From positions 186,001-250,000 of the forward strand of contig NZ_JAFREN010000004.1 of NCBI RefSeq assembly GCF_017377505.1: a stretch of DNA of 64,000 nucleotides, written 5' to 3'. How positions within the stretch are numbered: position 1 is the first letter of the stretch; the number at the start of each line of letters is the position of its first letter. Positions 1 to 64,000 of this stretch are shown in pieces. Below the pieces are notes generated by a model. It was not told the DNA's origin. It searched no databases and saw only the letters and a program-made list of their open reading frames with translations. The position numbers and the translations under genes were made by a program. This stretch comes from Enterococcus sp. DIV0212c. GTDB taxonomy: Bacteria; Bacillota; Bacilli; Lactobacillales; Enterococcaceae.

Positions 1-291
1 TCTGGCGGTGTGCAACAATCCTTAGATATTGTCAAAGCACTCAGCTTAGGAGCTAAAAGCGTTGGTGTGGCAGGAACTATTTTAAATCAACTGATGACAA
101 ATGGTCTAGATGAAACGATCGAACTTGTTCAGCAATGGGAAAATGAACTTAAAATGTTGTATACATTACTCGGGAAGAAGACAACTGCCGAACTTACAAC
201 TACTGATATTGTTTTTTCTGGTGAGATCATTCATTGGTGTGAAAGTCGTGGGATAGCTTATCAGCCGTTTGCGAAGAGAAGCGACAATTAA
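1..291 (+). CDS. fni: Type 2 isopentenyl-diphosphate delta-isomerase, C-terminal part
   Basis: The frame is open from the first base, so the gene begins outside the window; only the last 96 residues are seen. The family is an FMN- and NADPH-dependent enzyme that interconverts isopentenyl and dimethylallyl diphosphate in the cytoplasm, feeding the mevalonate-dependent isoprenoid route used by enterococci. What is visible is the glycine-rich FMN-phosphate-binding segment [14 protein letters not shown] at the very start, followed by the [10 protein letters not shown] strand and the helical tail typical of the family C-terminus. It is followed by a strong hairpin at 341-391. Identification rests on this tail only, but the motif is characteristic. 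Confidence 0.85.
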
Positions 292-340
292 ATACCTACT
301 GAATCTAATTGGAGAACTTAAATTAGATATAAGTATAAAA

Positions 341-391
341 TAAGATATCCATGCATCCTTTATTTTCAACGAAGAATGCATGAATATCTTA
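341..391. terminator. Bidirectional terminator hairpin
   Basis: Inverted repeat with 16-base arms (341-356 and 376-391) carrying one mismatch, followed by TTTTATT on the plus strand and preceded by an A-rich run. It ends the isomerase transcript and may also stop the bacteriocin-cluster transcript coming from the other side, although that gene ends about 90 bases away. Confidence 0.75.
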
Positions 392-478
392 TTTTATTAA
401 AACATTGCTTACCATTTAACTTTATAGAGGAAGCAATTAGAGCTACCTTTAGAGTAAACTTGAATAAACAGTAAAAAA

Positions 479-1084
479 TTATAATTTATTCAAATTAATT
501 ACTCTATCAAAATATTTAATAAACTCATGATTATGTGTAACTACTAAAACAATTTTTCCTTGCTTACTTAAATTTTTTAAAACTTGCATAACAAATTCAC
601 CATTTTTATTATCTAAAGATGCCGTTGGTTCATCTGCAAAAATTATTTTAGGATCTTTTAATAACAATCTGACAAGCGCTACTCTTTGTTGTTCACCACC
701 ACTTAACTTATAGACTTTTGAATGTAACAATTCTTCTATACCTTGCTTTTTCAATAGTGATATCATTTTTTTTTCATCATTAGAAACTATTTCTAAATTA
801 TTTTTAACCGTCTCATTCTCAATTAAAGCAAAGTTCTGGAATAAAAAGCCAGCTTCATTTTTAAAAAAATTCTTCTTATTTTTTTTTGAAATTATATCAC
901 CTTTAAAAACAATAGAACCATGGGTTAACTCCTCCAATTGACCTATACAATTTAACAAAGTCGTTTTCCCACAGCCACTGTCTCCAACTATTCCAATCAT
1001 TGTCCCACTTTCAACCGTAAAAGATAAATTTTCAAAGATGTATTTATCCTTATATTTTTTGCCTATATTATTCACTCTAAGCAT
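479..1084 (-). CDS. ABC transporter ATP-binding protein of a lactococcin 972-type cluster
   Basis: A 201-residue single-domain ABC ATPase. Walker A GDSGCGKTT is at residues 34-42, the Q-loop near 83, the signature LSGGE at 127-131, Walker B IIFADE at 147-152 and the switch histidine at 184, so it should be active. It starts 9 bases after the stop of the large membrane protein gene, which lies upstream in the same direction, and the bacteriocin gene precedes both. This three-gene order (bacteriocin, DUF1430-type membrane protein, short ABC ATPase) is the standard arrangement for lactococcin 972-like clusters, where the pair is thought to export the peptide or give immunity. Codon use and A/T content look higher than in the housekeeping neighbours, which fits accessory DNA. 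Confidence 0.88.
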   Translation of the reverse strand: MLRVNNIGKKYKDKYIFENLSFTVESGTMIGIVGDSGCGKTTLLNCIGQLEELTHGSIVFKGDIISKKNKKNFFKNEAGFLFQNFALIENETVKNNLEIVSNDEKKMISLLKKQGIEELLHSKVYKLSGGEQQRVALVRLLLKDPKIIFADEPTASLDNKNGEFVMQVLKNLSKQGKIVLVVTHNHEFIKYFDRVINLNKL

Positions 1085-1093
1085 AATCGTTTT

Positions 1094-3079
1094 TTAATTC
1101 TCCTTTTTTATACTATCTAATCGTTTAAATTTTTCTGAAATAATTATTGTAAAGATCAATAATATTGTCTCAAAAACTAACGAACCACCCGCAATAAGAA
1201 GATATTGTACGTTCATGCTAGATAATACTGCAAGTACGCCAGCAGATACCAACAAGATAGTAAGGCAATACAAATAATGTCTTACAAAAAAATTCACACC
1301 AAATATATACTGTAAAAACAATCTTTTTTTATTCAATTCTATATATGATACACTGATGTAAAATTCAATTAGAATGAAGATGATAAATAAAATAAATAGT
1401 GACATAATTTTTAGCGAGTACTCATTTCTATTTTTCTTCAGCATATTCATTGCAGTGTCCTTAGCTGAAATCAGCCCAAAAAACTCTTCTTCTAAGTTAT
1501 TTTTTTCAATAAACTGATTGACTTTCGTTTCATTTGAAAATAAGTAATGCCCTTGAGATATATTAGCTATCAAATTCCCCACATTAGGACCTATTGTGTT
1601 TAGAGAGACAATCAATATAATTGGATTTTTCGATAGACTATATTCAGGATACTCTGCATTAAAATTAAAGATTTGTTGATTTGATTTAATGTACATAATC
1701 TCTAGATTTCCTTTAAACTTACTTGCTGACTCATCGTATAAATTTTGGTAAAGTGATAGTACCTCTCCAACTTCTTGTTCAATTTTTTTTCTTTGGGCTT
1801 TCTCATTCATAGGAATTAAAACATAAAATTTATCGTCAGCGAGTTGTTCAATTTTTTTACCTGAATCATCAATAATGGAGACTGTTTCTAGAAAATTATG
1901 GTTTATAGTCATAAATGGAACAGAATCAATGTAGAGTGTACTTCCACCTAGTTCATTTAAAAAATGTTCATTGTTTACAGACAATATTGCACCATTTTTT
2001 TCTGATTCTTCCAATAGAGGATAAAGTTTTTTATTTATCTCAATAAATTGTTTTTTTCTTTCACGTTCAGACTTTGCTTCATCTGGAAATAACTCCGTTG
2101 TCTTACTAAAATGTAATTGATAATATTTACCAATTTTTCCCCATTGTGAAAGACTCCTGTATGCCTCATTATTTTTCTTCAAATCGTTTGAAAGGTTTAA
2201 AGAAAAAACAACAAAGATAACTAAAACAATCATTTTTAATACTACATTCAAAATAATAGGTAATGTAGAGGTTTTCTTTCCTTTAATTTTATCTATTAAT
2301 TTTTCTGTTCTACTAACCATTAGAATAGTAACTATATTGAATAAATAAGTACATATGCTAGATAATATCCCAACAATGATATACATTTTCCAAAATAAAG
2401 GATGGAGACAAATAAATATAGTGATAACGCAGATGATTATCAGAATATCCCAAAGATTTTGTTTCGATGACATCAAGATAATATTTTTTCCATTCATCTC
2501 CCAAATCGCATATTTTTTCATTTCCGAAACTTTGTAAAAAAGATTAGCTAATGAAGTTGTAAAAATTAACACTACAGATAAAATACCGACTGTAGTAAAT
2601 AAGCTACCAAAAATAAGCAGTAGTGGATTTATTTTTTCAATGCTAACTTTTAGACCCAAAGAGTTAAAATCATCTTTTAAATTTTGAGGTAAACTAGTTG
2701 TCAAAACATAGCTTCCCATTACATTTTCATTCGTAAGTTCACTACTATCGAAAAAAAGCACTTTTGTATGAAAGGAAGTATAATCATAAGAATAACGAAA
2801 TGTATCATCTGCTGAAAAAGTAAATACCTTCTTAAGTTCTTTACCAGCAGAATCTGTACCAAAGACAATTTTATGTAAATTAACACCGTTTTTTTGAGCA
2901 TACTTCTTCATTTCTTGATAAACATTTTTTGCACTTTTTTCTTTATCCCAGCCCTCTACCTCTACTGTACTTTTTGCGTTAGGAATTGAGAGATCAACAC
3001 TGTCATTCAAAATAACTGATAAAGTATATAAAAAACATAGTAAGGTGATTATTAACAAGACTCTATAAATTTTTTTCAT
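1094..3079 (-). CDS. Bacteriocin-associated integral membrane protein (DUF1430-like)
   Basis: A 661-residue membrane protein. An N-terminal membrane segment (about residues 7-24) is followed by an extracytoplasmic region of about 125 residues, then a block of four hydrophobic segments (about 150-310), a second large soluble region (about 320-545) and three to four C-terminal membrane segments (about 555-645). This topology resembles the FtsX/MacB-like permeases found with lactococcin 972-type bacteriocins; the family (bacteriocin-associated integral membrane protein, DUF1430) is recognised by layout and context rather than a short motif. It would pair with the ABC ATPase at 479-1084 for export or self-protection. 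A ribosome site AGAGGA precedes the ATG. A double hairpin lies between this gene and the bacteriocin gene upstream. Confidence 0.8.
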   Translation of the reverse strand: MKKIYRVLLIITLLCFLYTLSVILNDSVDLSIPNAKSTVEVEGWDKEKSAKNVYQEMKKYAQKNGVNLHKIVFGTDSAGKELKKVFTFSADDTFRYSYDYTSFHTKVLFFDSSELTNENVMGSYVLTTSLPQNLKDDFNSLGLKVSIEKINPLLLIFGSLFTTVGILSVVLIFTTSLANLFYKVSEMKKYAIWEMNGKNIILMSSKQNLWDILIIICVITIFICLHPLFWKMYIIVGILSSICTYLFNIVTILMVSRTEKLIDKIKGKKTSTLPIILNVVLKMIVLVIFVVFSLNLSNDLKKNNEAYRSLSQWGKIGKYYQLHFSKTTELFPDEAKSERERKKQFIEINKKLYPLLEESEKNGAILSVNNEHFLNELGGSTLYIDSVPFMTINHNFLETVSIIDDSGKKIEQLADDKFYVLIPMNEKAQRKKIEQEVGEVLSLYQNLYDESASKFKGNLEIMYIKSNQQIFNFNAEYPEYSLSKNPIILIVSLNTIGPNVGNLIANISQGHYLFSNETKVNQFIEKNNLEEEFFGLISAKDTAMNMLKKNRNEYSLKIMSLFILFIIFILIEFYISVSYIELNKKRLFLQYIFGVNFFVRHYLYCLTILLVSAGVLAVLSSMNVQYLLIAGGSLVFETILLIFTIIISEKFKRLDSIKKEN

Positions 3080-3105
3080 AAAATTTTCCTCTAACTATAA
3101 AAGTA

Positions 3106-3144
3106 GTGAGTTGGACATAACTCTTCGAGTCATATCCAACTCAC
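3106..3144 (-). terminator. Hairpin between bacteriocin gene and its membrane-protein gene
   Basis: Arms of 18 bases (3106-3123 and 3127-3144) pair at 16 positions around a 3-base loop. There is no clear T-run directly after it on the minus strand, so it could act as a partial terminator or an mRNA-stabilising 3' end that lets the bacteriocin transcript accumulate above the transporter genes. It is the first half of a two-hairpin element that recurs at 33521-33604. Confidence 0.5.
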
Positions 3145-3227
3145 GTGGAATCCGGATAAATGGTGGGAGCAGAAGCAATCCCTTCTTAATTTCTCGGGAT
3201 TAAATACTTCTGTCCCATTCTCTACTT
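3106..3227. repeat. Two-hairpin interspersed element, copy A
   Basis: The first hairpin at 3106-3144 is followed by a spacer with ATAAATGGTGGGAGCAGAAG and, about 40 bases on, CTTCTGTCCCA, which pairs back with it. Copy B (33521-33604) has the same order: a terminator-like hairpin, ATAAACGGTGG, GACAGAAG and CTTCTGTCCCA. The shared words and layout indicate one family of interspersed palindromic repeats placed in 3' intergenic positions. Confidence 0.6.
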
Positions 3228-3241
3228 TTTTCATTTTTAAA

Positions 3242-3529
3242 TTATGCGTTTCCCCACCAAGATCTATTACCACTAAAAGCACGTGAAACACTAGCATGTG
3301 CGGTGCCACCAGAGCTTGCATATCTAGTACTAGTCGTTCTACCTTTAGCTGTAACGTAAACTCGTTTACCTCTAGGATAATATGAACCCCACGTGGTACC
3401 AAAGCCAGGAATTCCTGTTACGCCCCCATAAAAAGTATTAAACGCTGCTGCTGACGCTGAGAGTCCCCCTACAAATAATGCTGATAACATCACAATACCT
3501 ACAACTTTTCTTTTCAATTTTTTCGTCAT
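3242..3529 (-). CDS. Lactococcin 972-family bacteriocin precursor
   Basis: A 95-residue secreted peptide. I use the ATG at 3529 and not one further upstream because GAGGAG sits 7 bases before it. Residues 1-28 form a Sec signal peptide (KKLKRK, hydrophobic core, then ASAAA), with cleavage likely just before the FNTFYGG segment. The mature part is rich in Gly, Ser, Thr, Tyr and Trp (WGSYYPRGKRVYVTAKG, then HASVSRAFSGNRSWWGNA) and has no cysteine, as in lactococcin 972, a non-lanthionine bacteriocin that binds lipid II and blocks septum formation. A consensus promoter lies at 3559-3587. Its two downstream partners complete the usual cluster. The core differs considerably from lactococcin 972 itself, so target and activity are inferred. 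Confidence 0.85.
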   Translation of the reverse strand: MTKKLKRKVVGIVMLSALFVGGLSASAAAFNTFYGGVTGIPGFGTTWGSYYPRGKRVYVTAKGRTTSTRYASSGGTAHASVSRAFSGNRSWWGNA

Positions 3530-3558
3530 ACAAAAACTCCTCTCTTCTTTATATAACA

Positions 3559-3587
3559 ATAATATTACATAAAGAATGAATAGTCAA
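3559..3587 (-). promoter_or_regulatory. Sigma-A promoter of the bacteriocin gene
   Basis: On the minus strand TTGACT (3582-3587), a 17-base spacer and TATTAT (3559-3564). Five of six -35 bases and five of six -10 bases fit the consensus, and the site lies 30 bases upstream of the start codon. Confidence 0.75.
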
Positions 3588-3680
3588 TATTATTCTGAAA
3601 AATCTGAATATTATAAATAGTCTCATTTTTAGTTCAATTTCTATATTTTTTTATTCTGATTTTACCTTACCCATTTTTAC

Positions 3681-4541
3681 TTACCCTTCATAAGCTGTTC
3701 TCAATGCCGCTATGTCAATTCGTTTCATTTTATACAATTCTTGCATCACACGATACGCTCTTTCAGGATCAGAATTATCAAATAATTGATCCATATCCGT
3801 TGTAACTGTTTGCCAACACACGCCATACTCATCTTCCATCCAACCACATGGCCACTCTTTTCCTTTGGCAGTGACAGCGTCCCACAATCGATCGATTTCT
3901 GCTTGATCTTTACAGTAAACATAAAATGAAGTGGCCATCGTAAAGGTAAACTCATGTGCTTCTCCGCTATCCATCACACGAAATGGTTGTCCGTGCATTG
4001 TAAATAATCCTTGTGCGACAGTTCCATCTGGATTTTTTTGGACGTATTCTACTTTTCCGTCACCGAAAATCTCGATCCATTGATTCATTGCTTCTTCGGC
4101 TTTTCCAAACTGTTCTCCAGTAAATAAAAAGCTTGGTGCAATCGACTGCGCAGTTTCCGCTAAGACTAACTGCCATGAAACACCATATTGATCGTTTAGC
4201 CAGCCATATTTTTTACTGAATGGGTATTGTCCAAATTCCATAAACACTTCGCCGTTATGACTTAAGGTTTCCCATAGCTTGCTGATTTGCTCTTCCGTCT
4301 CACATTCTACGAAAAATGAAATTGCTGGTGTAAACGTAAATTCTGGACCACCATTCAGTAAAATAACTTCTTGTCCTGCTAGGGTCAACGAGATCGTCAG
4401 CACTGACCCTTTAGGTTGATGTTCGCTATCTACATAGTAATCAACCTTATTGATTTTGCTCTCTTCAAATGCGTTCACATAAAACTCAGCTGCTTCTTCT
4501 ACTTTTCCATCAAACCATAAACATGGAGAAAATTTGGACAT
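3681..4541 (-). CDS. VOC-superfamily protein with two PhnB-like domains
   Basis: 286 residues made of two similar halves. Each begins with a strand-helix unit (SPCLWFDGKVEEAAEFYVNAF at residues 5-25; SFLFTGEQFGKAEEAMNQW in the second half) and ends with a YGVSWQLV or YGVCWQTV strand. This is the 3-demethylubiquinone methyltransferase-like branch of the vicinal oxygen chelate fold (PhnB type). Members are widespread in Firmicutes, and most have no known substrate. The sequence shows a duplicated fold, so the metal or ligand site would form within or between halves. It stands alone in the same direction as map. A function beyond the fold assignment is not supported. Confidence 0.85.
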   Translation of the reverse strand: MSKFSPCLWFDGKVEEAAEFYVNAFEESKINKVDYYVDSEHQPKGSVLTISLTLAGQEVILLNGGPEFTFTPAISFFVECETEEQISKLWETLSHNGEVFMEFGQYPFSKKYGWLNDQYGVSWQLVLAETAQSIAPSFLFTGEQFGKAEEAMNQWIEIFGDGKVEYVQKNPDGTVAQGLFTMHGQPFRVMDSGEAHEFTFTMATSFYVYCKDQAEIDRLWDAVTAKGKEWPCGWMEDEYGVCWQTVTTDMDQLFDNSDPERAYRVMQELYKMKRIDIAALRTAYEG

Positions 4542-4655
4542 CTTTGCTCATCCTTTCTTGAATAGAATAAATCTGATACTTTAACTCCATTATATACATC
4601 AAATGATTTATTTGAAAAAGCCATGCTTCTAATTATTTTTGAACGATGTTTTATC

Positions 4656-5420
4656 TCAGTAACTGCCTTCTTCTCCTTGTGAAGTTAAAATCACTGGCCC
4701 TTCTTTGGTAATGGCTAAACTATGTTCATATTGACAGCTCAAGCTACCGTCTCTTGTCTTGGCAGTCCAGCCATCTGACTCCATTTCCATTTGCCACGAA
4801 CCAACATTGACCATGGGTTCTATTGTTATTGTCATTCCCTCTTTTAATCGCACCCCTTTACCAGGTTCTCCATAGTGGGCAAAAAATGGTTCTTCATGAA
4901 TCGTTGGACCAATGCCATGTGCAATAAAATCACGAACAACACTATAACCTTCAGATTCCACATACGTTTGAATAGCATGACCGATATCGCCAACACGATT
5001 GCCGACTTGAGCTTGCTCAATGCCTAAATATAAAGCTTTTTTAGTAACGTCCATTAAATGTTTCGTTTCATCCGTGGCTTTGCCTACTGAATAAGCCCAG
5101 CAAGAATCTGAAATTGCACCATTCAGGTCAATACACATATCGACTTTGATCAAGTCTCCATCTTTTAATATTTTTTTCCTCGGAAAACCATGACAGATTT
5201 CATCATTGATACTGCAACACGTTGCATACTCATACTCTTCAAAGCCAATTTGAGCCGCCACACCGCCGTGACTCTCGATATAATTACGAACAAATACTTC
5301 AATATCCCAACTTGTAATCCCTGGTTTTATAAATGTCCGCAATTGCTTGTGTACATCCGCTAATAATGCACCTGACTTCGCCATCATATCTATTTCTCTT
5401 TTTGATTTTAATGTAATCAT
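4656..5420 (-). CDS. map: Methionine aminopeptidase, type I
   Basis: 254 residues, the usual length. It removes the N-terminal methionine from nascent proteins when the second residue is small. All five metal ligands can be placed: D94 and D105 (VDM and SDS), H168 (HGIG), E201 (TIEP) and E232 (QYEH), plus the substrate histidine at 175 (IHEEP). Spacing matches the E. coli enzyme (97/108/171/204/235). It lacks an N-terminal zinc extension. GAGGAAA precedes the ATG by 5 bases. It lies between a VOC protein and a GNAT gene in the same direction. Enterococci can carry more than one Map copy, so whether this is the essential one cannot be told here. Confidence 0.95.
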   Translation of the reverse strand: MITLKSKREIDMMAKSGALLADVHKQLRTFIKPGITSWDIEVFVRNYIESHGGVAAQIGFEEYEYATCCSINDEICHGFPRKKILKDGDLIKVDMCIDLNGAISDSCWAYSVGKATDETKHLMDVTKKALYLGIEQAQVGNRVGDIGHAIQTYVESEGYSVVRDFIAHGIGPTIHEEPFFAHYGEPGKGVRLKEGMTITIEPMVNVGSWQMEMESDGWTAKTRDGSLSCQYEHSLAITKEGPVILTSQGEEGSY

Positions 5421-5454
5421 TTGTTTCCTCTTTTCCTGATTCGATTTATTTTGA

Positions 5455-5883
5455 TTAAAATAATTTTCTGAAGTTCACTTGATTCTTCACTCTTTCATAG
5501 CCTTGATGCTCATAAAATTTATGCGCTTCGGTTCGTTCAACACCTGAATTTAGCCGAATACCTTTTGCTCCGTTTTCTTTTGCCCATTGCTCTGCATGGT
5601 TAAGTAAGGATTTACCTGCACCTTGACCGTGTATATTTTCATCTACCACCAGGGCCATAACATTCATCAGCTTAGGTCCATAAGTACAAACGTATTCACT
5701 TAGCTGGATATAACCAATCACTTTTCCAGCAATTTCTTTTACAAATATTTTATTTACTGGTGATGAAAGTATATCCTTTAATTGCTCTTTCGCATCTTCC
5801 AACGGATAGTCATGTTGCAGCGGATACGTATTTAGTTGATTGATTGCTTCAATATCTTCTAGTTTCGCTTCTCTAATTGTCAT
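5455..5883 (-). CDS. GNAT-family N-acetyltransferase
   Basis: 142 residues from the ATG at 5883, chosen because GGAGG lies 8 bases upstream; a longer frame would run into the adhE terminator at 5931-5969. The acetyl-CoA site motif is visible as VVDENIHGQGAGKSLL (around residues 77-92), followed by the AEQWAKENGAKGIRLNSG strand and the C-terminal AHKFYEHQGY signature. These define the GNAT fold, which transfers acetyl from acetyl-CoA to an amine. The acceptor (small molecule, ribosomal protein or antibiotic) cannot be told. It sits 34 bases upstream of map in the same direction and may share its transcript. Confidence 0.88.
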   Translation of the reverse strand: MTIREAKLEDIEAINQLNTYPLQHDYPLEDAKEQLKDILSSPVNKIFVKEIAGKVIGYIQLSEYVCTYGPKLMNVMALVVDENIHGQGAGKSLLNHAEQWAKENGAKGIRLNSGVERTEAHKFYEHQGYERVKNQVNFRKLF

Positions 5884-5930
5884 GATAGATTCCTCCATTT
5901 TAATTACCACCATTATACTCCTTTTCATAA

Positions 5931-5969
5931 AAAAAGAAGAGCAACTTCTCAGCTGCTCTTCTTTTTTAT
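5931..5969. terminator. Terminator of adhE
   Basis: Ten-base perfect arms (5934-5943, 5954-5963) flanked by A- and T-runs on the two sides, directly after the adhE stop codon. The symmetrical A/T tails would let it work on both strands. Confidence 0.85.
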
Positions 5970-5973
5970 TCAA

Positions 5974-8571
5974 TTAACCATTGTAGGCATCAATGATGAT
6001 TTGTTTCAATTCACTGATCAATGGTTCTTTTGGATTTGCTGTAGTACATTGATCTTCATAAGCAAGTTCTGCCATGTGATCAACTGTTGAATCAAGAATT
6101 TCTTGTGTAACACCTTGTGCTTTCAAGTTCATATCGATTCCAACAGATACACCTAAATCATAAACAGCTGTTGCTAATGCATCTACTAGCTCTGCTGTAT
6201 TTTTTCCTTTAAGACCTAAGAATTTCGCAATATCAGCGTAATCTGTGTCGGCACGGAAGTAGTCATATTTAGGGAACATAGCATGTTTTGAAGGATCTTT
6301 GGCATTGTAACGGATGATATGCGGTAATAAAATCGCATTAGTACGTCCGTGAGGAATCCCGTATTCTCCACCAATTTTATGTGCTACTGAGTGACAAATT
6401 CCTAAGAATGCGTTGGCAAAAGCCATACCAGCCATTGTTGATGCGTTATGCATTTTTTCACGACTTTCTGCATCTGGACGTTTCACTGAGTTTTCTAAAT
6501 GTTCAAAGACTAATTTAATTGCTTGTAAACTTAATCCACGCGTGTAATCAGAAGCCATCACCGAAACGTAAGACTCAATTGCATGTGTCAGTACATCCAT
6601 ACCAGTATCAGCCGTTACAGAAGCTGGAACTGACATCACAAATTGAGGATCGATGATCGCAACATCTGGAGTCAATGCGTAATCAGCTAATGGGTATTTT
6701 ACATGTGTATCGCTATCTGTAATAACCGCAAATGGTGTTACTTCTGAACCTGTACCTGATGTTGTTGGAATACATACAAATTGTGTTTTAACTGCTTTTT
6801 CAATTTTGTACGTACGTTTACGGATATCTAAGAATTTTTGTTTAGCTCCAAAGAATTCTGTATCTGGGTGTTCATAGAACATCCACATGCCTTTAGCTGC
6901 GTCCATTGCAGATCCGCCACCTAAAGCGATGATTGTATCTGGTTCAAAATCAACCATAACTTTTGTTCCAGCGTAAACTGTATTTGTAGAAGGATTAGGT
7001 TCTACAGCTGAGAATACTTCGATTTGAACGTCGTTTTTACGTTTTTGTAATTCTTTACGAACTGTATCAGCATAACCAAATTGAACCATTCCTGGATCAC
7101 AGACGATCATCACACGTTCAACATTTTCCATTTTTTGTAGATATTGTAATGAATTTTTTTCAAAGAAAATTTTTGGCGGTAATTTAAACCATTGCATATT
7201 ATTTCTCCGTTTCGCTACAGTTTTGACATTGATCAAGTTGACAGCAGATACGTTTTTAGACACTGAGTTTTTACCGTAAGATCCGCAACCTAATGTTAAT
7301 GAAGGAAGCATTTCGTTATAGATATTACCGATTCCGCCTTCAGCAGATGGAGAGTTTACCAAGATACGGCAAGCTTTCATGCGTAAACCAAATTTTACTT
7401 GTAGATCTTCATCTTCTGTATGGATCACAGCTGTATGTCCTAAGCCGCCTAATTCAAGCATTGCTTCACATAAATCAAAAGCATGTTCTGAATTTTTTGC
7501 TTTCATCATTGCTAAAACTGGAGATAATTTTTCACGTGAAAGTGGATATTCAGCTCCTGCACCTTCAAGTTCAGCAATTAGAATTTTTGTTCCTTTTGGT
7601 ACTTTGATACCAGCTAATTCTGCGATATGTTCAGCAGAATAACCAACGATTGCTGGATTAACGGCATATTTACCTTCATTCATAACAGCATCTTCTAATT
7701 TTTGTAATTCGTTCGGTTTAACGAAGTAGACTTGGTGTGCTTCAAATTCAGCTTTTACTGCTGCATATACTTCTTTATCTACGATCACGGCTTGTTCAGA
7801 AGCGCAGATCATACCGTTATCGAATGATTTAGAAACGATCAAGTCATTGACTGCACGTTTGATTTTGGCTGTTTTTTCAATATATGAAGGAACGTTACCT
7901 GGCCCAACGCCTAAAGCTGGTTTACCTGTTGAATAGGCTGATTTCACCATAGCACTACCACCAGTAGCTAAAACGATTGCGATTCCAGGATGGTTCATCA
8001 AGCCTGAAGTTGCTTCTAATGAAGGTTGTTCGATCCATTGTACACAGTTTTCTGGAGCGCCTGCTTTGATGGCTGCATCACGAACGATACGAGCAGCTTC
8101 TGCAGAACATTTTTGCGCACTTGGATGGAATGCGAAAACGATTGGGTTACGTGTTTTAATTGAGATCAACGCTTTAAAGATTGTTGTTGATGTTGGATTT
8201 GTTGTTGGTGTAACACCACAAACCACACCCACTGGTTCTGCGATTTCAATTAATCCTGTTTGGTCATCTTTATTGATAACGCCTACTGTTTTATCATGTT
8301 TGATACTGTTCCAAATATATTCTGAAGCGTACATATTTTTGATTGCTTTATCTTCATAAATTCCACGGCCAGTTTCTTCTACAGCCATTTTTGCTAGAGG
8401 CATATGTTGATCTAACGCAGCCATTGCCATTTGGTGCACAATGTGGTCAACTTTTTCTTGATCGAAGTCTTCCATTTCTTTTAAAGCAACATTTGCTTTT
8501 TTTGCTAACTCGTCGATCATTGCTGATACATCAGTCATTTTGGTATCTTCTTTCTTCATTGTTTTAGCCAT
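5974..8571 (-). CDS. adhE: Bifunctional acetaldehyde-CoA/alcohol dehydrogenase
   Basis: 865 residues. It reduces acetyl-CoA to acetaldehyde and then ethanol with NADH, the redox-balancing branch of mixed-acid fermentation; the protein forms spirosome filaments in other bacteria. The N-terminal aldehyde dehydrogenase half (about 1-440) has the catalytic cysteine at residue 256 in FDNGMICASEQ. A linker with KTVAKRRNNMQWFKLP leads to the iron-dependent alcohol dehydrogenase half (about 455-865), where GGGSAMDAAKGMW binds NAD and HSVAHKIGG and PHGRTN carry the metal histidines. AGGAGG is 6 bases from the ATG. Two Rex-like operators lie upstream, which fits induction when NADH is high. It is monocistronic with its own terminator. 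Confidence 0.97.
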   Translation of the reverse strand: MAKTMKKEDTKMTDVSAMIDELAKKANVALKEMEDFDQEKVDHIVHQMAMAALDQHMPLAKMAVEETGRGIYEDKAIKNMYASEYIWNSIKHDKTVGVINKDDQTGLIEIAEPVGVVCGVTPTTNPTSTTIFKALISIKTRNPIVFAFHPSAQKCSAEAARIVRDAAIKAGAPENCVQWIEQPSLEATSGLMNHPGIAIVLATGGSAMVKSAYSTGKPALGVGPGNVPSYIEKTAKIKRAVNDLIVSKSFDNGMICASEQAVIVDKEVYAAVKAEFEAHQVYFVKPNELQKLEDAVMNEGKYAVNPAIVGYSAEHIAELAGIKVPKGTKILIAELEGAGAEYPLSREKLSPVLAMMKAKNSEHAFDLCEAMLELGGLGHTAVIHTEDEDLQVKFGLRMKACRILVNSPSAEGGIGNIYNEMLPSLTLGCGSYGKNSVSKNVSAVNLINVKTVAKRRNNMQWFKLPPKIFFEKNSLQYLQKMENVERVMIVCDPGMVQFGYADTVRKELQKRKNDVQIEVFSAVEPNPSTNTVYAGTKVMVDFEPDTIIALGGGSAMDAAKGMWMFYEHPDTEFFGAKQKFLDIRKRTYKIEKAVKTQFVCIPTTSGTGSEVTPFAVITDSDTHVKYPLADYALTPDVAIIDPQFVMSVPASVTADTGMDVLTHAIESYVSVMASDYTRGLSLQAIKLVFEHLENSVKRPDAESREKMHNASTMAGMAFANAFLGICHSVAHKIGGEYGIPHGRTNAILLPHIIRYNAKDPSKHAMFPKYDYFRADTDYADIAKFLGLKGKNTAELVDALATAVYDLGVSVGIDMNLKAQGVTQEILDSTVDHMAELAYEDQCTTANPKEPLISELKQIIIDAYNG

Positions 8572-8609
8572 TATGATCCTCCTAGAAAAATAAATAATTT
8601 ATTTTTTGT

Positions 8610-8627
8610 TTGTTAACTATTTCACAT
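8610..8627. promoter_or_regulatory. Second, weaker Rex-like site upstream of adhE
   Basis: TTGTTAACTATTTCACAT fits the Rex pattern TTGTGA-N6-TCACAA with two to three mismatches, mostly in the left arm. It lies 39-56 bases before the adhE ATG. Confidence 0.4.
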
Positions 8628-8668
8628 ACACATCATACAACATTATTTTTTTCTTGTAAATAGTTTTA

Positions 8669-8686
8669 TTGTGATTTTATTCACAT
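8669..8686. promoter_or_regulatory. Rex-like redox operator of adhE
   Basis: TTGTGATTTTATTCACAT matches the Rex operator TTGTGA-N6-TCACAA at all but one of the conserved arm positions. Rex is the NADH-sensing repressor that controls adhE in many Firmicutes. Position is about 100 bases before the start codon. No rex gene is in this window. Confidence 0.65.
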
Positions 8687-8737
8687 TTAATCAAGTTTTT
8701 TTATTCGCAGTAAAAACAAGCGCTTCCTATCTGACAA

Positions 8738-8770
8738 AAAGAAAAAAACCTATTCTTTTGTTAGAATAGG
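8738..8770 (-). terminator. Terminator overlapping the comN stop codon
   Basis: Arms CCTATTCT (8749-8756) and AGAATAGG (8763-8770) with a 6-base loop, followed on the minus strand by a seven-T run. The stop codon at 8761-8763 lies inside the hairpin. Confidence 0.8.
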
Positions 8771-9042
8771 TCCGTTAAATCATGCCAATCTTTGATCGTT
8801 AAACTACTTGTTTGTGCAATCAACTGCTGATAATCAAAAAATTCGTTCGGCTCAATATGTAAAATGTCTTCACGACACGCTTTGATCGATGATGGAGATT
8901 TCTTTTTCCAACGATAAGAAACAAGATAATTCATCAATTCTGTTTCATTGACAGATGAATACCCAAGTTGCTGAAACGATCGGCATTTAGCTTTTAGTTC
9001 TTTTTTTAATAAGAACTTTTGATGCCAAGATAGCTTTTCGAT
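8761..9042 (-). CDS. comN: ComN-like post-transcriptional regulator, apparently starting at ATC
   Basis: A 93-residue frame with no ATG, GTG or TTG at its head. Read from the ATC codon at 9040-9042 it gives a protein resembling the post-transcriptional regulator family of B. subtilis ComN/YrzD: LGYSSVNETELMNYL (27-40), YRWKKKSP (43-50), REDILHIEPNEFFDYQQL (57-74). AAGGAGAG lies about 6 bases before the ATC, so initiation there is likely; upstream the frame meets TAA with no other start, and the first downstream ATG (residue 37) would delete half the family. It sits between yajC and adhE; in B. subtilis comN is also close to yajC (yrbF) and tgt. ComN affects localisation of comE mRNA in Bacillus; the role here is inferred. 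Alternatives are a start-codon mutation or sequence error. Confidence 0.75.
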   Translation of the reverse strand: MEKLSWHQKFLLKKELKAKCRSFQQLGYSSVNETELMNYLVSYRWKKKSPSSIKACREDILHIEPNEFFDYQQLIAQTSSLTIKDWHDLTDLF

Positions 9043-9093
9043 GGCCCTCTCCTTCTTTCTAAAAAATAATCTATGTAATTTACTTATATGTTA

Positions 9094-9118
9094 GAAAGAA
9101 AAAATCCCAGCAAGCTGG
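9094..9118 (-). terminator. Short terminator after yajC
   Basis: A weak stem, CCAG-CTTG-CTGG, followed on the minus strand by GATTTTTTC just after the yajC stop. The small stem suggests partial termination, leaving read-through into comN possible. Confidence 0.5.
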
Positions 9119-9121
9119 AAT

Positions 9122-9484
9122 TTATTCTTTCGTTTCATCGTTTTCAGAAATTGTTGTTGGTTCTTCAACAACTGTTTCTTTCGTTTCAACTACAGTTACA
9201 TCATTGTCATTAGCAACAACTGTACCTGGTTTTACTGTTTTGATTGCTGCACGATCAAATTCAAGGATAATTCCTTCACAATCGATCAATACAGTTCTTT
9301 TGTCATTGTCAATTTCAGAGATCACACCATGTAATCCGCCGATCGTTACAACTTCATCGCCCACTTTCATTGCATCTAAAAGTGTTTGACGTTCATTTTG
9401 TTGTTTCTTTTGCGAACGTGTCATAAAAAACATCATTCCTGCTAAAAGAATTAATGGTAAAATAAACGAAAGTCCTCCGCCCAT
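9122..9484 (-). CDS. yajC: Preprotein translocase subunit YajC
   Basis: 120 residues. One N-terminal membrane segment (about 5-22, LSFILPLILLAGMMFFM) is followed by RSQKKQQNERQTLLDAMKVG and a short beta domain (GDEVVTIGGLHGVISEID) typical of YajC, an accessory of the SecDF translocase at the membrane. The C-terminal 35 residues are rich in Glu, Thr and Val and of low complexity, an extension common in lactic acid bacteria. It lies downstream of tgt in the same direction, the classical tgt-yajC order. Confidence 0.95.
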   Translation of the reverse strand: MGGGLSFILPLILLAGMMFFMTRSQKKQQNERQTLLDAMKVGDEVVTIGGLHGVISEIDNDKRTVLIDCEGIILEFDRAAIKTVKPGTVVANDNDVTVVETKETVVEEPTTISENDETKE

Positions 9485-9566
9485 TATCTATTCACCTCTC
9501 TATCGTATAATCACTAGTTTACTGTAACAAAATTTCTCTTGCAACACTAGTCTTTTGATCATTTTT

Positions 9567-10712
<1,146 letters not shown>

Positions 10713-10837
10713 TCATTTTCCTACTTTCTTTTGTAAATTTACACTTTCTTCATCATACTTTTTTTTGTTCGTATTTGCAAGGTTTTAGGGAAATGTTCAG
10801 CAGTACATTGAATTGCTCGAGTTTGTAAGTCTCATAC

Positions 10838-10981
10838 TCATTTTAAATCGGAACAAAAGTCATATTCGTTTGCTTCTTTGCACATTTCACCAAATTCTTC
10901 GCCAATGATCGATAACCAAAGTAACAGGCTATGATTTTGTTCTCCCCATTTTTTGTCCTGGCGTTTCCGTTCGTTAATCAC
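10838..10981 (-). pseudogene. Fragment of a phage MazG-like nucleotide pyrophosphohydrolase
   Basis: A 47-codon open stretch reads VINERKRQDKKWGEQNH followed by LWLSIIGEEFGEMCKEANEY. The ERxRQDxKWGEQNH...WL.I..EEFGEMCK pattern is that of phage-encoded MazG-like proteins, whose EExxE motif binds magnesium. The frame stops at TGA soon after, upstream it meets TAA, and the expected second half of the domain is missing or out of frame. I read it as a relic of a prophage gene, not a working one. Confidence 0.55.
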
Positions 10982-11277
10982 TTTTTCAATCTGTTATTCC
11001 TTCTTTCTTGTTTTGTCCCATAAACGGTGGTTATTAGAACATAGATTTACGTATAAGTTTAGGTAATATTAGGTTAAAACAAAAACCTCTACATAGAGAG
11101 ATTTTCATTTTTACATTAATTCGAGAATTTACCTATACGTAAAACGAATGTTTTTGGTTGAGGTACTTAATTGAATAAAAAGGATAGCTGTCAATTTCCT
11201 TTTTAAATGGCGGGGTTTTTGCTTCGATAAATGGCGGTTTATAATTTAATTCCCCTTATTCAAATAGTTTAAAATGT

Positions 11278-11318
11278 AAAAAAGGAACTGGAATTTTAAC
11301 TTTCCAGTTCCTTTTTTA
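11278..11318. terminator. Bidirectional hairpin at the end of the resolvase pseudogene
   Basis: AAGGAACTGGA pairs with TCCAGTTCCTT around a 9-base loop, flanked by A- and T-runs. The resolvase stop codon (11296-11298) lies in the loop. Confidence 0.75.
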
Positions 11319-11606
11319 TTCGATAAATGGTCACACGGTTTGCTCCAGTCATATTTTGAATGGATGTGATTGGAACCCCCTTTAAAATTAAATCCTTGAT
11401 CTGAAAATAAACCGTTCGATTTTCTGGATTTGTAGTCGTTTCGGAATACTTTATTTGTCTTCCTTTATAGACTTTCTTTTCTTTTGCTCGCTGAATCCCT
11501 TCTAGTTGCCGCTCTTTATTCCAAACTTTTTTTCTCTCGGAATTTCCTCTAAAAGATCCACGAATAACTGAAACCCTAGTTCATTCAACTGTTGATTTTC
11601 AGTCAT
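11296..11606 (-). pseudogene. Serine resolvase, C-terminal remnant with frameshifts
   Basis: Three reading frames must be joined to recover the protein. From an ATG at 11604-11606 comes LFVDLLEEIPREKK; after a shift in a poly-A tract come VWNKERQLEGIQRAKE and KKVYKGRQIKYSE; after a second shift in a T/A run come KGVPITSIQNMTGANRV and TIYRIKKELES with a stop. These are the ERQREGI linker and the C-terminal helix-turn-helix of Tn552/Tn1546-type resolvases. The catalytic N-terminal domain is absent. It is clearly broken and marks an old mobile element. Confidence 0.7.
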
Positions 11607-11787
11607 TTTCTGTATACTTCTTTAAAACTAAATAATTAGTGATTTTAGTTACCGCCATAAAAAAAGAAATTGCATCGCAACCCACAAAAAATAACTCAAT
11701 TTGATTAGGTTGCGAATTAACAGTTTCGTAGCTGAACGCTTTTATTTTCCCTTTATCTAACTGTAAAAATCAATTGTCAAATCAGAT

Positions 11788-12333
11788 TTATTTACGTTTT
11801 AAAACAATCCCAGCGCTCAATTCATCAGTTTCTGGTGAATAGGTATAAATAAATGGCTGTGGATTACCTGGGTTAGCAACACTATCAACATCCCAAAGAA
11901 TAGTATACGTATTTCCACTTTGCGTGAAACCAGTAACCGTATATGTCTGACCATTTGAAATAATAGTATTCTCTGTTATCGTGACTTCAATATCTACTTC
12001 ACCATTGTTACCTACCCAAGCACCTCTTATTGGCACAGGTGTTGCCGCATTAGCATTGTCCCTCACTTCGGAATTAGTATTTTCACTTACCTCAGAGTTG
12101 TTGATGGTCATACTTTGACTAGAATCATTAATCATACCTGAATTGGAATTCTGATCTAAATGAGGATTTTCATTTGATTGTGATGCTACACTCGATGATT
12201 TTTCGTATACCTTTTTTTTCTGTGTACTTTGCGAACTTTGTATGTTAGAACTATCTTTTGTTTCCTTTGGCTTTTCTTCAGAACATCCTACCAAAAATAA
12301 AAATAATAACCCAACAATCCATATGTTTTTCAT
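11788..12333 (-). CDS. Putative lipoprotein with Ser/Asn-rich linker
   Basis: 181 residues from the ATG at 12333, selected because AAAGGAG lies 8 bases before it. Residues 1-18 are a lipoprotein signal with lipobox LFLVGC, so Cys18 would carry the lipid. Residues 19-100 are low complexity (Ser, Asn, Gln, Lys), a flexible tether. The last 75 residues form a small beta-rich domain (GAWVGNNGEVDIEVTITEN, then YTVTGF and IYTYSPETDELSAG). I do not recognise the domain. It stands alone, beside decayed mobile DNA, with 440 bases of empty DNA upstream of its start before the next hairpin. Confidence 0.75.
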   Translation of the reverse strand: MKNIWIVGLLFLFLVGCSEEKPKETKDSSNIQSSQSTQKKKVYEKSSSVASQSNENPHLDQNSNSGMINDSSQSMTINNSEVSENTNSEVRDNANAATPVPIRGAWVGNNGEVDIEVTITENTIISNGQTYTVTGFTQSGNTYTILWDVDSVANPGNPQPFIYTYSPETDELSAGIVLKRK

Positions 12334-12888
12334 ATTAAACACTCCTTTTCTTTTGTAACACAATTGTAACACAAACGAAATGATTTGGAAATGTTCATTT
12401 TATTAATTTTCTTTTAAGATCTTAACTCTATACCTAAAGCTTACTTGGTGTACCGGCTGTCATTTTCTTATTAAATAGCTATCCTTAAAGGATAAAAATT
12501 ACACATTTATTGGACCTGACTGTTCCATATCTTGAAGGATTTAATGATAAAACATCATCTATGAAAGTTACTAAAAATTAATAACACGTACAATTAGTAA
12601 TTAAATAAACTTACTTTAAATCAATCTAAATTGAAACAAAATTGAGCAGACTCTTATGATTGTAAATTTTGATAGCCTATTGACGTGATTCTTGTAGGTA
12701 TAATTTATCTGATCAATACTTTTAAGTTTTGATAGCTTCCATTTTAAAACTAAGAAAAAAATTTTATAAACGCTTCTTTTAACAATTGTAGGTTATTGTG
12801 CGATATTTTTTTATATTTGAACTACAAAAAAAGTAGCTACATTAATTTGTAGCTACTTTAAAAGGTTAGATATTTTTATTTATGCTAT
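12334..12888. other. Intergenic region without recognisable gene
   Basis: A/T-rich stretch. The only clear structure is the terminator at 12824-12859. The part near 12340-12400 should hold the lipoprotein promoter, but no hexamer pair stood out. No coding potential was recognised. Confidence 0.6.
12824..12859 (-). terminator. Terminator of the ChW-repeat gene
   Basis: Twelve-base perfect arms (12830-12841 and 12848-12859) around a 6-base loop, with seven T's after it on the minus strand. Confidence 0.85.
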
Positions 12889-13492
12889 TTAGCTATAAGA
12901 TAATAAAACTTGTATACCTTCCAGTCGCCTGGCTTGTCCAGTTGTTCCTGCAACATCTCCATTTCTAACCCAAGGTAACCCACCTTTCCCTTGTACATGA
13001 GCTCTGTAAATTACATAAAGTTTTTTAGTTGCTTTAATTTGTACGGCTTCGCTTCGTAAACCCGATCCTTGAGAGCCTGCTACACCACCTTCTTGTCTCC
13101 AAGATTGCCATCCTTGACCTTGAACATGCATCCGGTAAGTTACTGTTCCTTTCGGATGAGACACCAATAGTTGCATAGCTTCAAGACGCAAACCTAACCC
13201 AGTAGAACCTAATGTAATCATCAGTACTGTAATAGCCTGACCAACCGTATTTCTGGATGTAATCTCGAGCAAGAAGTACTGGTCGAGAAGCTCTAATTGA
13301 GTAATCCGAACTATCACCAACAAAAGTATAACCTTCTGGTAGTAATTGTTTCGCTTGGCTGTATTCTTCTGTAGACATTTTAATTCCTTGAAGTACCCTT
13401 TCTTCCTCAGCATGATACTGATCAGGGGATACAAGCAATGCGAAACTAACCAACAAAAGAAACACAACAACAAAAAAGTGATCTCGCTTCAT
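12889..13492 (-). pseudogene. Secreted ChW-repeat protein interrupted by a frameshift
   Basis: The first frame (13492 down to a stop at 13181) encodes a signal peptide (MKRDHFFVVVFLLLVSFALL), a short unknown region with MSTEEYSQAKQLLPEGYTF, and DYIQKYGWSGYYSTDD. The second frame, open to 12889, continues with TLGSTGLGLRLEAMQLL and two further repeats of the form YRMHVQGQGWQSW-(x)-GGVAGSQGSGLRSEAVQI. These are clostridial hydrophobic-W (ChW) repeats, found on secreted or surface proteins. The first repeat is split by the change of frame around 13210-13250; one extra base there explains it. Intact, the protein would be about 200 residues with three ChW repeats. It may be a true pseudogene, a phase-variable gene or a sequence error. 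Confidence 0.7.
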
Positions 13493-13603
13493 CTAAGCAA
13501 AATCACTTTTAACTACTTACTAACCTGATATAAAATGTATCGTTCATTCCTTAACCTAAAACTAAGGTTTTACGGGCTTTGTTTAGGATATCCTTAGAAC
13601 AAT

Positions 13604-13649
13604 AAAAACTGGAGATCAGCGTTCAAAAACTCCGTTCTCCAGTTTTTTT
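13604..13649. terminator. Terminator of the glycerol dehydrogenase-like gene
   Basis: AAAAACTGGAGA pairs with TCTCCAGTTTTT across a 20-base loop; T-runs occur on both strands, so it can stop transcripts from either side. Confidence 0.8.
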
Positions 13650-13666
13650 GATTTTTTCAACTTCAC

Positions 13667-14755
13667 TTATCTACTGCTCATCGCTGTTTCAAGTTCGATC
13701 ATTGCTGTTTTTACAATTTCTGGTGTGATCTTTTCTTTCATATAATGAATGGTTTCGTGCGGCTCAGCAGCACGTTCAGCAACACGCTGATAATCATCCT
13801 CTGATAAATACATCTTCATTTTCTTTAGTGAAATAGGTAAATCAAGACTGCGGTAAAACGGAATTAGCTGCTCGATTTCTGACCATTTATTTTCGATCAC
13901 TAACTGAACCAAAACACCATACGCAACTTTATTGCCATGAAGTTGGTGGTGGCTCTCTGGTAAAATAGTCAATGCATCATGAATCGAGTGCGCTCCAGAT
14001 GTTCGACCATAATCATCACCGAATCCACCAACCATCCCGCCAAGTAAAATATTCGTTTCTACGACATTTAAAAAGGCTTGATTGATTTCTTTTTCTTTCA
14101 TCGCATTGAGCGCGTCTTGACTATCAGCAAGTAAAACGTCTCGGCATTTTTTAGCTGCGAACGCAGATACCTGGATCTCGATCGGCTGTGCTGATAATTG
14201 GGAGATCATTGCATCTGCTTCATACCATTTAGCCACAGTATCGCCGATCCCTGCGATCATCAACTCGATTGGTGAATCCAAGATCACTTTAGGCTCAATC
14301 AACACTAATGCATTACTTTTAGCAAAAACATCATAGCGATCCATAGCGCCATCATTTTTGTATATCACACTTAATGGTGTATACGCAGCACAAGTTGCAG
14401 CTAGTGTTGGTAAAATCAAGATAGGCGTATCACATTGATTCGCTACAGCTTTACCTAAATCTGCAATTTTCCCACCTCCAACAGCGATGATTGCTTCTAA
14501 TTGCTCTTGTTCAAAAATTTGCTTTAACGCTATCGTCTGCTCATCCGTACATTCTCCGCCATAATAGACAAAGTGCGCATCTATATTCATTAATGTAGGA
14601 AAATACGGTTTCGCCGCTTCCCATGAATCTTTCCCATGTAAAACCATTACTCGTTTGATCTTTCTTCTATTTAAATGTTCTTCTAAATCATCCCACGCAC
14701 CAACTCGGCATTCATATTCTTGCGGCGCTCCTCTTACTATCAATGATTGATTCAT
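13667..14755 (-). CDS. gldA: Iron-containing alcohol dehydrogenase, GldA-like
   Basis: 362 residues, the usual size for glycerol dehydrogenases. The NAD-binding loop is AVGGGKIADLGKAVA (near residue 95), followed by LPTLAATCAAYTPLSVIY. Metal ligands of the family can be placed at the aspartate in GIGDTVAKWYEA (about 172), the histidine in GAHSIHDAL (about 258) and the histidine in LHGNKVAYG (about 274). GldA oxidises glycerol to dihydroxyacetone with NAD; related enterococcal enzymes act on other polyols or hydroxyketones, so the substrate is inferred. No dihydroxyacetone kinase genes flank it, which weakens the strict glycerol assignment. It is divergent from the amino-acid ABC transporter. 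Confidence 0.82.
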   Translation of the reverse strand: MNQSLIVRGAPQEYECRVGAWDDLEEHLNRRKIKRVMVLHGKDSWEAAKPYFPTLMNIDAHFVYYGGECTDEQTIALKQIFEQEQLEAIIAVGGGKIADLGKAVANQCDTPILILPTLAATCAAYTPLSVIYKNDGAMDRYDVFAKSNALVLIEPKVILDSPIELMIAGIGDTVAKWYEADAMISQLSAQPIEIQVSAFAAKKCRDVLLADSQDALNAMKEKEINQAFLNVVETNILLGGMVGGFGDDYGRTSGAHSIHDALTILPESHHQLHGNKVAYGVLVQLVIENKWSEIEQLIPFYRSLDLPISLKKMKMYLSEDDYQRVAERAAEPHETIHYMKEKITPEIVKTAMIELETAMSSR

Positions 14756-14979
14756 TCTTCTCGACCTTCCATTTTTTACTTATTTTTATGCAAAAGTGAA
14801 AATTTATAAATTCTTTGGTAAAATTCACTTTTCCTTTCCCTTAATCTATGATATGATAAAACACATCCAAAAACAATAAATTTTTATACATTTATACACG
14901 TTTTTTAGAATATTTATTGAAAAACTAAGCAGTTGTACTTACTCAACTGTTATCACTCTATTATAAAGGAGAAGAACAA

Positions 14980-16443
14980 ATGAAATTATGTAAAAAAACC
15001 TTAGCACTTATTATTCCTATATTGCTGGTACTACTCACTTTTCTTCCTGTAACTACAGCAATCGCCGAAGAACCAGATCCAGTCTATGACAGCATCATGA
15101 AACGAGGGGAATTGATTGTTGGTCTATCCGCTGATTATGCACCATATGAATTTCATGCAGATGTTGACGGTAAAGATCAAGTGGTCGGTTTCGACATCTC
15201 GATCGCACAAAAAATCGCTGACGATCTTGGCGTTAAACTAAAAATCGAAGAATTGGGTTTTGATGCATTATTAGGTGCCTTGAAAACCGGCAAAATCGAT
15301 TTGATTATTTCAGGGATGGCACCAACACCTGAACGACTGCAAGAAGTTAATTTTTCAACACCTTACATGACTGTCCAACAAAAAGTTGTCGTGAGAAAAG
15401 CGGACAAAGATCAATTCCAATCAACAAAAGATTTTGATGGTGTGAAAGTTGGCGTCCAAAAACAAACGACACAAGAAGAACTAGCAAAAACAGAACTTGT
15501 CGGTTCAATTCCAACTTCTTTGCAAAAAGTACCAGATATCATCATGAACTTAAAAAATAAAAAAGTGGATGCTGCGGTTCTGGAAGGACCAGTTGCTGAA
15601 GCTTATGTTGACCGTGATAAAGAATTGGCATTTGCAGACGTATCGTTTGAACAAGGCCAAAAAGATGCTGCTGTTGCGATTCCTAAAAATGCACCTATTT
15701 TAGAACAAAAAGTCAACGCTTCAATTAAAACCATCAATGATAATAATTTACTTGATGGTTATAAAAAAGAAGCTGGTAAATTAATGTTTACAGACGATGA
15801 AAGCTTCCTTGGAAAATACGGAAAATTTTACATCAGCGGTGCTGGTTATACAATTTTCTTAGCCTTTATGGGTGTATTGTTTGGTGCTATTCTAGGTGGC
15901 TTACTTGCTCTAATGAAGTTATCAAAATCAAAAATTTTACGTGGAATTGCGATCTGCTATATTGAATATGTTCGTGGTACACCGTTATTAGTTCAAATCT
16001 TTATCGTCTATTTCGGTACAGGAGTTCTAGGTTTAGATTTATCGAAAATCGCTGCTGGTTGTATCGCTCTTGCATTAAACAGTGGTGCTTATGTTGCTGA
16101 AATCGTTCGTGCCGGAATCAACGCCGTCAACAAAGGGCAATTAGAAGCTGCACGTTCTCTTGGTATGAATCAACCACAAGCGATGCGTTACATCATTTTA
16201 CCGCAAGCAATCAAAAATATCTTACCTGCTTTAGGAAATGAATTTGTCACTGTAATCAAAGAATCTTCTGTCGTTTCAGTTATCGGCGTTTCAGAATTGA
16301 TTTTCCAAGCCGGCAATGTACAAGGAGCTAGCTTTAAACCATTCTTACCGTATCTCGTGGTATCATTGATTTACTTTGTTTTAACCTTTACCATTTCACG
16401 CCTGTTAGGTGTTGCTGAAAGGAGAATGAGCACTAGTGATTAA
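14980..16443 (+). CDS. glnP: Polar amino-acid ABC transporter, substrate-binding/permease fusion
   Basis: 487 residues. A signal segment (about 8-28) is followed by a periplasmic-type binding domain (about 35-265: [30 protein letters not shown]) and a permease domain (about 275-480) with at least four membrane helices and the [22 protein letters not shown] loop that docks the ATPase. Fusions of this kind are GlnP-type importers of glutamine or glutamate in lactic acid bacteria. AAGGAG lies 9 bases upstream of the ATG. Its stop overlaps the start of the ATPase gene by 8 bases, so the two are coupled. Only one binding domain is present; some GlnP proteins have two. Confidence 0.9.
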
Positions 16444-17158
16444 TATTAAAAACTTACACAAAACCTTTGGGAAAAATGAAGTCTTAAAAGGCATCGATCT
16501 AGATGTAAAAGCTGGAGAAGTGGTCGTAATCATCGGCCCTTCTGGCAGTGGGAAAAGTACTTTCCTACGTTGTTTGAACTTATTAGAACAACCAACAGAC
16601 GGAACGATCGAATTTGAAGGAAAAAATTTATTGGATAAAGAGACAGACATCGATGCTCTTCGTCAAAAAATGGGGATGGTCTTCCAAAATTTCAATTTAT
16701 TTCCCCATAAAACAGTTTTAGATAATTTAACGATTAGTCCAATCAAAGTCAAAAAAGAAACAACTGAAGCCGCAAAAGAAAAAGCTCTCGCTTTATTAGA
16801 ACAAGTTGGTTTAAAAGATAAAGCAACTAGCTATCCTTCCAGTCTTTCTGGTGGGCAACAACAACGAGTAGCCATTGCGCGTGCCTTAGCAATGAATCCT
16901 GATGTAATGCTCTTCGATGAACCAACCTCTGCACTTGATCCAGAAATGGTCGGTGAAGTTTTAGCTGTTATGAAAGCTTTGGCAGTTGAAGGCATGACGA
17001 TGGTCGTTGTAACACATGAAATGGGCTTCGCTCGTGAAGTAGCGGATCGTGTGATTTTCATGGATGCTGGAATCATTCAAGAAGAAGGCACCCCAGAAGA
17101 AATTTTTGGACAACCGAAAAATCCAAGAACACAAGACTTTTTAAGAAAAGTTTTATAA
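16436..17158 (+). CDS. glnQ: Polar amino-acid ABC transporter ATP-binding protein
   Basis: 240 residues starting at GTG within the end of the permease gene. Walker [10 protein letters not shown] (about 33-41), Q-loop [12 protein letters not shown], signature LSGGQQQR, Walker [14 protein letters not shown] and switch histidine in VVTHEMGF are complete, and the sequence is of the GlnQ/HisP type. It energises glutamine-type uptake by the fusion permease just upstream. Downstream lies a strong hairpin (17166-17207). Confidence 0.95.
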
Positions 17159-17165
17159 AAATCGA

Positions 17166-17207
17166 AAGAGGACAAAGCAAGTATAAACAAACTTGCTTTG
17201 TCCTCTT
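17166..17207 (+). terminator. Hairpin after glnQ
   Basis: Seventeen-base perfect arms (17166-17182 and 17191-17207) and an 8-base loop, right after the stop codon. No T-run follows on the plus strand, so it may be a poor terminator or an RNA-stabilising end. Confidence 0.65.
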
Positions 17208-17258
17208 AAATAAATAGTATAGAATAATAGAGAGCAACAAGTAATTGGAGGTAAAAAC

Positions 17259-18410
17259 ATGAATCGTTCAAACATTGCAAAAAAACATCAGCAACCTGCT
17301 GAGAATATCTTGATGGATATCGCTACATTAGCGAAACAAGTACCAGATTTACTGGATTTATCGATTGGTGATCCAGATTTGATTACTAACGAAAAAATCA
17401 TTGATGCCGCTTTTACGGATGTCAAAAATGGGCATACTAAATATACAGCATCTGGCGGCAGTCAAGAATTTATTGATACTGTGGTTGACTTTTATCAAAA
17501 ACAGTACGGACTTTCATTTAAGCCAAACCAAGTTCGTGCCACAGTTGGCGCTTTACATGGGATATATTTAACCTTGCAAGTCATTCTTGATCCAGGAGAT
17601 GAGGTTATTATCCATGAACCTTATTTTTCTCCTTACAAAGACCAAGTTATTTTCGCTGGTGGAACCCCTGTATTTATCCCTACCTATGAAGAAGATGGTT
17701 TTCAAATCAATATTGATGTATTGAAAACGGCAATCACGGATAAGACCAAAGCCATCATCATCAACTCGCCCAATAATCCAACTGGAGCGGTTTTCTCAGC
17801 GGAAACCTTTAAAGCAATTGCTGATCTTGCTATCGAGCATGATTTTTATATTCTTTCTGATGAAGTTTACGAAGCCTTTTGCTTTTATGATGATTTTGTC
17901 CCGATGGCAACTTTTGCACCTGAAAATACAATTACTTTTAGTAGCTTCTCTAAAGCTTTTGCAATGACTGGCTGGCGAATCGGATACATGATCGCTCCTG
18001 ACTATATCAATGAGGCTGCAAAACTGATCAATGAAAGTATCACTTATTCTGCTCCAAGTCCTTCACAGCAGGCAGGAATCTTTGCCTTAAATCATGCAGA
18101 TACTTTGGTACCAGCTGTAGTTTCAGTCTTTAAAGAGCGTTTGGAGTACATTGCCAAACGAGTTGAAAAGATTCCATTTCTTTCTCTTCATCCAGTTAAA
18201 GGCAGCATGTATGCCTTCATCAATATTTCTAAAACTGGACTGACTTCTGTTCCTTTTGTTGAAAAAGTATTGAAAGAAACAAATGTTTTGATGATTCCCG
18301 GAAAGGCTTTTGGCGAAACGACTGGAGATGAGTATGTTCGTTTGGCTGCAACACAAAACCTTGACGTGTTGAAAAAAGCATTTGATCGAATTGAAAAGAT
18401 GCGTTTTTAA
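17259..18410 (+). CDS. PLP-dependent aminotransferase, class I/II
   Basis: 383 residues. Fold type I features are seen: NSPNNPTGAVFS (near 170-181), the DEVYEAFCF segment, the Schiff-base lysine in FSSFSKAFAMTGWRIGY (near 231), and a C-terminal arginine in GDEYVRLAAT. This is the AspC/PatA-like branch acting on aromatic, aspartate or N-acetyl-diaminopimelate substrates; the exact substrate cannot be read. GGAGG is 7 bases before the ATG. It follows an amino-acid transporter in the same direction but with its own terminator pair, so it is probably a separate unit. Confidence 0.92.
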   Translation: MNRSNIAKKHQQPAENILMDIATLAKQVPDLLDLSIGDPDLITNEKIIDAAFTDVKNGHTKYTASGGSQEFIDTVVDFYQKQYGLSFKPNQVRATVGALHGIYLTLQVILDPGDEVIIHEPYFSPYKDQVIFAGGTPVFIPTYEEDGFQINIDVLKTAITDKTKAIIINSPNNPTGAVFSAETFKAIADLAIEHDFYILSDEVYEAFCFYDDFVPMATFAPENTITFSSFSKAFAMTGWRIGYMIAPDYINEAAKLINESITYSAPSPSQQAGIFALNHADTLVPAVVSVFKERLEYIAKRVEKIPFLSLHPVKGSMYAFINISKTGLTSVPFVEKVLKETNVLMIPGKAFGETTGDEYVRLAATQNLDVLKKAFDRIEKMRF

Positions 18411-18413
18411 ATA

Positions 18414-18463
18414 AAAAGTTTTGCTTTTCCCATAAACTGTAAGGGAAGAAGCAAAACTTTTTT
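18414..18463. terminator. Terminator between aminotransferase and the SipW operon
   Basis: AAAAAGTTTTGCTTTTCCC pairs with GGGAAGAAGCAAAACTTTTTT with one bulge. It lies at a convergent gene junction, so it probably serves both strands. Confidence 0.8.
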
Positions 18464-18473
18464 GTTTATATCC

Positions 18474-19181
18474 TTATGATTGTTCACTATCTGCTAAAGT
18501 ATTATACAGAATAACTAACGTAGTAATAATACAAACAGCTATTTGAATCAGTAGATTATCTGAAAAGCTCTCAGTTATTTTAATTGTAGCAATTGCCAAA
18601 AAGAAACAAACTGCTAAAACTACCGCCAGTTTAATTCGCTTAAACTCTTGTTGAATACGATGTATCGTTTCAATAGGAACGCCTTTTTGCTCAGAAATTT
18701 CCCGCAATTTACGTTTTCCAAGCAACTGCCACATAACTTCTCGATATAGCTTTTTAGCATCTGAATCTCGGCTAAACACAGAATACGTTTCCTTATTTCG
18801 GTCTTTCTCTTGCTTCAATTTCAATTTGATTAAACGTGGATGTAACAATTGATCATTTCGATTTACCCAAAAAAGTACTTCACGCCATTCTAATAAAGAT
18901 AATTCCGGAGATGTTAGCACCACTAAATCAAGCTCCAAATCTTCCAGCTCATCCAAAAAACGAAGTAATTTTTGATAATCTCTTGAGATGACTTCTAAAA
19001 ACGCAATCACCAAACAATCGCCTGACTCTGTATAATCTAGTAAGCGCTGATAGTTACTTTCCGGGTCTTGAAACACGTCATACCTCTGGGCGCCATCTGA
19101 GAAAATTTCGTCTACTTCATAATCTTCTAAAAAATCCAATTGTTTATTTAATTTATTTCCACGAGCATAGCCTAAATTCAT
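18474..19181 (-). CDS. Membrane-anchored serine-recombinase-like protein lacking the catalytic serine
   Basis: 235 residues. Residues 1-90 match the resolvase fold: GYARGNKLNKQLDFL, a FSDG turn, RLLDYTESGDCLVIAFLEVISRD and LDELEDLELDLVVL correspond to the GYARVST...REGDTLVVWKLDRLGRS...LVSL blocks of small serine recombinases. The nucleophilic serine of the ARVST box is missing (ARGNK) and the DRLGR arginine pattern is altered to EVISR, so recombination is not expected. Residues 143-182 form the DNA-binding helix-turn-helix (REISEQKGVPIETIHRIQ). Two membrane segments follow (about 184-201, 208-228). I infer a membrane-tethered DNA-binding regulator derived from a resolvase. It is the last gene of the SipW operon; an AGGA lies about 11 bases before the ATG. 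Confidence 0.75.
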   Translation of the reverse strand: MNLGYARGNKLNKQLDFLEDYEVDEIFSDGAQRYDVFQDPESNYQRLLDYTESGDCLVIAFLEVISRDYQKLLRFLDELEDLELDLVVLTSPELSLLEWREVLFWVNRNDQLLHPRLIKLKLKQEKDRNKETYSVFSRDSDAKKLYREVMWQLLGKRKLREISEQKGVPIETIHRIQQEFKRIKLAVVLAVCFFLAIATIKITESFSDNLLIQIAVCIITTLVILYNTLADSEQS

Positions 19182-19273
19182 TCTTATCTAATTCCTCGTT
19201 TCGTCGGTCTAGTCTTTCATTCATATCTGTTCATCACGTTTTTTTATTTACTTTTTCAAGCCAAGCATCTGTG

Positions 19274-21820
19274 CTACTTTGCCTTAATTTTACCTAGGTT
19301 ATTTTCTTTATATGACCAATGATAGAGTGATGGTTCTTCTTTAATTGGCTTGATGTAAGTTGTCAACCATATTTCTGAATTAGCTGATACATCAACTTTA
19401 ATCGGCGTTTTAGTGCTGTTATTAGGCAAATGTTGCTGCTTAGCAGTTGTCATTACATAGCCAACCAACTCATAATTCATTGGTATTTTGGGAGTGAAAG
19501 AATAAAGGGATTCCTTGATCTGATAACGAATAACAAAAGTATCAAAAGATAGTTCATTATTGTCCGCAGAAATCATTGTTAAAGAAAATTCATCTTTCTT
19601 TTGGCCTAATTCTGTTTTACTGTCCAGTATCCCAAACCCTTGCTTGGGTATAACAACTTGGTCATTTTTATTAGTCACGACTTGCCGAGCATGGACTGTC
19701 AATTTACGGGATACATAAATCAAACGCCCTTGTTGAAATTCACTAGTAATCGTCCATTTAAGTGGAGAAATCTGCTTTCCTTCAGTAGTTATTAACTTGA
19801 CAAAATCATAAAAGGTAACAGTTTGGGGTGTAATACTTTCCTGTTTGCCGATTGTTATTTTCTCATCCAATAATAAGTCTGCTGAAGATAATGCATTTCC
19901 AGCTTCATCAAATGCTTTTAATGAAACTTTTTGAGGTATCTCCTCCGTCCAACAAACGTTAGTTACCTCATTGATTACTTCACCTACTTGCGTTGTACTT
20001 TGAGCTTTCTCATGAAGAACCACCTGAATTTCTCCTCTTTGATTCGTAGGAGAATGAATAGTAAATCGTAGATCATTTATAAAATTAGTAATTGTCATTA
20101 AATCATTTTTATCTTTGATCGCAAATGTAAAAGATTTATATTCAGCAGTTTCGGTTGGTTCATATGCAGTCCAATTTGCTGGAAGTGCTAAGGAATTAAA
20201 ATCCTTGATGACTGTATTTTTGGGCGTACGGAACTCTAATTCCTCCATACTATTATCTATAGATCTATCCAAATTTAGGTCAATCAATTTTCCTTCATCT
20301 TTCGTTCGTTCAACTTTAAAATCAACGTTTTGAGGTAAATCTTTAATTTGTTGACTACTGACTTCAGAAACATTATCTGAACGATCTACAGCTAAAACAT
20401 GTAGAAATTTTCCTGAATTTTTATTTTCTTTAATTGAAAAGGCACTTCTTGTCTCATAGTTAACAGAATCCTCCTCTGGAGCAACATATAAATCATATTT
20501 TTCTATTGGAACTCTGCCATATGAATCTTTGTAGCTTTCAACAGTCTCTTTTAATTTTGATTTTGGTGAATCTGTCAATTCATAAAAGTAACCTTCAATA
20601 TTACTCATAATGACTTCTTCTACAATATCTGACTTTTTCTTACCAGATGATTTAGTATCCGCTTCTACATACCACTGATATTTTTTACCATTATCAGAAG
20701 CATCAACTCTAACACTGAATTGTCCTTCTTTACCACAACGAATACTAGCATTAGGTTTATTTGGAGCCTTATCATCCTTAACAGTTTGATCCATAGCCCA
20801 ATTATCTAAAGATACTTGAGCTAAATTATACAATGTATTAGCAATTATTTTTCTTTCATCTAAACTTGAAGCACCTTGCGAGTGACCAGTTTGAATCATC
20901 CCAACATTGTTATTAGTTTTTAAGTACCAACCGCCTCGCCAATCTCCATCTTCTAAAATTGGATTTGGCCACGGAGCTGAAGGATTAATAAATTCAAGCC
21001 ACGTTGTCCCAATATTTTTATCTTGCAACTCAATATTATGAGCATAAGGAATATTTAAAACAACATCATTCTCCATCTCAAAAGGATATTTCATTAAATA
21101 GCCATTATTGATCAATTTAACTTCCGCTGATCCAGTTATAGAATTTGTTTGTCGTTTACCAACACCTAATAAATCTTTAAATTGTGCATAAAATACCGCT
21201 CTTGTATTATTAACAGTATCATGACCAAACAATACTCCTCGTCCTGTATCAAGGTATGCTCTTGTCATTTCAGCTCCATTTTTACTAATATCTTTCATGT
21301 TATTTGAATCCCAAGACCCAAACATTAAAACGTCATACTGATAGTTACCTTTACTATCTTTTAAAAAACTATTTGGATTTGCATTATATTGGCTTATGGT
21401 CACTGGAGTAACTTGTATTAAATTAGATCCGTCTTTAGCTTTTAAATTTAACCCGTCCATCCAAGTTTTCAAAGTATTTGACTTAGGTTCATCCGGGTAT
21501 ATATTTAAAACTTTGATTGCTTGTCCATATTTCAGGGAACGATTATTCCATGTTTTACCATCTTCAGATTGATATAATCGATAACCAGACTGGCTTAGAT
21601 CAGCTACTTTATCCCATTTTAACTCTGCATAATTTTTTCGATCCTCTTGACTCCATTTATTTTCTGCTGTTAATCTAAAATCACCATTATTTACGACAGT
21701 GGATGCCTTCATTTTACCTTTATTAATAGAAAAATAGCCGCCAATAAGGACAACAAAGAACAATACAATTAATCCTTTCACACTCTTTTTCAGCTTATTT
21801 TTATGTCCTCTTTTTTTCAT
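19274..21820 (-). CDS. Large exported DUF5057-like protein
   Basis: 848 residues from the ATG at 21820, which has AAGGAG 5 bases upstream; a TTG 18 bases earlier lies before that site. A basic N-terminus and one membrane segment (about 17-34) indicate a signal anchor or signal peptide. Residues about 45-340 resemble DUF5057: IKVLNIYPDE, YDVLMFGSWDSNN, YLDTGRGVLFGHDTV and TGHSQGASSLDERKIIANT. The rest (340-848) looks like Ig-like or beta-sandwich repeats (DRSDNVSEVSSQQIKDLP, KAFDEAGNALSSADL). No sortase motif is seen at the C-terminus. It is co-directional with three SipW-dependent proteins and a SipW-type peptidase, so a role in surface fibre or matrix assembly is inferred. The domain call is from memory of the family, not a search. 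Confidence 0.7.
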   Translation of the reverse strand: MKKRGHKNKLKKSVKGLIVLFFVVLIGGYFSINKGKMKASTVVNNGDFRLTAENKWSQEDRKNYAELKWDKVADLSQSGYRLYQSEDGKTWNNRSLKYGQAIKVLNIYPDEPKSNTLKTWMDGLNLKAKDGSNLIQVTPVTISQYNANPNSFLKDSKGNYQYDVLMFGSWDSNNMKDISKNGAEMTRAYLDTGRGVLFGHDTVNNTRAVFYAQFKDLLGVGKRQTNSITGSAEVKLINNGYLMKYPFEMENDVVLNIPYAHNIELQDKNIGTTWLEFINPSAPWPNPILEDGDWRGGWYLKTNNNVGMIQTGHSQGASSLDERKIIANTLYNLAQVSLDNWAMDQTVKDDKAPNKPNASIRCGKEGQFSVRVDASDNGKKYQWYVEADTKSSGKKKSDIVEEVIMSNIEGYFYELTDSPKSKLKETVESYKDSYGRVPIEKYDLYVAPEEDSVNYETRSAFSIKENKNSGKFLHVLAVDRSDNVSEVSSQQIKDLPQNVDFKVERTKDEGKLIDLNLDRSIDNSMEELEFRTPKNTVIKDFNSLALPANWTAYEPTETAEYKSFTFAIKDKNDLMTITNFINDLRFTIHSPTNQRGEIQVVLHEKAQSTTQVGEVINEVTNVCWTEEIPQKVSLKAFDEAGNALSSADLLLDEKITIGKQESITPQTVTFYDFVKLITTEGKQISPLKWTITSEFQQGRLIYVSRKLTVHARQVVTNKNDQVVIPKQGFGILDSKTELGQKKDEFSLTMISADNNELSFDTFVIRYQIKESLYSFTPKIPMNYELVGYVMTTAKQQHLPNNSTKTPIKVDVSANSEIWLTTYIKPIKEEPSLYHWSYKENNLGKIKAK

Positions 21821-21933
21821 ATTCTCTCCTTTTTTCAATACTCACCAAATCAATGACTTCTTTGAAAACACTCATTTCATGAGTGTTGAATTGAAAAAGG
21901 CAGTCATGGAATAATTATTCCATGTGCCTATCT

Positions 21934-22551
21934 TTACTCTGCTTTTTTAGCTAACTGATCGTCTATAATCTTTAGCTCTCCGCCACTAGGAACACCTTGC
22001 CACCAAGCATCACGATAAGCATACTTTGTACAATTGATTGCTTCCACTTTTATCAATAAGTTAACAGTTGCTTCGTGATATTCCTGTCCTAATTCACTTT
22101 TCAATTTTACTTGTGTAAATAAATTTTCTGTAACGTTAGATTTACCTGTTTTCAAAACATTTAAATAGTAATAATAACCATCTTCACCAAGTTTCCAATG
22201 AGTATTGTTTATATCCAAAAGAAGCTCTCCACCAATTTTAGATGGCAACAATCGAATACTCCCATTATTGGCTAAACGAATGTCCGGATGAATCATCACA
22301 CGAACAAACTGATTTATAGTACCAGTGTTTGCTATGGTTACTTTTTTATTAACTGGTTTATTTGGTAAAATCATTATTGGTTCAGTAAATACTTCCTCGA
22401 CTTTCGTCTGAAGATTTCCAACTTGAAAAAGATTAACTTTCTCTTCTCTCACCGTCATCGCAGCATAGGCCACTACGCCTCCTACTACTAAACACACGAT
22501 AAATATTGGTACTATCAAAAATACATGAACTATTTTTTTCTTTTGTTTCAT
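21934..22551 (-). CDS. SipW-dependent TasA/CalY-like exported protein
   Basis: 205 residues. A basic start and one membrane segment (about 9-32) end in AYAAMTVREEKVNLFQVGNLQTKVEE, the usual layout of SipW substrates where cleavage precedes a strand with the N or F-x-VG-N pattern. A beta-rich domain follows, with ILPNKPVNKKVTIANTGTINQFVRVMI, the N-T-G-x-x-x-x-x-V-R-V element shared with BsaA and camelysin proteins, and it ends without a wall anchor. Camelysin/TasA proteins form extracellular fibres in Bacillus. It is 12 bases downstream of the next SipW-type gene, so they are co-transcribed. Confidence 0.78.
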   Translation of the reverse strand: MKQKKKIVHVFLIVPIFIVCLVVGGVVAYAAMTVREEKVNLFQVGNLQTKVEEVFTEPIMILPNKPVNKKVTIANTGTINQFVRVMIHPDIRLANNGSIRLLPSKIGGELLLDINNTHWKLGEDGYYYYLNVLKTGKSNVTENLFTQVKLKSELGQEYHEATVNLLIKVEAINCTKYAYRDAWWQGVPSGGELKIIDDQLAKKAE

Positions 22552-22563
22552 CTTTAATCCCTC

Positions 22564-23406
22564 CTAACGAATTTTTTCACGATACATGGCTTCAACATAT
22601 GAACTAGAAGCAATCTTCCAGTCTGCCATTAGAGACTTTGTAATATCGTGAGCATCCATAACTGGAATTAATTGATACAGAGAACCTTTGTATTTGTTCG
22701 GCAAATTTTTATCTAGCGTTATACTTTTAATCAGCTGTTTAGTTGCTTCTTTTGGCTGCAGTACTTCTGAATAGTAAAAATACCCCTCTGAGTAATACCA
22801 ATAATTTCGAATCCCTGACTTTGGTTTATTATTCACATCATAAATATCAGTATTGTTAAACTGAATTGTTAAGTAGTTTAACCCTTTATTCGGTCGTTTC
22901 CCCTTATAGACATATGCCGTACTCGGATTTTTTTTATCTGCTTTATAAACTTCTGATGCTATATAGTATTTTTCAGAATCTACCTTATATGTACTACCTT
23001 TTGCCCATGTAGCAGCATCAGCCATCGTCATATCAGTTCCACTCGGATTTTTCACGATTTTCTGAGCGCCATTACCAGCACCATCCGTCATGTCAAGTTC
23101 AAACTGAGCAAAAAATTCATACAAAGATACTCGAGCAATAGCTGGTACTTGCCCATTATTTCTCACCAACAAGTTCTTTTCAGTCGTTGTTCCTGGTATC
23201 CACTGTAGATTAGGTGTGAATGTTCCATCAATTACCGCAGAAAGCTTTCTAGTATTGGTCTTACTTTGGTTGATCTGTTCATCACTATAGGTAATCCACG
23301 AGTAAGTACTTCCAATTACAAGTACCAGACTTAAAAATACAGAAAACACTGCCAAAAAAGGCTTATTTTGATTGATTGTTTTCAACAATTTTTTCCCTCT
23401 ACTCAT
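22564..23406 (-). CDS. BsaA-family SipW-dependent surface protein
   Basis: 280 residues. After a basic start, one membrane segment (about 15-36) leads to YSWITYSDEQINQSKTNT, matching the W-x-N/T-S-x-D-Q-x-x-N-x-x-K box that also occurs in the larger protein at 24199. Then come LQWIPGTTTEKNLLVRNNG (the PG-T-x-x-x-K-x-V-x-V-x-N-x-G element) and a beta-rich body, ending in a YQLIPVMDAHDI strand. No LPXTG motif is present. In Clostridium perfringens BsaA proteins polymerise into pilus-like fibres after SipW cleavage; the same is inferred here. It is the fourth gene of the operon, 16 bases after the anchored protein gene. Confidence 0.8.
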   Translation of the reverse strand: MSRGKKLLKTINQNKPFLAVFSVFLSLVLVIGSTYSWITYSDEQINQSKTNTRKLSAVIDGTFTPNLQWIPGTTTEKNLLVRNNGQVPAIARVSLYEFFAQFELDMTDGAGNGAQKIVKNPSGTDMTMADAATWAKGSTYKVDSEKYYIASEVYKADKKNPSTAYVYKGKRPNKGLNYLTIQFNNTDIYDVNNKPKSGIRNYWYYSEGYFYYSEVLQPKEATKQLIKSITLDKNLPNKYKGSLYQLIPVMDAHDITKSLMADWKIASSSYVEAMYREKIR

Positions 23407-23422
23407 TTGTCAACCCCTTCTT

Positions 23423-24157
23423 CTAATCCACATTTCTTTGATCTTCTTTACGTTTTTTCCATAATAAAATCGCTATCAATACTAACAACAGCCCAGCTAA
23501 GGTTTTATAAATCAGATTTTTGATTTCTTCTCCTGTCATAGGGAAAGTTCCTTTAGGTTTTGGTTTATCAGGAGAAATCGTACTGCTAGCTATTGTCTCT
23601 GAAGGCTTGGGTTGATTTTTTGTTGCAGTAAAAGTCCAATGATACAATAATTGACTTTCTTCTTTGTAATCTTCCAGTGTCAAATCTTTATTGATTTCAA
23701 ATACTGCTGTTAAAATTTGGTCTTTCCCGTATTCACAGGTTCCTACTATTAACGGCTGAACTGTCCAATCAAATTCACCATTTCCTAATAATGGCCCTTT
23801 GTATAACTCTTTTCCATCAATAAATAACGTCAACGTAATAAGCTTATCAAAATTAATTACTCCTTTCGTTGACTCAGGAGTAACTAAAATTCCTAATTCG
23901 AATGGTTCTTTTACGTCCATGCCACGAATCGTAATAGTTTTTTCATAACTTTCTCCAGGTAAGACATTTGGCAAATCAACATAATATTCTCCTTCTGAAG
24001 AGGCAGATATACCTGCTTCATCGCCAATGACCACTTCTGGAGGAAGGGTTTGACTGGCAACAGCTACTAGCGATCCACTGGTAAAAGTGATAAAAACACT
24101 TAATAAACTGTATAACACCAGAAATGGCAAACATACTCGTAATGATCGTTGCTTCAT
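23423..24157 (-). CDS. Cell-wall-anchored protein with FPMTG sorting signal
   Basis: 244 residues from the ATG at 24157 (AAGGGG upstream). A signal peptide (about 5-32, ending AVAS) precedes an exported region with a PGESYEKTITIRG strand and a Lys/Pro/Ser-rich stretch. The C-terminus carries TFPMTGE, a membrane helix and KKRKED, a sortase signal in which Leu is replaced by Phe (FPMTG). It would be linked to peptidoglycan by a sortase not present in the window, and may be the wall base or partner of the SipW-processed proteins encoded on both sides. Its own body also has the V-x-PGE-x-x-x-K-x-I-x-I pattern, a looser version of the BsaA motif. Confidence 0.78.
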   Translation of the reverse strand: MKQRSLRVCLPFLVLYSLLSVFITFTSGSLVAVASQTLPPEVVIGDEAGISASSEGEYYVDLPNVLPGESYEKTITIRGMDVKEPFELGILVTPESTKGVINFDKLITLTLFIDGKELYKGPLLGNGEFDWTVQPLIVGTCEYGKDQILTAVFEINKDLTLEDYKEESQLLYHWTFTATKNQPKPSETIASSTISPDKPKPKGTFPMTGEEIKNLIYKTLAGLLLVLIAILLWKKRKEDQRNVD

Positions 24158-24198
24158 CGTTTTTTCCCCTTCCATCGTATTTATTTTTTAGTTGAATA

Positions 24199-25446
24199 TT
24201 AGCTTACTGCTTGTCCATCTAAATAAGTTGTAATTTTTTGAGTTTCTGATCCATCAGCTCCGTTTAAGTTCCAACCTGTACTATCTGTTAAAGCTTCTTT
24301 AGTAGCTTGAATAGCTTCCATCTTCACAACTAAATCATATGTTGCGTTTGTAAATTCTGTTGAAATATCATTGGTAAAGATTAGTTTTTTCAATAATTGT
24401 GGTGTTGACGCTCCTGATTTAACTGGACTTGTAAAGTAGAAATAGCCATCTTCTTTATTGTATGCCCACTTACCATCAAGTAGTCCTGCTGTTGTAACCA
24501 TATCTGCACCGTACTCAATATTGATACCACTCACACCTAAAGCATCTTTATCTGTCTGCACACTTTTTTTATCTCCATTTGCTACAGGAATTTGATCTGC
24601 TTCTGTTGCTGGAGATGCTTCTGGAAGTGTTGCTAGTCCTAAAGCTTTAACTGTGTAGTCATAATCTACAGCATTTTTCTTTCCTGCACTTCCTAATAGT
24701 GACGCTTTTACAGCTGTTGCTTCTGACGATGCACCTTCTAAAGAAGCAGCCGCCCAGTTCGTTACTTTATTGCTGTAACCTCCACTGTAGACTGAATATT
24801 TTACTTTAGACAAAACAAAGTTCCAATCTCCAATTGATGAGTCCGCAGTATTTCCACTTACTACAGATAAGTCAGTTTCCATTGCTTGATATTTCCCTGA
24901 TTCATATTCAAAAAATGCAGAATAATTAAGTGTAGTGCTCTCTTTACCAGTTACTGGATCTTTAGTTACCGTACCATTTGCGTAAACTTTTACGCCTGCA
25001 GGTAAAGCTGCTGCTGCACTATCTTTAACTTTACTTGTTACATCTGTATAGCCGCTTTTTTCAGCAATATACTTTTCTCCGTCATATTCAACAGGTATAT
25101 CATCTGATAAAGCGGGCGTTGCACTAGCTGTCCAACCAGAGTCTCGACCGGTCACTGCTCCTTTTTCTGTTAAATGTTTCAAAACTTCTTCATAAGATAC
25201 ACGAACAAAAACGGGTGCATCACCTGTATTTTTTACTGATACTTCCTTGGTCGTTTCAGTTCCTGGAATGATATCTTGCGCTTTCCAATTTTCCTCAACG
25301 CTAACACTACCATCCTTAATCGCTGCGGATTTCACACGGTTAATTCGTTGATCTTGAGAATTAATCCAGGCAAAAGTCCCAGCTGCTACAGCCAACATCG
25401 CTAAACATGCAGCGGCTACCAACTTTTTCTTTTTGTTCTTTTTCAT
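24199..25446 (-). CDS. Major BsaA-family SipW-dependent surface protein
   Basis: 415 residues, Ala/Ser/Thr-rich, and the largest member in the operon. A Lys-rich start and one hydrophobic segment (about 9-27) lead to FAWINSQDQRINRVKSAAI, then VEENWKAQDIIPGTETTKEVSVKNTGDAPVFVRVSYEE. These are the SipW-substrate boxes of the BsaA family. The body is low in aromatic residues and high in Gly/Ala/Ser, as in a secreted fibre subunit, and it ends with a VKMEAIQAT strand typical of TasA-like folds. It directly follows the signal peptidase gene (79 bases), the order seen for sipW-bsaA. No wall anchor. Probably the main subunit of the predicted fibre. Confidence 0.85.
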   Translation of the reverse strand: MKKNKKKKLVAAACLAMLAVAAGTFAWINSQDQRINRVKSAAIKDGSVSVEENWKAQDIIPGTETTKEVSVKNTGDAPVFVRVSYEEVLKHLTEKGAVTGRDSGWTASATPALSDDIPVEYDGEKYIAEKSGYTDVTSKVKDSAAAALPAGVKVYANGTVTKDPVTGKESTTLNYSAFFEYESGKYQAMETDLSVVSGNTADSSIGDWNFVLSKVKYSVYSGGYSNKVTNWAAASLEGASSEATAVKASLLGSAGKKNAVDYDYTVKALGLATLPEASPATEADQIPVANGDKKSVQTDKDALGVSGINIEYGADMVTTAGLLDGKWAYNKEDGYFYFTSPVKSGASTPQLLKKLIFTNDISTEFTNATYDLVVKMEAIQATKEALTDSTGWNLNGADGSETQKITTYLDGQAVS

Positions 25447-25525
25447 TTTTATTAGTCCTCCTAAAAGATTTAATATATATATTTCTCATTTAACTATCCA
25501 AATTTGGGTAAGATAAATGATAATA

Positions 25526-26440
25526 TCACCGTTCATACATTGGGTATCTTGTATTTCTTCTTTTCCTAATTGCTTCTTCATTGGGTGAAAACAGATACGA
25601 TTTCAATACCAAGAAAAAGCCATATACAGAAAGAATACAAACAATACAAGCCCAAAATTCTTCTCGAACAAAATCAAACACATCGCCCACTTTAGGTACG
25701 GCAAACACGACTTTGCCTAGCACCCGATCGGCTGATATTGGTGGATCATTGGTTTTGTTAGCATCACCTTTTGTAATTAGATACTCACCTTTTTCTCCAT
25801 TTAATTCGTCCTTATGCTCCACCATTCTATGTGTTAGATAACGTGAACCATCTCCAACAGCAAAAGTCACAATATCATCTTTTTTGATCTTATTGCCCTC
25901 CATCAGTTTGACAATTACGACATCCCCAGCATAAAACCCACCCTTTAATCCATCATCTTGCGGAACCATGGAGTTAGTCAAAACTGTATAAAATCGATAA
26001 CCAAAAATTGACGCTGTTGACTTTGAACTAAATGAAAACATCACTGCCATTGCAATTATTCCAATAGTGACACCATAAAATACAAAATTACTTAGAAAAG
26101 AAAAGACCAACATCCCCGGACTTTTAGCAACTGAATGTTGTCCACTTCTATAGTTAGTCCCCATGTTATTTCTGTGTTCTCGAACGAGACGATTAGGCTG
26201 CATCCGCTGACGAGGATATTCTTGAAATTCAGAACGTCTAAGTCTAGGATTCTCATAAAAATCATCGTGAGAAATACGTCTTGTCGATCGTTGTCTTGGT
26301 CTTAAATTACGTTGATAATCCCTTTCATCTTCCATATAGGATTTTCTATTATCGTAAGTACGGACAGGCTTCTTTGAAGTACTTTTTCTAACGCTATCCC
26401 TAGAACGATTGCCTTCCCGGACAGACGATTTTCTTGCCAT
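25526..26440 (-). CDS. sipW: SipW-type (ER-type) signal peptidase I
   Basis: 304 residues from the ATG at 26440 (AAAGGAG, 7 bases). The catalytic serine is S157 in LTNSMVP, and the general base is a histidine, H204 in YLTHRMV, as in SipW/ER-type peptidases; eubacterial types use lysine. GDAN (225-228) and the membrane segment at about 110-137 complete the core, and a C-terminal membrane segment lies near 262-282. An unusual feature is the 100-residue N-terminal cytoplasmic region, rich in Arg, Ser and Tyr and very basic. It leads the operon and should process the BsaA/TasA-like proteins that follow. Confidence 0.88.
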   Translation of the reverse strand: MARKSSVREGNRSRDSVRKSTSKKPVRTYDNRKSYMEDERDYQRNLRPRQRSTRRISHDDFYENPRLRRSEFQEYPRQRMQPNRLVREHRNNMGTNYRSGQHSVAKSPGMLVFSFLSNFVFYGVTIGIIAMAVMFSFSSKSTASIFGYRFYTVLTNSMVPQDDGLKGGFYAGDVVIVKLMEGNKIKKDDIVTFAVGDGSRYLTHRMVEHKDELNGEKGEYLITKGDANKTNDPPISADRVLGKVVFAVPKVGDVFDFVREEFWACIVCILSVYGFFLVLKSYLFSPNEEAIRKRRNTRYPMYER

Positions 26441-27011
26441 ACCCAATCTCCTTTCATTACTAACAGACCTTCACTACTATCTGTCTTATCGTTCACTTTC
26501 AATAAAAAAATATCGCATTTGAAATAAAACAGATATAAATTTAAGATATAAACACTATTATTTTTATCCACATGTAAACTATACCTATTGTTATTTTTTA
26601 TGTCAATATATTTTTAACTTTAACTTACCTAAATCCCCCTATAGGTAAAAACGAAATTATAACTAATTATTCTTTTTCTTCGCTCCATTATTTGTATACT
26701 TAGAAAATCAACTATAGTAAAAATGACATAGACTTATAAAACCGTTCACAATAAGCATTAAACATATTCCCTAAAAACAATAATTTCTCGGTCTAAATCG
26801 CAAAAAAACAACCTAATTAGTTATTTAATAAAATTAATTACTCTTTGTTTTTAAAATAAAAACAGCAAATATTCATTTTTAATTTAAAAACAAAAGTAAA
26901 CAAACCGAATAAACCAATCTATTGAAAAATAATTGGTTTATTCGGTTTATTTTATTATCCTACATGATTATTCTGTTTCTATATTTAGTTTTTACATCCT
27001 TTTATTTTCTA
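26441..27011. other. Intergenic region upstream of the SipW operon
   Basis: About 570 very A/T-rich bases between metF and sipW. It should hold the operon promoter, but several weak hexamers compete and none stands out. The metF terminator is at 26902-26948. No coding capacity was recognised. Confidence 0.6.
26902..26948. terminator. Terminator of metEF
   Basis: Seventeen-base perfect arms (26902-26918 and 26932-26948) around a 13-base loop, with T-rich tracts beyond both ends. Confidence 0.85.
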
Positions 27012-27875
27012 CTATATCTCAAACAAACTACGTGTTGCTTCTCTAATCTTTTGTGCAACATAAGGATTATTCATTGTATACAAATGAATACCATCTACTC
27101 CTTGTGCAACTAAATCAACGATTTGATTGATTGCATAGGCGATTCCTGCATCCCGAATCGCTTCAGGATTATGTTCATATCGTTCCATCATTTTTAAAAA
27201 TTTCAGTGGCAAGGTTACATTGGACATTTTCACCATTCGCTCAATCTGTTTTTTATTGACCACAGGCATAATTCCAGCTTGGATGGGCACATCAATGCTT
27301 GCAATATCACACTTTTCTTTAAACGTATAGAAATAGTTATTATCAAAAAATAACTGTGAGATCAATTGATTCGTGCCTGAGTCAACTTTTCGTTTCAAAT
27401 TTTTGATGTCCTCAACAGAACTTGCTGCATCTCCATGAGTTTCTGGATAGCAAGCACCAATAATATTAAAATCTCCTTGTTCGCGGATAAATTCAACTAG
27501 ATCGTTTGCATATGGAAAATCTTGCTTTGGCTTTTTATCAGGCAAAATATCTCCTCTTAAAGCCAAGATATTTTCAACTTTTTTCTGCTTTAATTCCTCT
27601 AAAACTTTAACGATCTCCTCTTTTGAAAAATTCACTGCTGGTAAATGCGCGACACTTGGCAAAAACTGTTCATCTTGAATTTTTTGAGCAATATCTGCCG
27701 TACTCAAGTTTAGGCCCACTCCGCCAGCACCTAACGTCACACTGATATAATCAGGTTGCTGTCCTTTTAAACGATCTAAGGTATGATAAATTGTATCAAT
27801 TGGTGCAGTTCGTCTAGGTGGAAAGATTTCATAGGAAAAGACAGTTTTTTCCTTAAACAAGGTATCAGTTCTCAT
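27012..27875 (-). CDS. metF: 5,10-methylenetetrahydrofolate reductase
   Basis: 287 residues. It reduces methylene-THF to methyl-THF using FAD, supplying the methyl group for methionine. Family blocks are visible: SYEIFPPRRT at the start, DYISVTLGAGG, NILALRGD, IIGACYPETH, SQLFFDNNYFY and the end GVDGIHLYTMNN. Its ATG follows directly after the metE stop with no gap, and its ribosome site GGAGGGG is inside the last metE codons, so the two are translationally coupled. Confidence 0.96.
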   Translation of the reverse strand: MRTDTLFKEKTVFSYEIFPPRRTAPIDTIYHTLDRLKGQQPDYISVTLGAGGVGLNLSTADIAQKIQDEQFLPSVAHLPAVNFSKEEIVKVLEELKQKKVENILALRGDILPDKKPKQDFPYANDLVEFIREQGDFNIIGACYPETHGDAASSVEDIKNLKRKVDSGTNQLISQLFFDNNYFYTFKEKCDIASIDVPIQAGIMPVVNKKQIERMVKMSNVTLPLKFLKMMERYEHNPEAIRDAGIAYAINQIVDLVAQGVDGIHLYTMNNPYVAQKIREATRSLFEI

Positions 27876-30140
27876 TTACACCCCTCCACGTACCTTTTTA
27901 GCTGCAAGGACTAAGTTTTTTAGACTAGCTTCGGTTTCTGAGACACCCCGCGTTTTTAATCCGCAGTCTGGGTTAATCCAAACCTTTTCAATCGGTAATT
28001 TATTTAAAATATTATGAATCGTTACTTCGAGTTCTTCCACTGATGGCACGCGCGGCGAATGAATATCGTATACGCCAGGTCCCACCTGAGTTTGGAAATC
28101 AATCGCTTTTAATACATCTAAAATTTCTAAATTTGAACGAGAGGCTTCAAATGAAATGACATCTGCATCCATATTATCAATATCTTGAATAATATCAGCA
28201 AATTCGCTATAACACATATGCGTATGAATTTGAGTCGTCGCCTGCACTTTACTATGAACTAGACGAAAAGCTGGTATTGCCCAATCTAAATATTCCGTAT
28301 GCCAATCCGTTTGACGCAATGGTAATTTTTCACGCAAAGCTGCTTCATCGATTTGGATGATTTTAATTCCGTTAGCTTCTAGATCCAGTACCTCTTCTTG
28401 AATAGCTAATGCCAATTGCAACGTTGATTCCCTTAAACTAATATCTTCACGAGGGAATGACCAGTTCAAAATCGTTACAGGTCCTGTCAGCATGCCTTTC
28501 ATGGGTTTATCTGTTAATGTTTGGGCATATTTAGAGTATGCTACTGTGATTGGTTTAAAACGCGAAATATCGCCCCAGATGATCGGTGGTTTTACGCAGC
28601 GTGTTCCGTATGATTGAACCCATGCTTTTTCTGTAAATAAATATCCATCTAGACTTTCACCAAAATATTCCACCATGTCATTTCGTTCAAATTCACCATG
28701 AACTAAAACATCTAAGCCAATTTCTTCTTGAAAAGCCACACATTCAGCGATTTTTTCTTGGTTAAAAGCGGTATATTCAGCTTCAGTGATTTCATCTTTT
28801 TTGAATTTTGCCCGATTTTGTTTAACGTCTTTAGTCTGCGGGAAAGAACCGATCGTTGTCGTTGGTAGAATTGGCAGTTTCAGTTTGTCCTTTTGAATAC
28901 TTGCACGTTCCCCTAAAGTTGGTAGGCGAATAAAATCTTTCTCTGTCAACGACTCAACACGTTGTGCAACTTGTCCATTTTTAGAAAAACGATCCTGAGC
29001 AAACAACGTAATATTTGTGTCCAACAAGTCACGGTTTGCTTCTTTATCTGCAACTATTTCCTTTAGATCCTTTAGTTCAGCTAATTTTTCGACAGCAAAA
29101 GCAAAATGATTTACCACTTTCTTTTCTAAGAGCGATTCATTAGCTAAAGTAAACGGCACATGAAGTAATGAGCACGATGTATTTAACACAATCTCACCAA
29201 CAGATTGAAGTTTTTCAAGTAAAGTCAGCGTTTCTTGATAGTTATTTTTCCAAATATTTTTCCCATTCACAACTCCAGCAAATAATATTTTATCTTTTGG
29301 AAATCCATGTTCTTCAAGTAAACTTAGTGTTTTTCGGCCTTCTATAAAATCTAACCCAATTCCATCAAAAGGCAGTTCGACCAATTCCTTATAAATATCT
29401 CGAACGTCTCCGAAATAGGTTTGTACTAATACGTTCAAATTTCCTTTTTGAGCTAATAATTTTTGATATAATTGTTTAAACTGTTGAACTTCATCTTGCG
29501 ATAAGTCTAAAACTAAGGCAGGCTCATCGATTTGGACCCATTGACAGCCAAGTTCTTTCAATTGATCAACTATTTGTGTATATGCTGTGATCGCTGCTTC
29601 ATAAAAGTCCTCTGCTCTTTTTGTTCCATGGTAAGTAGCTAATTTCAAAAGAGTAAACGGACCAAGTATAGTTGGACGAGTGTTAACTCCAGCCTCTTTT
29701 GCTTCAATACATTCTTTGAATAGTTTATCTCCTACAAGTTTTAATTCCGTTTCATCATCGATTTCTGGAACCATATAATGATAGTTGGTATTAAACCATT
29801 TTTTCATTGCTAAGGCCTTCACGTCACCTGATTCGCCTTGGTAGCCCCTAGCTAAAGCAAAATAAGTTTCTAATGGTGATAATTGTAAGGCTTGATACTT
29901 TTTAGGTACGATATTCAATAAAACAGCTGTATCTAAGGTTGTATCAAAAAAAGAAAAATCCCCACTTGGTATGAAATCAACACCTTGATCGATTAACAAC
30001 TGCCAATGTTTGTTGCGTAACTCTTTTCCTATTACTTCTAGTTCTGTTGCTGTAATCTCTTGTCTAAAATATTTCTCTGTCGCAAATTTTAGTTCTCTCA
30101 ATTCTCCTACTCTAGGAAACCCGATAATTGATGACTTCAT
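27876..30140 (-). CDS. metE: Cobalamin-independent methionine synthase
   Basis: 754 residues. It moves a methyl group from methyl-tetrahydrofolate polyglutamate to homocysteine. The N-terminal half (1-370) is the degenerate barrel and the C-terminal half (about 420-754) the catalytic one. Zinc ligands are seen in HTHMCYSEF (His and Cys), the glutamate of this barrel and the cysteine of NPDCGLKTR near the end. The start [22 protein letters not shown] is canonical. A MET-box palindrome lies about 83 bases upstream. It forms an operon with metF. Confidence 0.97.
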
Positions 30141-30222
30141 ACTATTCCTCCTTCATTAAGGTATTTCAACTACTTTACCACGAGAAAGAAATATAGAATA
30201 ACACTTATTTTCTATCACTTAA

Positions 30223-30239
30223 TATAGTTTTAAACTATA
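30223..30239. promoter_or_regulatory. MET-box (MtaR/MetR-type operator) of metEF
   Basis: TATAGTTTTAAACTATA is a perfect palindrome about the central base and matches the TATAGTT-N3-AACTATA box bound by the LysR-type methionine regulator MtaR/MetR in Lactobacillales. It lies 83 bases before the metE start. No regulator gene is in the window. Confidence 0.7.
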
Positions 30240-30260
30240 TTTAATATAGCGAGCCCTCAC

Positions 30261-30306
30261 ATCAAAAAAAAGACAATGATTTCACCTTATTGGAAAACCA
30301 CCGTCT
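30261..30306 (-). terminator. Probable terminator of queH
   Basis: An imperfect stem closed by AAGAC and GTCTT with inner pairs, followed on the minus strand by a T-run of eight or more. It lies just after the queH stop. Confidence 0.55.
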
Positions 30307-30312
30307 TATCTA

Positions 30313-31038
30313 TTATTCTCTTTGTTCCGCTAAAAATTCTTTTGCTTCTTTATTCACACTTTTTAAATCAACGCCTTGTTTAGTCGCGGCAAACATACAG
30401 CCACAATAACATTGACGATAAACATCGTATTCCTTACATAATTCAATTGATCGCTTATAGCCATTATTCTTCTTAAAATCGCTTGGTAAATAATTAGTTG
30501 CATAAAATTTTTGAATATCGATCCCGATTTCGTTGATCAATTGACTGTTTTTCTTCGGAGATAGCGTCAGTGCACTCCCAAAATAATCGTAGCCTAATTC
30601 TTGGGCTTTTTCTGCAACGATATCTAAGCGCATTTGAAAACAGGCAGAACATCGTTTGCCGCCTTCTGGCTCTTCTGTTAGTTCTTTTTCCTGCACCATT
30701 TGGATAAATTTATTTGGTTCATAGGGTGCCGCTAAAAATTGGACTTGACTGCCCGTTTGTTTATTAAAATCCTCTACAAATTTCTGCTGAACGATTTCTC
30801 GGCGCTGATATTCTGCTCTTGGATGGATATTTGAATTAGCAAAGAAAATCGTCACATCCGCATATTGTGTCAGATATTCAAGCGAATAAGTACTGCAAGG
30901 AGCACAGCAACTATGAAGCAAAATGGTTGGACGAACATCCGATTTTTCCCATTCTGCAATAACTTTTTGTAAAACACGATCATAGTTTATTTTTTGATTC
31001 GGAGACATTTTCTCCGTTATTTCTGTTAAATTTATCAA
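30313..31038 (-). CDS. queH: Epoxyqueuosine reductase QueH
   Basis: 241 residues. QueH performs the last step of queuosine synthesis in tRNA, replacing QueG in many Firmicutes, and binds an iron-sulphur cluster. Visible motifs are LLHSCCAPCSTYSLE (near 40-54, the CCxPC box), RCSACFQMRL (about 129-138) and RQCYCGC near residue 207, giving the expected set of cysteines. Together with Tgt (9567) and QueA (45500) the window encodes the whole tRNA-linked part of the pathway, though the genes are scattered. GGAGG lies 7 bases before the start. Confidence 0.93.
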   Translation of the reverse strand: MINLTEITEKMSPNQKINYDRVLQKVIAEWEKSDVRPTILLHSCCAPCSTYSLEYLTQYADVTIFFANSNIHPRAEYQRREIVQQKFVEDFNKQTGSQVQFLAAPYEPNKFIQMVQEKELTEEPEGGKRCSACFQMRLDIVAEKAQELGYDYFGSALTLSPKKNSQLINEIGIDIQKFYATNYLPSDFKKNNGYKRSIELCKEYDVYRQCYCGCMFAATKQGVDLKSVNKEAKEFLAEQRE

Positions 31039-31077
31039 TGAATTGCCTCCAAGTTTAGTAAAACGATACGCTTTATT

Positions 31078-31995
31078 TTACTGTTTAAATGGTAAATTAG
31101 CTAGTCCGTTTTTGATGATTTTAATAGAGCTTGCTAGGGAATCTTGTTCTTTTTCAGTTAGTGGACAATCAACACATGATTCTACACCATTTTTCCCGAT
31201 CACAACAGGCTGTCCATAATAAGTATCTACTTGTTTACTATAAGCTGAAACTGGTACAATCGTTTTTGAATCGTTTAAAACCATCCGAATCAGACGTGCC
31301 GCACAGGTAGCAATGCCGTAACTTGTATAGCCTTTCCCAGCAAAAGCATTCCAACCGCCTGCTCGAACGTCCTCATCCAATGCATCTAAATCGAGCTCAC
31401 GATTCCAAGTCGCAAGTGGTTGATCGCCAACCGTCACACTTGACCAAGCAACAAATTGAGAATCTCCATGTTCGCCGTACACATAGCCACCCACATTACG
31501 ACTATCAATTGATAAATTACGACTTACCGCTTGTTTCATACGGGCCGTGTCCAACATCGTACCAGTTCCAAACACTTTATTTGTTTCAAATCCTGTTAAC
31601 TTCTGCATATAAGCTGCAATCACGTCACAAGGATTCGTAATCGTTAAAATAATTCCCTTGAATCCAGATTCTTTGATTTTAGGTGCTACTTCTTCTACGA
31701 TTTTACTTGTGATCTCAAGTTCCTTAAAACGATCGCCATCGTCTCCTAAAGCACTGATTTGCCCTGCACAAAAAACAATGACCGCCGCATCGTTTAATGC
31801 TTCGTAATCTTGAATAGTAATTTTGGTTTTTCCTGTCAAAAAGACCTGAGCATCTAGTAAATCATATTCTTCAGAAACAGCTAACTTTTCATCCTTATCA
31901 ATCAAAACAAGTTCGTCAACTAAATTTTCAGTGACTAATGTATAAGCAAGTGTTGCACCAACATGTCCCAACCCAATAATTCCTACTTTACGCAT
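31078..31995 (-). CDS. L-2-hydroxyisocaproate dehydrogenase / L-lactate dehydrogenase family
   Basis: 305 residues. The NAD-binding GIIGLGHVGATLAY motif (5-18), DAAVIVFCAG, TNPCDVIA and the catalytic histidine in YGEHGDSQF (about 175) identify the LDH/malate dehydrogenase family. LDH normally has Gln or Arg substrate residues in the mobile loop; here the loop reads CAGQISALGDDGDRFKE, as in the L-2-hydroxyisocaproate dehydrogenases of lactic acid bacteria, which reduce branched 2-keto acids. That substrate is therefore preferred, but lactate cannot be excluded. It is monocistronic. Confidence 0.85.
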   Translation of the reverse strand: MRKVGIIGLGHVGATLAYTLVTENLVDELVLIDKDEKLAVSEEYDLLDAQVFLTGKTKITIQDYEALNDAAVIVFCAGQISALGDDGDRFKELEITSKIVEEVAPKIKESGFKGIILTITNPCDVIAAYMQKLTGFETNKVFGTGTMLDTARMKQAVSRNLSIDSRNVGGYVYGEHGDSQFVAWSSVTVGDQPLATWNRELDLDALDEDVRAGGWNAFAGKGYTSYGIATCAARLIRMVLNDSKTIVPVSAYSKQVDTYYGQPVVIGKNGVESCVDCPLTEKEQDSLASSIKIIKNGLANLPFKQ

Positions 31996-32092
31996 TCGAA
32001 CACTCCCGTTTCCATTTTTCTTTAATCCTAGCTGAATTAACGGTTTACGTCAATCTTATTTTTCTATGTATGCAAAGGGATACAGTAACTAA

Positions 32093-32127
32093 AAAACACA
32101 AAGAATTGGTCATTTTCTTTGTGTTTT
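32093..32127 (-). terminator. Terminator of the CNNM/CorC gene
   Basis: AAAACACAAAGAA pairs perfectly with TTCTTTGTGTTTT over a 9-base loop, with T's on the minus-strand side, 8 bases after the stop codon of the gene at 32135. Confidence 0.8.
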
Positions 32128-32134
32128 GCTATTT

Positions 32135-33433
32135 TTATTTTACTACTCTTGTTACCTTAAAATAATCAATATGCGCATGTTCATAATCCATTACTTCAAA
32201 AGTAAAACCGTCAACCTCAATTTGGTCACCTACAGCAATTTGATTGTTTTTTTGCTCTACAATAAACCCTGCTAATGTAGACATTTCAGAAGTTTCAAAT
32301 GTTGGGATTTCCACTTTAAAATAGCGTTCAAAATCATCTAAAGTAATTTTACCGGAAATAATATACGTGTCATCCGATTCTTTAGCAATCAAAGCATCTT
32401 CCAAATCTGTTTCATCTCTGATATCTCCAACCAGTTCTTCTAAAATATCTTCGATCGTTACCATCCCTGTCGTTCCGCCATATTCATCTTTTAAAATCGC
32501 AATATGTTTGCCTTCTTTTCGCATCATCGTCAATAAACTTTTAATCGGGATAGTCGCTAAAGCAATAATTGGTTCTTCAACTAATTCGCTGACTTTTCTT
32601 TGATTGTTGATAAATGATTCCTTGATCAAGGCAGGCAGTGTCACATAACCTAGTACTGTATCTTTAGATTCTTCGATCACTGGATAGCGCGTATGGCCTC
32701 TTTTTAATGAATGCTGGATCGCTTGTTCCACCGTTTCATCCGCTTCAAAAACTTCCATTGATGTTCGGTCAACTTGAATCTCTTTAGCAAGGGTATCATC
32801 AAATTCAAACACATTTTCCATATAATGATATTCTTCTTTTGTTAGTTCTCCTTTTTTATAGGAATCAACAGCTACATATAGCAATTCTTCTTGTGTCAAT
32901 GTTTCTTCGCCTTCTGAAACTAAACGGATCCCCAACATCTTCCCTAACTTCGCTGCTGAATGGTTTAACAACCAAATGAAAGGATACATCACTTTATAAA
33001 AATAGTGCAAAGGTTTCACGATCCCTAAAACAACTTTCTCAGTTTGGGCAATACTGTAACTTTTGGGTAATAATTCTCCAACAACCACATCTACATACGT
33101 CACAATAGCAAAACCTAAAATAACTGAAATTGTTCGACTAAGTGCAGCACTGATCGGCAAATTCCCTATAAGCGGATGCAGTAATGTCGCTACTGATCCT
33201 TCACCTACCCAACCAATGATTAATCCTGTCAGTGTGATGCCTAACTGACTTGCTGATAAATAGGCATCTAAATGATGTGTCACGTGGATTGCCAATTCTG
33301 CGTTTTTAACATTATCCTTTTTTAGTTGTTCCAATCTGGACATACGGATTTTCACTAGAGCAAATTCACTTGCTACAAAAAATGCCGTTATCGCAATCAT
33401 TAAAAATAATATAAAAAAATTTATTGCAAGCAT
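32135..33433 (-). CDS. CNNM/CBS/CorC-HlyC-domain membrane protein
   Basis: 432 residues. An N-terminal CNNM (DUF21) membrane region of three to four helices (about 1-190, FVASEFALVKIRMSRLEQL and SASQLGITLTGLIIGWVGE) is followed by two CBS domains (about 210-330, including GHTRYPVIEES and KHIAILKDEYGGTTGMVTIEDILEELVG) and a CorC/HlyC C-terminal domain (about 345-430). The family includes magnesium and other divalent-cation exporters and regulators such as MpfA. The older name hemolysin-like is misleading. It lies just downstream of kup in the same direction, separated by a repeat element. Confidence 0.92.
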   Translation of the reverse strand: MLAINFFILFLMIAITAFFVASEFALVKIRMSRLEQLKKDNVKNAELAIHVTHHLDAYLSASQLGITLTGLIIGWVGEGSVATLLHPLIGNLPISAALSRTISVILGFAIVTYVDVVVGELLPKSYSIAQTEKVVLGIVKPLHYFYKVMYPFIWLLNHSAAKLGKMLGIRLVSEGEETLTQEELLYVAVDSYKKGELTKEEYHYMENVFEFDDTLAKEIQVDRTSMEVFEADETVEQAIQHSLKRGHTRYPVIEESKDTVLGYVTLPALIKESFINNQRKVSELVEEPIIALATIPIKSLLTMMRKEGKHIAILKDEYGGTTGMVTIEDILEELVGDIRDETDLEDALIAKESDDTYIISGKITLDDFERYFKVEIPTFETSEMSTLAGFIVEQKNNQIAVGDQIEVDGFTFEVMDYEHAHIDYFKVTRVVK

Positions 33434-33520
33434 ACTTTACACCTCTTTTTTCTTCTATCTATTTATTATACTTGTCCTTTCAAAATAGCGCGAATAGGAA
33501 CTATCAAGTTAAAACAAAAA

Positions 33521-33604
33521 GTGTGTGGGACAAAAGTAAAAAGCACTTTTGTTTCACACACTAACTACGAATAAACGGTGGAGACAGAAGTAACCTCTTC
33601 TGTC
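33521..33604. repeat. Two-hairpin interspersed element, copy B
   Basis: A first hairpin pairs 33521-33537 with 33545-33561 using two G-T pairs over a 7-base loop; a second pairs GACAGAAG (33583-33590) with CTTCTGTC (33597-33604). Between them is ATAAACGGTGG. The layout and words match copy A at 3106-3227. It sits just after the kup stop codon, so it may also serve as the kup terminator. Confidence 0.65.
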
Positions 33605-33621
33605 CCATCCTCTTTTGATCT

Positions 33622-35646
33622 TTATGATAAAACTTTTCTTTCTCTTAATCTCGTCTTCCGTGCATCACCAATGATCAACGGAACAGATTCGTATTTCACT
33701 TCACTATATTCTAGCCCAAACCAGTTTTCTGGAGTTGTCGTTCTTTTTTTGATAGCCAATTTCAATTGCATGATTTGGCGATCCCATTTCTTCAACTCGG
33801 TTACTTTGGATAGCTCTTCACGAATAATAATAAATTGGAAGTCCCCAACTTCACGCCCTGGTGTCAATGAATATTTCTGCGGTTGTTTAGGCAAACGTCC
33901 TTCTTTCATTAAATCATAAACGATTTGACGAATATAAACATTAACCTCTTGCGCTACATGGAAACCAAGATAAAGTTGAACTTGCACGATAAAGTCTGTC
34001 CCCATCATATCTACAGAATACTCTTTAGTAAATGGTTCATCTGTTACTTCAACATTGACGAACCAGTAAACATTTGCTCTTTTCGGCTGTTTATCTAAAA
34101 TTGAATAAATGATTTGGCGACCAATTTCGTCTCCAATCGTATCTGGTGTCATGAACACAACATTGGTTTGAGATTTTGGAACAGTTGTATCATCTTTTAA
34201 CATCCGTAATTGTTCTACATATTGTTTAAGCGGAACAGTATCAGATGTTTTCTCTTTGATGATATTACCCCACTCCCAAATCGTCATCACAGCTAAAATC
34301 AATAACGCGATCCCCACAGCAACATAACCGCCATGGAAGAATTTCGCAATACTTGAAACAAAGAAAATCGATTCGATACTACCAAAGAATAAGGTAACGA
34401 GATACGCAATCCATTTCGGTGCACCTTTTTGCAATAGATAAAACATCAATAAAATAGTTGTCATTAGCATTGTCACAGTAATTGAAAGACCATATGCTGC
34501 TTCCATATGCGTAGATGTTCTAAAGGTGATCACAATCAATGAACACACGATCCATAGCATCATATTGACTGCTGGAATATACATTTGACCGATATTTGCA
34601 CCTGGATAAATAATTTTCAATCTTGGTAATAGTTTCAATTTGATTGCTTCTGAAACTAATGTAAATGAACCTGAAATCAATGCTTGAGATGCGATTACAG
34701 CCGCAACTGTAGCGAAAACAACCCCTATCAACATAATGCTATTTGGCATCATTTGGAAAAATGGGTTTAGGTTTTCAATTGCTAAAATAGACGGATCATT
34801 TTTTGCATTCAAAATCCATGCTGCTTGTCCCAAATAGTTGAGGATCAAACAAACTTTGATATACGGCCAACTTGCTCGAATATTATGTTTACCAACGTGA
34901 CCTAAGTCAGAATATAGTGCTTCTGCACCCGTTGTTGCTAGAAAGACATTTCCTAAAACAAAGATCCCTAATTTATTTTCAGGACTAAACAAGAGATGAA
35001 TCGCATAATAAGGATTCAGCGCACGAAGAACCGTCCAATCTTGTCCAAAATTAATTAGCCCCATAACTCCTAAGAATGTAAACCAAGCAAACATAATAGG
35101 TCCAAACGCTTTTCCAACTGCATCGGTCCCAAAACGTTGAACAGAAAATAAAATAAGAATAATAACTAAGGTAATCATCACGATAATGTTTTGGTCACTA
35201 CCAAATCGATCAAAGAAAACTGGGATTCCCCGTAATCCTTCAATCGCTGTTGTTACTGTAACAGCTGGGGTCAACACCCCATCTGCGAGTAACGCCGCAC
35301 CACCGATCATCGCTGGAATGATTAAGTATTTCCCTTTTTTACGTACTAGCGTGTACAAAGAGAAAATTCCGCCTTCACCATGGTTGTCTGCATTCAAAGC
35401 AATCACAACATATTTGATCGTTGTTAAAATTGTTAATGTCCAAAAGATCAATGATACCGCACCAATAATGAAATTCTCTGAAACATTCCGAAGACCACCA
35501 TTATCTCCAACGATTGCTTTCATTACATAAAGCGGGCTTGTTCCAATATCTCCATAAACGACACCCATTGCTACTAAAAGACCCGCAGCGGTCAATTTCT
35601 GATGATGCGAAATTTTTGATTTCTCTACCACAAGATTCTCCTCCAA
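33622..35646 (-). CDS. kup: Low-affinity potassium transporter Kup
   Basis: 674 residues with about twelve membrane helices (about 16-450) and a C-terminal cytoplasmic domain. The family signature [17 protein letters not shown] is at residues 18-34, and [17 protein letters not shown] and [17 protein letters not shown] follow, all typical of KUP/HAK potassium-proton symporters. AGGAG lies about 7 bases before the ATG. The gene is preceded by an unusually long, structured 5' region (35647-36060). A second potassium transporter, KimA, is encoded at 56472. Confidence 0.96.
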
Positions 35647-35690
35647 TTTAAAAGCTGAACAGGCTCATTCAGCCTTGACTGGAAAATAGG

Positions 35691-35727
35691 AAAAACTGAC
35701 TGAGGTGTTTTTTGCCTCATTCAGTTT
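35691..35727 (-). terminator. Terminator-like hairpin inside the kup leader
   Basis: AAAAACTGAATGAGGC pairs with the later ACCTCAGTCAGTTTTT on the minus strand (one mismatch in the stem), with T's at the end, about 45 bases before the kup start. A nearby sequence, GCTGAATGAGCC, resembles the left arm and could compete for the right arm, as in attenuators. Confidence 0.6.
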
Positions 35728-35889
35728 TTATCTTTTTCCCGAAAGGCTAGCCTGTGAAGCTAGATAATGCTAAAAACGTAATAGGCTCACTCAACTCCGC
35801 CTGAACATTATCCTAATCTCACTTTTTAAGTAACACAAGAGACCTAAGTGAAACGACACTTGGCCCTTACACTTAGGTCTCGCAATTTC

Positions 35890-35963
35890 ATTCTTAGACC
35901 AGTGTTTTCACACTTGCTGTTGATCTAAAAACATAGATAAACTATGCTGCTACTCCCCTAAGA
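35890..35963 (-). ncRNA. Candidate small structured RNA motif (riboswitch-like) in the kup leader
   Basis: On the minus strand: TCTTAGGGGAGTAGC, a hairpin GCATAG-TTTAT-CTATGT, GATCAACAGC, a hairpin AGTGT-GAAA-ACACT, and GGTCTAAGA closing the outer stem. AGGGGAGTAGC and the TCAACA word resemble the manganese yybP-ykoY riboswitch, but the total length is 74 bases and its long second arm is missing, so I do not assign it to that family. Part of it (CACTGGTCTAAGAAT) also occurs in the kimA leader. Confidence 0.35.
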
Positions 35964-36154
35964 TTTTTATTTGGATGTCCAAATAAAAATATCGGTTACT
36001 TTTTATAATTAAATTAAAAATATTAGCTAAAAAAACAAAATAACTGATTTTGATAACAACTATAATACTCCTTTAGCATTTTAGCAAGTCTTTTATGTAA
36101 ATAATTTCAATAGTATTTTCAAAGGAACCTTTCAAAGAATCAAACTTCATAAAA

Positions 36155-36208
36155 AAGAACGCTTGAAGGTTCAATTTCTATTAAGAAATCGGCACTTCAA
36201 GCGTCGTA
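36155..36208 (-). terminator. Terminator of the P-type ATPase gene
   Basis: ACGCTTGAAG (36159-36168) pairs with CTTCAAGCGT (36195-36204) across a 26-base loop, followed on the minus strand by TTCTTTTTT. Confidence 0.75.
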
Positions 36209-36220
36209 TTTATTCTGATT

Positions 36221-38857
36221 CTATTCTTCGTCTTCTTCTGGCGAATAATGGAATTTAATCATTTCATTTACAAAAATCGGTACAATCGATAGCCCCATTA
36301 CTAATAGCCAGTGATTGATGCCAATCGGTACTAAACCAAACAATTCTTGAGTAAATGGTAATAACGCAATGACTGTTGTAATAATAACCGCCAATACAGC
36401 CATTTCAAAAAGAGATTTATTCGTTGATAATTTTACTCTAAAAATCGATTCCGTACTTCTCACATTGAAAACATGTAAAATCGATGAGTAAGCCAAGATC
36501 AAGAATGCTACAGTTTGACCAATTTCATGGCTTGCTTCGAAGAAGTAAGATACAGAATCAACATTCGCTCCTAAATAAAAACCAAACAAAGTGATCACAG
36601 TAAAGACAAACGCATTGATTCCGATTTTTTGCCACAAACCACGTGCAAAAATCCCTTCATTTCTAGGAATCGGTGCCTCGTCCATGATTCCATTTTCAGC
36701 AGGTTCTTTTCCTAAAGCAAATCCTGGAAGGCCATCCGCTACAACGTTTACGAATAATAATTGTACAGCTGTAAATGGAGCGCCCCAGCCAAGCAGCATT
36801 GCAATCAATACAATAAAAATCTCTGAAATATTACAGCTCAATAAGAAGTTGACAGCTTTACGAATATTTCGATAAACTGCACGCCCTTGAGCAACCGCAT
36901 CAACGATCGTTGCAAAGTTGTCATCTGTCAAAATCATATCTGCTGCGCCTTGAGCCACATCTGTTCCAGTAATTCCCATAGCACAACCAACATCGCTGGC
37001 TTTCAGGGCTGGTGCATCATTGACGCCATCACCGGTCATAGCAACAACAGCGCCTGTCCGCTGCCAAGACTTAACAATTCGAATCTTATCTTCCGGCGTT
37101 ACTCGAGCATAAACTGAGAGTGATTTCACTCGTGAATCTAACTCTTCATCAGTCATTTTTTGCAACTCTGAACCTGTCAAAGCTTCACTTTTATCGTTTA
37201 AAATTCCTAGTTCCTTAGCAATTGCTCCAGCAGTCACTACGTGATCTCCTGTGATCATCACTGTTTTGATTCCAGCTTTTTTAGCTCTGGCGATAGCGCC
37301 TTTACTCTCTGGTCTTGGCGGATCGATCATACCGATCAATCCTAACAGGCGTAAATTCTTTTCTAACGCCTCTGAGGTGATTTCTGTAGGTTCCTCATCA
37401 TAGATAGCATAACCGACTGCAATCACGCGTAAAGCGCGTTTTCCAAAACGATCATTTACAACTGCGGCCTGATCTAAATCGCCAAAACGGAAACGTGTTA
37501 ATAAAACATCAAAAGCCCCTTTGGTTACAGATATATATTTTTTCCCCATTTTATGAACAGTTGTCATCATTTTACGTTCAGAATCAAAAGGAATTTCACC
37601 AATTCTTGGGTATTTTTCTTCTAATTCTGCTTTTGTATGATAATTCTCTTCTACTGCACGCACAATCGCCGCCTCAGTAGGATTTCCTTGAATGACTAGA
37701 TCGTCACCCTCTTTATCAACGATCACATCCGTACACAGTGAAGCCATTTTCAATACTTCCATCGCTTCATCCGTCATCGCATCTTCTGTATCTGTTACTT
37801 CATCTCCACGAGACCAGACACGTCTAACCCGCATTTTATTTTGAGTCAAGGTTCCTGTCTTATCCGAACAAATCACATTTGCTGTTCCAAGTGTCTCAAC
37901 TGCTGGCAAACGTCGAATAATCGCATGTTTTTTTGCCATTTTTTGTACGCCGTAAGCAAGTGTTAAAGTCACGATCACCATTAAGGTTTCTGGTACTGCA
38001 GCAACAGCTAAAGATACTGCGGTCATAAACATTTCCAACATCGGCTCGCCTTGTAACTCACCAATAATAAATACTAGAGCAGCTGCTCCTAATGCAATAA
38101 AACTAATTCGTTTCCCTAATTGGTTCAAGCGTTTTTGTAATGGTGTTTGCTGTGTGACATCGTCATTCAACAAGCCAGCGATTTTTCCCATTTCGGTCTG
38201 CATTCCTGTTGCCGTAACCACAGCTCTACCGCGGCCATTTGCTACAGTACAGCCTTTAAAAACCATATTTAGTTGATCGCCAATAGGTGCATCTTGTGTG
38301 CCTATGTACTGCGCATCTTTTTCAATTGGTTCACTTTCTCCAGTAAGTGCAGATTCTTCTACTCTCAGCTGTGAAGCTTGGATCAAACGAGCATCCGCCG
38401 TGATCATTGAACCTGATTCTAATACAAGTATATCTCCAACAACAACATCTTCTGCATCGATGGTCTCTACTTTGCCATCACGTAAAACTGAACTGCTTTG
38501 TTTGTTCATATCCTGCAGTGCAGATAACGATTTTTCAGCGTTTCCTTCTTGTACAATTGCTAAAACTGCATTGATGACCACGATGGCGATAATCAAGATT
38601 CCTTCAAAATAATCCCCGTGATCTGTAGCAATTGCCGTATAAAACGAGATAGCTGCTGCAACTAATAAAATGATTGTTGTAAAATCAGACAAGCTGTGAA
38701 GAAACTTTTTTAGAACTGAATCTTTTTTTGCTTCATGAAATTTATTCGCTCCATGCTCAGCGAGTCGCCTTTTTACTTCTTGTCCCTGTAGTCCTTGCTC
38801 TTTATTTGTGTTCACTTCTTTGATAATTGTCTCGATAGGTTGTTTGTATGCTTCCAT
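36221..38857 (-). CDS. Calcium-type P-type cation ATPase
   Basis: 878 residues, a P2A-type pump. The phosphorylation site is [12 protein letters not shown] near residue 330, the TGES actuator loop is [11 protein letters not shown] near 175, the hinge is [18 protein letters not shown] near 600, and the membrane segment [16 protein letters not shown] and the C-terminal four helices carry ion ligands. This is the PMR1/SERCA-like group that exports calcium or manganese. An N-terminal cation-ATPase domain (about 1-60) is present. Substrate is inferred. It is the upstream gene of the kup region with its own terminator; AGGGGGGAT precedes the ATG. Confidence 0.93.
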
Positions 38858-39022
38858 CCTATCCCCCCATTCTTATTTTTTCCTTCTATTAATATAGTAT
38901 CTATATTCACTATACCATGTTTTTTTTTCAAACTTCAATAAATATGGCTAAATTTTTATTTTTTTTAGTCATTAAATCAAAGAGTCAATAAAAATTAAGT
39001 TAAAAATCAGAAGCACTTTCCT

Positions 39023-39051
39023 TGAAAACGCTTACTATATATGCTATTATG
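39023..39051 (+). promoter_or_regulatory. Promoter with overlapping CcpA (cre) site
   Basis: TTGAAA (39023-39028), a 17-base spacer and TATTAT (39046-39051). TGAAAACGCTTACT (39024-39037) fits the cre consensus with one mismatch and overlaps the -35 box, the usual position for catabolite repression. Confidence 0.7.
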
Positions 39052-39057
39052 ATTATA

Positions 39058-39437
39058 GAAGGAAGGAGGAAAACATCAGCTGTATTGAAGAATTTCTCGA
39101 AGCATGAAATGAGTAAACACAAAATTGTTACCAGAACACCATTCACCTTTCATTAAGCTATATGTGTAGAGTAAAAAATCATAAAAACATCTTTAAAAAA
39201 TAGTGAATTCGTGTAAAAATTGGAAATTAGAACAAGAAAAACACGTATAAAGATAGTTTGATTAAAAAAATTTAAGATAAGAAAAGTAGAAAATGTAATG
39301 AAAACAAAATTTGGTTTATGAACAAGAAATTCAACTAATTACTTTGCATGTATAACGAAAAGTAAAAAAAAAATCATTCAATACACTGATTCCTTCCAGC
39401 AACAAGAGCCAAGCTAATCGAGAAGCTTGGCTTTTTT
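39058..39437 (+). ncRNA. Candidate CcpA-controlled small RNA
   Basis: A transcript beginning near 39058 and ending at the terminator 39407-39437 would be about 380 bases. It contains no frame over 20 codons with a normal start. A strong AGGAGG at 39064-39069 is followed by ATC and a ten-codon frame (ISCIEEFLEA), and one base after its TGA starts a 15-codon frame (MSKHKIVTRTPFTFH); these might be leader peptides. Whether it is an RNA regulator, a peptide messenger or both is open. Confidence 0.5.
39407..39437 (+). terminator. Terminator of the candidate small RNA
   Basis: AGCCAAGCT (39407-39415) pairs perfectly with AGCTTGGCT (39424-39432), followed by a T-run on the plus strand. Confidence 0.85.
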
Positions 39438-39531
39438 GTTTGCGTGATATTTGTAAGTGAAAGTAAGATATGGTATATTGACTATGCGCTTTTTATTTAA
39501 TACATAAATTAGACTATTGGAGGGATTTGCA

Positions 39532-39786
39532 TTGCCAAAAAAGAAGAACTCATCTTTTGAGAGTTCCATTCACGTCTACAGAGCCATGAAACGCATGACC
39601 CAACAGGAACTTGCTGACAAGGTGGGAGTATCTAGACAAACAATCATTCAGTTAGAAAGAAATAGGTACAATCCTTCCCTTTTACTGGCTCATGACATAG
39701 CAGACGTTTTCGAAGTGCCGATTGAACAAATCTTCACTTTCAAAAAATTGACAGAAGCCGAGCAAACAAGCGAAGAAACCGACTAA
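39532..39786 (+). CDS. XRE-family helix-turn-helix regulator
   Basis: 84 residues from the TTG at 39532. GGAGGG (39519-39524) lies 7 bases before this codon, so the earlier TTG at 39517 that overlaps the site is rejected. The helix-turn-helix is [39 protein letters not shown] (about residues 22-60), a full XRE (Cro/CI) domain, with an IFTFKKL tail. It is followed 19 bases later by a three-helix membrane protein, a pairing common for small XRE/DUF2178-type units in Gram-positive genomes. It is convergent with the lanthipeptide genes; a link to them is not shown. Confidence 0.85.
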
Positions 39787-39805
39787 CGGAAGGAAAGGAT
39801 AAATT

Positions 39806-40144
39806 ATGACCGAATCACTTAAATCTTTTTTTGATAACTTGCCTACAAATCATTGGTCTAGTATAGTAATCGCTATACTATCAGTTATCTTCATTGTGTA
39901 CTCAATTTATTTTTACTTTAGCAAAGAAGGTAAAGATGAACGTGGAAAGAAAATTATTTCTACAGCAAGTTTTATCTCATTTATCATTACAGTAGTTTTG
40001 ATATCTATCTTAAATAACAATGCAGCGATTTTTGAGATTGTTTCAAAAAATGAACTGTCTTTCAATTGGATACTGAATTTCTTTGTATTGCTTATTTCAG
40101 GTGTTGAAGCAATCGGGATCTTAATCCTTAGAAAAATAAAATAA
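39806..40144 (+). CDS. Small three-helix membrane protein (DUF2178-like)
   Basis: 112 residues. Three hydrophobic segments (about 19-37, 50-68, 88-107) surround FSKEGKDERGKKII, the DER motif that characterises DUF2178 membrane proteins. Downstream of the XRE regulator with AAGGAAAGG before the ATG, so both are probably one transcript. Function is unknown; such proteins may bind or sequester the regulator. It ends just before the shared terminator at 40143-40178. Confidence 0.75.
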   Translation: MTESLKSFFDNLPTNHWSSIVIAILSVIFIVYSIYFYFSKEGKDERGKKIISTASFISFIITVVLISILNNNAAIFEIVSKNELSFNWILNFFVLLISGVEAIGILILRKIK

Positions 40145-40178
40145 AAAAAAGACCTCTCAAAAGGAGGTCTTTTTTTTT
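40143..40178. terminator. Convergent terminator between the XRE unit and lanA
   Basis: GACCTC (40151-40156) pairs with GAGGTC (40164-40169), flanked by runs of eight A's and nine T's. It also overlaps the lanA stop codon at 40177-40179. Confidence 0.85.
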
Positions 40179-40347
40179 AGAAACAAATCAACTTAGTCCA
40201 TCCACCAAGTGAATTTGGTGCGATTTCTTCAAGTTTGTTAAACATTTCTTCAGTTTCTTCATTTCTTTCGAAAGATGCACCTACGAATTTGTCTAATTTT
40301 GTTGTGTCTGTCTTTGTTTCCATTTTTTCAATTGATAATTTTCTCAT
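40177..40347 (-). CDS. Class II lanthipeptide precursor (candidate LanA)
   Basis: A 56-residue frame, too small to be noticed by length filters. GGGGGAG lies 10 bases before the ATG and a consensus promoter at 40381-40409. The leader-like part (MRKLSIEKMETKTDTTKLDKF, then FVGASFERNEETEEMFNKLEE) is acidic and helical and resembles mersacidin-type leaders (xVGxSFEELSxEEM). A double glycine (SLGG, residues 46-49) is followed by only WTKLICF. Thr51 and Cys55 could form a single methyllanthionine ring; Ser46 lies in the leader end. The next gene upstream is a LanM, so it is the likely substrate. No other precursor was found. Without the LanM the sequence alone would not prove this function. Confidence 0.7.
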   Translation of the reverse strand: MRKLSIEKMETKTDTTKLDKFVGASFERNEETEEMFNKLEEIAPNSLGGWTKLICF

Positions 40348-40380
40348 GATATTATTTCTCCCCCTTGCATTAATAACTAG

Positions 40381-40409
40381 ATTATAAAACGTTCTTCTGG
40401 ATAAGTAAA
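40381..40409 (-). promoter_or_regulatory. Promoter of the lanthipeptide precursor gene
   Basis: On the minus strand TTTACT (40404-40409), a 17-base spacer and a perfect TATAAT (40381-40386). This gives lanA its own transcript independent of lanM, allowing many copies of the precursor per enzyme. Confidence 0.75.
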
Positions 40410-40431
40410 GTTCTTTTTTCAGATTGTGTCA

Positions 40432-43329
40432 CTAAATAAATAACAAGGATCGAACAACGGACGAATCGTAACCCCTCAACATTTGATAACCTGGGCCTGC
40501 CAAACCACAAAAAAGACTGATAGGGATATTAGTTGGATCTGATTTTAATTTCAAAACGTCATTTTTTAATAAAATATTATTATTTAAATAATCATCTAGA
40601 TAACCAAAGTTACCATGACACAAACAATCATCCTCAACTATTTTATTGTTTACTCTTTCTAGCGTCTCCTCACACAAAGGTATATCCAACAGATGACAAA
40701 CTTTTTTAATCCCAAGTATCCCACGACACCAGGAAGCATTCGTTATTTCTTCAGTTTCAAGATTTTTTTCGAATTTTTCTTGATACCATTTTATTTTAGT
40801 CTTCACTAGTGGTTCATTAAGCACTTGATCGGCTTTGCTCAATCCATAAAGAACACCGGCATAGCCATGAGCAAAACTATTATCTTTCATTTCCTGACAT
40901 GTCAGTGTACGTGCATAATGCATAAGTAAGTCATATGCTTCATCATTGTGATTACTTTGGTATACAGCTGCTAAAATCGCCAATAAACTAGCTTTCCCAT
41001 ATAACCATTCATTCGCCTGATTCTCCGCTGGTATTTGAATAATTTTCAATTTTTGTAAGCTACTATTTATATACGATTGATATTTTTCATCCTTAAGCAA
41101 TCTTGTTACATAAAACGCAACAGTTAGACGCATCCCTTCGTCAAAAAAGGCACTTTCATAATGTTCTTTTTCTCCATCTGTTAGGAAAATTTCTTGTTCC
41201 AATAAATCAATAACTACTTCGTAACTTTCTTTAGGAACAAAATGATTCAAATAAACCAAGAATAAGTATACCCCAGCACTGCCTGCATAAAGATCCGTAT
41301 TCGGATAAACAATCTCAATATCCCCATCGTCATCTGGGAAAACTGAAACCCAGTCAATCTCACCTAACTCTTGATTCACTGTAATTTGATCAATGATTTT
41401 ATCCCCAATATCTGCCGCTTTTTGTAACAATGGATGTTCAATCGAATTATTTTTCACAGGAATTGAGATTTCCTGCGTAGTATATTCTAAGGTGCCTAAA
41501 CTTTGTTTCAATAAAAGATAAGAAAAGTTGCTTGTTTTCTCTGTGATCTGCTCCATATGTTCAATAGTCGCTTGCAAGGGCGTATTTTTTAACAGATGCA
41601 TAAGTTCTTGACCATTGATAGATACATTTGTTGAAAAAGTATTTGCTGTAACTAAAGGAATATCATGGTCTAACATCGCTTGAACTTCAAAAGGGATCAA
41701 CGCTTCCGGGATGATTTTATTCGCCCATAAATTTTCAATAACCTTTTCACGTTCAATATAATTAGACATACAATCGGTGTGTAATGTAAAATTCAATAAA
41801 TTTCCGTATTCTTGTGTGTCTCTATAAATCAATCGAATCGTGGTATCTGCAAATAATTCTTTGACTTTCTCAATAAATTCATATTTATTTTTTAATAAAA
41901 GCTGGTTCATTTCTTTAAATGCCTTCTGGATCACATCACGGTAATCTTGGTAATCAACTTCTTTACCTGCCAAACACGGAATATTTTGGGCGCCATCCAT
42001 ATAGGCTTCTTCTAATTGAAAAGCGATGTCACTGGAGCGATCATTTCTCAACCTTCTGACTTTTTTAGGTAATTTTTGTTTGGTGCCAGATAATGCGTCC
42101 ATTTCAAGCTCACGTTTCCCTTGTTTTTTTTGCGGAAGTAATCCCGAAATGATCACAGATTGTTTGTCTATGCGTGTTTGCCTAGATAACGGCTTGGACA
42201 ATTCAAACATTTCAGGACGAATGAGCGTCTCTACATCAATCAGTACAGGACGTGAGCCATTGGCAATTAAATTTTCCATATGCAAATCTGTCGCACCTAA
42301 CCAATAAACAAGTGCTAAAAGGTGCCCATAATTTTGATAAAAATCAGTGACTTCTGTTTCTTTGGTACACTCTTTATACATAACTTTTTCTTCGATCGTA
42401 AAGGTTGGCTGAACAATTCGCTTGATTTTATAAAAAGACAACTCGGGATTCAATCCTTCGACATACGTTAACAAATCATTGAAACGCTCACCTATTTCCA
42501 ATTGCTTAAATTTAAAAATCAACGACTGTTCTTGCACTTGAAACTGAATAACAGTTCTTCCACGTTCATGACTATCCCCTTGTCCTAACTTTATCTGGGT
42601 TAAATCAAGCGGCTTGGAAACAGAAAAAGTAGTTGCTAATTGCTCAGTAACATCATTTAATGAGCCAAAAAAAGCTTCAATCACTTCACAAGCAAATGTT
42701 AGTCTAACTGCGAGAACTCTGGCAAGTGTCGGATATTCTCCATAAAAAAGATATGTCCGTTGTTTATCCCCTAAAAATTCTTTAATATATTTAGTGAATT
42801 CTTCCTCTTTTGATTCAGCTTGCAGCTGATATTCCTCAATCATCTGATGGACGTCCCAAACTAAACTCTTTTGTGCAAGAAAAAAGAATTCATCAGATAA
42901 TTGCTCGATCAGTTCAGCGATCACTTTTTCTGATAACTGAATCAGCGGAAATTTTTTTAAAAGATTTCGAATATGATTCTCGTAATAATCTAAGTGAAAA
43001 CGCAACGCAGCTGATAATCTCATTTCTTTTATTGGAACTTCTGTAGTAAACAGAGCTCTATGTAATTGGAACCAGTCACTTTTTTCAATTGTCGGTAATA
43101 ATAACTGTGCTCGTTCTTCAGTAAACGGCAACAACGCTCGACTGAAAGTTTGACTATCTAGATGCTTATGCCGAAACATTTTATCGTAATCAGCAGTTGT
43201 TAATAAGCTTTTACGATCTTGCCATTGTTTAAAATACATATACTCATCATTCTCTACGGACACATCTCTCCAACAGTGAATTCTTTCTGAGATTGTTGCA
43301 GCATAACTATACGTTAATTCCTCAATCAT
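40432..43329 (-). CDS. lanM: Class II lanthipeptide synthetase LanM
   Basis: 965 residues, typical LanM length. The N-terminal dehydratase half carries ATDLHMENLI (347-355) and the PVLIDVETLI segment (361-370), the kinase-like catalytic residues D348, H350, N353, D365 and E367 that phosphorylate Ser/Thr and eliminate the phosphate. The C-terminal cyclase half (about 650-965) has the zinc ligands C868 (SWCRG), C904 and H905 (CLCHG), and SFAHGYAG. So both steps of (methyl)lanthionine formation look intact. The only precursor found is the 56-residue gene 84 bases downstream. No LanT peptidase-transporter, no protease, no immunity ABC and no two-component system lie nearby. The start is supported by AAAGGAGAG upstream. 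Confidence 0.93.
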   Translation of the reverse strand: MIEELTYSYAATISERIHCWRDVSVENDEYMYFKQWQDRKSLLTTADYDKMFRHKHLDSQTFSRALLPFTEERAQLLLPTIEKSDWFQLHRALFTTEVPIKEMRLSAALRFHLDYYENHIRNLLKKFPLIQLSEKVIAELIEQLSDEFFFLAQKSLVWDVHQMIEEYQLQAESKEEEFTKYIKEFLGDKQRTYLFYGEYPTLARVLAVRLTFACEVIEAFFGSLNDVTEQLATTFSVSKPLDLTQIKLGQGDSHERGRTVIQFQVQEQSLIFKFKQLEIGERFNDLLTYVEGLNPELSFYKIKRIVQPTFTIEEKVMYKECTKETEVTDFYQNYGHLLALVYWLGATDLHMENLIANGSRPVLIDVETLIRPEMFELSKPLSRQTRIDKQSVIISGLLPQKKQGKRELEMDALSGTKQKLPKKVRRLRNDRSSDIAFQLEEAYMDGAQNIPCLAGKEVDYQDYRDVIQKAFKEMNQLLLKNKYEFIEKVKELFADTTIRLIYRDTQEYGNLLNFTLHTDCMSNYIEREKVIENLWANKIIPEALIPFEVQAMLDHDIPLVTANTFSTNVSINGQELMHLLKNTPLQATIEHMEQITEKTSNFSYLLLKQSLGTLEYTTQEISIPVKNNSIEHPLLQKAADIGDKIIDQITVNQELGEIDWVSVFPDDDGDIEIVYPNTDLYAGSAGVYLFLVYLNHFVPKESYEVVIDLLEQEIFLTDGEKEHYESAFFDEGMRLTVAFYVTRLLKDEKYQSYINSSLQKLKIIQIPAENQANEWLYGKASLLAILAAVYQSNHNDEAYDLLMHYARTLTCQEMKDNSFAHGYAGVLYGLSKADQVLNEPLVKTKIKWYQEKFEKNLETEEITNASWCRGILGIKKVCHLLDIPLCEETLERVNNKIVEDDCLCHGNFGYLDDYLNNNILLKNDVLKLKSDPTNIPISLFCGLAGPGYQMLRGYDSSVVRSLLFI

Positions 43330-43812
43330 GGTTCTCTCTCCTTTGACATTATTCCTACCCTTTATAATAATAAAAAAATAGTATAAATACTATGTTAATT
43401 TTATTTTCTTAGTATTTTACAGAAAACTAGACCAACTATTTTTGTCTTACTTGAGCTAATTTCCTCTATTGAACTACTTTTAATCTGGCTTATTTCCTCA
43501 GATTCATTCCATAGACAATTAAACTTTCCATAATTTTGGCTTCCCAAAAAGGCAAACGTTTCCATTTTTTGATAAAATAGTTACATATCACACAAAGAAT
43601 TATACATAACAGTCCTATCGTTCTATTATCATGGCTGGTATCAGACTTTATCAAACAAAAATAACACTGGTTTGTGAACTTTTAGTTATTTCAGCCATTT
43701 AATAGAAAAAAACAGCTATTTTGTAAGCATTTATTTTGTGAATTTTTTACTTTTCGTATATTATATGTATTAAGAGGTATGTACCAATATTTTCGAAAGG
43801 ATATGAAAAAAT
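43330..43812. other. Intergenic region upstream of lanM
   Basis: 480 bases, A/T rich. Holds the candidate lanM promoter (43370-43398) with a palindrome, and at the other end the spx promoter (TATTAT near 43760). A 54-codon frame on the minus strand (43401-43565) has no ribosome site and was not annotated. Confidence 0.6.
43370..43398 (-). promoter_or_regulatory. Candidate lanM promoter containing a palindromic operator
   Basis: TTAACA (43393-43398), a 17-base spacer and TTTTAT (43370-43375). The palindrome ATAGTATAAATACTAT (43378-43393) fills the spacer, a good place for a repressor. The -10 box is weak, so the promoter call is tentative. Confidence 0.5.
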
Positions 43813-44211
43813 ATGTTAAAATTATATACAACAAATAGCTGTACATCATGTAGAAAAGCACGGAAATGGCTGATCGATCATGATATTCCATTTGAAGAAA
43901 AGAATTTTGGCACTACTCCCATTACATTAGACGAACTAAAAAATATATTAATCCTTACAGAAGAAGGTACGGAAGATATCATTTCGATCCGTTCCAAAGT
44001 CTTCCAAAAATTAGATACAGATATTAACGAACTTCCCTTGCATGTATTATTGGAGTTGGTCAAAGATAATCCTGGATTACTTCGCCGTCCAATCATGATC
44101 GATGAAAAAAGATTACAAATTGGTTTCAATGAAGATGAAATTCGTTGTTTCTTACCAAGATCAGTACGTAAAAGAGAATTATCACAAACATTACTTTTAA
44201 GCGGTTTATAA
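43813..44211 (+). CDS. spx: Spx-family redox regulator
   Basis: 132 residues, the usual length. Spx binds the RNA polymerase alpha subunit and redirects transcription under thiol stress. The redox switch CTSC is at residues 10-14 in TTNSCTSCRKARKW, and the family landmarks LLRRPIMIDEKRLQIGFNEDEIRCFLPR are complete. Enterococci usually have several Spx paralogues; whether this is the main one cannot be told. It has its own promoter region and a terminator at 44246-44319. Confidence 0.93.
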   Translation: MLKLYTTNSCTSCRKARKWLIDHDIPFEEKNFGTTPITLDELKNILILTEEGTEDIISIRSKVFQKLDTDINELPLHVLLELVKDNPGLLRRPIMIDEKRLQIGFNEDEIRCFLPRSVRKRELSQTLLLSGL

Positions 44212-44245
44212 TTGTTACTACCTCGAATGCAGCATAAAAAATTAT

Positions 44246-44319
44246 AAAAAAACATACTAAGATTAGAGAGTGCAAATCATCCGACAATGATTTTGTTCTC
44301 CAATCTTGGTATGTTTTTT
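44246..44319 (+). terminator. Terminator of spx
   Basis: AAAAAACATACTAAGATT pairs with AATCTTGGTATGTTTTTT, one mismatch, with a long loop that itself can fold; the T-run is on the plus strand. Confidence 0.75.
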
Positions 44320-44467
44320 ATTTAATGATAAAACCGACTTCTTGAAATATTCATATGAAACTGCTCATCTACACACAATTTTTATCTATTTGTAAAAATA
44401 AATCATCAAAAAGGTAGAATTGAAAATATTTTTTGGTATAATAAAAGAAAAATAAAAGGGGAATAAA

Positions 44468-45445
44468 ATGAAAAGAGATACTCGTATAGATTTTTTGAGA
44501 ATGTCAGCTATATTCTTAATTATGTTAGCACACGTTTCTCCACCAGTTACAATTTTTATAGCTCGCACTTTTGATGTTCCTCTCATGGCTTTTTTATTAG
44601 GGATGTCATTTTACTTGAGTAAAAAAAGGGGAAACTACTTTGTCTATGTGGCAAAAAGGTTCAAACGTTTGGTTATTCCGGCTTGGAAGTTCCTAACTTT
44701 ATTTTTCATAGTCATGTGGATTTTGTTCATTTTTTCACCAAACCCTTTTCCATATCCACTCAGCACAATCTACACTTCTTACAATCTTACCGGAGGAATT
44801 GGTTATGTATGGGTAATCGGCGTATTTTTTGTAATTGCCATTTTTTCACCTATAATTTATGCTTTTTCAAAAAAATTTAAGCGTTTTGTTCAAAGACAAG
44901 TTGTTTTGCTGCTTTTGTTATTTTTTCAAAGTTTACTTTGTAAAACAAACATAGTAGCCTCTCAAAATCCACTGGTCTATCAGTTACCTATTTATACAGG
45001 CTATGCAATTATGTGTTTAGCAGGTATTTGGGCTGTACAGCAAAATAAAGAAAAAAATATTTTTTGGGGTTTTAGCTATCTCCTTTTTTTCATAATACTT
45101 TCTTTCACTAATAGTTTTATTTCACTACAAGAAGCTAAATATCCCCCTCAGCTTTATTATTTAGTTTACGGTATAAGCGTTTCGACCTTACTTTTTGCGC
45201 TAGTGAGCAATGACACTATTCGCAAGTTCTGTGACCAAAAATGGATTGTTTGGCTCTCCTCGCACTCTCTGGAAATTTATTATTGGCATATAACAGTTAT
45301 AATCTTTTTTAGTTATTATTTTACTCAAATAGATTGGAAAATGAAATATTTTATTGTAGCCATAACTGCTATATTTTTTACTGCAATCCAACCAAATATA
45401 ACTTCTTATTTTTTACAAAAAAAATCCAAAAAATTAACTTCATGA
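44468..45445 (+). CDS. Acyltransferase 3 family membrane protein
   Basis: 325 residues with about ten membrane helices. The start RDTRIDFLRMSAIFLIMLAHVSPP carries the conserved arginine and histidine of the acyltransferase 3 family, which moves acyl groups across the membrane to sugars, teichoic acids or peptidoglycan. HSLEIYYWHITVIIF near the end is the family's C-terminal motif. No sugar-polymer genes flank it, so the acceptor is unknown. GGGGA lies 5-6 bases before the ATG. It is rich in A/T, more so than queA next to it, which may point to acquisition. Confidence 0.85.
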   Translation: MKRDTRIDFLRMSAIFLIMLAHVSPPVTIFIARTFDVPLMAFLLGMSFYLSKKRGNYFVYVAKRFKRLVIPAWKFLTLFFIVMWILFIFSPNPFPYPLSTIYTSYNLTGGIGYVWVIGVFFVIAIFSPIIYAFSKKFKRFVQRQVVLLLLLFFQSLLCKTNIVASQNPLVYQLPIYTGYAIMCLAGIWAVQQNKEKNIFWGFSYLLFFIILSFTNSFISLQEAKYPPQLYYLVYGISVSTLLFALVSNDTIRKFCDQKWIVWLSSHSLEIYYWHITVIIFFSYYFTQIDWKMKYFIVAITAIFFTAIQPNITSYFLQKKSKKLTS

Positions 45446-45487
45446 AAAAAGCCCCTGCTACTCTTAATTGAGTTGGAGGGGCTTTTT
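45445..45487. terminator. Convergent terminator between acyltransferase gene and queA
   Basis: AAAAAAGCCCCT pairs with AGGGGCTTTTT around an imperfect loop; T's on the plus strand and A's on the other end, so it can serve both genes. Confidence 0.8.
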
Positions 45488-45499
45488 AGATTTTCGCTA

Positions 45500-46531
45500 T
45501 TATTTTACAAACATCGCATCTCCAAAGCTGAAGAAACGATAACGTTCATCGATCGCATGCTGATAGGCTGCAAGTGTCAAATCTCTTCCTGCAAACGCAC
45601 TAACCAACATCACTAATGTTGACTTAGGCAAATGAAAATTGGTTGAAAAAGCTTGAACAACTTTGAATTCATAGCCTGGTGTGATAAAAATATCTGTCCA
45701 GCCGCTATCCGCTTTGATTTGTCCATCAAATTTTGTTCCAATCGTCTCTAGTGTACGAATTGAGGTCGTCCCTACTGCAACGATTTTCCCACCATTTTTC
45801 CGAACATCATTTAGTTGTTCTGCAGCTGATTCTGTTAAACGATAAAATTCACTATGCATTTCATGTTCAGAGATATTATCTACACTCACTGGACGGAATG
45901 TCCCTAATCCAACGTGTAAGGTCAAATAAACTAGCTTCACGCCTTTTTCTTGGATCTTGCTAAGTAATTCCTGTGTAAAGTGTAAACCGGCTGTAGGAGC
46001 AGCTGCAGAGCCATTTTCTTTTGCATAGACTGTTTGATATCGTTCAGGATCTTCTAAACGCTCTTTAATGTACGGCGGTAACGGCATTTCGCCAAGTGAT
46101 TCTAGTATTTCCAAAAAGATTCCTTCGTATTTGAATGTGACGATTCGTCCGCCGTGTTCTAATTCTTCAACAACAGTTGCTGTTAAACGACCATCTCCAA
46201 AACTAATTTGTGTTCCGACTTTTGCTCGTTTGGCTGGCTTGATCAACGTTTCCCACGTATCGCCTTCAGTATTCGTTAGAAGAAGTACTTCTAAATGTCC
46301 ACCTGTTTCAGGTTTTTCCCCATAAAGACGAGCAGGCAATACTCGTGTGTCATTCATGACTAGTGCATCTCCTGCATTTAATTCATCAATGATGTCATGG
46401 AAGTGTTTGTCTTCAATTTCTTTTGTTTCACGATTTAAAACTAACAGACGTGAACTTGTTCGATCTTTTAGTGGTGTTTGAGCAATCAGCTCTTCTGGTA
46501 AATCAAAATCAAAATCTTCTGTACTAAGCAT
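45500..46531 (-). CDS. queA: S-adenosylmethionine:tRNA ribosyltransferase-isomerase
   Basis: 343 residues from the ATG at 46531. A GTG 9 bases earlier is possible, but [21 protein letters not shown] is the canonical start of the family. QueA transfers the ribosyl part of SAM to preQ1 in tRNA, giving epoxyqueuosine. Landmarks are [37 protein letters not shown] and [19 protein letters not shown]. In many Firmicutes queA sits next to tgt; here it is 35 kb away. It is followed by a convergent terminator. Confidence 0.96.
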
Positions 46532-46876
46532 ATTTGTCACTCTCTCTACTTGATTTGTCTTGGCTATTCTACCATTTTTTATGTTATCTGGCTATGAAGA
46601 GAAACCCGTACTAACAAGTAGTAAATTTAAACCATCATTGACACTTACAGCTGGCTTTTAAGAAGCAAAGAAATAAAAGTGTCTTACCCTGTTTGGATCT
46701 AGTTATGATTATGAAGCTTTAGGCTAAGACAAAAGCTTATTTCAATCAACTCAAAATGCGGCAGAAAACTGATTTCCAGGTAATCCGGATTTATTAACAT
46801 TTGAAATCTTTTTATACATAATGTTAGAATAGAATTAATATTCTTATTTTTACTTAAACACCTGTTCATATCAAAT

Positions 46877-46951
46877 GAAGTCCCAAAGACAAATTTTTGA
46901 TCCATCAAAGAACATTACCACTTTAACGATTCTATTTGTCTTTGAGACTTC
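46877..46951. repeat. Long inverted repeat
   Basis: GAAGTCCCAAAGACAAAT (46877-46894) and ATTTGTCTTTGAGACTTC (46934-46951) pair at 17 of 18 positions with a 39-base loop. No T-run follows on either strand, so a plain terminator is unlikely. Confidence 0.7.
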
Positions 46952-46958
46952 TATAATT

Positions 46959-47035
46959 GCAAAGGCTGTGTTGGTTGGACAGCTTTAGACTGTCGGCTTC
47001 AGTCTATCATTATCTAGCCAAACACAACTCTTTGC
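46959..47035. repeat. Branched stem-loop structure
   Basis: GCAAAG-GC-TGTGTT-GG (46959-46974) pairs with 47018-47035 with small internal loops, and inside it GACAG-CTTTAGA-CTGTC (46978-46994) forms a second hairpin. Strand of function is not evident. Confidence 0.45.
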
Positions 47036-47054
47036 GATCTTCAGATAGAAACAA

Positions 47055-47092
47055 AATAAAAAATGATGTTGGTAAATTTCACCAACACCATT
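47055..47092 (-). terminator. Minus-strand terminator of an unknown transcript
   Basis: AATGATGTTGGT and ACCAACACCATT (one mismatch, 7-base loop) followed on the minus strand by TTTTTTATTTTG. No gene lies within 600 bases upstream on that strand, so either read-through from the DUF4097 gene or an unrecognised RNA ends here. Confidence 0.65.
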
Positions 47093-47183
47093 GCATGTTC
47101 AACAAATAGGCATCACATTATCCATCTTAAACACTAGAAAAGAAAGTTCTAGATATTTCTCCAAAAATTGAGTAAAATGGAAT

Positions 47184-47287
47184 ATGTCGATGTTACGCAT
47201 TGACACGGCAACTTGATTGGTCAGCATTCTCTGACTTCTCAGGGCTTCATGGATCAGCGCCAACTGATCTGTGAAGTGCCTTTTTTT
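47184..47287 (+). ncRNA. Candidate small RNA with three hairpins
   Basis: About 104 bases. A possible promoter is TAGATA (47150-47155), 17 bases, TAAAAT (47173-47178). From 47184: TGTCGATG-TTACG-CATTGACA; then GTCAG-CATTCT-CTGAC (47220-47235); then a 14-base stem (47244-47257 with 47264-47277) and seven T's, a textbook intrinsic terminator. No coding frame is present. Family unknown to me. Confidence 0.5.
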
Positions 47288-47546
47288 ATTATTTTTGTTT
47301 CTATCTAGTATTCATTTTAAAGAAAAACAATTTCATAGTCAACAAAGTGTCAGAAAATTTTTTGTTTATCTTGTTTTATTATGAAAATACATTGATTCTT
47401 TTTTTACGTTGAATTCTTTCTCATGAAACTTTTACTCGTTCAGACAAAGATCCCTTTTGAGGTTCAACTAATCTGTGTATCTAGATCAAAAAGTCTCAGT
47501 ATTCAACACTGCTTATAACCAATTCTATTTGCGCTTAAAACTTCTT

Positions 47547-47597
47547 TTAAAAAATAGGTGTGGAGTAAAACTGAAAAATCAGTTTTACTCCACACCT
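47547..47597 (-). terminator. Terminator of the DUF4097 gene
   Basis: Nineteen-base perfect arms (47556-47574 and 47579-47597) around a 4-base loop; the minus strand continues with ATTTTTTAAAAG. Confidence 0.85.
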
Positions 47598-47702
47598 TAA
47601 ATCCTCACATCTAATTTATATAACTATGGACTTCTACATCGAATAATACAAACAAATATGTACCTATTATCAGGTTTTCAAACTATACTATCTTGTTACT
47701 TT

Positions 47703-49259
47703 TTATTCAACTTTTTCGAGAATTTTGACATCTCCCGTTTTGGATTTCACATCAATTTTGTATTTACCATTATCTGGTAGTGCAGAAAAATCATTTTTCA
47801 GCTCACCAGTTCCTGTACTTGCTGTTATTTTTACTGATTGACTAGGATCTTGTAACCACTTGATAAAGCCAGATTGACTAGAGACTTTGGCATTTACCTT
47901 GCTATCTTGGATGGCAATTGTCGGGCCAGATTCATTTTTTAATTCTAATGTACCTTGATTTTCTTCTGAAACAATTTTGCCTTTTTCATTGATCAACAAA
48001 ATATCCCCTTTTGTTCGTTTGACGATTACTTGACCATCCGTTGCTGTTGCTTTTAGCTGTTTTGTTTCAGAATCTTCTAAAATCATACGACCAGAATGAT
48101 TGTTTAAGACAATGTTGTCTGAGCGCAAGAATTTTAAAATAGATAATCCTTTATTGCCCTCAATTGTTAAATCTCCTAACATGCCAGTAATAACTGTTTT
48201 GCCAGAAGCACTTTTAACATCCAAATTCATTGCAGATTCTTCTATGATCACGTCTCCATACTCACTAACGATGTTGCCTTCATCTGCAATAATATTTTTT
48301 GCATAGACATCCCCTGAAACTAAATCTAAATTAAAATTCTTTGTTTGGATGTCCAACAAACGTAAATCTCCCCGACTTAAGCCTAAGTGAAAATCATCAA
48401 GAATCGTTCCTTTTGGGATAAAGAAAATCACTTCTGAACGCCCTGTTCGAGTGAATGTATCAAAGATATTCTCTTTATCTAACGTTAAGTTGACCTTGTT
48501 GTCATAAGAGCCATTTTCGATTTTTCGTATATCACTTTCTTTAAATCGGCCCTTGACCATCAGACTTGGCTTTTCTGTGCTGGATACTTCAACTGTCGTA
48601 ATCTCAACATCTGCATCTGAATCAAAACTGAAAGCAGCCTGTTTAGTTGAAGAGAGAATGAGTTCTTTATAATATTGCCTGCCTGTATACATCAATCGAC
48701 CAGTTACTGAAAAAAACAACAACATAACCGTTCCAAAGGCCAATAAACCAATTGACAGTCCATTAATCAAGTGCCGTTTTTTTTTGATCCATCCTTTTAC
48801 TAATTGCAAAATTATTGCTAACAATAATAAACATAAAACGGTTGGAATACCTGCCAAATTTCGCTCTGTATTTAGCTCTTTGACTGTATAGATCATGAAA
48901 AAGGTAAATAATGCTAACAACACTAACATTAATAGTGGTTTAAGAACTTTAAATACCGTTTTTATAAATTTTTGCATTCTTTTTTTCTGTGCTTTAATGA
49001 ACACATCTTGTATTTCTTCTCTAGGTACAACAGAAGTCTTGGCATTGATTGCTGCATCTAAACTTAAATCTGCATAATAATCAGCGGCTATCTCTTCTGG
49101 CGGAGCAAGTCTAGCCACGACTTCTTCTTCTGTCTGTCCTTCTTCTAAACAAATGGCTAACTGCTCCAGTAAATCTTCCTTTAACTCATTAAAATCTTCT
49201 ATATCTTCTTCAGCAAAAGCAGCCTTTAGTTGTTTTAAATATTCGTCCATTGTCTTCAC
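47703..49259 (-). CDS. HAAS/DUF4097-type membrane protein
   Basis: 518 residues from a GTG at 49259 that overlaps the PadR stop by one base; GGGGGG lies 7 bases upstream. The N-terminus (about 1-75, MDEYLKQLKAAFAEEDIEDF, ELKEDLLEQLAICLEEGQTEEEVVARLAPPEEIAADYY) is a HAAS-type helical domain that often follows PadR genes. Four membrane segments follow (about 98-190). The C-terminal half (about 205-518) is a long parallel beta region of DUF4097 type, with repeating G/D-x-V/I steps (GDLRLLDIQTKNFNLDLVSGDVYAK). In enterococci related DUF4097 proteins (LiaX-like) monitor the envelope during antibiotic stress; whether this one does is inferred. Confidence 0.82.
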   Translation of the reverse strand: MKTMDEYLKQLKAAFAEEDIEDFNELKEDLLEQLAICLEEGQTEEEVVARLAPPEEIAADYYADLSLDAAINAKTSVVPREEIQDVFIKAQKKRMQKFIKTVFKVLKPLLMLVLLALFTFFMIYTVKELNTERNLAGIPTVLCLLLLAIILQLVKGWIKKKRHLINGLSIGLLAFGTVMLLFFSVTGRLMYTGRQYYKELILSSTKQAAFSFDSDADVEITTVEVSSTEKPSLMVKGRFKESDIRKIENGSYDNKVNLTLDKENIFDTFTRTGRSEVIFFIPKGTILDDFHLGLSRGDLRLLDIQTKNFNLDLVSGDVYAKNIIADEGNIVSEYGDVIIEESAMNLDVKSASGKTVITGMLGDLTIEGNKGLSILKFLRSDNIVLNNHSGRMILEDSETKQLKATATDGQVIVKRTKGDILLINEKGKIVSEENQGTLELKNESGPTIAIQDSKVNAKVSSQSGFIKWLQDPSQSVKITASTGTGELKNDFSALPDNGKYKIDVKSKTGDVKILEKVE

Positions 49260-49576
49260 TAATCTGCCCCCCTCAGTTTACTTACTTGTTCAACGAATTC
49301 ATCCCAATCATGTTCTAAAAGTGCCAAATATTCTGTTCCTTTATCAGTCATTTGGTAGTACTTTCTGGAAGGCCCATCTGGCGATTCTTTGGTATAAATG
49401 ATGCAGTAGGATTCTTTAACTAATCGGCGTAAAACTGGGTAAAGTGCCCCTTCAGTAATTGGTATAAACTGATTCACTCGTTGTGTTAACTCGTAACCAT
49501 ATCGATCTTCTTTTTGTATAAAATGAAGCACACACATCTCTAAAGCGCCTTTTTTAAATTGGCTGGAAGCCCTCAT
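49259..49576 (-). CDS. PadR-family transcriptional regulator
   Basis: 105 residues. It has the PadR winged helix: KGALEMCVLHFIQKEDRYGYEL (about 8-30), ITEGALYPVLRRLVKES and the wing RKYYQMTDKGTEYLALL. PadR proteins of this size sense envelope-active drugs or phenolics and repress a neighbouring gene. Translation is coupled to the HAAS/DUF4097 gene by a one-base overlap, so the two act as a regulator-target pair, the same architecture as the bacitracin-type PadR/DUF1700 units. Confidence 0.92.
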   Translation of the reverse strand: MRASSQFKKGALEMCVLHFIQKEDRYGYELTQRVNQFIPITEGALYPVLRRLVKESYCIIYTKESPDGPSRKYYQMTDKGTEYLALLEHDWDEFVEQVSKLRGAD

Positions 49577-49754
49577 CGCTCAATCCCCTTATCACAGTTT
49601 TGATTGACAAATTACCCGCTGTTGTCATAACTATCCACTGAAATAAAATTGAGTATGAAAAGAACAATTAAGTTAGTTTGATTTATTTTTAGAAATAAAA
49701 ATTTGCTTGTTACAGTAACGCTACGTTTTCTAAAAAGTATCAAAATAACCTTGA

Positions 49755-49779
49755 CATTAAAGTGCTTTGCACTTTAATG
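49755..49779. repeat. Perfect palindrome downstream of the 49802 gene
   Basis: CATTAAAGTG and CACTTTAATG, perfect 10-base arms around CTTTG. TTGACA overlaps its left end on the plus strand. No T-run follows, so it could be an operator rather than a terminator. It lies about 180 bases upstream of padR. Confidence 0.55.
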
Positions 49780-49801
49780 AAAGCTACTGCCCAGTCCTTT
49801 T

Positions 49802-50326
49802 TCAGTGGTTGTTGCGGTTGTAATTCTTTTTCTCTTGAATGATACCTTGACGCTCTTCTGGTGTCAAATTAGGATCGCTCAAGCGTTCGCCCCACTCCTT
49901 GTTTTTTTGACCTCTTTCCCTGCCACTAGCAGAGGCTCCTGAAACTGTATCTGCTCCTACATCACTTGGCACTTGTGACGTATCTTCTTCTATCGGTGAT
50001 TGAGCATTTGTTTGGTCAGAAGCTGTTGACCACTCTTTTTCTACCTCTTGGGTTACTGTTGGATTTGTTGCTTTTTCTTCTTCTATTGTTTTCATTGCCT
50101 CTTTTTGTTCTTTTTTTACTTCCTGTTCTTTTAGTTTCGTCTTGATCGAATTTTCAACATGAGCAATTTTTTTTGAGACAATTTTGGCTAGTCGTTCTCT
50201 TTTTAAAGCGAAGCGTTCTTTGACTGCTTCATCTTTAGAAAATGCAGCATCTGAGGTAACTGTCGTTTGGGCAGTCCCGCCCCCTATCATCAAAAAAGCT
50301 ATGCACACTACTATATATTTTTTCAT
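49802..50326 (-). CDS. Secreted Glu/Lys-rich protein of unknown function
   Basis: 174 residues. A signal peptide (about 1-27, IVVCIAFLMIGGGTAQ then SDAAFS) precedes a charged, mostly helical region (about 30-90, KRERLAKIVSKKIAHVENSIKTKLKEQE) likely to be a coiled coil, then a Ser/Thr/Glu-rich stretch, and a C-terminal segment, KEWGERLSDPNLTPEERQGIIQEKKNY. I do not recognise a family. It follows a lipoprotein gene by 29 bases, so both are probably expressed together and exported. Confidence 0.7.
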   Translation of the reverse strand: MKKYIVVCIAFLMIGGGTAQTTVTSDAAFSKDEAVKERFALKRERLAKIVSKKIAHVENSIKTKLKEQEVKKEQKEAMKTIEEEKATNPTVTQEVEKEWSTASDQTNAQSPIEEDTSQVPSDVGADTVSGASASGRERGQKNKEWGERLSDPNLTPEERQGIIQEKKNYNRNNH

Positions 50327-50355
50327 CCTAACTTCTCCTTAATCAACATATTTCT

Positions 50356-51054
50356 TTACTGCTTTTCTCCTTGAAATGCATCTAGCAATTCATTAAAGCG
50401 CGTTTCTTCATCCACAATGCGCCAATATTTTTTCTCCTTCTCATCTGGCAATAATTCTAAGTGAATCGTCGTCGGCTCTTTTGTTGCTTTCAACTCTTTA
50501 AATGTTTTTTTTAGTGCTTCAAATTGGATTTGATTAAGGTCCTCGTCTTTTAATTCAGCTAATTCTTTTAAAATACTATTTAATTGTTTTTCATCAGAGA
50601 TTTTATCGATATCTTCTAAATGATCGATCTTCTCGTATCCTCTATTTTTTAACCACTGTCCTAATTCTTCCTCTGTTTTTTGATCGATAAGTTGGTCAAA
50701 ATTTGTCTGATCCAGCCCGATAATCGTCACTTCAGCTTCTTGTCCTTTTGAATTACTGTCTTTCATTTCTATAGAAAAACTCGTTTCTTTTTCGAGACAT
50801 TCCTGATAAATCGTTACTAATTCTTGCGCCTGTTCTTTTGACAAATCAAATAATTCAGAAAAATCCTGCATCAAATCAGCTTGTGTGGGTGCATCGATTT
50901 GATAAAAACATTGCTCAGCAAGTTCTGCATCTTTATGATAAATTACATTATTAATGAACGCTGTAGCAACATTTTTAGGATCGGTAGGCTTTGTACATCC
51001 ATTCAAAACAATAACTATAAAAGCTAACATAATAACTATTCCCATTTTTTTCAT
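50356..51054 (-). CDS. Putative lipoprotein (DUF5105-like)
   Basis: 232 residues. The signal (MKKMGIVIMLAFIVIVLNGC) has a lipobox VLNGC with Cys20 as the lipidated residue. The exported domain begins with DPKNVATAFINNVIYHKDAELAEQCF and continues mostly helical with many acidic residues, a pattern reminiscent of DUF5105 lipoproteins of lactic acid bacteria; this is a weak assignment. AAGGAG is 12 bases before the ATG. The promoter is at 51190-51218. It leads a two-gene operon with the secreted protein at 49802. Confidence 0.75.
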   Translation of the reverse strand: MKKMGIVIMLAFIVIVLNGCTKPTDPKNVATAFINNVIYHKDAELAEQCFYQIDAPTQADLMQDFSELFDLSKEQAQELVTIYQECLEKETSFSIEMKDSNSKGQEAEVTIIGLDQTNFDQLIDQKTEEELGQWLKNRGYEKIDHLEDIDKISDEKQLNSILKELAELKDEDLNQIQFEALKKTFKELKATKEPTTIHLELLPDEKEKKYWRIVDEETRFNELLDAFQGEKQ

Positions 51055-51547
51055 ACGTCTAATTGGCTCCTTTTACGACAATAACTATTGATTTTTTCTG
51101 TATATTTTTTCTACTATATACTATTTATATTTTGAATTTCCCTCTCCCTTTCGTTCCCTATTATTCATAAAATAATAGCAGTTAGACAAAATATACTAAG
51201 CTTCCTAACTATTGTCAATAGAATAATAGTTAATCTACCATTCTCTATCTATTTTCCTATAAGTTAATCGCAGAGATTTTGATTTATTAAGAACAATTTT
51301 TAGTTTGTTTACTATTAAATATATCTTTTTTTCCAACTTTTTCTCATATAAAAATATTAAAGATTTGTCCAAATCGCTGTTTTGTAGCATACTAGTAATA
51401 GAAATGTTTTTTTAGAAACACAGGATAAAACCAATCTGTTCTGAAATAAATAGGATAAAATGACCGTAATAGTATTTTATATGATTTATTTTCTAACGAA
51501 TTTGATTGGGATGTACAAACCAGAAAAAAGAATTTGGGGTGAGAAAG
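51055..51547. other. Divergent promoter region of the lipoprotein operon and opuC
   Basis: 490 bases with no gene. On the minus strand a strong promoter is at 51190-51218. On the plus strand a possible opuC promoter is TTGTCC (51365-51370), 17 bases, CATACT (51388-51393). Confidence 0.6.
51190..51218 (-). promoter_or_regulatory. Promoter of the lipoprotein operon
   Basis: TTGACA (51213-51218, perfect), a 17-base spacer and TATATT (51190-51195). The transcript would have a 5' leader of about 130 bases. Confidence 0.7.
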
Positions 51548-52741
51548 TTGATCGAATTTCAACATGTTTCAAAAATTTACAAAGGCGGTAAAATCGCTGT
51601 AGATGACATCAATCTGTCTTTTGATAAAGGTGAATTTATCTGCTTTATCGGAACCAGCGGCAGTGGAAAAACAACTTCTATGCGAATGATCAATCGGATG
51701 ACTGATCCATCAAAAGGAAAAATTTTGATCAATGGAGAAGATATCTTATCGATCAATCCAGTAGAATTACGCAGAAAAATTGGTTATGTCATTCAAAATA
51801 TCGGTTTAATGCCGCATATGACAATCAGAGAAAATATCGTACTTGTGCCTAAGCTCTTAAAAGTTGATTTAGAAGAACGGAATAAAATTGCAGAAAAAAT
51901 GATCGATCTAGTTGAGTTACCTAGAGAAATGCTAGATCGTTATCCAAACGAGCTTTCCGGCGGTCAACAACAACGAATTGGTGTTGTCAGAGCGCTAGCT
52001 GCGAATCAAGATATCATCTTGATGGATGAACCTTTCGGCGCCTTAGACCCGATCACCAGAGACTCTCTGCAAGATTTGGTCAAAGACCTGCAAGAACGTT
52101 TAGGAAAAACGATCGTGTTTGTAACCCATGATATGGATGAAGCGCTAAAATTAGCAAATCGAATTGCGATCATGAGTGAAGGGAAAGTTATTCAATTTGA
52201 TACACCGGATAATATTCTTCGTAATCCAGTTAATGAATTCGTGGAAGAGCTGATTGGTGAAGACCGTCTGATCCAAGCGAAACCGGATATTACCACTGTG
52301 GGTGAAGTTATGCTGAACAACGCGATCACGATCACACCGGAAAAATCTTTATCCGAAGCCATCAAACTGATGAGAGAAAAACGTGTTGATACATTATTAG
52401 TGGTTGACGGATCAGGTGTCTTAAAAGGCTTTATCGATGTTGAAACACTTGATCGACGCAGAAATACTGCAACAAGTGTTAGTGATATCATGAATCCAAA
52501 AGTATTCTTTGTAAAAAAATCTTCTTTATTGCGAGATACGTTACAAAGAATCTTAAAACGCGGATTAAAATATGTTCCTGTGGTAGACGACCAACAAAAA
52601 GTCGTTGGTATCTTAACTCGAGCATCATTGGTAGATATCGTTTACGATGTAATTTGGGGTGAAGAAGAGTCAGAAGATGAGGCACCAACTCCAAGTGAAC
52701 CAGAAACAACTGATGTCAAACAACCTCAAGCGGAGGTGTAA
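51548..52741 (+). CDS. opuCA: Osmoprotectant ABC transporter ATP-binding protein
   Basis: 397 residues from the TTG at 51548 ([15 protein letters not shown]), the usual OpuCA start; a GTG 9 bases earlier overlaps the ribosome site GGGGTGAG. Walker [10 protein letters not shown], signature [10 protein letters not shown], Walker [13 protein letters not shown] and switch histidine in VTHDMDEA are intact. The C-terminal third carries two CBS domains (about 255-375), which in OpuC proteins sense ionic strength or cyclic-di-AMP. It energises uptake of carnitine, glycine betaine or choline with the next three gene products. Confidence 0.93.
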
Positions 52742-52745
52742 AAAA

Positions 52746-53381
52746 ATGAATCAGTTTCTTTTAGAACGAGGAAATGAACTTGTCACTAAAATAGGTGAAC
52801 ACATTTTTATCTCAGGTATCGCGCTTATTTTAGGAATTTTGTTTGCAGTCCCGATTGGGATATTATTAACAAGAACTAAAAAAACAGCTGCAATCATTAT
52901 TGGTTTGACTAGTGCTTTGCAAACCGTCCCTTCATTGGCTTTACTTGCGTTGATGATCCCAATCTTTGGTGTTGGAAAAATTCCAGCAATTATCGCACTG
53001 TTTATTTACTCATTGCTCCCTATTTTACGAAATACGTATATTGGTATCAAAGAAGTCAGCTCTGATTATAAAGACGCTGCTAAAGGGATGGGAATGACAA
53101 ATTTACAATCGATTTTTATGGTTGAACTACCGATTGCTATGCCGACGATCATGGCAGGGATTCGATTAGCTGCCGTTTATGTGATTGCTTGGGCAACGTT
53201 AGCTTCTTATATTGGTGCTGGCGGTCTTGGAGACTTTATTTTCAGCGGATTAAACAATTATCAGCCAGATTTGATTTTTGCTGGAACTATTCCTGTCACT
53301 ATTTTAGCCCTAGCTGCAGACCTGTTACTTGGTTTGTTAGAGAAAAAATTAACTCCTAAAGCACTAAGGGAGGCAGAATAA
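52746..53381 (+). CDS. opuCB: Osmoprotectant ABC transporter permease
   Basis: 211 residues from the ATG at 52746, with GGAGG 7 bases upstream and 4 bases after the ATPase stop. Five to six membrane helices and the [36 protein letters not shown] coupling loop mark the OpuCB/ProW type. Its stop overlaps the start of the binding-protein gene by one base (TAATG). Confidence 0.94.
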
Positions 53382-54313
53382 TGAAACGAAAATTACAATT
53401 ATTACTTATTGCATTTAGCAGTATTTTATTACTATCCAGTTGTTCCTTACCAGGATTATCTTCAAACTCAGATGATTCTACTATTGCGATAACAGGAGGA
53501 ATTACCTCTGAAGCACAAATATTAGCAAGTTTAGTCGCCGGAATGATCGAACATTATACAGATGAAAAAACTACGATCATCAATAATTTAGCGACAACAA
53601 CTATTAACCATCAAGCAATGATGAATGGCGATGCTCAAATTTCAGCTGCACGTTATACTGGGACCGATTTGACGACTACCTTAAATATGGAGCCAATCAA
53701 AGATCCTAAAAAAGCCTTTGCTGTTGTACAATCAGAGTTTGAAAAACGATTCCAGCAAAAATGGTTCAACTCTTATGGTTTTGCTAATACCTACGCTTTT
53801 ATGGTCACTCAAGAAACTGCCAAAAAGTATAATTTAAAAACAATCAGCGATTTAAAAAAAGTCGGTGATCAATTGACTGCAGGTGTAGATACCTCTTGGA
53901 TCGATCGAAAAGGTGATGGATATAAAGGCTTCACAGAAACATACGGATTTGATTTCAAACGAGTCTTCCCGATGCAAATTGGGTTAGTATATGATGCAGT
54001 TGCAGCTAATAAGATGGATGTCGTTTTAGGTTATTCAACGGATGGCCGTATCGGCAGTTATGATTTAGTGATTTTAGAAGATGATCTTCACTTCTTCCCA
54101 CCTTATGATGCCTGTGCTGTTGCAACTGATGAAATCCTAAAAAAACATCCTGAATTAAAAGATGTTCTAGCTAAACTATCAGGAAAAATTTCTACAGAAA
54201 CTATGCAAAAGTTAAACTATCAAGCCGATAATGACTTGATGGAACCTGAAACAGTAGCTGAGACCTTCTTACAAGAACACCATTTCTTTGAAAATGAAGG
54301 AGGTGGGAAATAA
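53381..54313 (+). CDS. opuCC: Osmoprotectant ABC transporter substrate-binding lipoprotein
   Basis: 310 residues. The signal has lipobox LLLSSC with the lipid Cys at about 21. The body is the OpuAC/ProX-type binding fold: IAITGGITSEAQILASLVAGMIE, NGDAQISAARYTGTDL, VLGYSTDGRIGSYDLVILEDD and FFPPYDACAV. These tyrosines and the aspartates near the hinge fit a quaternary-ammonium binding cage; which compound is preferred cannot be read. It overlaps the permease genes on both sides by one base. Confidence 0.94.
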   Translation: MKRKLQLLLIAFSSILLLSSCSLPGLSSNSDDSTIAITGGITSEAQILASLVAGMIEHYTDEKTTIINNLATTTINHQAMMNGDAQISAARYTGTDLTTTLNMEPIKDPKKAFAVVQSEFEKRFQQKWFNSYGFANTYAFMVTQETAKKYNLKTISDLKKVGDQLTAGVDTSWIDRKGDGYKGFTETYGFDFKRVFPMQIGLVYDAVAANKMDVVLGYSTDGRIGSYDLVILEDDLHFFPPYDACAVATDEILKKHPELKDVLAKLSGKISTETMQKLNYQADNDLMEPETVAETFLQEHHFFENEGGGK

Positions 54314-54987
54314 TGCAAAATTTACAAGATATGAATTTGCTGCAGCAGTTTTTCTATTACTTTGAACAAAACGGCAGCTATGTATTGAGCCAGTTTGTCC
54401 GACATTTTCTGATTTCCATTTATGGTGTATTATTTGCCGCAATCATTGGAATACCGATCGGCATTTTCATTGCTCGTAGAAGAAAAATGGCTGGCTGGGT
54501 CGTGAGTATCGCAAACTTGATCCAAACGGTCCCTTCTCTAGCGATGCTTTCAATTTTAATGCTCGGTCTTGGTCTTGGAGTAAACACCGTTATTGTCACT
54601 GTCTTTCTTTATTCACTTTTACCGATCATCAAAAATACTTATACTGGTATGATTCAAGTCGATCGGAATATTTTAGATGTAGGTAAAGGAATGGGGATGA
54701 CAAAATGGCAACTCCTTTACATGGTAGAATTGCCGCTTTCAGTATCTGTGATCATGGCAGGTATCCGCAATGCTTTAGTTGTGGCGATCGGAATCACTGC
54801 CATTGGTGCGTTTGTAGGCGCCGGCGGTCTTGGTGATATTATTATCCGTGGAACCAATGCTACAGATGGTACAGCGATCATTCTTGTTGGCGCTTTGCCA
54901 ACGGCATTGATGGCAATCATTACAGACTGGGTATTAGGCATGATCGAACGCCGATTAGATCCAGCGAGTAAGCATTCAACAAATTAA
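54313..54987 (+). CDS. opuCD: Osmoprotectant ABC transporter permease, second subunit
   Basis: 224 residues with five to six membrane helices and the coupling segment DVGKGMGMTKWQLLYMVELPLSVSVIMAG, paralogous to OpuCB. It completes the OpuC complex (two permeases, ATPase, lipoprotein). It starts one base inside the opuCC stop, and the operon ends at the hairpin 55061-55121. Confidence 0.94.
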   Translation: MQNLQDMNLLQQFFYYFEQNGSYVLSQFVRHFLISIYGVLFAAIIGIPIGIFIARRRKMAGWVVSIANLIQTVPSLAMLSILMLGLGLGVNTVIVTVFLYSLLPIIKNTYTGMIQVDRNILDVGKGMGMTKWQLLYMVELPLSVSVIMAGIRNALVVAIGITAIGAFVGAGGLGDIIIRGTNATDGTAIILVGALPTALMAIITDWVLGMIERRLDPASKHSTN

Positions 54988-55060
54988 ACATTAATCAGCT
55001 TACAGCTTTTGTTGCTTGATCTAGCAAGAACTGATTGAGCTGCAGGTAAATTGAACAATA

Positions 55061-55121
55061 AAAAAAAGACCTTAATTACTTTTCTGCCTATTAAGTGCAA
55101 AACAGTAATCGAGGTCGTTTT
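55061..55121 (+). terminator. Terminator of the opuC operon
   Basis: GACCTTAATTACT (55068-55080) pairs with AGTAATCGAGGTC (55104-55116) with two mismatches; a T-rich tail follows on the plus strand and an A-run precedes it, so it may also end the convergent menA transcript. Confidence 0.65.
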
Positions 55122-55159
55122 CTTATTAAATTTTTGTTTAAAATACCTAAATCTACTTA

Positions 55160-56065
55160 CTATAACTGAATAAAACTACCGATCAAGTATACAACTGGAT
55201 ACCCAAACATAATCAAAGACATTCCTTTAAGTACCAATGGGAAAGTCTGTTTTTTTATTTGTTGTCTAAAATAGGGTCGCAATATTTTTAAAGTGGTTGG
55301 AAACAGTAAGATTATTCCTAAAGTCAAAACCGGAGCTTGTTTAAAATAAACTGCTGCTATAATTGAAATATAGCTTAGACAGGTCAACAAGATAAGCAAC
55401 GAAACACTATTTTTCTTGCCAATATAATAGACAAGAGTTTTACGCCCATTTTTAATATCTTCCTCAAGGTCACAGGTATTATTTGCCAACAGGTTATTAA
55501 ACATACAGAAAAACATTGGCATAAAACCAATCAGCATACCACCAAGTGAATGAAATGTTAGTTTAGCTGTTCCATAATTCGCTAAGTAAGCACCGATTAT
55601 CGGAATCATAAAGCCACTCAAAACTGCAGGAATAGTCTCAGCTATTGGTAAACTATTGATTGGTCTTCTTCCATACGAATACCCAAAACCAACATAATAC
55701 CCCAAAATCCCCAAGATCAAAACCAGACTGTCTGTACTGAAAACTAAAATAGCACCAAAAAATAAAGAAATGAAAAGAAAAAATAAAAAAGTCCTTTTTA
55801 CTATTTTTAAAGAAAGGTTCCATTTGCTGATAGTACTTGTTTGTTGCTTATAATGATCATCTTTTGCATTTTGAAAATCCATGTAATTATTAAATATATT
55901 CATCGTAATGTGATAAAGAAATAAAACCACTAAAAAAATAAGAAGTCGCCAATTGAAAAAGCTTCCTTGAGTGTAACCGCTGTAAGCCATTCCCAATAAA
56001 ACCAAAAACCAATCCAATGGAGTTGTATAAATTTCTCCTAACTCCCATAAAATTTTTCGTGTCAT
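55160..56065 (-). CDS. menA: UbiA-family prenyltransferase, MenA-like
   Basis: 301 residues with about eight membrane helices. The first Mg-prenyl diphosphate motif is NNYMDFQNAKDD (about 60-71) and the second lies in NNTCDLEEDIKNGRKTLVYYIG (about 195-216). MenA attaches a polyprenyl chain to dihydroxynaphthoate to give demethylmenaquinone, which enterococci make. No other men genes lie nearby, so the substrate is inferred from the genus and the family. It is divergent from nothing; a strong terminator of the next gene lies 90 bases upstream. Confidence 0.85.
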   Translation of the reverse strand: MTRKILWELGEIYTTPLDWFLVLLGMAYSGYTQGSFFNWRLLIFLVVLFLYHITMNIFNNYMDFQNAKDDHYKQQTSTISKWNLSLKIVKRTFLFFLFISLFFGAILVFSTDSLVLILGILGYYVGFGYSYGRRPINSLPIAETIPAVLSGFMIPIIGAYLANYGTAKLTFHSLGGMLIGFMPMFFCMFNNLLANNTCDLEEDIKNGRKTLVYYIGKKNSVSLLILLTCLSYISIIAAVYFKQAPVLTLGIILLFPTTLKILRPYFRQQIKKQTFPLVLKGMSLIMFGYPVVYLIGSFIQL

Positions 56066-56152
56066 TTCCTCTCCAATCTGAACCTTTTTTTATAGCTTAC
56101 AAATGATTATACCTTCTTTCAAGATAGAAGAATAATATTCCACTTTTCCAAA

Positions 56153-56200
56153 TAAAAAAGCTATAAGTTATTCAAAAAATGAACAAACTTACAGCTTTTT
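56153..56200 (-). terminator. Terminator of kimA
   Basis: AAAAGCTGTAAGTT and AACTTATAGCTTTTTT pair on the minus strand (one mismatch), T-run at the end. It lies about 270 bases beyond the kimA stop, after the tandem repeats, which would therefore be part of the kimA 3' untranslated region. Confidence 0.75.
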
Positions 56201-56469
56201 CTATAGAACTAAACGGCTCATTTCACTTTTCTTGATCCAGCTACATGATCCAGCTCTTTAGGAAAATAGATAATCTTCACATGGAACAAAGAGCATTCCA
56301 CGTTCAGATTCCTAATTTTCTATAGAGCTAAACGGCTCATTCCACTTTTTTTGATCCAGCTACATGATCCAGCTCTTTAGGAAAATAGATAATCTTCACA
56401 TGGAACAAAGAACATTCCACGTTCAGATTCCTAATTTTCTATAGAGCTAAACGGCTCATTCCGCTTTTC
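56201..56469. repeat. 119-base tandem direct repeat
   Basis: Copies at 56201-56319 and 56320-56438 differ at only a few positions; a third copy is cut off after 31 bases (56439-56469). Each unit holds GGCTCATTC near its left end, TGATCCAGCTACATGATCCAG (a small internal duplication) and GGAACAAAGA(G/A)CATTCC, which can fold. The AGCTAAACGGCTCATTC word is close to one in the kup leader (AGCTGAACAGGCTCATTC). Confidence 0.9.
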
Positions 56470-56471
56470 TA

Positions 56472-58295
56472 TTACTTCTTCAAATGATAACTATAGGTCG
56501 CAACAACAATATTTTCTCGCCAAGATAAACGTAGACGCAAACGTAAACTTGTTTGATTATGCAAAATATTTTGCCAGCGACGATTAGGGACAAATTGTGG
56601 AATCAAAACAGTTGTCGTATAATTTCGTTTCGCTGAATTTTTACTCATCAAATCGACATATCGAAGAATTGGGTTCGTGATCGATCGATAAGATGAATGG
56701 ACAACGGAAAAACGAACATCCGGAAAGTGCTTTTTAAACTCTGCTTCGATTTCTTTCTCTTTATCAACATTTTCATCAAGCGAGACATGCATGGCAACCA
56801 CATAATCACCGATCGAACGAGCATAATTAACTGCCCCAACATTGGCTTGCGTGGCATTTCCCACTAAGACAATCACCGTATTGCCGTAAAATTCCTGCTG
56901 CTGCACCGTTTCTTCCAAGCGCAGTTGTTCAGCTACGTTTTTATAATGAGCATGAATACTGTAGAAAATGAAAATCAAAATCGGCATGATAATAAAAAAT
57001 GGCCAAATATCTCCTAAACGATATACGAATAAAATAATGATGATTGCATATGATATAAACGCTCCAACAATATTAGCAATCGATTTTGACAACCATTTTT
57101 TAGTCTCTTTACGCCATTTGATAACCATCCCTGTTTGAGATAATGCAAACGGAATAAATACACCGATCGAATAAAGTGGAATCAATCGTTCTGTTGAACC
57201 TTGGAAAATCATCAATAAAACCACAGAACCTGCCGCTAATGTCAAGATCCCGTTAGAATAGCCTAAACGATCACCACGATCCATGTACATATGAGGCATG
57301 AATTTATCTTTTGCTAAATTGTATGCTAACACTGGAAAAGCCGAAAACCCTGTATTCGCAGCAACTGCCAAAATCAACGCTGTCGTAAATTGCAGCACAT
57401 AATAAAGAATATTTTGACCAAAAACTGCTTTTCCGATTTGAGCCAGTACAGTTACTTCTGTTTGAGGCACGATTCCATACCAATAGTTGATAAACGTGAT
57501 TCCCACAAAAAAGAATCCCAAAATCCCAGCCATCAAAGCTAAGGTTCCAGCAGCATTTTTTGCTCTAGGCTTTTTGAAAAAAGGTACCGCATTACTGATT
57601 GCTTCAACACCTGTCAATGACGAAGAACCTGAAGAAAATGCTCGTAAAATCAATGCAATCGTGATTCCTGGCACCACAGTTCCCGGTATCGCTGTTGCAT
57701 GAAGAGGAACGGATCCGGTAATGATTTTGAATAGACCTGTAGCAATCAGTAATGTGATCACTGCAATAAAGCTATACACAGGAAACATCAAGAAACCAGC
57801 TGATTCTCTTAATCCTCGCAGATTCATCAGCATGATCAGTAAAACAATCCCAATAGAAATAGCTACTTGATGACCATATAAAGCTGGCACCGCTGAAATG
57901 ATCGCCTCAGCCCCAGCAGAAACAGAAACCGCAACAGTTAGCATATAATCAACTAAAAGTGAGCCGCCGGCAATCAAACCAGCGTTTTTACCTAAGTTTT
58001 CACTGCTGACTACATATGCTCCGCCGCCATGAGGATAGGCATGAATGATTTGTCGATACGATAACGTTAATGAAATAAGTAAAATAATAACAAACGCAGC
58101 AATAGGTAACGAGTACCAAATAGCAGCAGCAGATAACGTAACGAGTACGACAACGATCTGTTCTGTCCCATAAGCAATTGAGGATAATGCATCTGATGAT
58201 AACAACGCGAGCGCTGCAAATCGGCTTAATTTATGCTCATCGTTTTCAGCAGATTTTAGCGGTTTTCCGATAAACAATCGTTTTAAATAGTCCAC
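56472..58295 (-). CDS. kimA: High-affinity potassium transporter KimA
   Basis: 607 residues from a GTG at 58295, exactly the length of B. subtilis KimA (YdaO); AAGGAG lies 11 bases upstream. Longer frames start at an ATG without a ribosome site. The core is an APC-type fold of twelve helices: FIGKPLKSAENDEHKLS, LALLSSDALSSIAYGTEQI (42-60) and SYRQIIHAYPHGGGAYVVS. The C-terminal 150 residues are a cytoplasmic domain that binds cyclic-di-AMP in Bacillus. KimA takes up potassium. Unlike Bacillus, no cyclic-di-AMP riboswitch pattern was found upstream. A 15-base word in its leader is shared with the kup leader. Confidence 0.9.
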   Translation of the reverse strand: MDYLKRLFIGKPLKSAENDEHKLSRFAALALLSSDALSSIAYGTEQIVVVLVTLSAAAIWYSLPIAAFVIILLISLTLSYRQIIHAYPHGGGAYVVSSENLGKNAGLIAGGSLLVDYMLTVAVSVSAGAEAIISAVPALYGHQVAISIGIVLLIMLMNLRGLRESAGFLMFPVYSFIAVITLLIATGLFKIITGSVPLHATAIPGTVVPGITIALILRAFSSGSSSLTGVEAISNAVPFFKKPRAKNAAGTLALMAGILGFFFVGITFINYWYGIVPQTEVTVLAQIGKAVFGQNILYYVLQFTTALILAVAANTGFSAFPVLAYNLAKDKFMPHMYMDRGDRLGYSNGILTLAAGSVVLLMIFQGSTERLIPLYSIGVFIPFALSQTGMVIKWRKETKKWLSKSIANIVGAFISYAIIIILFVYRLGDIWPFFIIMPILIFIFYSIHAHYKNVAEQLRLEETVQQQEFYGNTVIVLVGNATQANVGAVNYARSIGDYVVAMHVSLDENVDKEKEIEAEFKKHFPDVRFSVVHSSYRSITNPILRYVDLMSKNSAKRNYTTTVLIPQFVPNRRWQNILHNQTSLRLRLRLSWRENIVVATYSYHLKK

Positions 58296-58723
58296 TTTTT
58301 TTCTCTCTCCTTCTCTGATTTTTTCTTTTCTATTTTCAGAAAAAAAATTGTTTTTTCCGCAAACAATCACATATGCTACGCTTCTAACTTAAGATTGTCA
58401 ATTATTTACCTGATAAACTATTGAAATATTCATCTCCTCCTCTTTATCTATTAAAGAAATTCTTAGACCAGTGATTTTCTTCATTCTATCAAGATTATTC
58501 TTACAAAAAAAATATTTCGCTTTTCCTCTTTTATAGCTACTGTTTTATATAGAACAATCGCTTGTAAAAACTGAATCACATTTCTAGCCAATTATACCAA
58601 GTAGGATTAATTAAGCTCTATTTAACTTCTTCTTTTTTATTTTTAGCATATGGGGTGACATATGAGAAAATAAAAACCACTAAGATAATGTATACTCACA
58701 TTTCCTAGTGGTTTCTATTTTCT
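58296..58723 (-). other. Leader region of kimA
   Basis: 430 bases upstream of kimA. On the minus strand a possible promoter has TATAAT at about 58590. Near 58460 the word CACTGGTCTAAGAAT matches the kup leader. A short frame MNISIVYQVNN follows AGAGGAGG, but the spacing is too small to support it. The terminator of the next gene is at 58670-58714. Confidence 0.5.
58670..58714 (-). terminator. Terminator of the gene at 58724
   Basis: AAACCACTA (58674-58682) pairs with TAGTGGTTT (58706-58714) across a 23-base loop, with a T-run on the minus strand. Confidence 0.7.
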
Positions 58724-59062
58724 CTATACTCGGTAATACTCCTGATTCATACTCTCAAATTCATCCAAATGCCACTCTTGAACGGCTGATTCCGCCTCTT
58801 CCAGCGAATAGCTCTTTGAATACTCTAACGGGTTAGAATATTGCGGATTTGACCTCAACATATGAGAAATGGTTTCATCTTGCATTTTTATTATATGTTT
58901 TAACCGGACTTTCTCCAGTTTTAAATCTGTGATTTCTTCCAGCTGTAAGTCCTTTTTAGTCAATAAATTCCGTAAAAATTGTTTATCTCTTACAATAACG
59001 AGCGTTAAAACAACAATCACAACCACCATACAATAGAGAATAACTAATACATTCAAATCCAT
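58724..59062 (-). CDS. Small membrane protein with coiled-coil tail
   Basis: 112 residues from the ATG at 59062 (GGAGG about 10 bases upstream); an earlier start overlaps the ribosome site. One N-terminal membrane helix (about 4-25, VLVILYCMVVVIVVLTLVIV) is followed by a charged helical stretch (DKQFLRNLLTKKDLQLEEITDLKLEKVRLKHIIKMQDETI) likely to be a coiled coil and an acidic C-terminus. No family recognised. It lies between kimA and a CDF exporter, all on the same strand, with its own terminator. Confidence 0.7.
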   Translation of the reverse strand: MDLNVLVILYCMVVVIVVLTLVIVRDKQFLRNLLTKKDLQLEEITDLKLEKVRLKHIIKMQDETISHMLRSNPQYSNPLEYSKSYSLEEAESAVQEWHLDEFESMNQEYYRV

Positions 59063-59211
59063 CTTTTTAATTCCTCCTAACAATTCATACCTATGGTACC
59101 ATGTTAAGTAGATGGATTTTTTCCATTTTTTTAGTTAAAAAAGCTATTTTTATATATTTTTTTGAGAAAATCGCCTTATTTTATTTTATTTTTTTATCAT
59201 TTTGGATATAT

Positions 59212-60375
59212 TCAAAGGAGATAATTGTGATCAAATGTCACTTCTACTATATAATCACCAATTTTTCTATAAACCTGTTCTTGGATACGTATCTTTAATT
59301 CTTGATCCGTTGCCTTAAAATGATTGGGAACGACCAAATCAAATAATATCCGCGGCTTGCCTCCATGATCTACCAAACGAATATCATGTCCTTTTAATTC
59401 ACTATTGATTGCTTTGATGATTTTTTTCAACTCTTGATGAATAAACTGTTGTCTTTGATCATGTAAGTTGACTGGATCAATGTGGCATACAAGATCAACA
59501 CCCAACTGTTCTTTAAATTTCTTTTCAATCCCATCGATTGTTTCATGTGCCTGGGTTAAATCCCAGCGATCATCGACTTCAATATGAACCGAAGCAAATG
59601 TTTTGTTTGGACCATATTGATGGATCAGTAAATCATGATAGCCGACAATATCTGGAACAGAAGATAAGTATAGCTTCATTTCATCGATAGCCTCTTGATT
59701 CGGACGTAAGCCCATCAGCTCATTCACGAATTCCCGAATCAATTGTAGCCCGCTAAAAATAATATAACACGCAATCAATAACCCGACCCAACCATCGATT
59801 TTAAGTCCTGTAAGACCTTCAACTGTTGCTGAAACCAATACAGCAATGGTCGTAAACACATCGTTTAAACTATCTTTTGCCGTTGCGACCAAGGTATTAG
59901 AATCAATTTTTTTAGCGACTCGTTGGTAAAAAACACTTTGCCAAACCTTAATCAAAATGGACAATAATAACACGATCAAAATCACAGGTGTCACCTTAAT
60001 GCTTTGCGGATCTCTGATTCGATCGATAGATGTCATAAAAAATTGAAAACCGACAAAGGTAATCAATAACGAAACTAACATGCCGCTGATATATTCAAAA
60101 CGTTCATGACCATATGGATGTTCTTTATCTGCCGGTTTTCCAGAAATATAAAAACCAACTAATGTTAGAACTGATGATACTGTATCCGATAAGTTATTCA
60201 TCGCATCCGCCATGATCGAAACACTACCAGAAATCAGTCCAATCAATAGTTTACCTACAAAAAGCAGCATATTGGACAATAAACCGATGATTCCAGCAAA
60301 AATTCCAAATGCTGTTCGAATATCTGAACTTTTTTGTTGTCTTTTTTCAAAACGATCAATTAAAAAATTTATCAT
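59212..60375 (-). CDS. Cation diffusion facilitator, manganese-type
   Basis: 387 residues with six membrane helices (about 20-210) and a cytoplasmic domain. The two metal motifs are NNLSD in helix 2 (DAMNNLSDTVSS) and DSLND in helix 5 (AKDSLNDVFTT). The four side chains N-D and D-D are the NDDD pattern of Mn-selective CDF exporters such as pneumococcal MntE, rather than the DDHD of zinc carriers. The extended C-terminal half (about 215-387) is longer than in zinc CDFs. Mn export is inferred from this signature. GGTAGGGGTTATT provides the ribosome site region before the ATG. Confidence 0.88.
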   Translation of the reverse strand: MINFLIDRFEKRQQKSSDIRTAFGIFAGIIGLLSNMLLFVGKLLIGLISGSVSIMADAMNNLSDTVSSVLTLVGFYISGKPADKEHPYGHERFEYISGMLVSLLITFVGFQFFMTSIDRIRDPQSIKVTPVILIVLLLSILIKVWQSVFYQRVAKKIDSNTLVATAKDSLNDVFTTIAVLVSATVEGLTGLKIDGWVGLLIACYIIFSGLQLIREFVNELMGLRPNQEAIDEMKLYLSSVPDIVGYHDLLIHQYGPNKTFASVHIEVDDRWDLTQAHETIDGIEKKFKEQLGVDLVCHIDPVNLHDQRQQFIHQELKKIIKAINSELKGHDIRLVDHGGKPRILFDLVVPNHFKATDQELKIRIQEQVYRKIGDYIVEVTFDHNYLL

Positions 60376-60555
60376 AATAACCCCTACCTCGTTTTTAGCA
60401 TATCTTAAAACTATAAAATGATTTTACAATTTTGTATAGCAAAATACTGCTTTATTAGTGACTTTTTATTGTTTAGAAAGCCCCAATTTGATTGATTGGA
60501 GTTCTTTGTTTTTTTGTTAGGGATACCTTGAAAATCTACGATTATCACTTACTCA

Positions 60556-60602
60556 AAAAAAGATTGAAACATAACCGCTGTCGGTTTGTTTCAATCTTTT
60601 TT
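60556..60602. terminator. Terminator of yhgE/pip
   Basis: AAAAAGATTGAAACA pairs perfectly with TGTTTCAATCTTTTT around a 15-base loop; T- and A-runs on both sides, so it acts on either strand. Confidence 0.85.
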
Positions 60603-60617
60603 GATAGCTACATATCT

Positions 60618-63284
60618 TTAATGGAAAATATGGCTCTCATGAGAAACCTTCGCCAATTTTTTCGTTTTTTCTTCGATATAAGGGTACAAGAAGATCCCTA
60701 ATACACAGAAGACAATTGAGATGCTTAATAAAATTATGATCGCCTTCCAAGCATTCGGCCAGTAAATTCCCCCGGCGGATTCTCTCAATAAATTAACGGC
60801 ATGAGTAAATGGTAAAAACGGATTGATAAATTGGAAGAACTTCCCGGAAACTTGGATTGGATAATTTCCCCCACCGCCGGAAATAGAGAGCACTAAGATA
60901 ATAATCGCAGCACCTTTTCCGACATTCCCGAACAGTCCGACCAATACATAAACCATCATCATAAATGCAAAGCCAATCAATAAAGCAAATAAAACACTAT
61001 AAACTGGTTGTCTCACATCTACTCCTAAAAGAAAATAATTTCCTAAAGTAACGATCAAAGCTTGTGCCAAGCCCATTACTAAGAATGTCATCATTCGTGC
61101 AGAAAATTGTTCTCGTTTAGAATATTTACCACGGTCTTTTTCATCTAAATAAAAATCAGTTGTTGCAACACTTGAAAATAAAACTGCACCGACCCATAAA
61201 CAAAGTGCTGTATAAAATGGGGTACTTGCTGATCCATTGTTGGCGATCGGATAAATTTTGTTTTCTGAGACTTCAACGGGTTTAGTAAAGAAGTCACTTT
61301 CAGCGTTAGCATCCAGTTTAAGCAGTTTTATCACTTGCCCAAGGTCGACATCCTTTTCACCTTTACGGATCGCGTCAGCGGCCTTATGAAGCCCAGTTTT
61401 GATATTCGGCCAGTCATTTTGAACTAAGTCATTGGCTTTATCCAAAGCAGCTTCAAGATCTGGCATTTTTTCATTGACTGTTTTTAATGTATCGGTAATA
61501 TTTTCTTTGATTCCTGGATAGTCATTTTTGATGAAGGCTGCGGCTAGTCCAAGTTTTTCTTCGATAACTGGTAATTCATTGTTGTATAATTCGGCACCTT
61601 TATTGATGCCATTTACGATTGTATCCATATGACCATTCAATAAAACATTTGCATCATGGAGCTCCTGTTTGATTGCAGGCAGTTCCGCTTGGTATTTTTC
61701 CAAGATGCCGATTGCGTTGGCTACTGTTGTTTCTGTTGAACTCAATAATGCGGCAAAATCAATTTGTTTTGCTTGGTTAAGAAGACCTTGAGCAGTAGAG
61801 ATCGTCGCAATTAATTTCGTTAAGATATCATTGACCATAGTTGATACAGCATCAACATCAATGCTTCCAGCAGTTGCTGCAATTTGATTTGCTTCATCTT
61901 GAATAGCTTGTAGATCAGCATCAGTGATCGCATTTACGTCTAGACTATCCACTTTATTTTTTAATACTGAAATCATGCTGTTAACTGTATTTAATTTATC
62001 GATCGTCGGTTGCAGGTCTTGATTTCCCGCTGATTCTTGAATTTGTGTCAGTGTTTGAATCAATTGTTGAATGACCACTTGTTGACGACCTAAGCTTTCT
62101 GATAACTGTTGTTTTAATACTTCACGTTCAGCTGGTGTCAAACGATTGTCTCGCAGTTGCTCAACAACCGAAGCTACACTTGAACTGATTGTTTGGATTG
62201 CTTGTAAGGTTACTTTCATACTACTTGTAATGCCAGGTAAAGCTTCTTGCAATTTAGCCGCTCCTTCAGATGTTGCCGTAGCTAAACTATCCGCTTGATC
62301 ACCTAGCTTTTGAATTTCTGGTAATGCATTTTGAACACCTTGAATAATCGTCAATCCTTGTTTTGCTTCATTGATTCCTTCATTCATCGTTTGTTCCACT
62401 GAAGCAAAATCTTCATCGATCATCGCTAATTGTTTGCCGGCATTTTGAATTTCCGGAATTTTCTCCTGCAAGGTTAAAATAACTTTTGCCTGTTCTTTGA
62501 TCGTCGGCATCTTATCATTTAGATCAACTAGTTTTGTACCTAAAGCATCGACTTGGGGTAAATAATCCACAAATTCATTTGCTTTAGCTAACTTTGTTTT
62601 CAACTCCGGCATTTTTCCATGGAGAGCAACAACCTCTTGTGTATACTTATCAATTTGATCAATATTTTCATCGGTTGAAAGAATCATGTTCTTTACCTTA
62701 GTAATGCTGACTAAATTAGAATCTAAATTGTATCCAATATCATTAAACACTCCAACTAACGTGCTGCTGGCGGTTTTGATAAATTGATCTGTGATTTGGG
62801 CCTGTAACGATGATGCCCCTTTGTCTGCAATTTTTGGTGCAATTGCATTGATTTTCTCGTTGATCGAATAGTCTATTTTTGGTTTAGTAATTTCTCCTGT
62901 TGTAAAGCTCAATAAATCTTTAGAGAAATCTTTTGGTAAATAAATCCCGGCATAATACTTACCGGATTTGACCCCTTTATCCAATTCTTCTTTTGAATCA
63001 ACAAATTTCCAGCCTAACTGCTTATTTTTATGAAGGTTTTTCAAGACCTCATCGCCTATATTGACTTCTTTATCTTTGAAAGTCGCAGCTTTGTCGTCGC
63101 TGTATACGGCAATCGGCAGTTCTCCTGTATTTGCGTATGGATCCCACAATGCTTTGATATTGAACCATGCATAAAGTGATGGAATGATCATCAGTGCAAT
63201 AATCAAAAATGTAGCGATCGGGTTTTTAAAAATCCGTTGCCAATCTAATTTAAATAACTTCAATGTATTTTTTATGTGTTTCAT
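60618..63284 (-). CDS. YhgE/Pip family membrane protein (phage-infection protein homologue)
   Basis: 888 residues from the ATG at 63284, which has AGGTGA 5 bases upstream; a GTG 9 bases earlier is less likely. An N-terminal membrane helix (about 22-44, [21 protein letters not shown]) is followed by an extracytoplasmic region of about 630 residues rich in helical heptads ([40 protein letters not shown]) and then five to six C-terminal membrane helices in an ABC-2-like fold (about 690-870). In E. faecalis the homologue PIP is required for DNA entry of phages such as VPE25, with a variable ectodomain setting phage range. The conserved ends and the repetitive middle fit that model. The natural role is unknown. 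Confidence 0.9.
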
Positions 63285-63474
63285 CCTGCTCACCTACTCT
63301 TTTTAATGACTGATTTACTTTAGCATAATTTTTTTATCAATAACAAATGAAAATTCCTTTTTTTGTCCATTTCTACGACAGGTTTCTTGAATTGTCGTAG
63401 AGATTTTCTTCATGTGTTTATTTCTAAACTTGAATTGCTGCTTTTGTTTTTTCAGTTAATACTTCCCGGCACCT

Positions 63475-63514
63475 CAAAAAAGACAAACTCATCCGAATGA
63501 ATCAGCTTGCCTTT
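63475..63514 (-). terminator. Terminator of the small gene at 63526
   Basis: On the minus strand AAAGGCAAGCTGATTC pairs with GGATGAGTTTGTCTTT using several G-U pairs, and six T's follow. Confidence 0.6.
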
Positions 63515-63525
63515 ATTTTTTGAAC

Positions 63526-63753
63526 CTATAGTTTTGCTGAAAAATCTGATACTACTTTTTTCACTTCGTTTACTGAATCAGGATTTAAATAAGAAAGTGC
63601 TCTAGGAACCACGCTCATAAGATACATCTTATCAAGCTTATCCGTTGATTTTCTTTCCATCAATTCTGCCAGCAAATGTTTCATGTCTTCTTGATGATCT
63701 GCTTTTGTTCGATCCATTATGAAGTCATAAAATTGCTTTTCTTCTGCTTTCAT
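63526..63753 (-). CDS. Small hypothetical protein
   Basis: 75 residues with a clear ribosome site (AGGGGG, 8 bases before the ATG) and a terminator after it, so a real gene is likely. It is mostly helical: KAEEKQFYDFIMDRTKADHQEDMKHLL at the start, then ELMERKSTDKLDKMYLMSVVPRALSYL. It has no signal peptide and no cysteine. Family not recognised. It is alone between yhgE/pip and the next gene fragment. Confidence 0.65.
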   Translation of the reverse strand: MKAEEKQFYDFIMDRTKADHQEDMKHLLAELMERKSTDKLDKMYLMSVVPRALSYLNPDSVNEVKKVVSDFSAKL

Positions 63754-63954
63754 CGGCTATGCCCCCTAGAGATTTTATTCTATTATAAACTTTAATAACA
63801 ATAAGTAGTAGTAATTTGCATTTATCCAAAAAATGGAAATTATATAAAAAAACAGCAAAAATAAAATATGAGTATTTCACTGATTTTTGACATAGTAACA
63901 GAATATCATTCGAGTTTTCATCTGATAATCCACTTTTGCAAAACAATAAACCAT
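63754..63954. other. Intergenic, A/T rich
   Basis: About 200 bases with no recognised gene or structure apart from the 63526 ribosome site and likely promoter. Confidence 0.5.
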
Positions 63955-64000
63955 TTATACTTTATATTTCTCAATCAAAAACTCATAAGCCGCCCGACTG
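63955..64000 (-). CDS. C-terminal tail of an unidentified gene
   Basis: The last 15 codons of a minus-strand frame (SRAAYEFLIEKYKV, then TAA at 63955-63957) run off the window end. The sequence would suit the tail of a helical protein, but no family can be named. The frame is open only because the window is short, so this is tentative. Confidence 0.4.
   Translation of the reverse strand, partial: SRAAYEFLIEKYKV

Follow-up and report, generated by a model that had tools for sequence, protein, structure and literature searches.

The window, a 64,000-nucleotide stretch of the genome of Enterococcus sp. DIV0212c, carries two adjacent genes on its minus strand. Their order is lanM (43329-40432), encoding a predicted class II lanthipeptide synthetase of 965 aa, a gap of 84 bp, and lanA (40347-40177), encoding a 56-residue putative precursor, so that the open reading frames reported in the first-pass annotation, a LanM followed by a small precursor-like gene, were recovered. 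Downstream lies a terminator hairpin (40143..40177; z -2.8), which lies where lanA and mem meet tail to tail and is bidirectional, ending both genes. Convergent to lanM-lanA, the plus strand carries the xre-mem pair (39517-40144): xre (39517..39786) encodes an 89-aa HTH regulator (PF01381) and lies 19 bp upstream of mem (39806..40144), which encodes a protein of 112 residues with three predicted membrane helices, our proposed receptor or immunity partner. Upstream of lanM, the palindrome ATAGTAT-TT-ATACTAT (43378..43393) is a candidate operator; among the rows compared, a similar palindrome was found in G001, G008 and G010 and not in G006 or G004. By family, the neighbours are an XRE regulator, a membrane protein, an Spx regulator and an acyltransferase, and neither LanT, LanP or LanFEG genes nor a two-component system were found at the locus, in agreement with the earlier annotation. 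AgrB-, AgrC- and AgrA-type genes were absent among the lanA neighbours in the window and at the compared loci, an Rfam scan of the window returned zero matches, and a plasmid search with the locus DNA gave 8 records that matched the XRE or Spx stretch only.

The LanM had also been described as intact, with its dehydratase and zinc residues in place, and this was borne out. The protein scored 504.6 bits against TIGR03897 (lanti_2_LanM; cut-off 304), carries matches to PF13575 (DUF4135 dehydratase) and PF05147 (LanC-like cyclase), and aligned with CylM (PDB 5dzt) over residues 12-964 (E 1e-79). Through this alignment we chose the positions that we take to be the dehydratase catalytic and zinc-ligand residues. 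K273, K275, D348, H350, N353, D365, E367, R499, R503 and T505 are kept in 20/20 LanM orthologues, and H821, W867, C868, C904 and H905 in 19/19 orthologues that reach those positions, since the G007 row stops early where lanM is split. In the other 19 of the 20 orthologues, lanM is open without inner stops, and its dN/dS was 0.09-0.18 in the 9 pairs computed. With both domains, a score above the curated cut-off and the catalytic and zinc residues, LanM can be assigned, from its sequence, to the class II lanthipeptide synthetases. An inactive LanM like CA_C0082 was considered and rejected because the dehydratase and zinc residues are present.

The lanA gene translates as MRKLSIEKMETKTDTTKLDKFVGASFERNEETEEMFNKLEEIAPNSLGGWTKLICF, and its product has no Pfam or NCBIfam match. 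A chance open reading frame was rejected, since lanA is conserved beside LanM in 20/20 genomes, and the alignment of these loci contains 14 invariant residues. From alignment and profile comparison, we placed the leader part at 40201..40347 and the core W50-F56 (WTKLICF) at 40180..40200, both on the minus strand, with cleavage assumed after Gly49. At all 20 loci, the last ten LanA residues include a single Ser/Thr and a single Cys in i,i+4 spacing, with the core pattern [S/T]-x-x-[I/V]-C throughout; this arrangement recurs in 33 of 36 database homologues, with P0025, P0032 and P0036 deviating. LanM chemistry permits one lanthionine or methyllanthionine in such a core. Because the one Ser/Thr lies four residues before the one Cys, one five-residue (methyl)lanthionine ring is predicted, here a thioether from Thr51 to Cys55, and the product is predicted to be a peptide of about 7-9 residues with this single ring. 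Adjoining LanM and holding Ser/Thr and Cys in its core, LanA has the appearance of a genuine precursor. In the NCBI listing, LanA and Mem homologues, where named, are hypothetical proteins.

The leader departs from those of ordinary class II systems. In the genus, the precursors encoded in LanM-LanT clusters have the sequence GKSFEELTPEEMNNVQG or IIGQSFEELSKKEMEAMQG; the LanA leader has the stretch VGASFER in common with these canonical leaders (as [VI]G.SFE) and lacks their EL..EM..G half. Against a profile of the canonical leaders, only a 12-residue stretch aligned, with a probability of 10%, which is weak statistics. The GG doublet precedes the Trp of the core at 12/20 loci, and position -8 is I both here and in G001, with A at position -7 here and V in G001. 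The motif (E/D-8)(L/M-7) is given for class II leaders in the available part of PMC7268733, and LanA does not show it; the combination of this motif with GG before the core, which marks LanT-exported class II precursors, was not found in LanA.

An orthologous LanM occurs in 20/22 genomes of the genus, including our own, with 42-77% identity in the others (60 relatives searched). The LanA profile matches the same 20/22 genomes, and so does mem, with two further mem matches outside the genus near 5e-5. The remaining two differ: G014 contains other LanMs only (<=32% identity) and G021 no LanM. Among 105 genomes of the family (E <= 1e-20), only three outside the genus gave LanM matches, at <=25% identity, and in a sample of 398 genomes from the class, the LanA profile matched 2, each a member of Enterococcus. 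The lanM-lanA pair is a genus trait of Enterococcus, the named relatives being E. quebecensis, E. plantarum, E. caccae, E. ureasiticus, E. termitis, E. ureilyticus and E. crotali. In the literature surveyed, whose coverage mostly excludes subscription papers and preprints, we found no account of a lanM-lanA-mem locus. The proposal that lanM and lanA belong together is upheld by their adjacency at 20/20 orthologous loci, and a search for LanM homologues with a different conserved precursor returned lanA beside the orthologous LanM every time.

At the 19 loci compared with the window, the surroundings are shared, with queA on one side and a P-type ATPase and Kup on the other. The acyltransferase of the window had zero matches at these 19 loci and Spx was unmatched at three (G004, G012, G016), so neither is a fixed part of the locus. 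At the equivalent place in G021, G023 and E. faecalis (L089), XRE is present and mem, lanA, lanM and spx are missing; in G014, G022 and G034, queA and the ATPase are there and XRE is missing. Since XRE occurs without lanM, xre is the older neighbour, and mem comes and goes with lanA-lanM. An old XRE and mem pair was rejected on the same evidence, and the 'XRE/membrane pair' of the first-pass annotation therefore has to be divided.

The core of LanA and mem descend jointly. In Mantel tests over 20 loci, core and mem distances were correlated (r 0.36, p 0.001; 0.49 given flank DNA), while core and LanM were not (r -0.07, p 0.66) and LanM followed the flank proteins closely (r 0.96). Without the divergent G004, G012 and G016, the values were 0.48 for core-mem, -0.21 for core-LanM, 0.90 for LanM-flank and 0.09 (p 0.23) for mem-flank. 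The exact core strings, with 8 states and a minimum of 7 changes, fitted the mem tree with 7 changes and required 10 for the leader, 12 for the flank and 13 for LanM and XRE alike; counts as low as observed came up in 0, 3, 22 and 19 of 200 shuffles for mem, flank, LanM and XRE, respectively. Seven core types named by eye needed 6 changes, the minimum, on the mem tree and 12 on the flank and LanM trees. In short windows, the number of changes for these types was 11-13 across ATPase, Kup, queA, LanM and XRE; it fell to 8 for the leader and to 7 and 6 for the mem halves. The by-eye types were named after viewing the sequences, and they put G020 with G000/G006/G019 though its core end equals that of G003/G009; the exact-string count and the Mantel tests are free of that choice. 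For all these analyses, the broken mem genes of G005 and G010 and the split lanM of G007 entered as the open piece only, and 19 rows stood in two by-eye-type lanM windows and one exact-string lanM window. In AU tests, for which the groups were chosen after looking at the data, a G000/G006/G019/G020 clade was rejected with p 0.002 for flank DNA and p 0.0004 for LanM; for mem, a G001+G017 grouping was rejected (p 6e-6).

The sister species G001 and G017 locate the exchanged stretch. In 60-bp bins, they are 88-100% identical through lanM and the spacer and 93-95% identical over the leader; identity is down to 62-82% across the core and mem and stands at 98-100% beyond. The differing stretch starts at the leader-core junction and stops near mem codon 14. 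Their dS values were 1.18 for mem, 0.55 for lanA, 0.15 for lanM, 0.21 for ATPase, 0.18 for Kup and 0 for XRE. That of queA was 0.54, level with lanA, so recombination is not confined to the core-mem cassette. Among the 9 pairs computed in all, the same-type pairs had mem dS below lanM dS in 8/8 cases; XRE dS was low in every pair, and the mem-XRE border is accordingly drawn from the tree count. We read these data as a block of about 0.4 kb, with the core, the terminator and most of mem, that probably recombines as a unit. About 30-200 bp separate the variable, abutting 3' ends of the lanA and mem genes, and a single short recombination event could therefore replace peptide and partner at once. 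Variants of peptide and putative partner thus appear co-inherited against the species tree, which is the hallmark of pherotype-type polymorphism. One core end, WTRLICF, is paired with two Mem classes, in G020 versus G003 and G009.

Within the Mem alignment (18 of the 20 Mem sequences), the first half, with the loop KEGKDERGKKI, is conserved and the second half is variable. The structure model from these 18 sequences is all helical with a mean pLDDT of 82.4, and three hydrophobic stretches would fit three membrane helices. A PDB fold search with the model gave no match (best E 4.0). PF09946 (DUF2178) was matched weakly by 4/18 members (best E 0.0014), with precomputed matches for P0045 and P0049, and DUF4418 matched 14/18 (best 6.6e-4), weakly and inconsistently. 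Distant Mem relatives are present in gut Clostridia. The mem gene is broken by a frame break in G005 and an inner TAG in G010; Mem can be lost.

Our proposal begins with LanM, which would dehydrate the lone Ser/Thr of the core and link it to the Cys at position +4; the product here would be W-[T-K-L-I-C]-F, perhaps preceded by a Gly. Since the leader keeps VGASFER and lacks the half found in LanT-exported precursors, the peptide would be released by a peptidase and a peptide exporter of general function, the EcsAB/PptAB type being a candidate for the exporter. Mem, encoded tail to tail with lanA, would be its cognate membrane partner, and more specifically a receptor that relays the signal to XRE, its co-encoded neighbour, and not an immunity protein alone; XRE as the output of Mem is likewise proposed. 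Swaps would create groups resembling pherotypes, whereas the species would keep its own LanM, XRE and most of the leader. In its fullest form, genus-wide signalling by a monocyclic lanthipeptide pheromone of 7-9 residues, with a Mem receptor controlling XRE, at least seven swapped groups and a synthetase that also serves remote precursors, this scheme is put forward tentatively.

The earlier view that export and maturation come from elsewhere agrees with what we found. Two Peptidase_C39 matches occur in our own genome, on contigs C8 and C10, and none on the contig of the window (C34) or beside lanM. G006 has LanM and the precursor and no Peptidase_C39 match at E <= 0.001, so the C39 transporter of LanT-exported class II clusters is lacking both beside the locus and in that genome. 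Together with the absent EL..EM..G half, this makes a general exporter likely. Dependence on the genome's other LanM-LanT cluster was rejected, because G003, G006, G009 and G020 (4/20) have no second LanM match and, in G006, C39 matches are lacking as well. PptAB and EcsAB belong to the same family. EcsB-type permeases are found in 22/22 genus genomes, including two without this LanM, so their presence does not discriminate. In E. faecalis and streptococci, short pheromones leave the cell through PptAB, according to the available part of PMC5167397.

The core-mem swap pattern is as expected of a signal with its receptor or of a bacteriocin with its immunity protein, and that LanM makes a ring peptide with Mem as partner, be it signal or toxin, we regard as probable. 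The contention that the locus lacks any gene for immunity or sensing is thereby probably wrong, as mem shares the presence and absence of lanM and is exchanged with the core. Lanthipeptides are often antibacterial, and a narrow-spectrum bacteriocin with Mem as dedicated immunity protein, in a cassette of the toxin-immunity type, would explain joint exchange and same-genome presence equally well. Yet for a lantibiotic, a one-ring peptide of 7-9 residues would be small, the locus is almost fixed across the genus (20/22) rather than patchy, and G005 and G010 have a broken mem while lanA and lanM remain open, which speaks against a strictly needed immunity and is easier to accommodate for a receptor. 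A bacteriocin consequently seems to us rather unlikely, and a signal is favoured; for a transporter-free class II lanthipeptide whose cognate membrane partner is its receptor, we see nearly an even chance.

Adjacent genes can also be exchanged jointly without interacting, and the 3' ends of lanA and mem are close enough for a single recombination tract to span both. Core and mem would then be merely linked, the peptide acting inside the cell or via a distant partner and mem belonging functionally to XRE; in Firmicutes, small XRE genes commonly have a membrane gene as neighbour, and the pairing of WTRLICF with two Mem classes and the clostridial Mem relatives suit this account. However, the XRE tree needs 12-13 core-type changes although xre lies so near to mem, and mem is missing where lanM is missing, though XRE stays in G021, G023 and E. 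faecalis, so simple linkage looks improbable. The absence of adjoining lanT, lanP and lanFEG and the split lanM in G007 might suggest that a once complete lantibiotic cluster is decaying here, but with 19/20 orthologous lanM genes open, their low dN/dS (9 pairs) and the same arrangement at the 19 compared loci, we give such decay hardly any credence.

Compared with canonical LanM-LanT class II clusters (CylM type; L051 and L052 in the genus itself), LanM has a like fold and like active residues, whereas the locus lacks their LanT, LanP and LanFEG and its product would have one tiny ring. SdpC/SdpI/SdpR of Bacillus subtilis likewise places a small regulator beside a membrane immunity/sensing protein for a peptide, though the families differ, with XRE and a predicted lanthipeptide here. 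In the available parts of PMC4408185 and PMC10482373, the agr and ComQXPA pherotypes similarly have a polymorphic small peptide with signal and receptor variants in one block; agr uses a thiolactone and ComQXPA an isoprenyl group, as against the predicted LanM thioether, and in place of their histidine kinase the partner here is a 112-residue three-helix protein. CA_C0082 of Clostridium acetobutylicum, as the accessible text of PMC10301443 describes it, is also a member of the LanM family that is not encoded in an ordinary lantibiotic cluster and has a link to peptide signalling, but it lies beside agr and lacks the dehydratase and zinc residues, while LanM here has them and an adjacent precursor. 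The engineered CTFAL mersacidin core in the available part of PMC9486960 shows that five residues of core suffice for ring closure by a LanM; the LanA core, of similar scale, would be natural. If our signalling proposal is true, a thioether-ring peptide joins the known chemistries of polymorphic peptide communication or self-recognition, as a genus-wide thioether counterpart of the Agr peptides, a lanthipeptide works without its own transporter, and at least seven natural types of core-Mem pairs are available to mix and match.

By source-given names, E. rotai includes three core types (P0002, P0004, P0008) and E. termitis two (P0005, P0006), which suggests variation of the core within species. 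Precursor genes with the same leader also lie away from the locus in 3/22 genomes: one in G013, two in G017, and one open and one split in G001. As with prochlorosins and ProcM, one LanM may serve precursors encoded elsewhere, but these remote precursors are few and no Nif11 leaders were seen among them, in contrast to the prochlorosins as presented in the available part of PMC10783134. They adjoin a LysR gene and hisC, with no LanM within the 15 kb read, and their cores differ (GVVFTKRPICW, GVIFTKSPFCR and NPVTATTILTAVTITMIKRCK); they look like candidate in-trans substrates of LanM.

Precursor genes with the same leader as the window lanA were found at three further loci in relatives' genomes: one on the minus strand of L090 (7266-7436; G013), two on the plus strand of L091 (7651-7833 and 7901-8092; G017) and one on the plus strand of L103 (2800-2991; G001). 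These remote genes are adjoined by a LysR gene and hisC, and no LanM gene lies in the 15 kb covered at these loci. It is possible that their products are LanM substrates in trans.

The own genome contains a second, ordinary class II cluster on the minus strand of contig C8 (L051:6108-11646), comprising a C39 LanT, a LanM of ~1030 residues and a precursor that is rich in Cys and matches PF16934; LanM-LanT of this kind recurs in the genus. G013 holds a third LanM type with LanT (L052:2669-16555), in which the LanM shares 33% identity with the window LanM and the short precursors form a tandem array. This cluster adjoins genes that look like agr or two-component genes, and an ORF resembling a membrane peptidase; the names in this region were assigned by eye.

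Around the window locus, the Spx gene (43813-44211) is divergent from lanM in most loci; it had no match in G004, G012, G016 or E. faecalis. The acyltransferase gene (44468-45445) was matched in none of the 19 compared loci. A conserved terminator-like hairpin with a T run (39407-39437) lies ~80 bp before xre.

Among database homologues, the precursor P0025 from Enterococcus sp. AZ126 has a leader almost identical to that of the window precursor and a core ending in AGWTRFIGPCR, with a T-to-Cys distance of six; this core may be of a new type, or its end may be frameshifted. The Mem homologue P0054 (67% identity) is recorded as Gram-negative Erwinia sp. CPCC 100877, a label that seems likely to reflect contamination or mislabelling.
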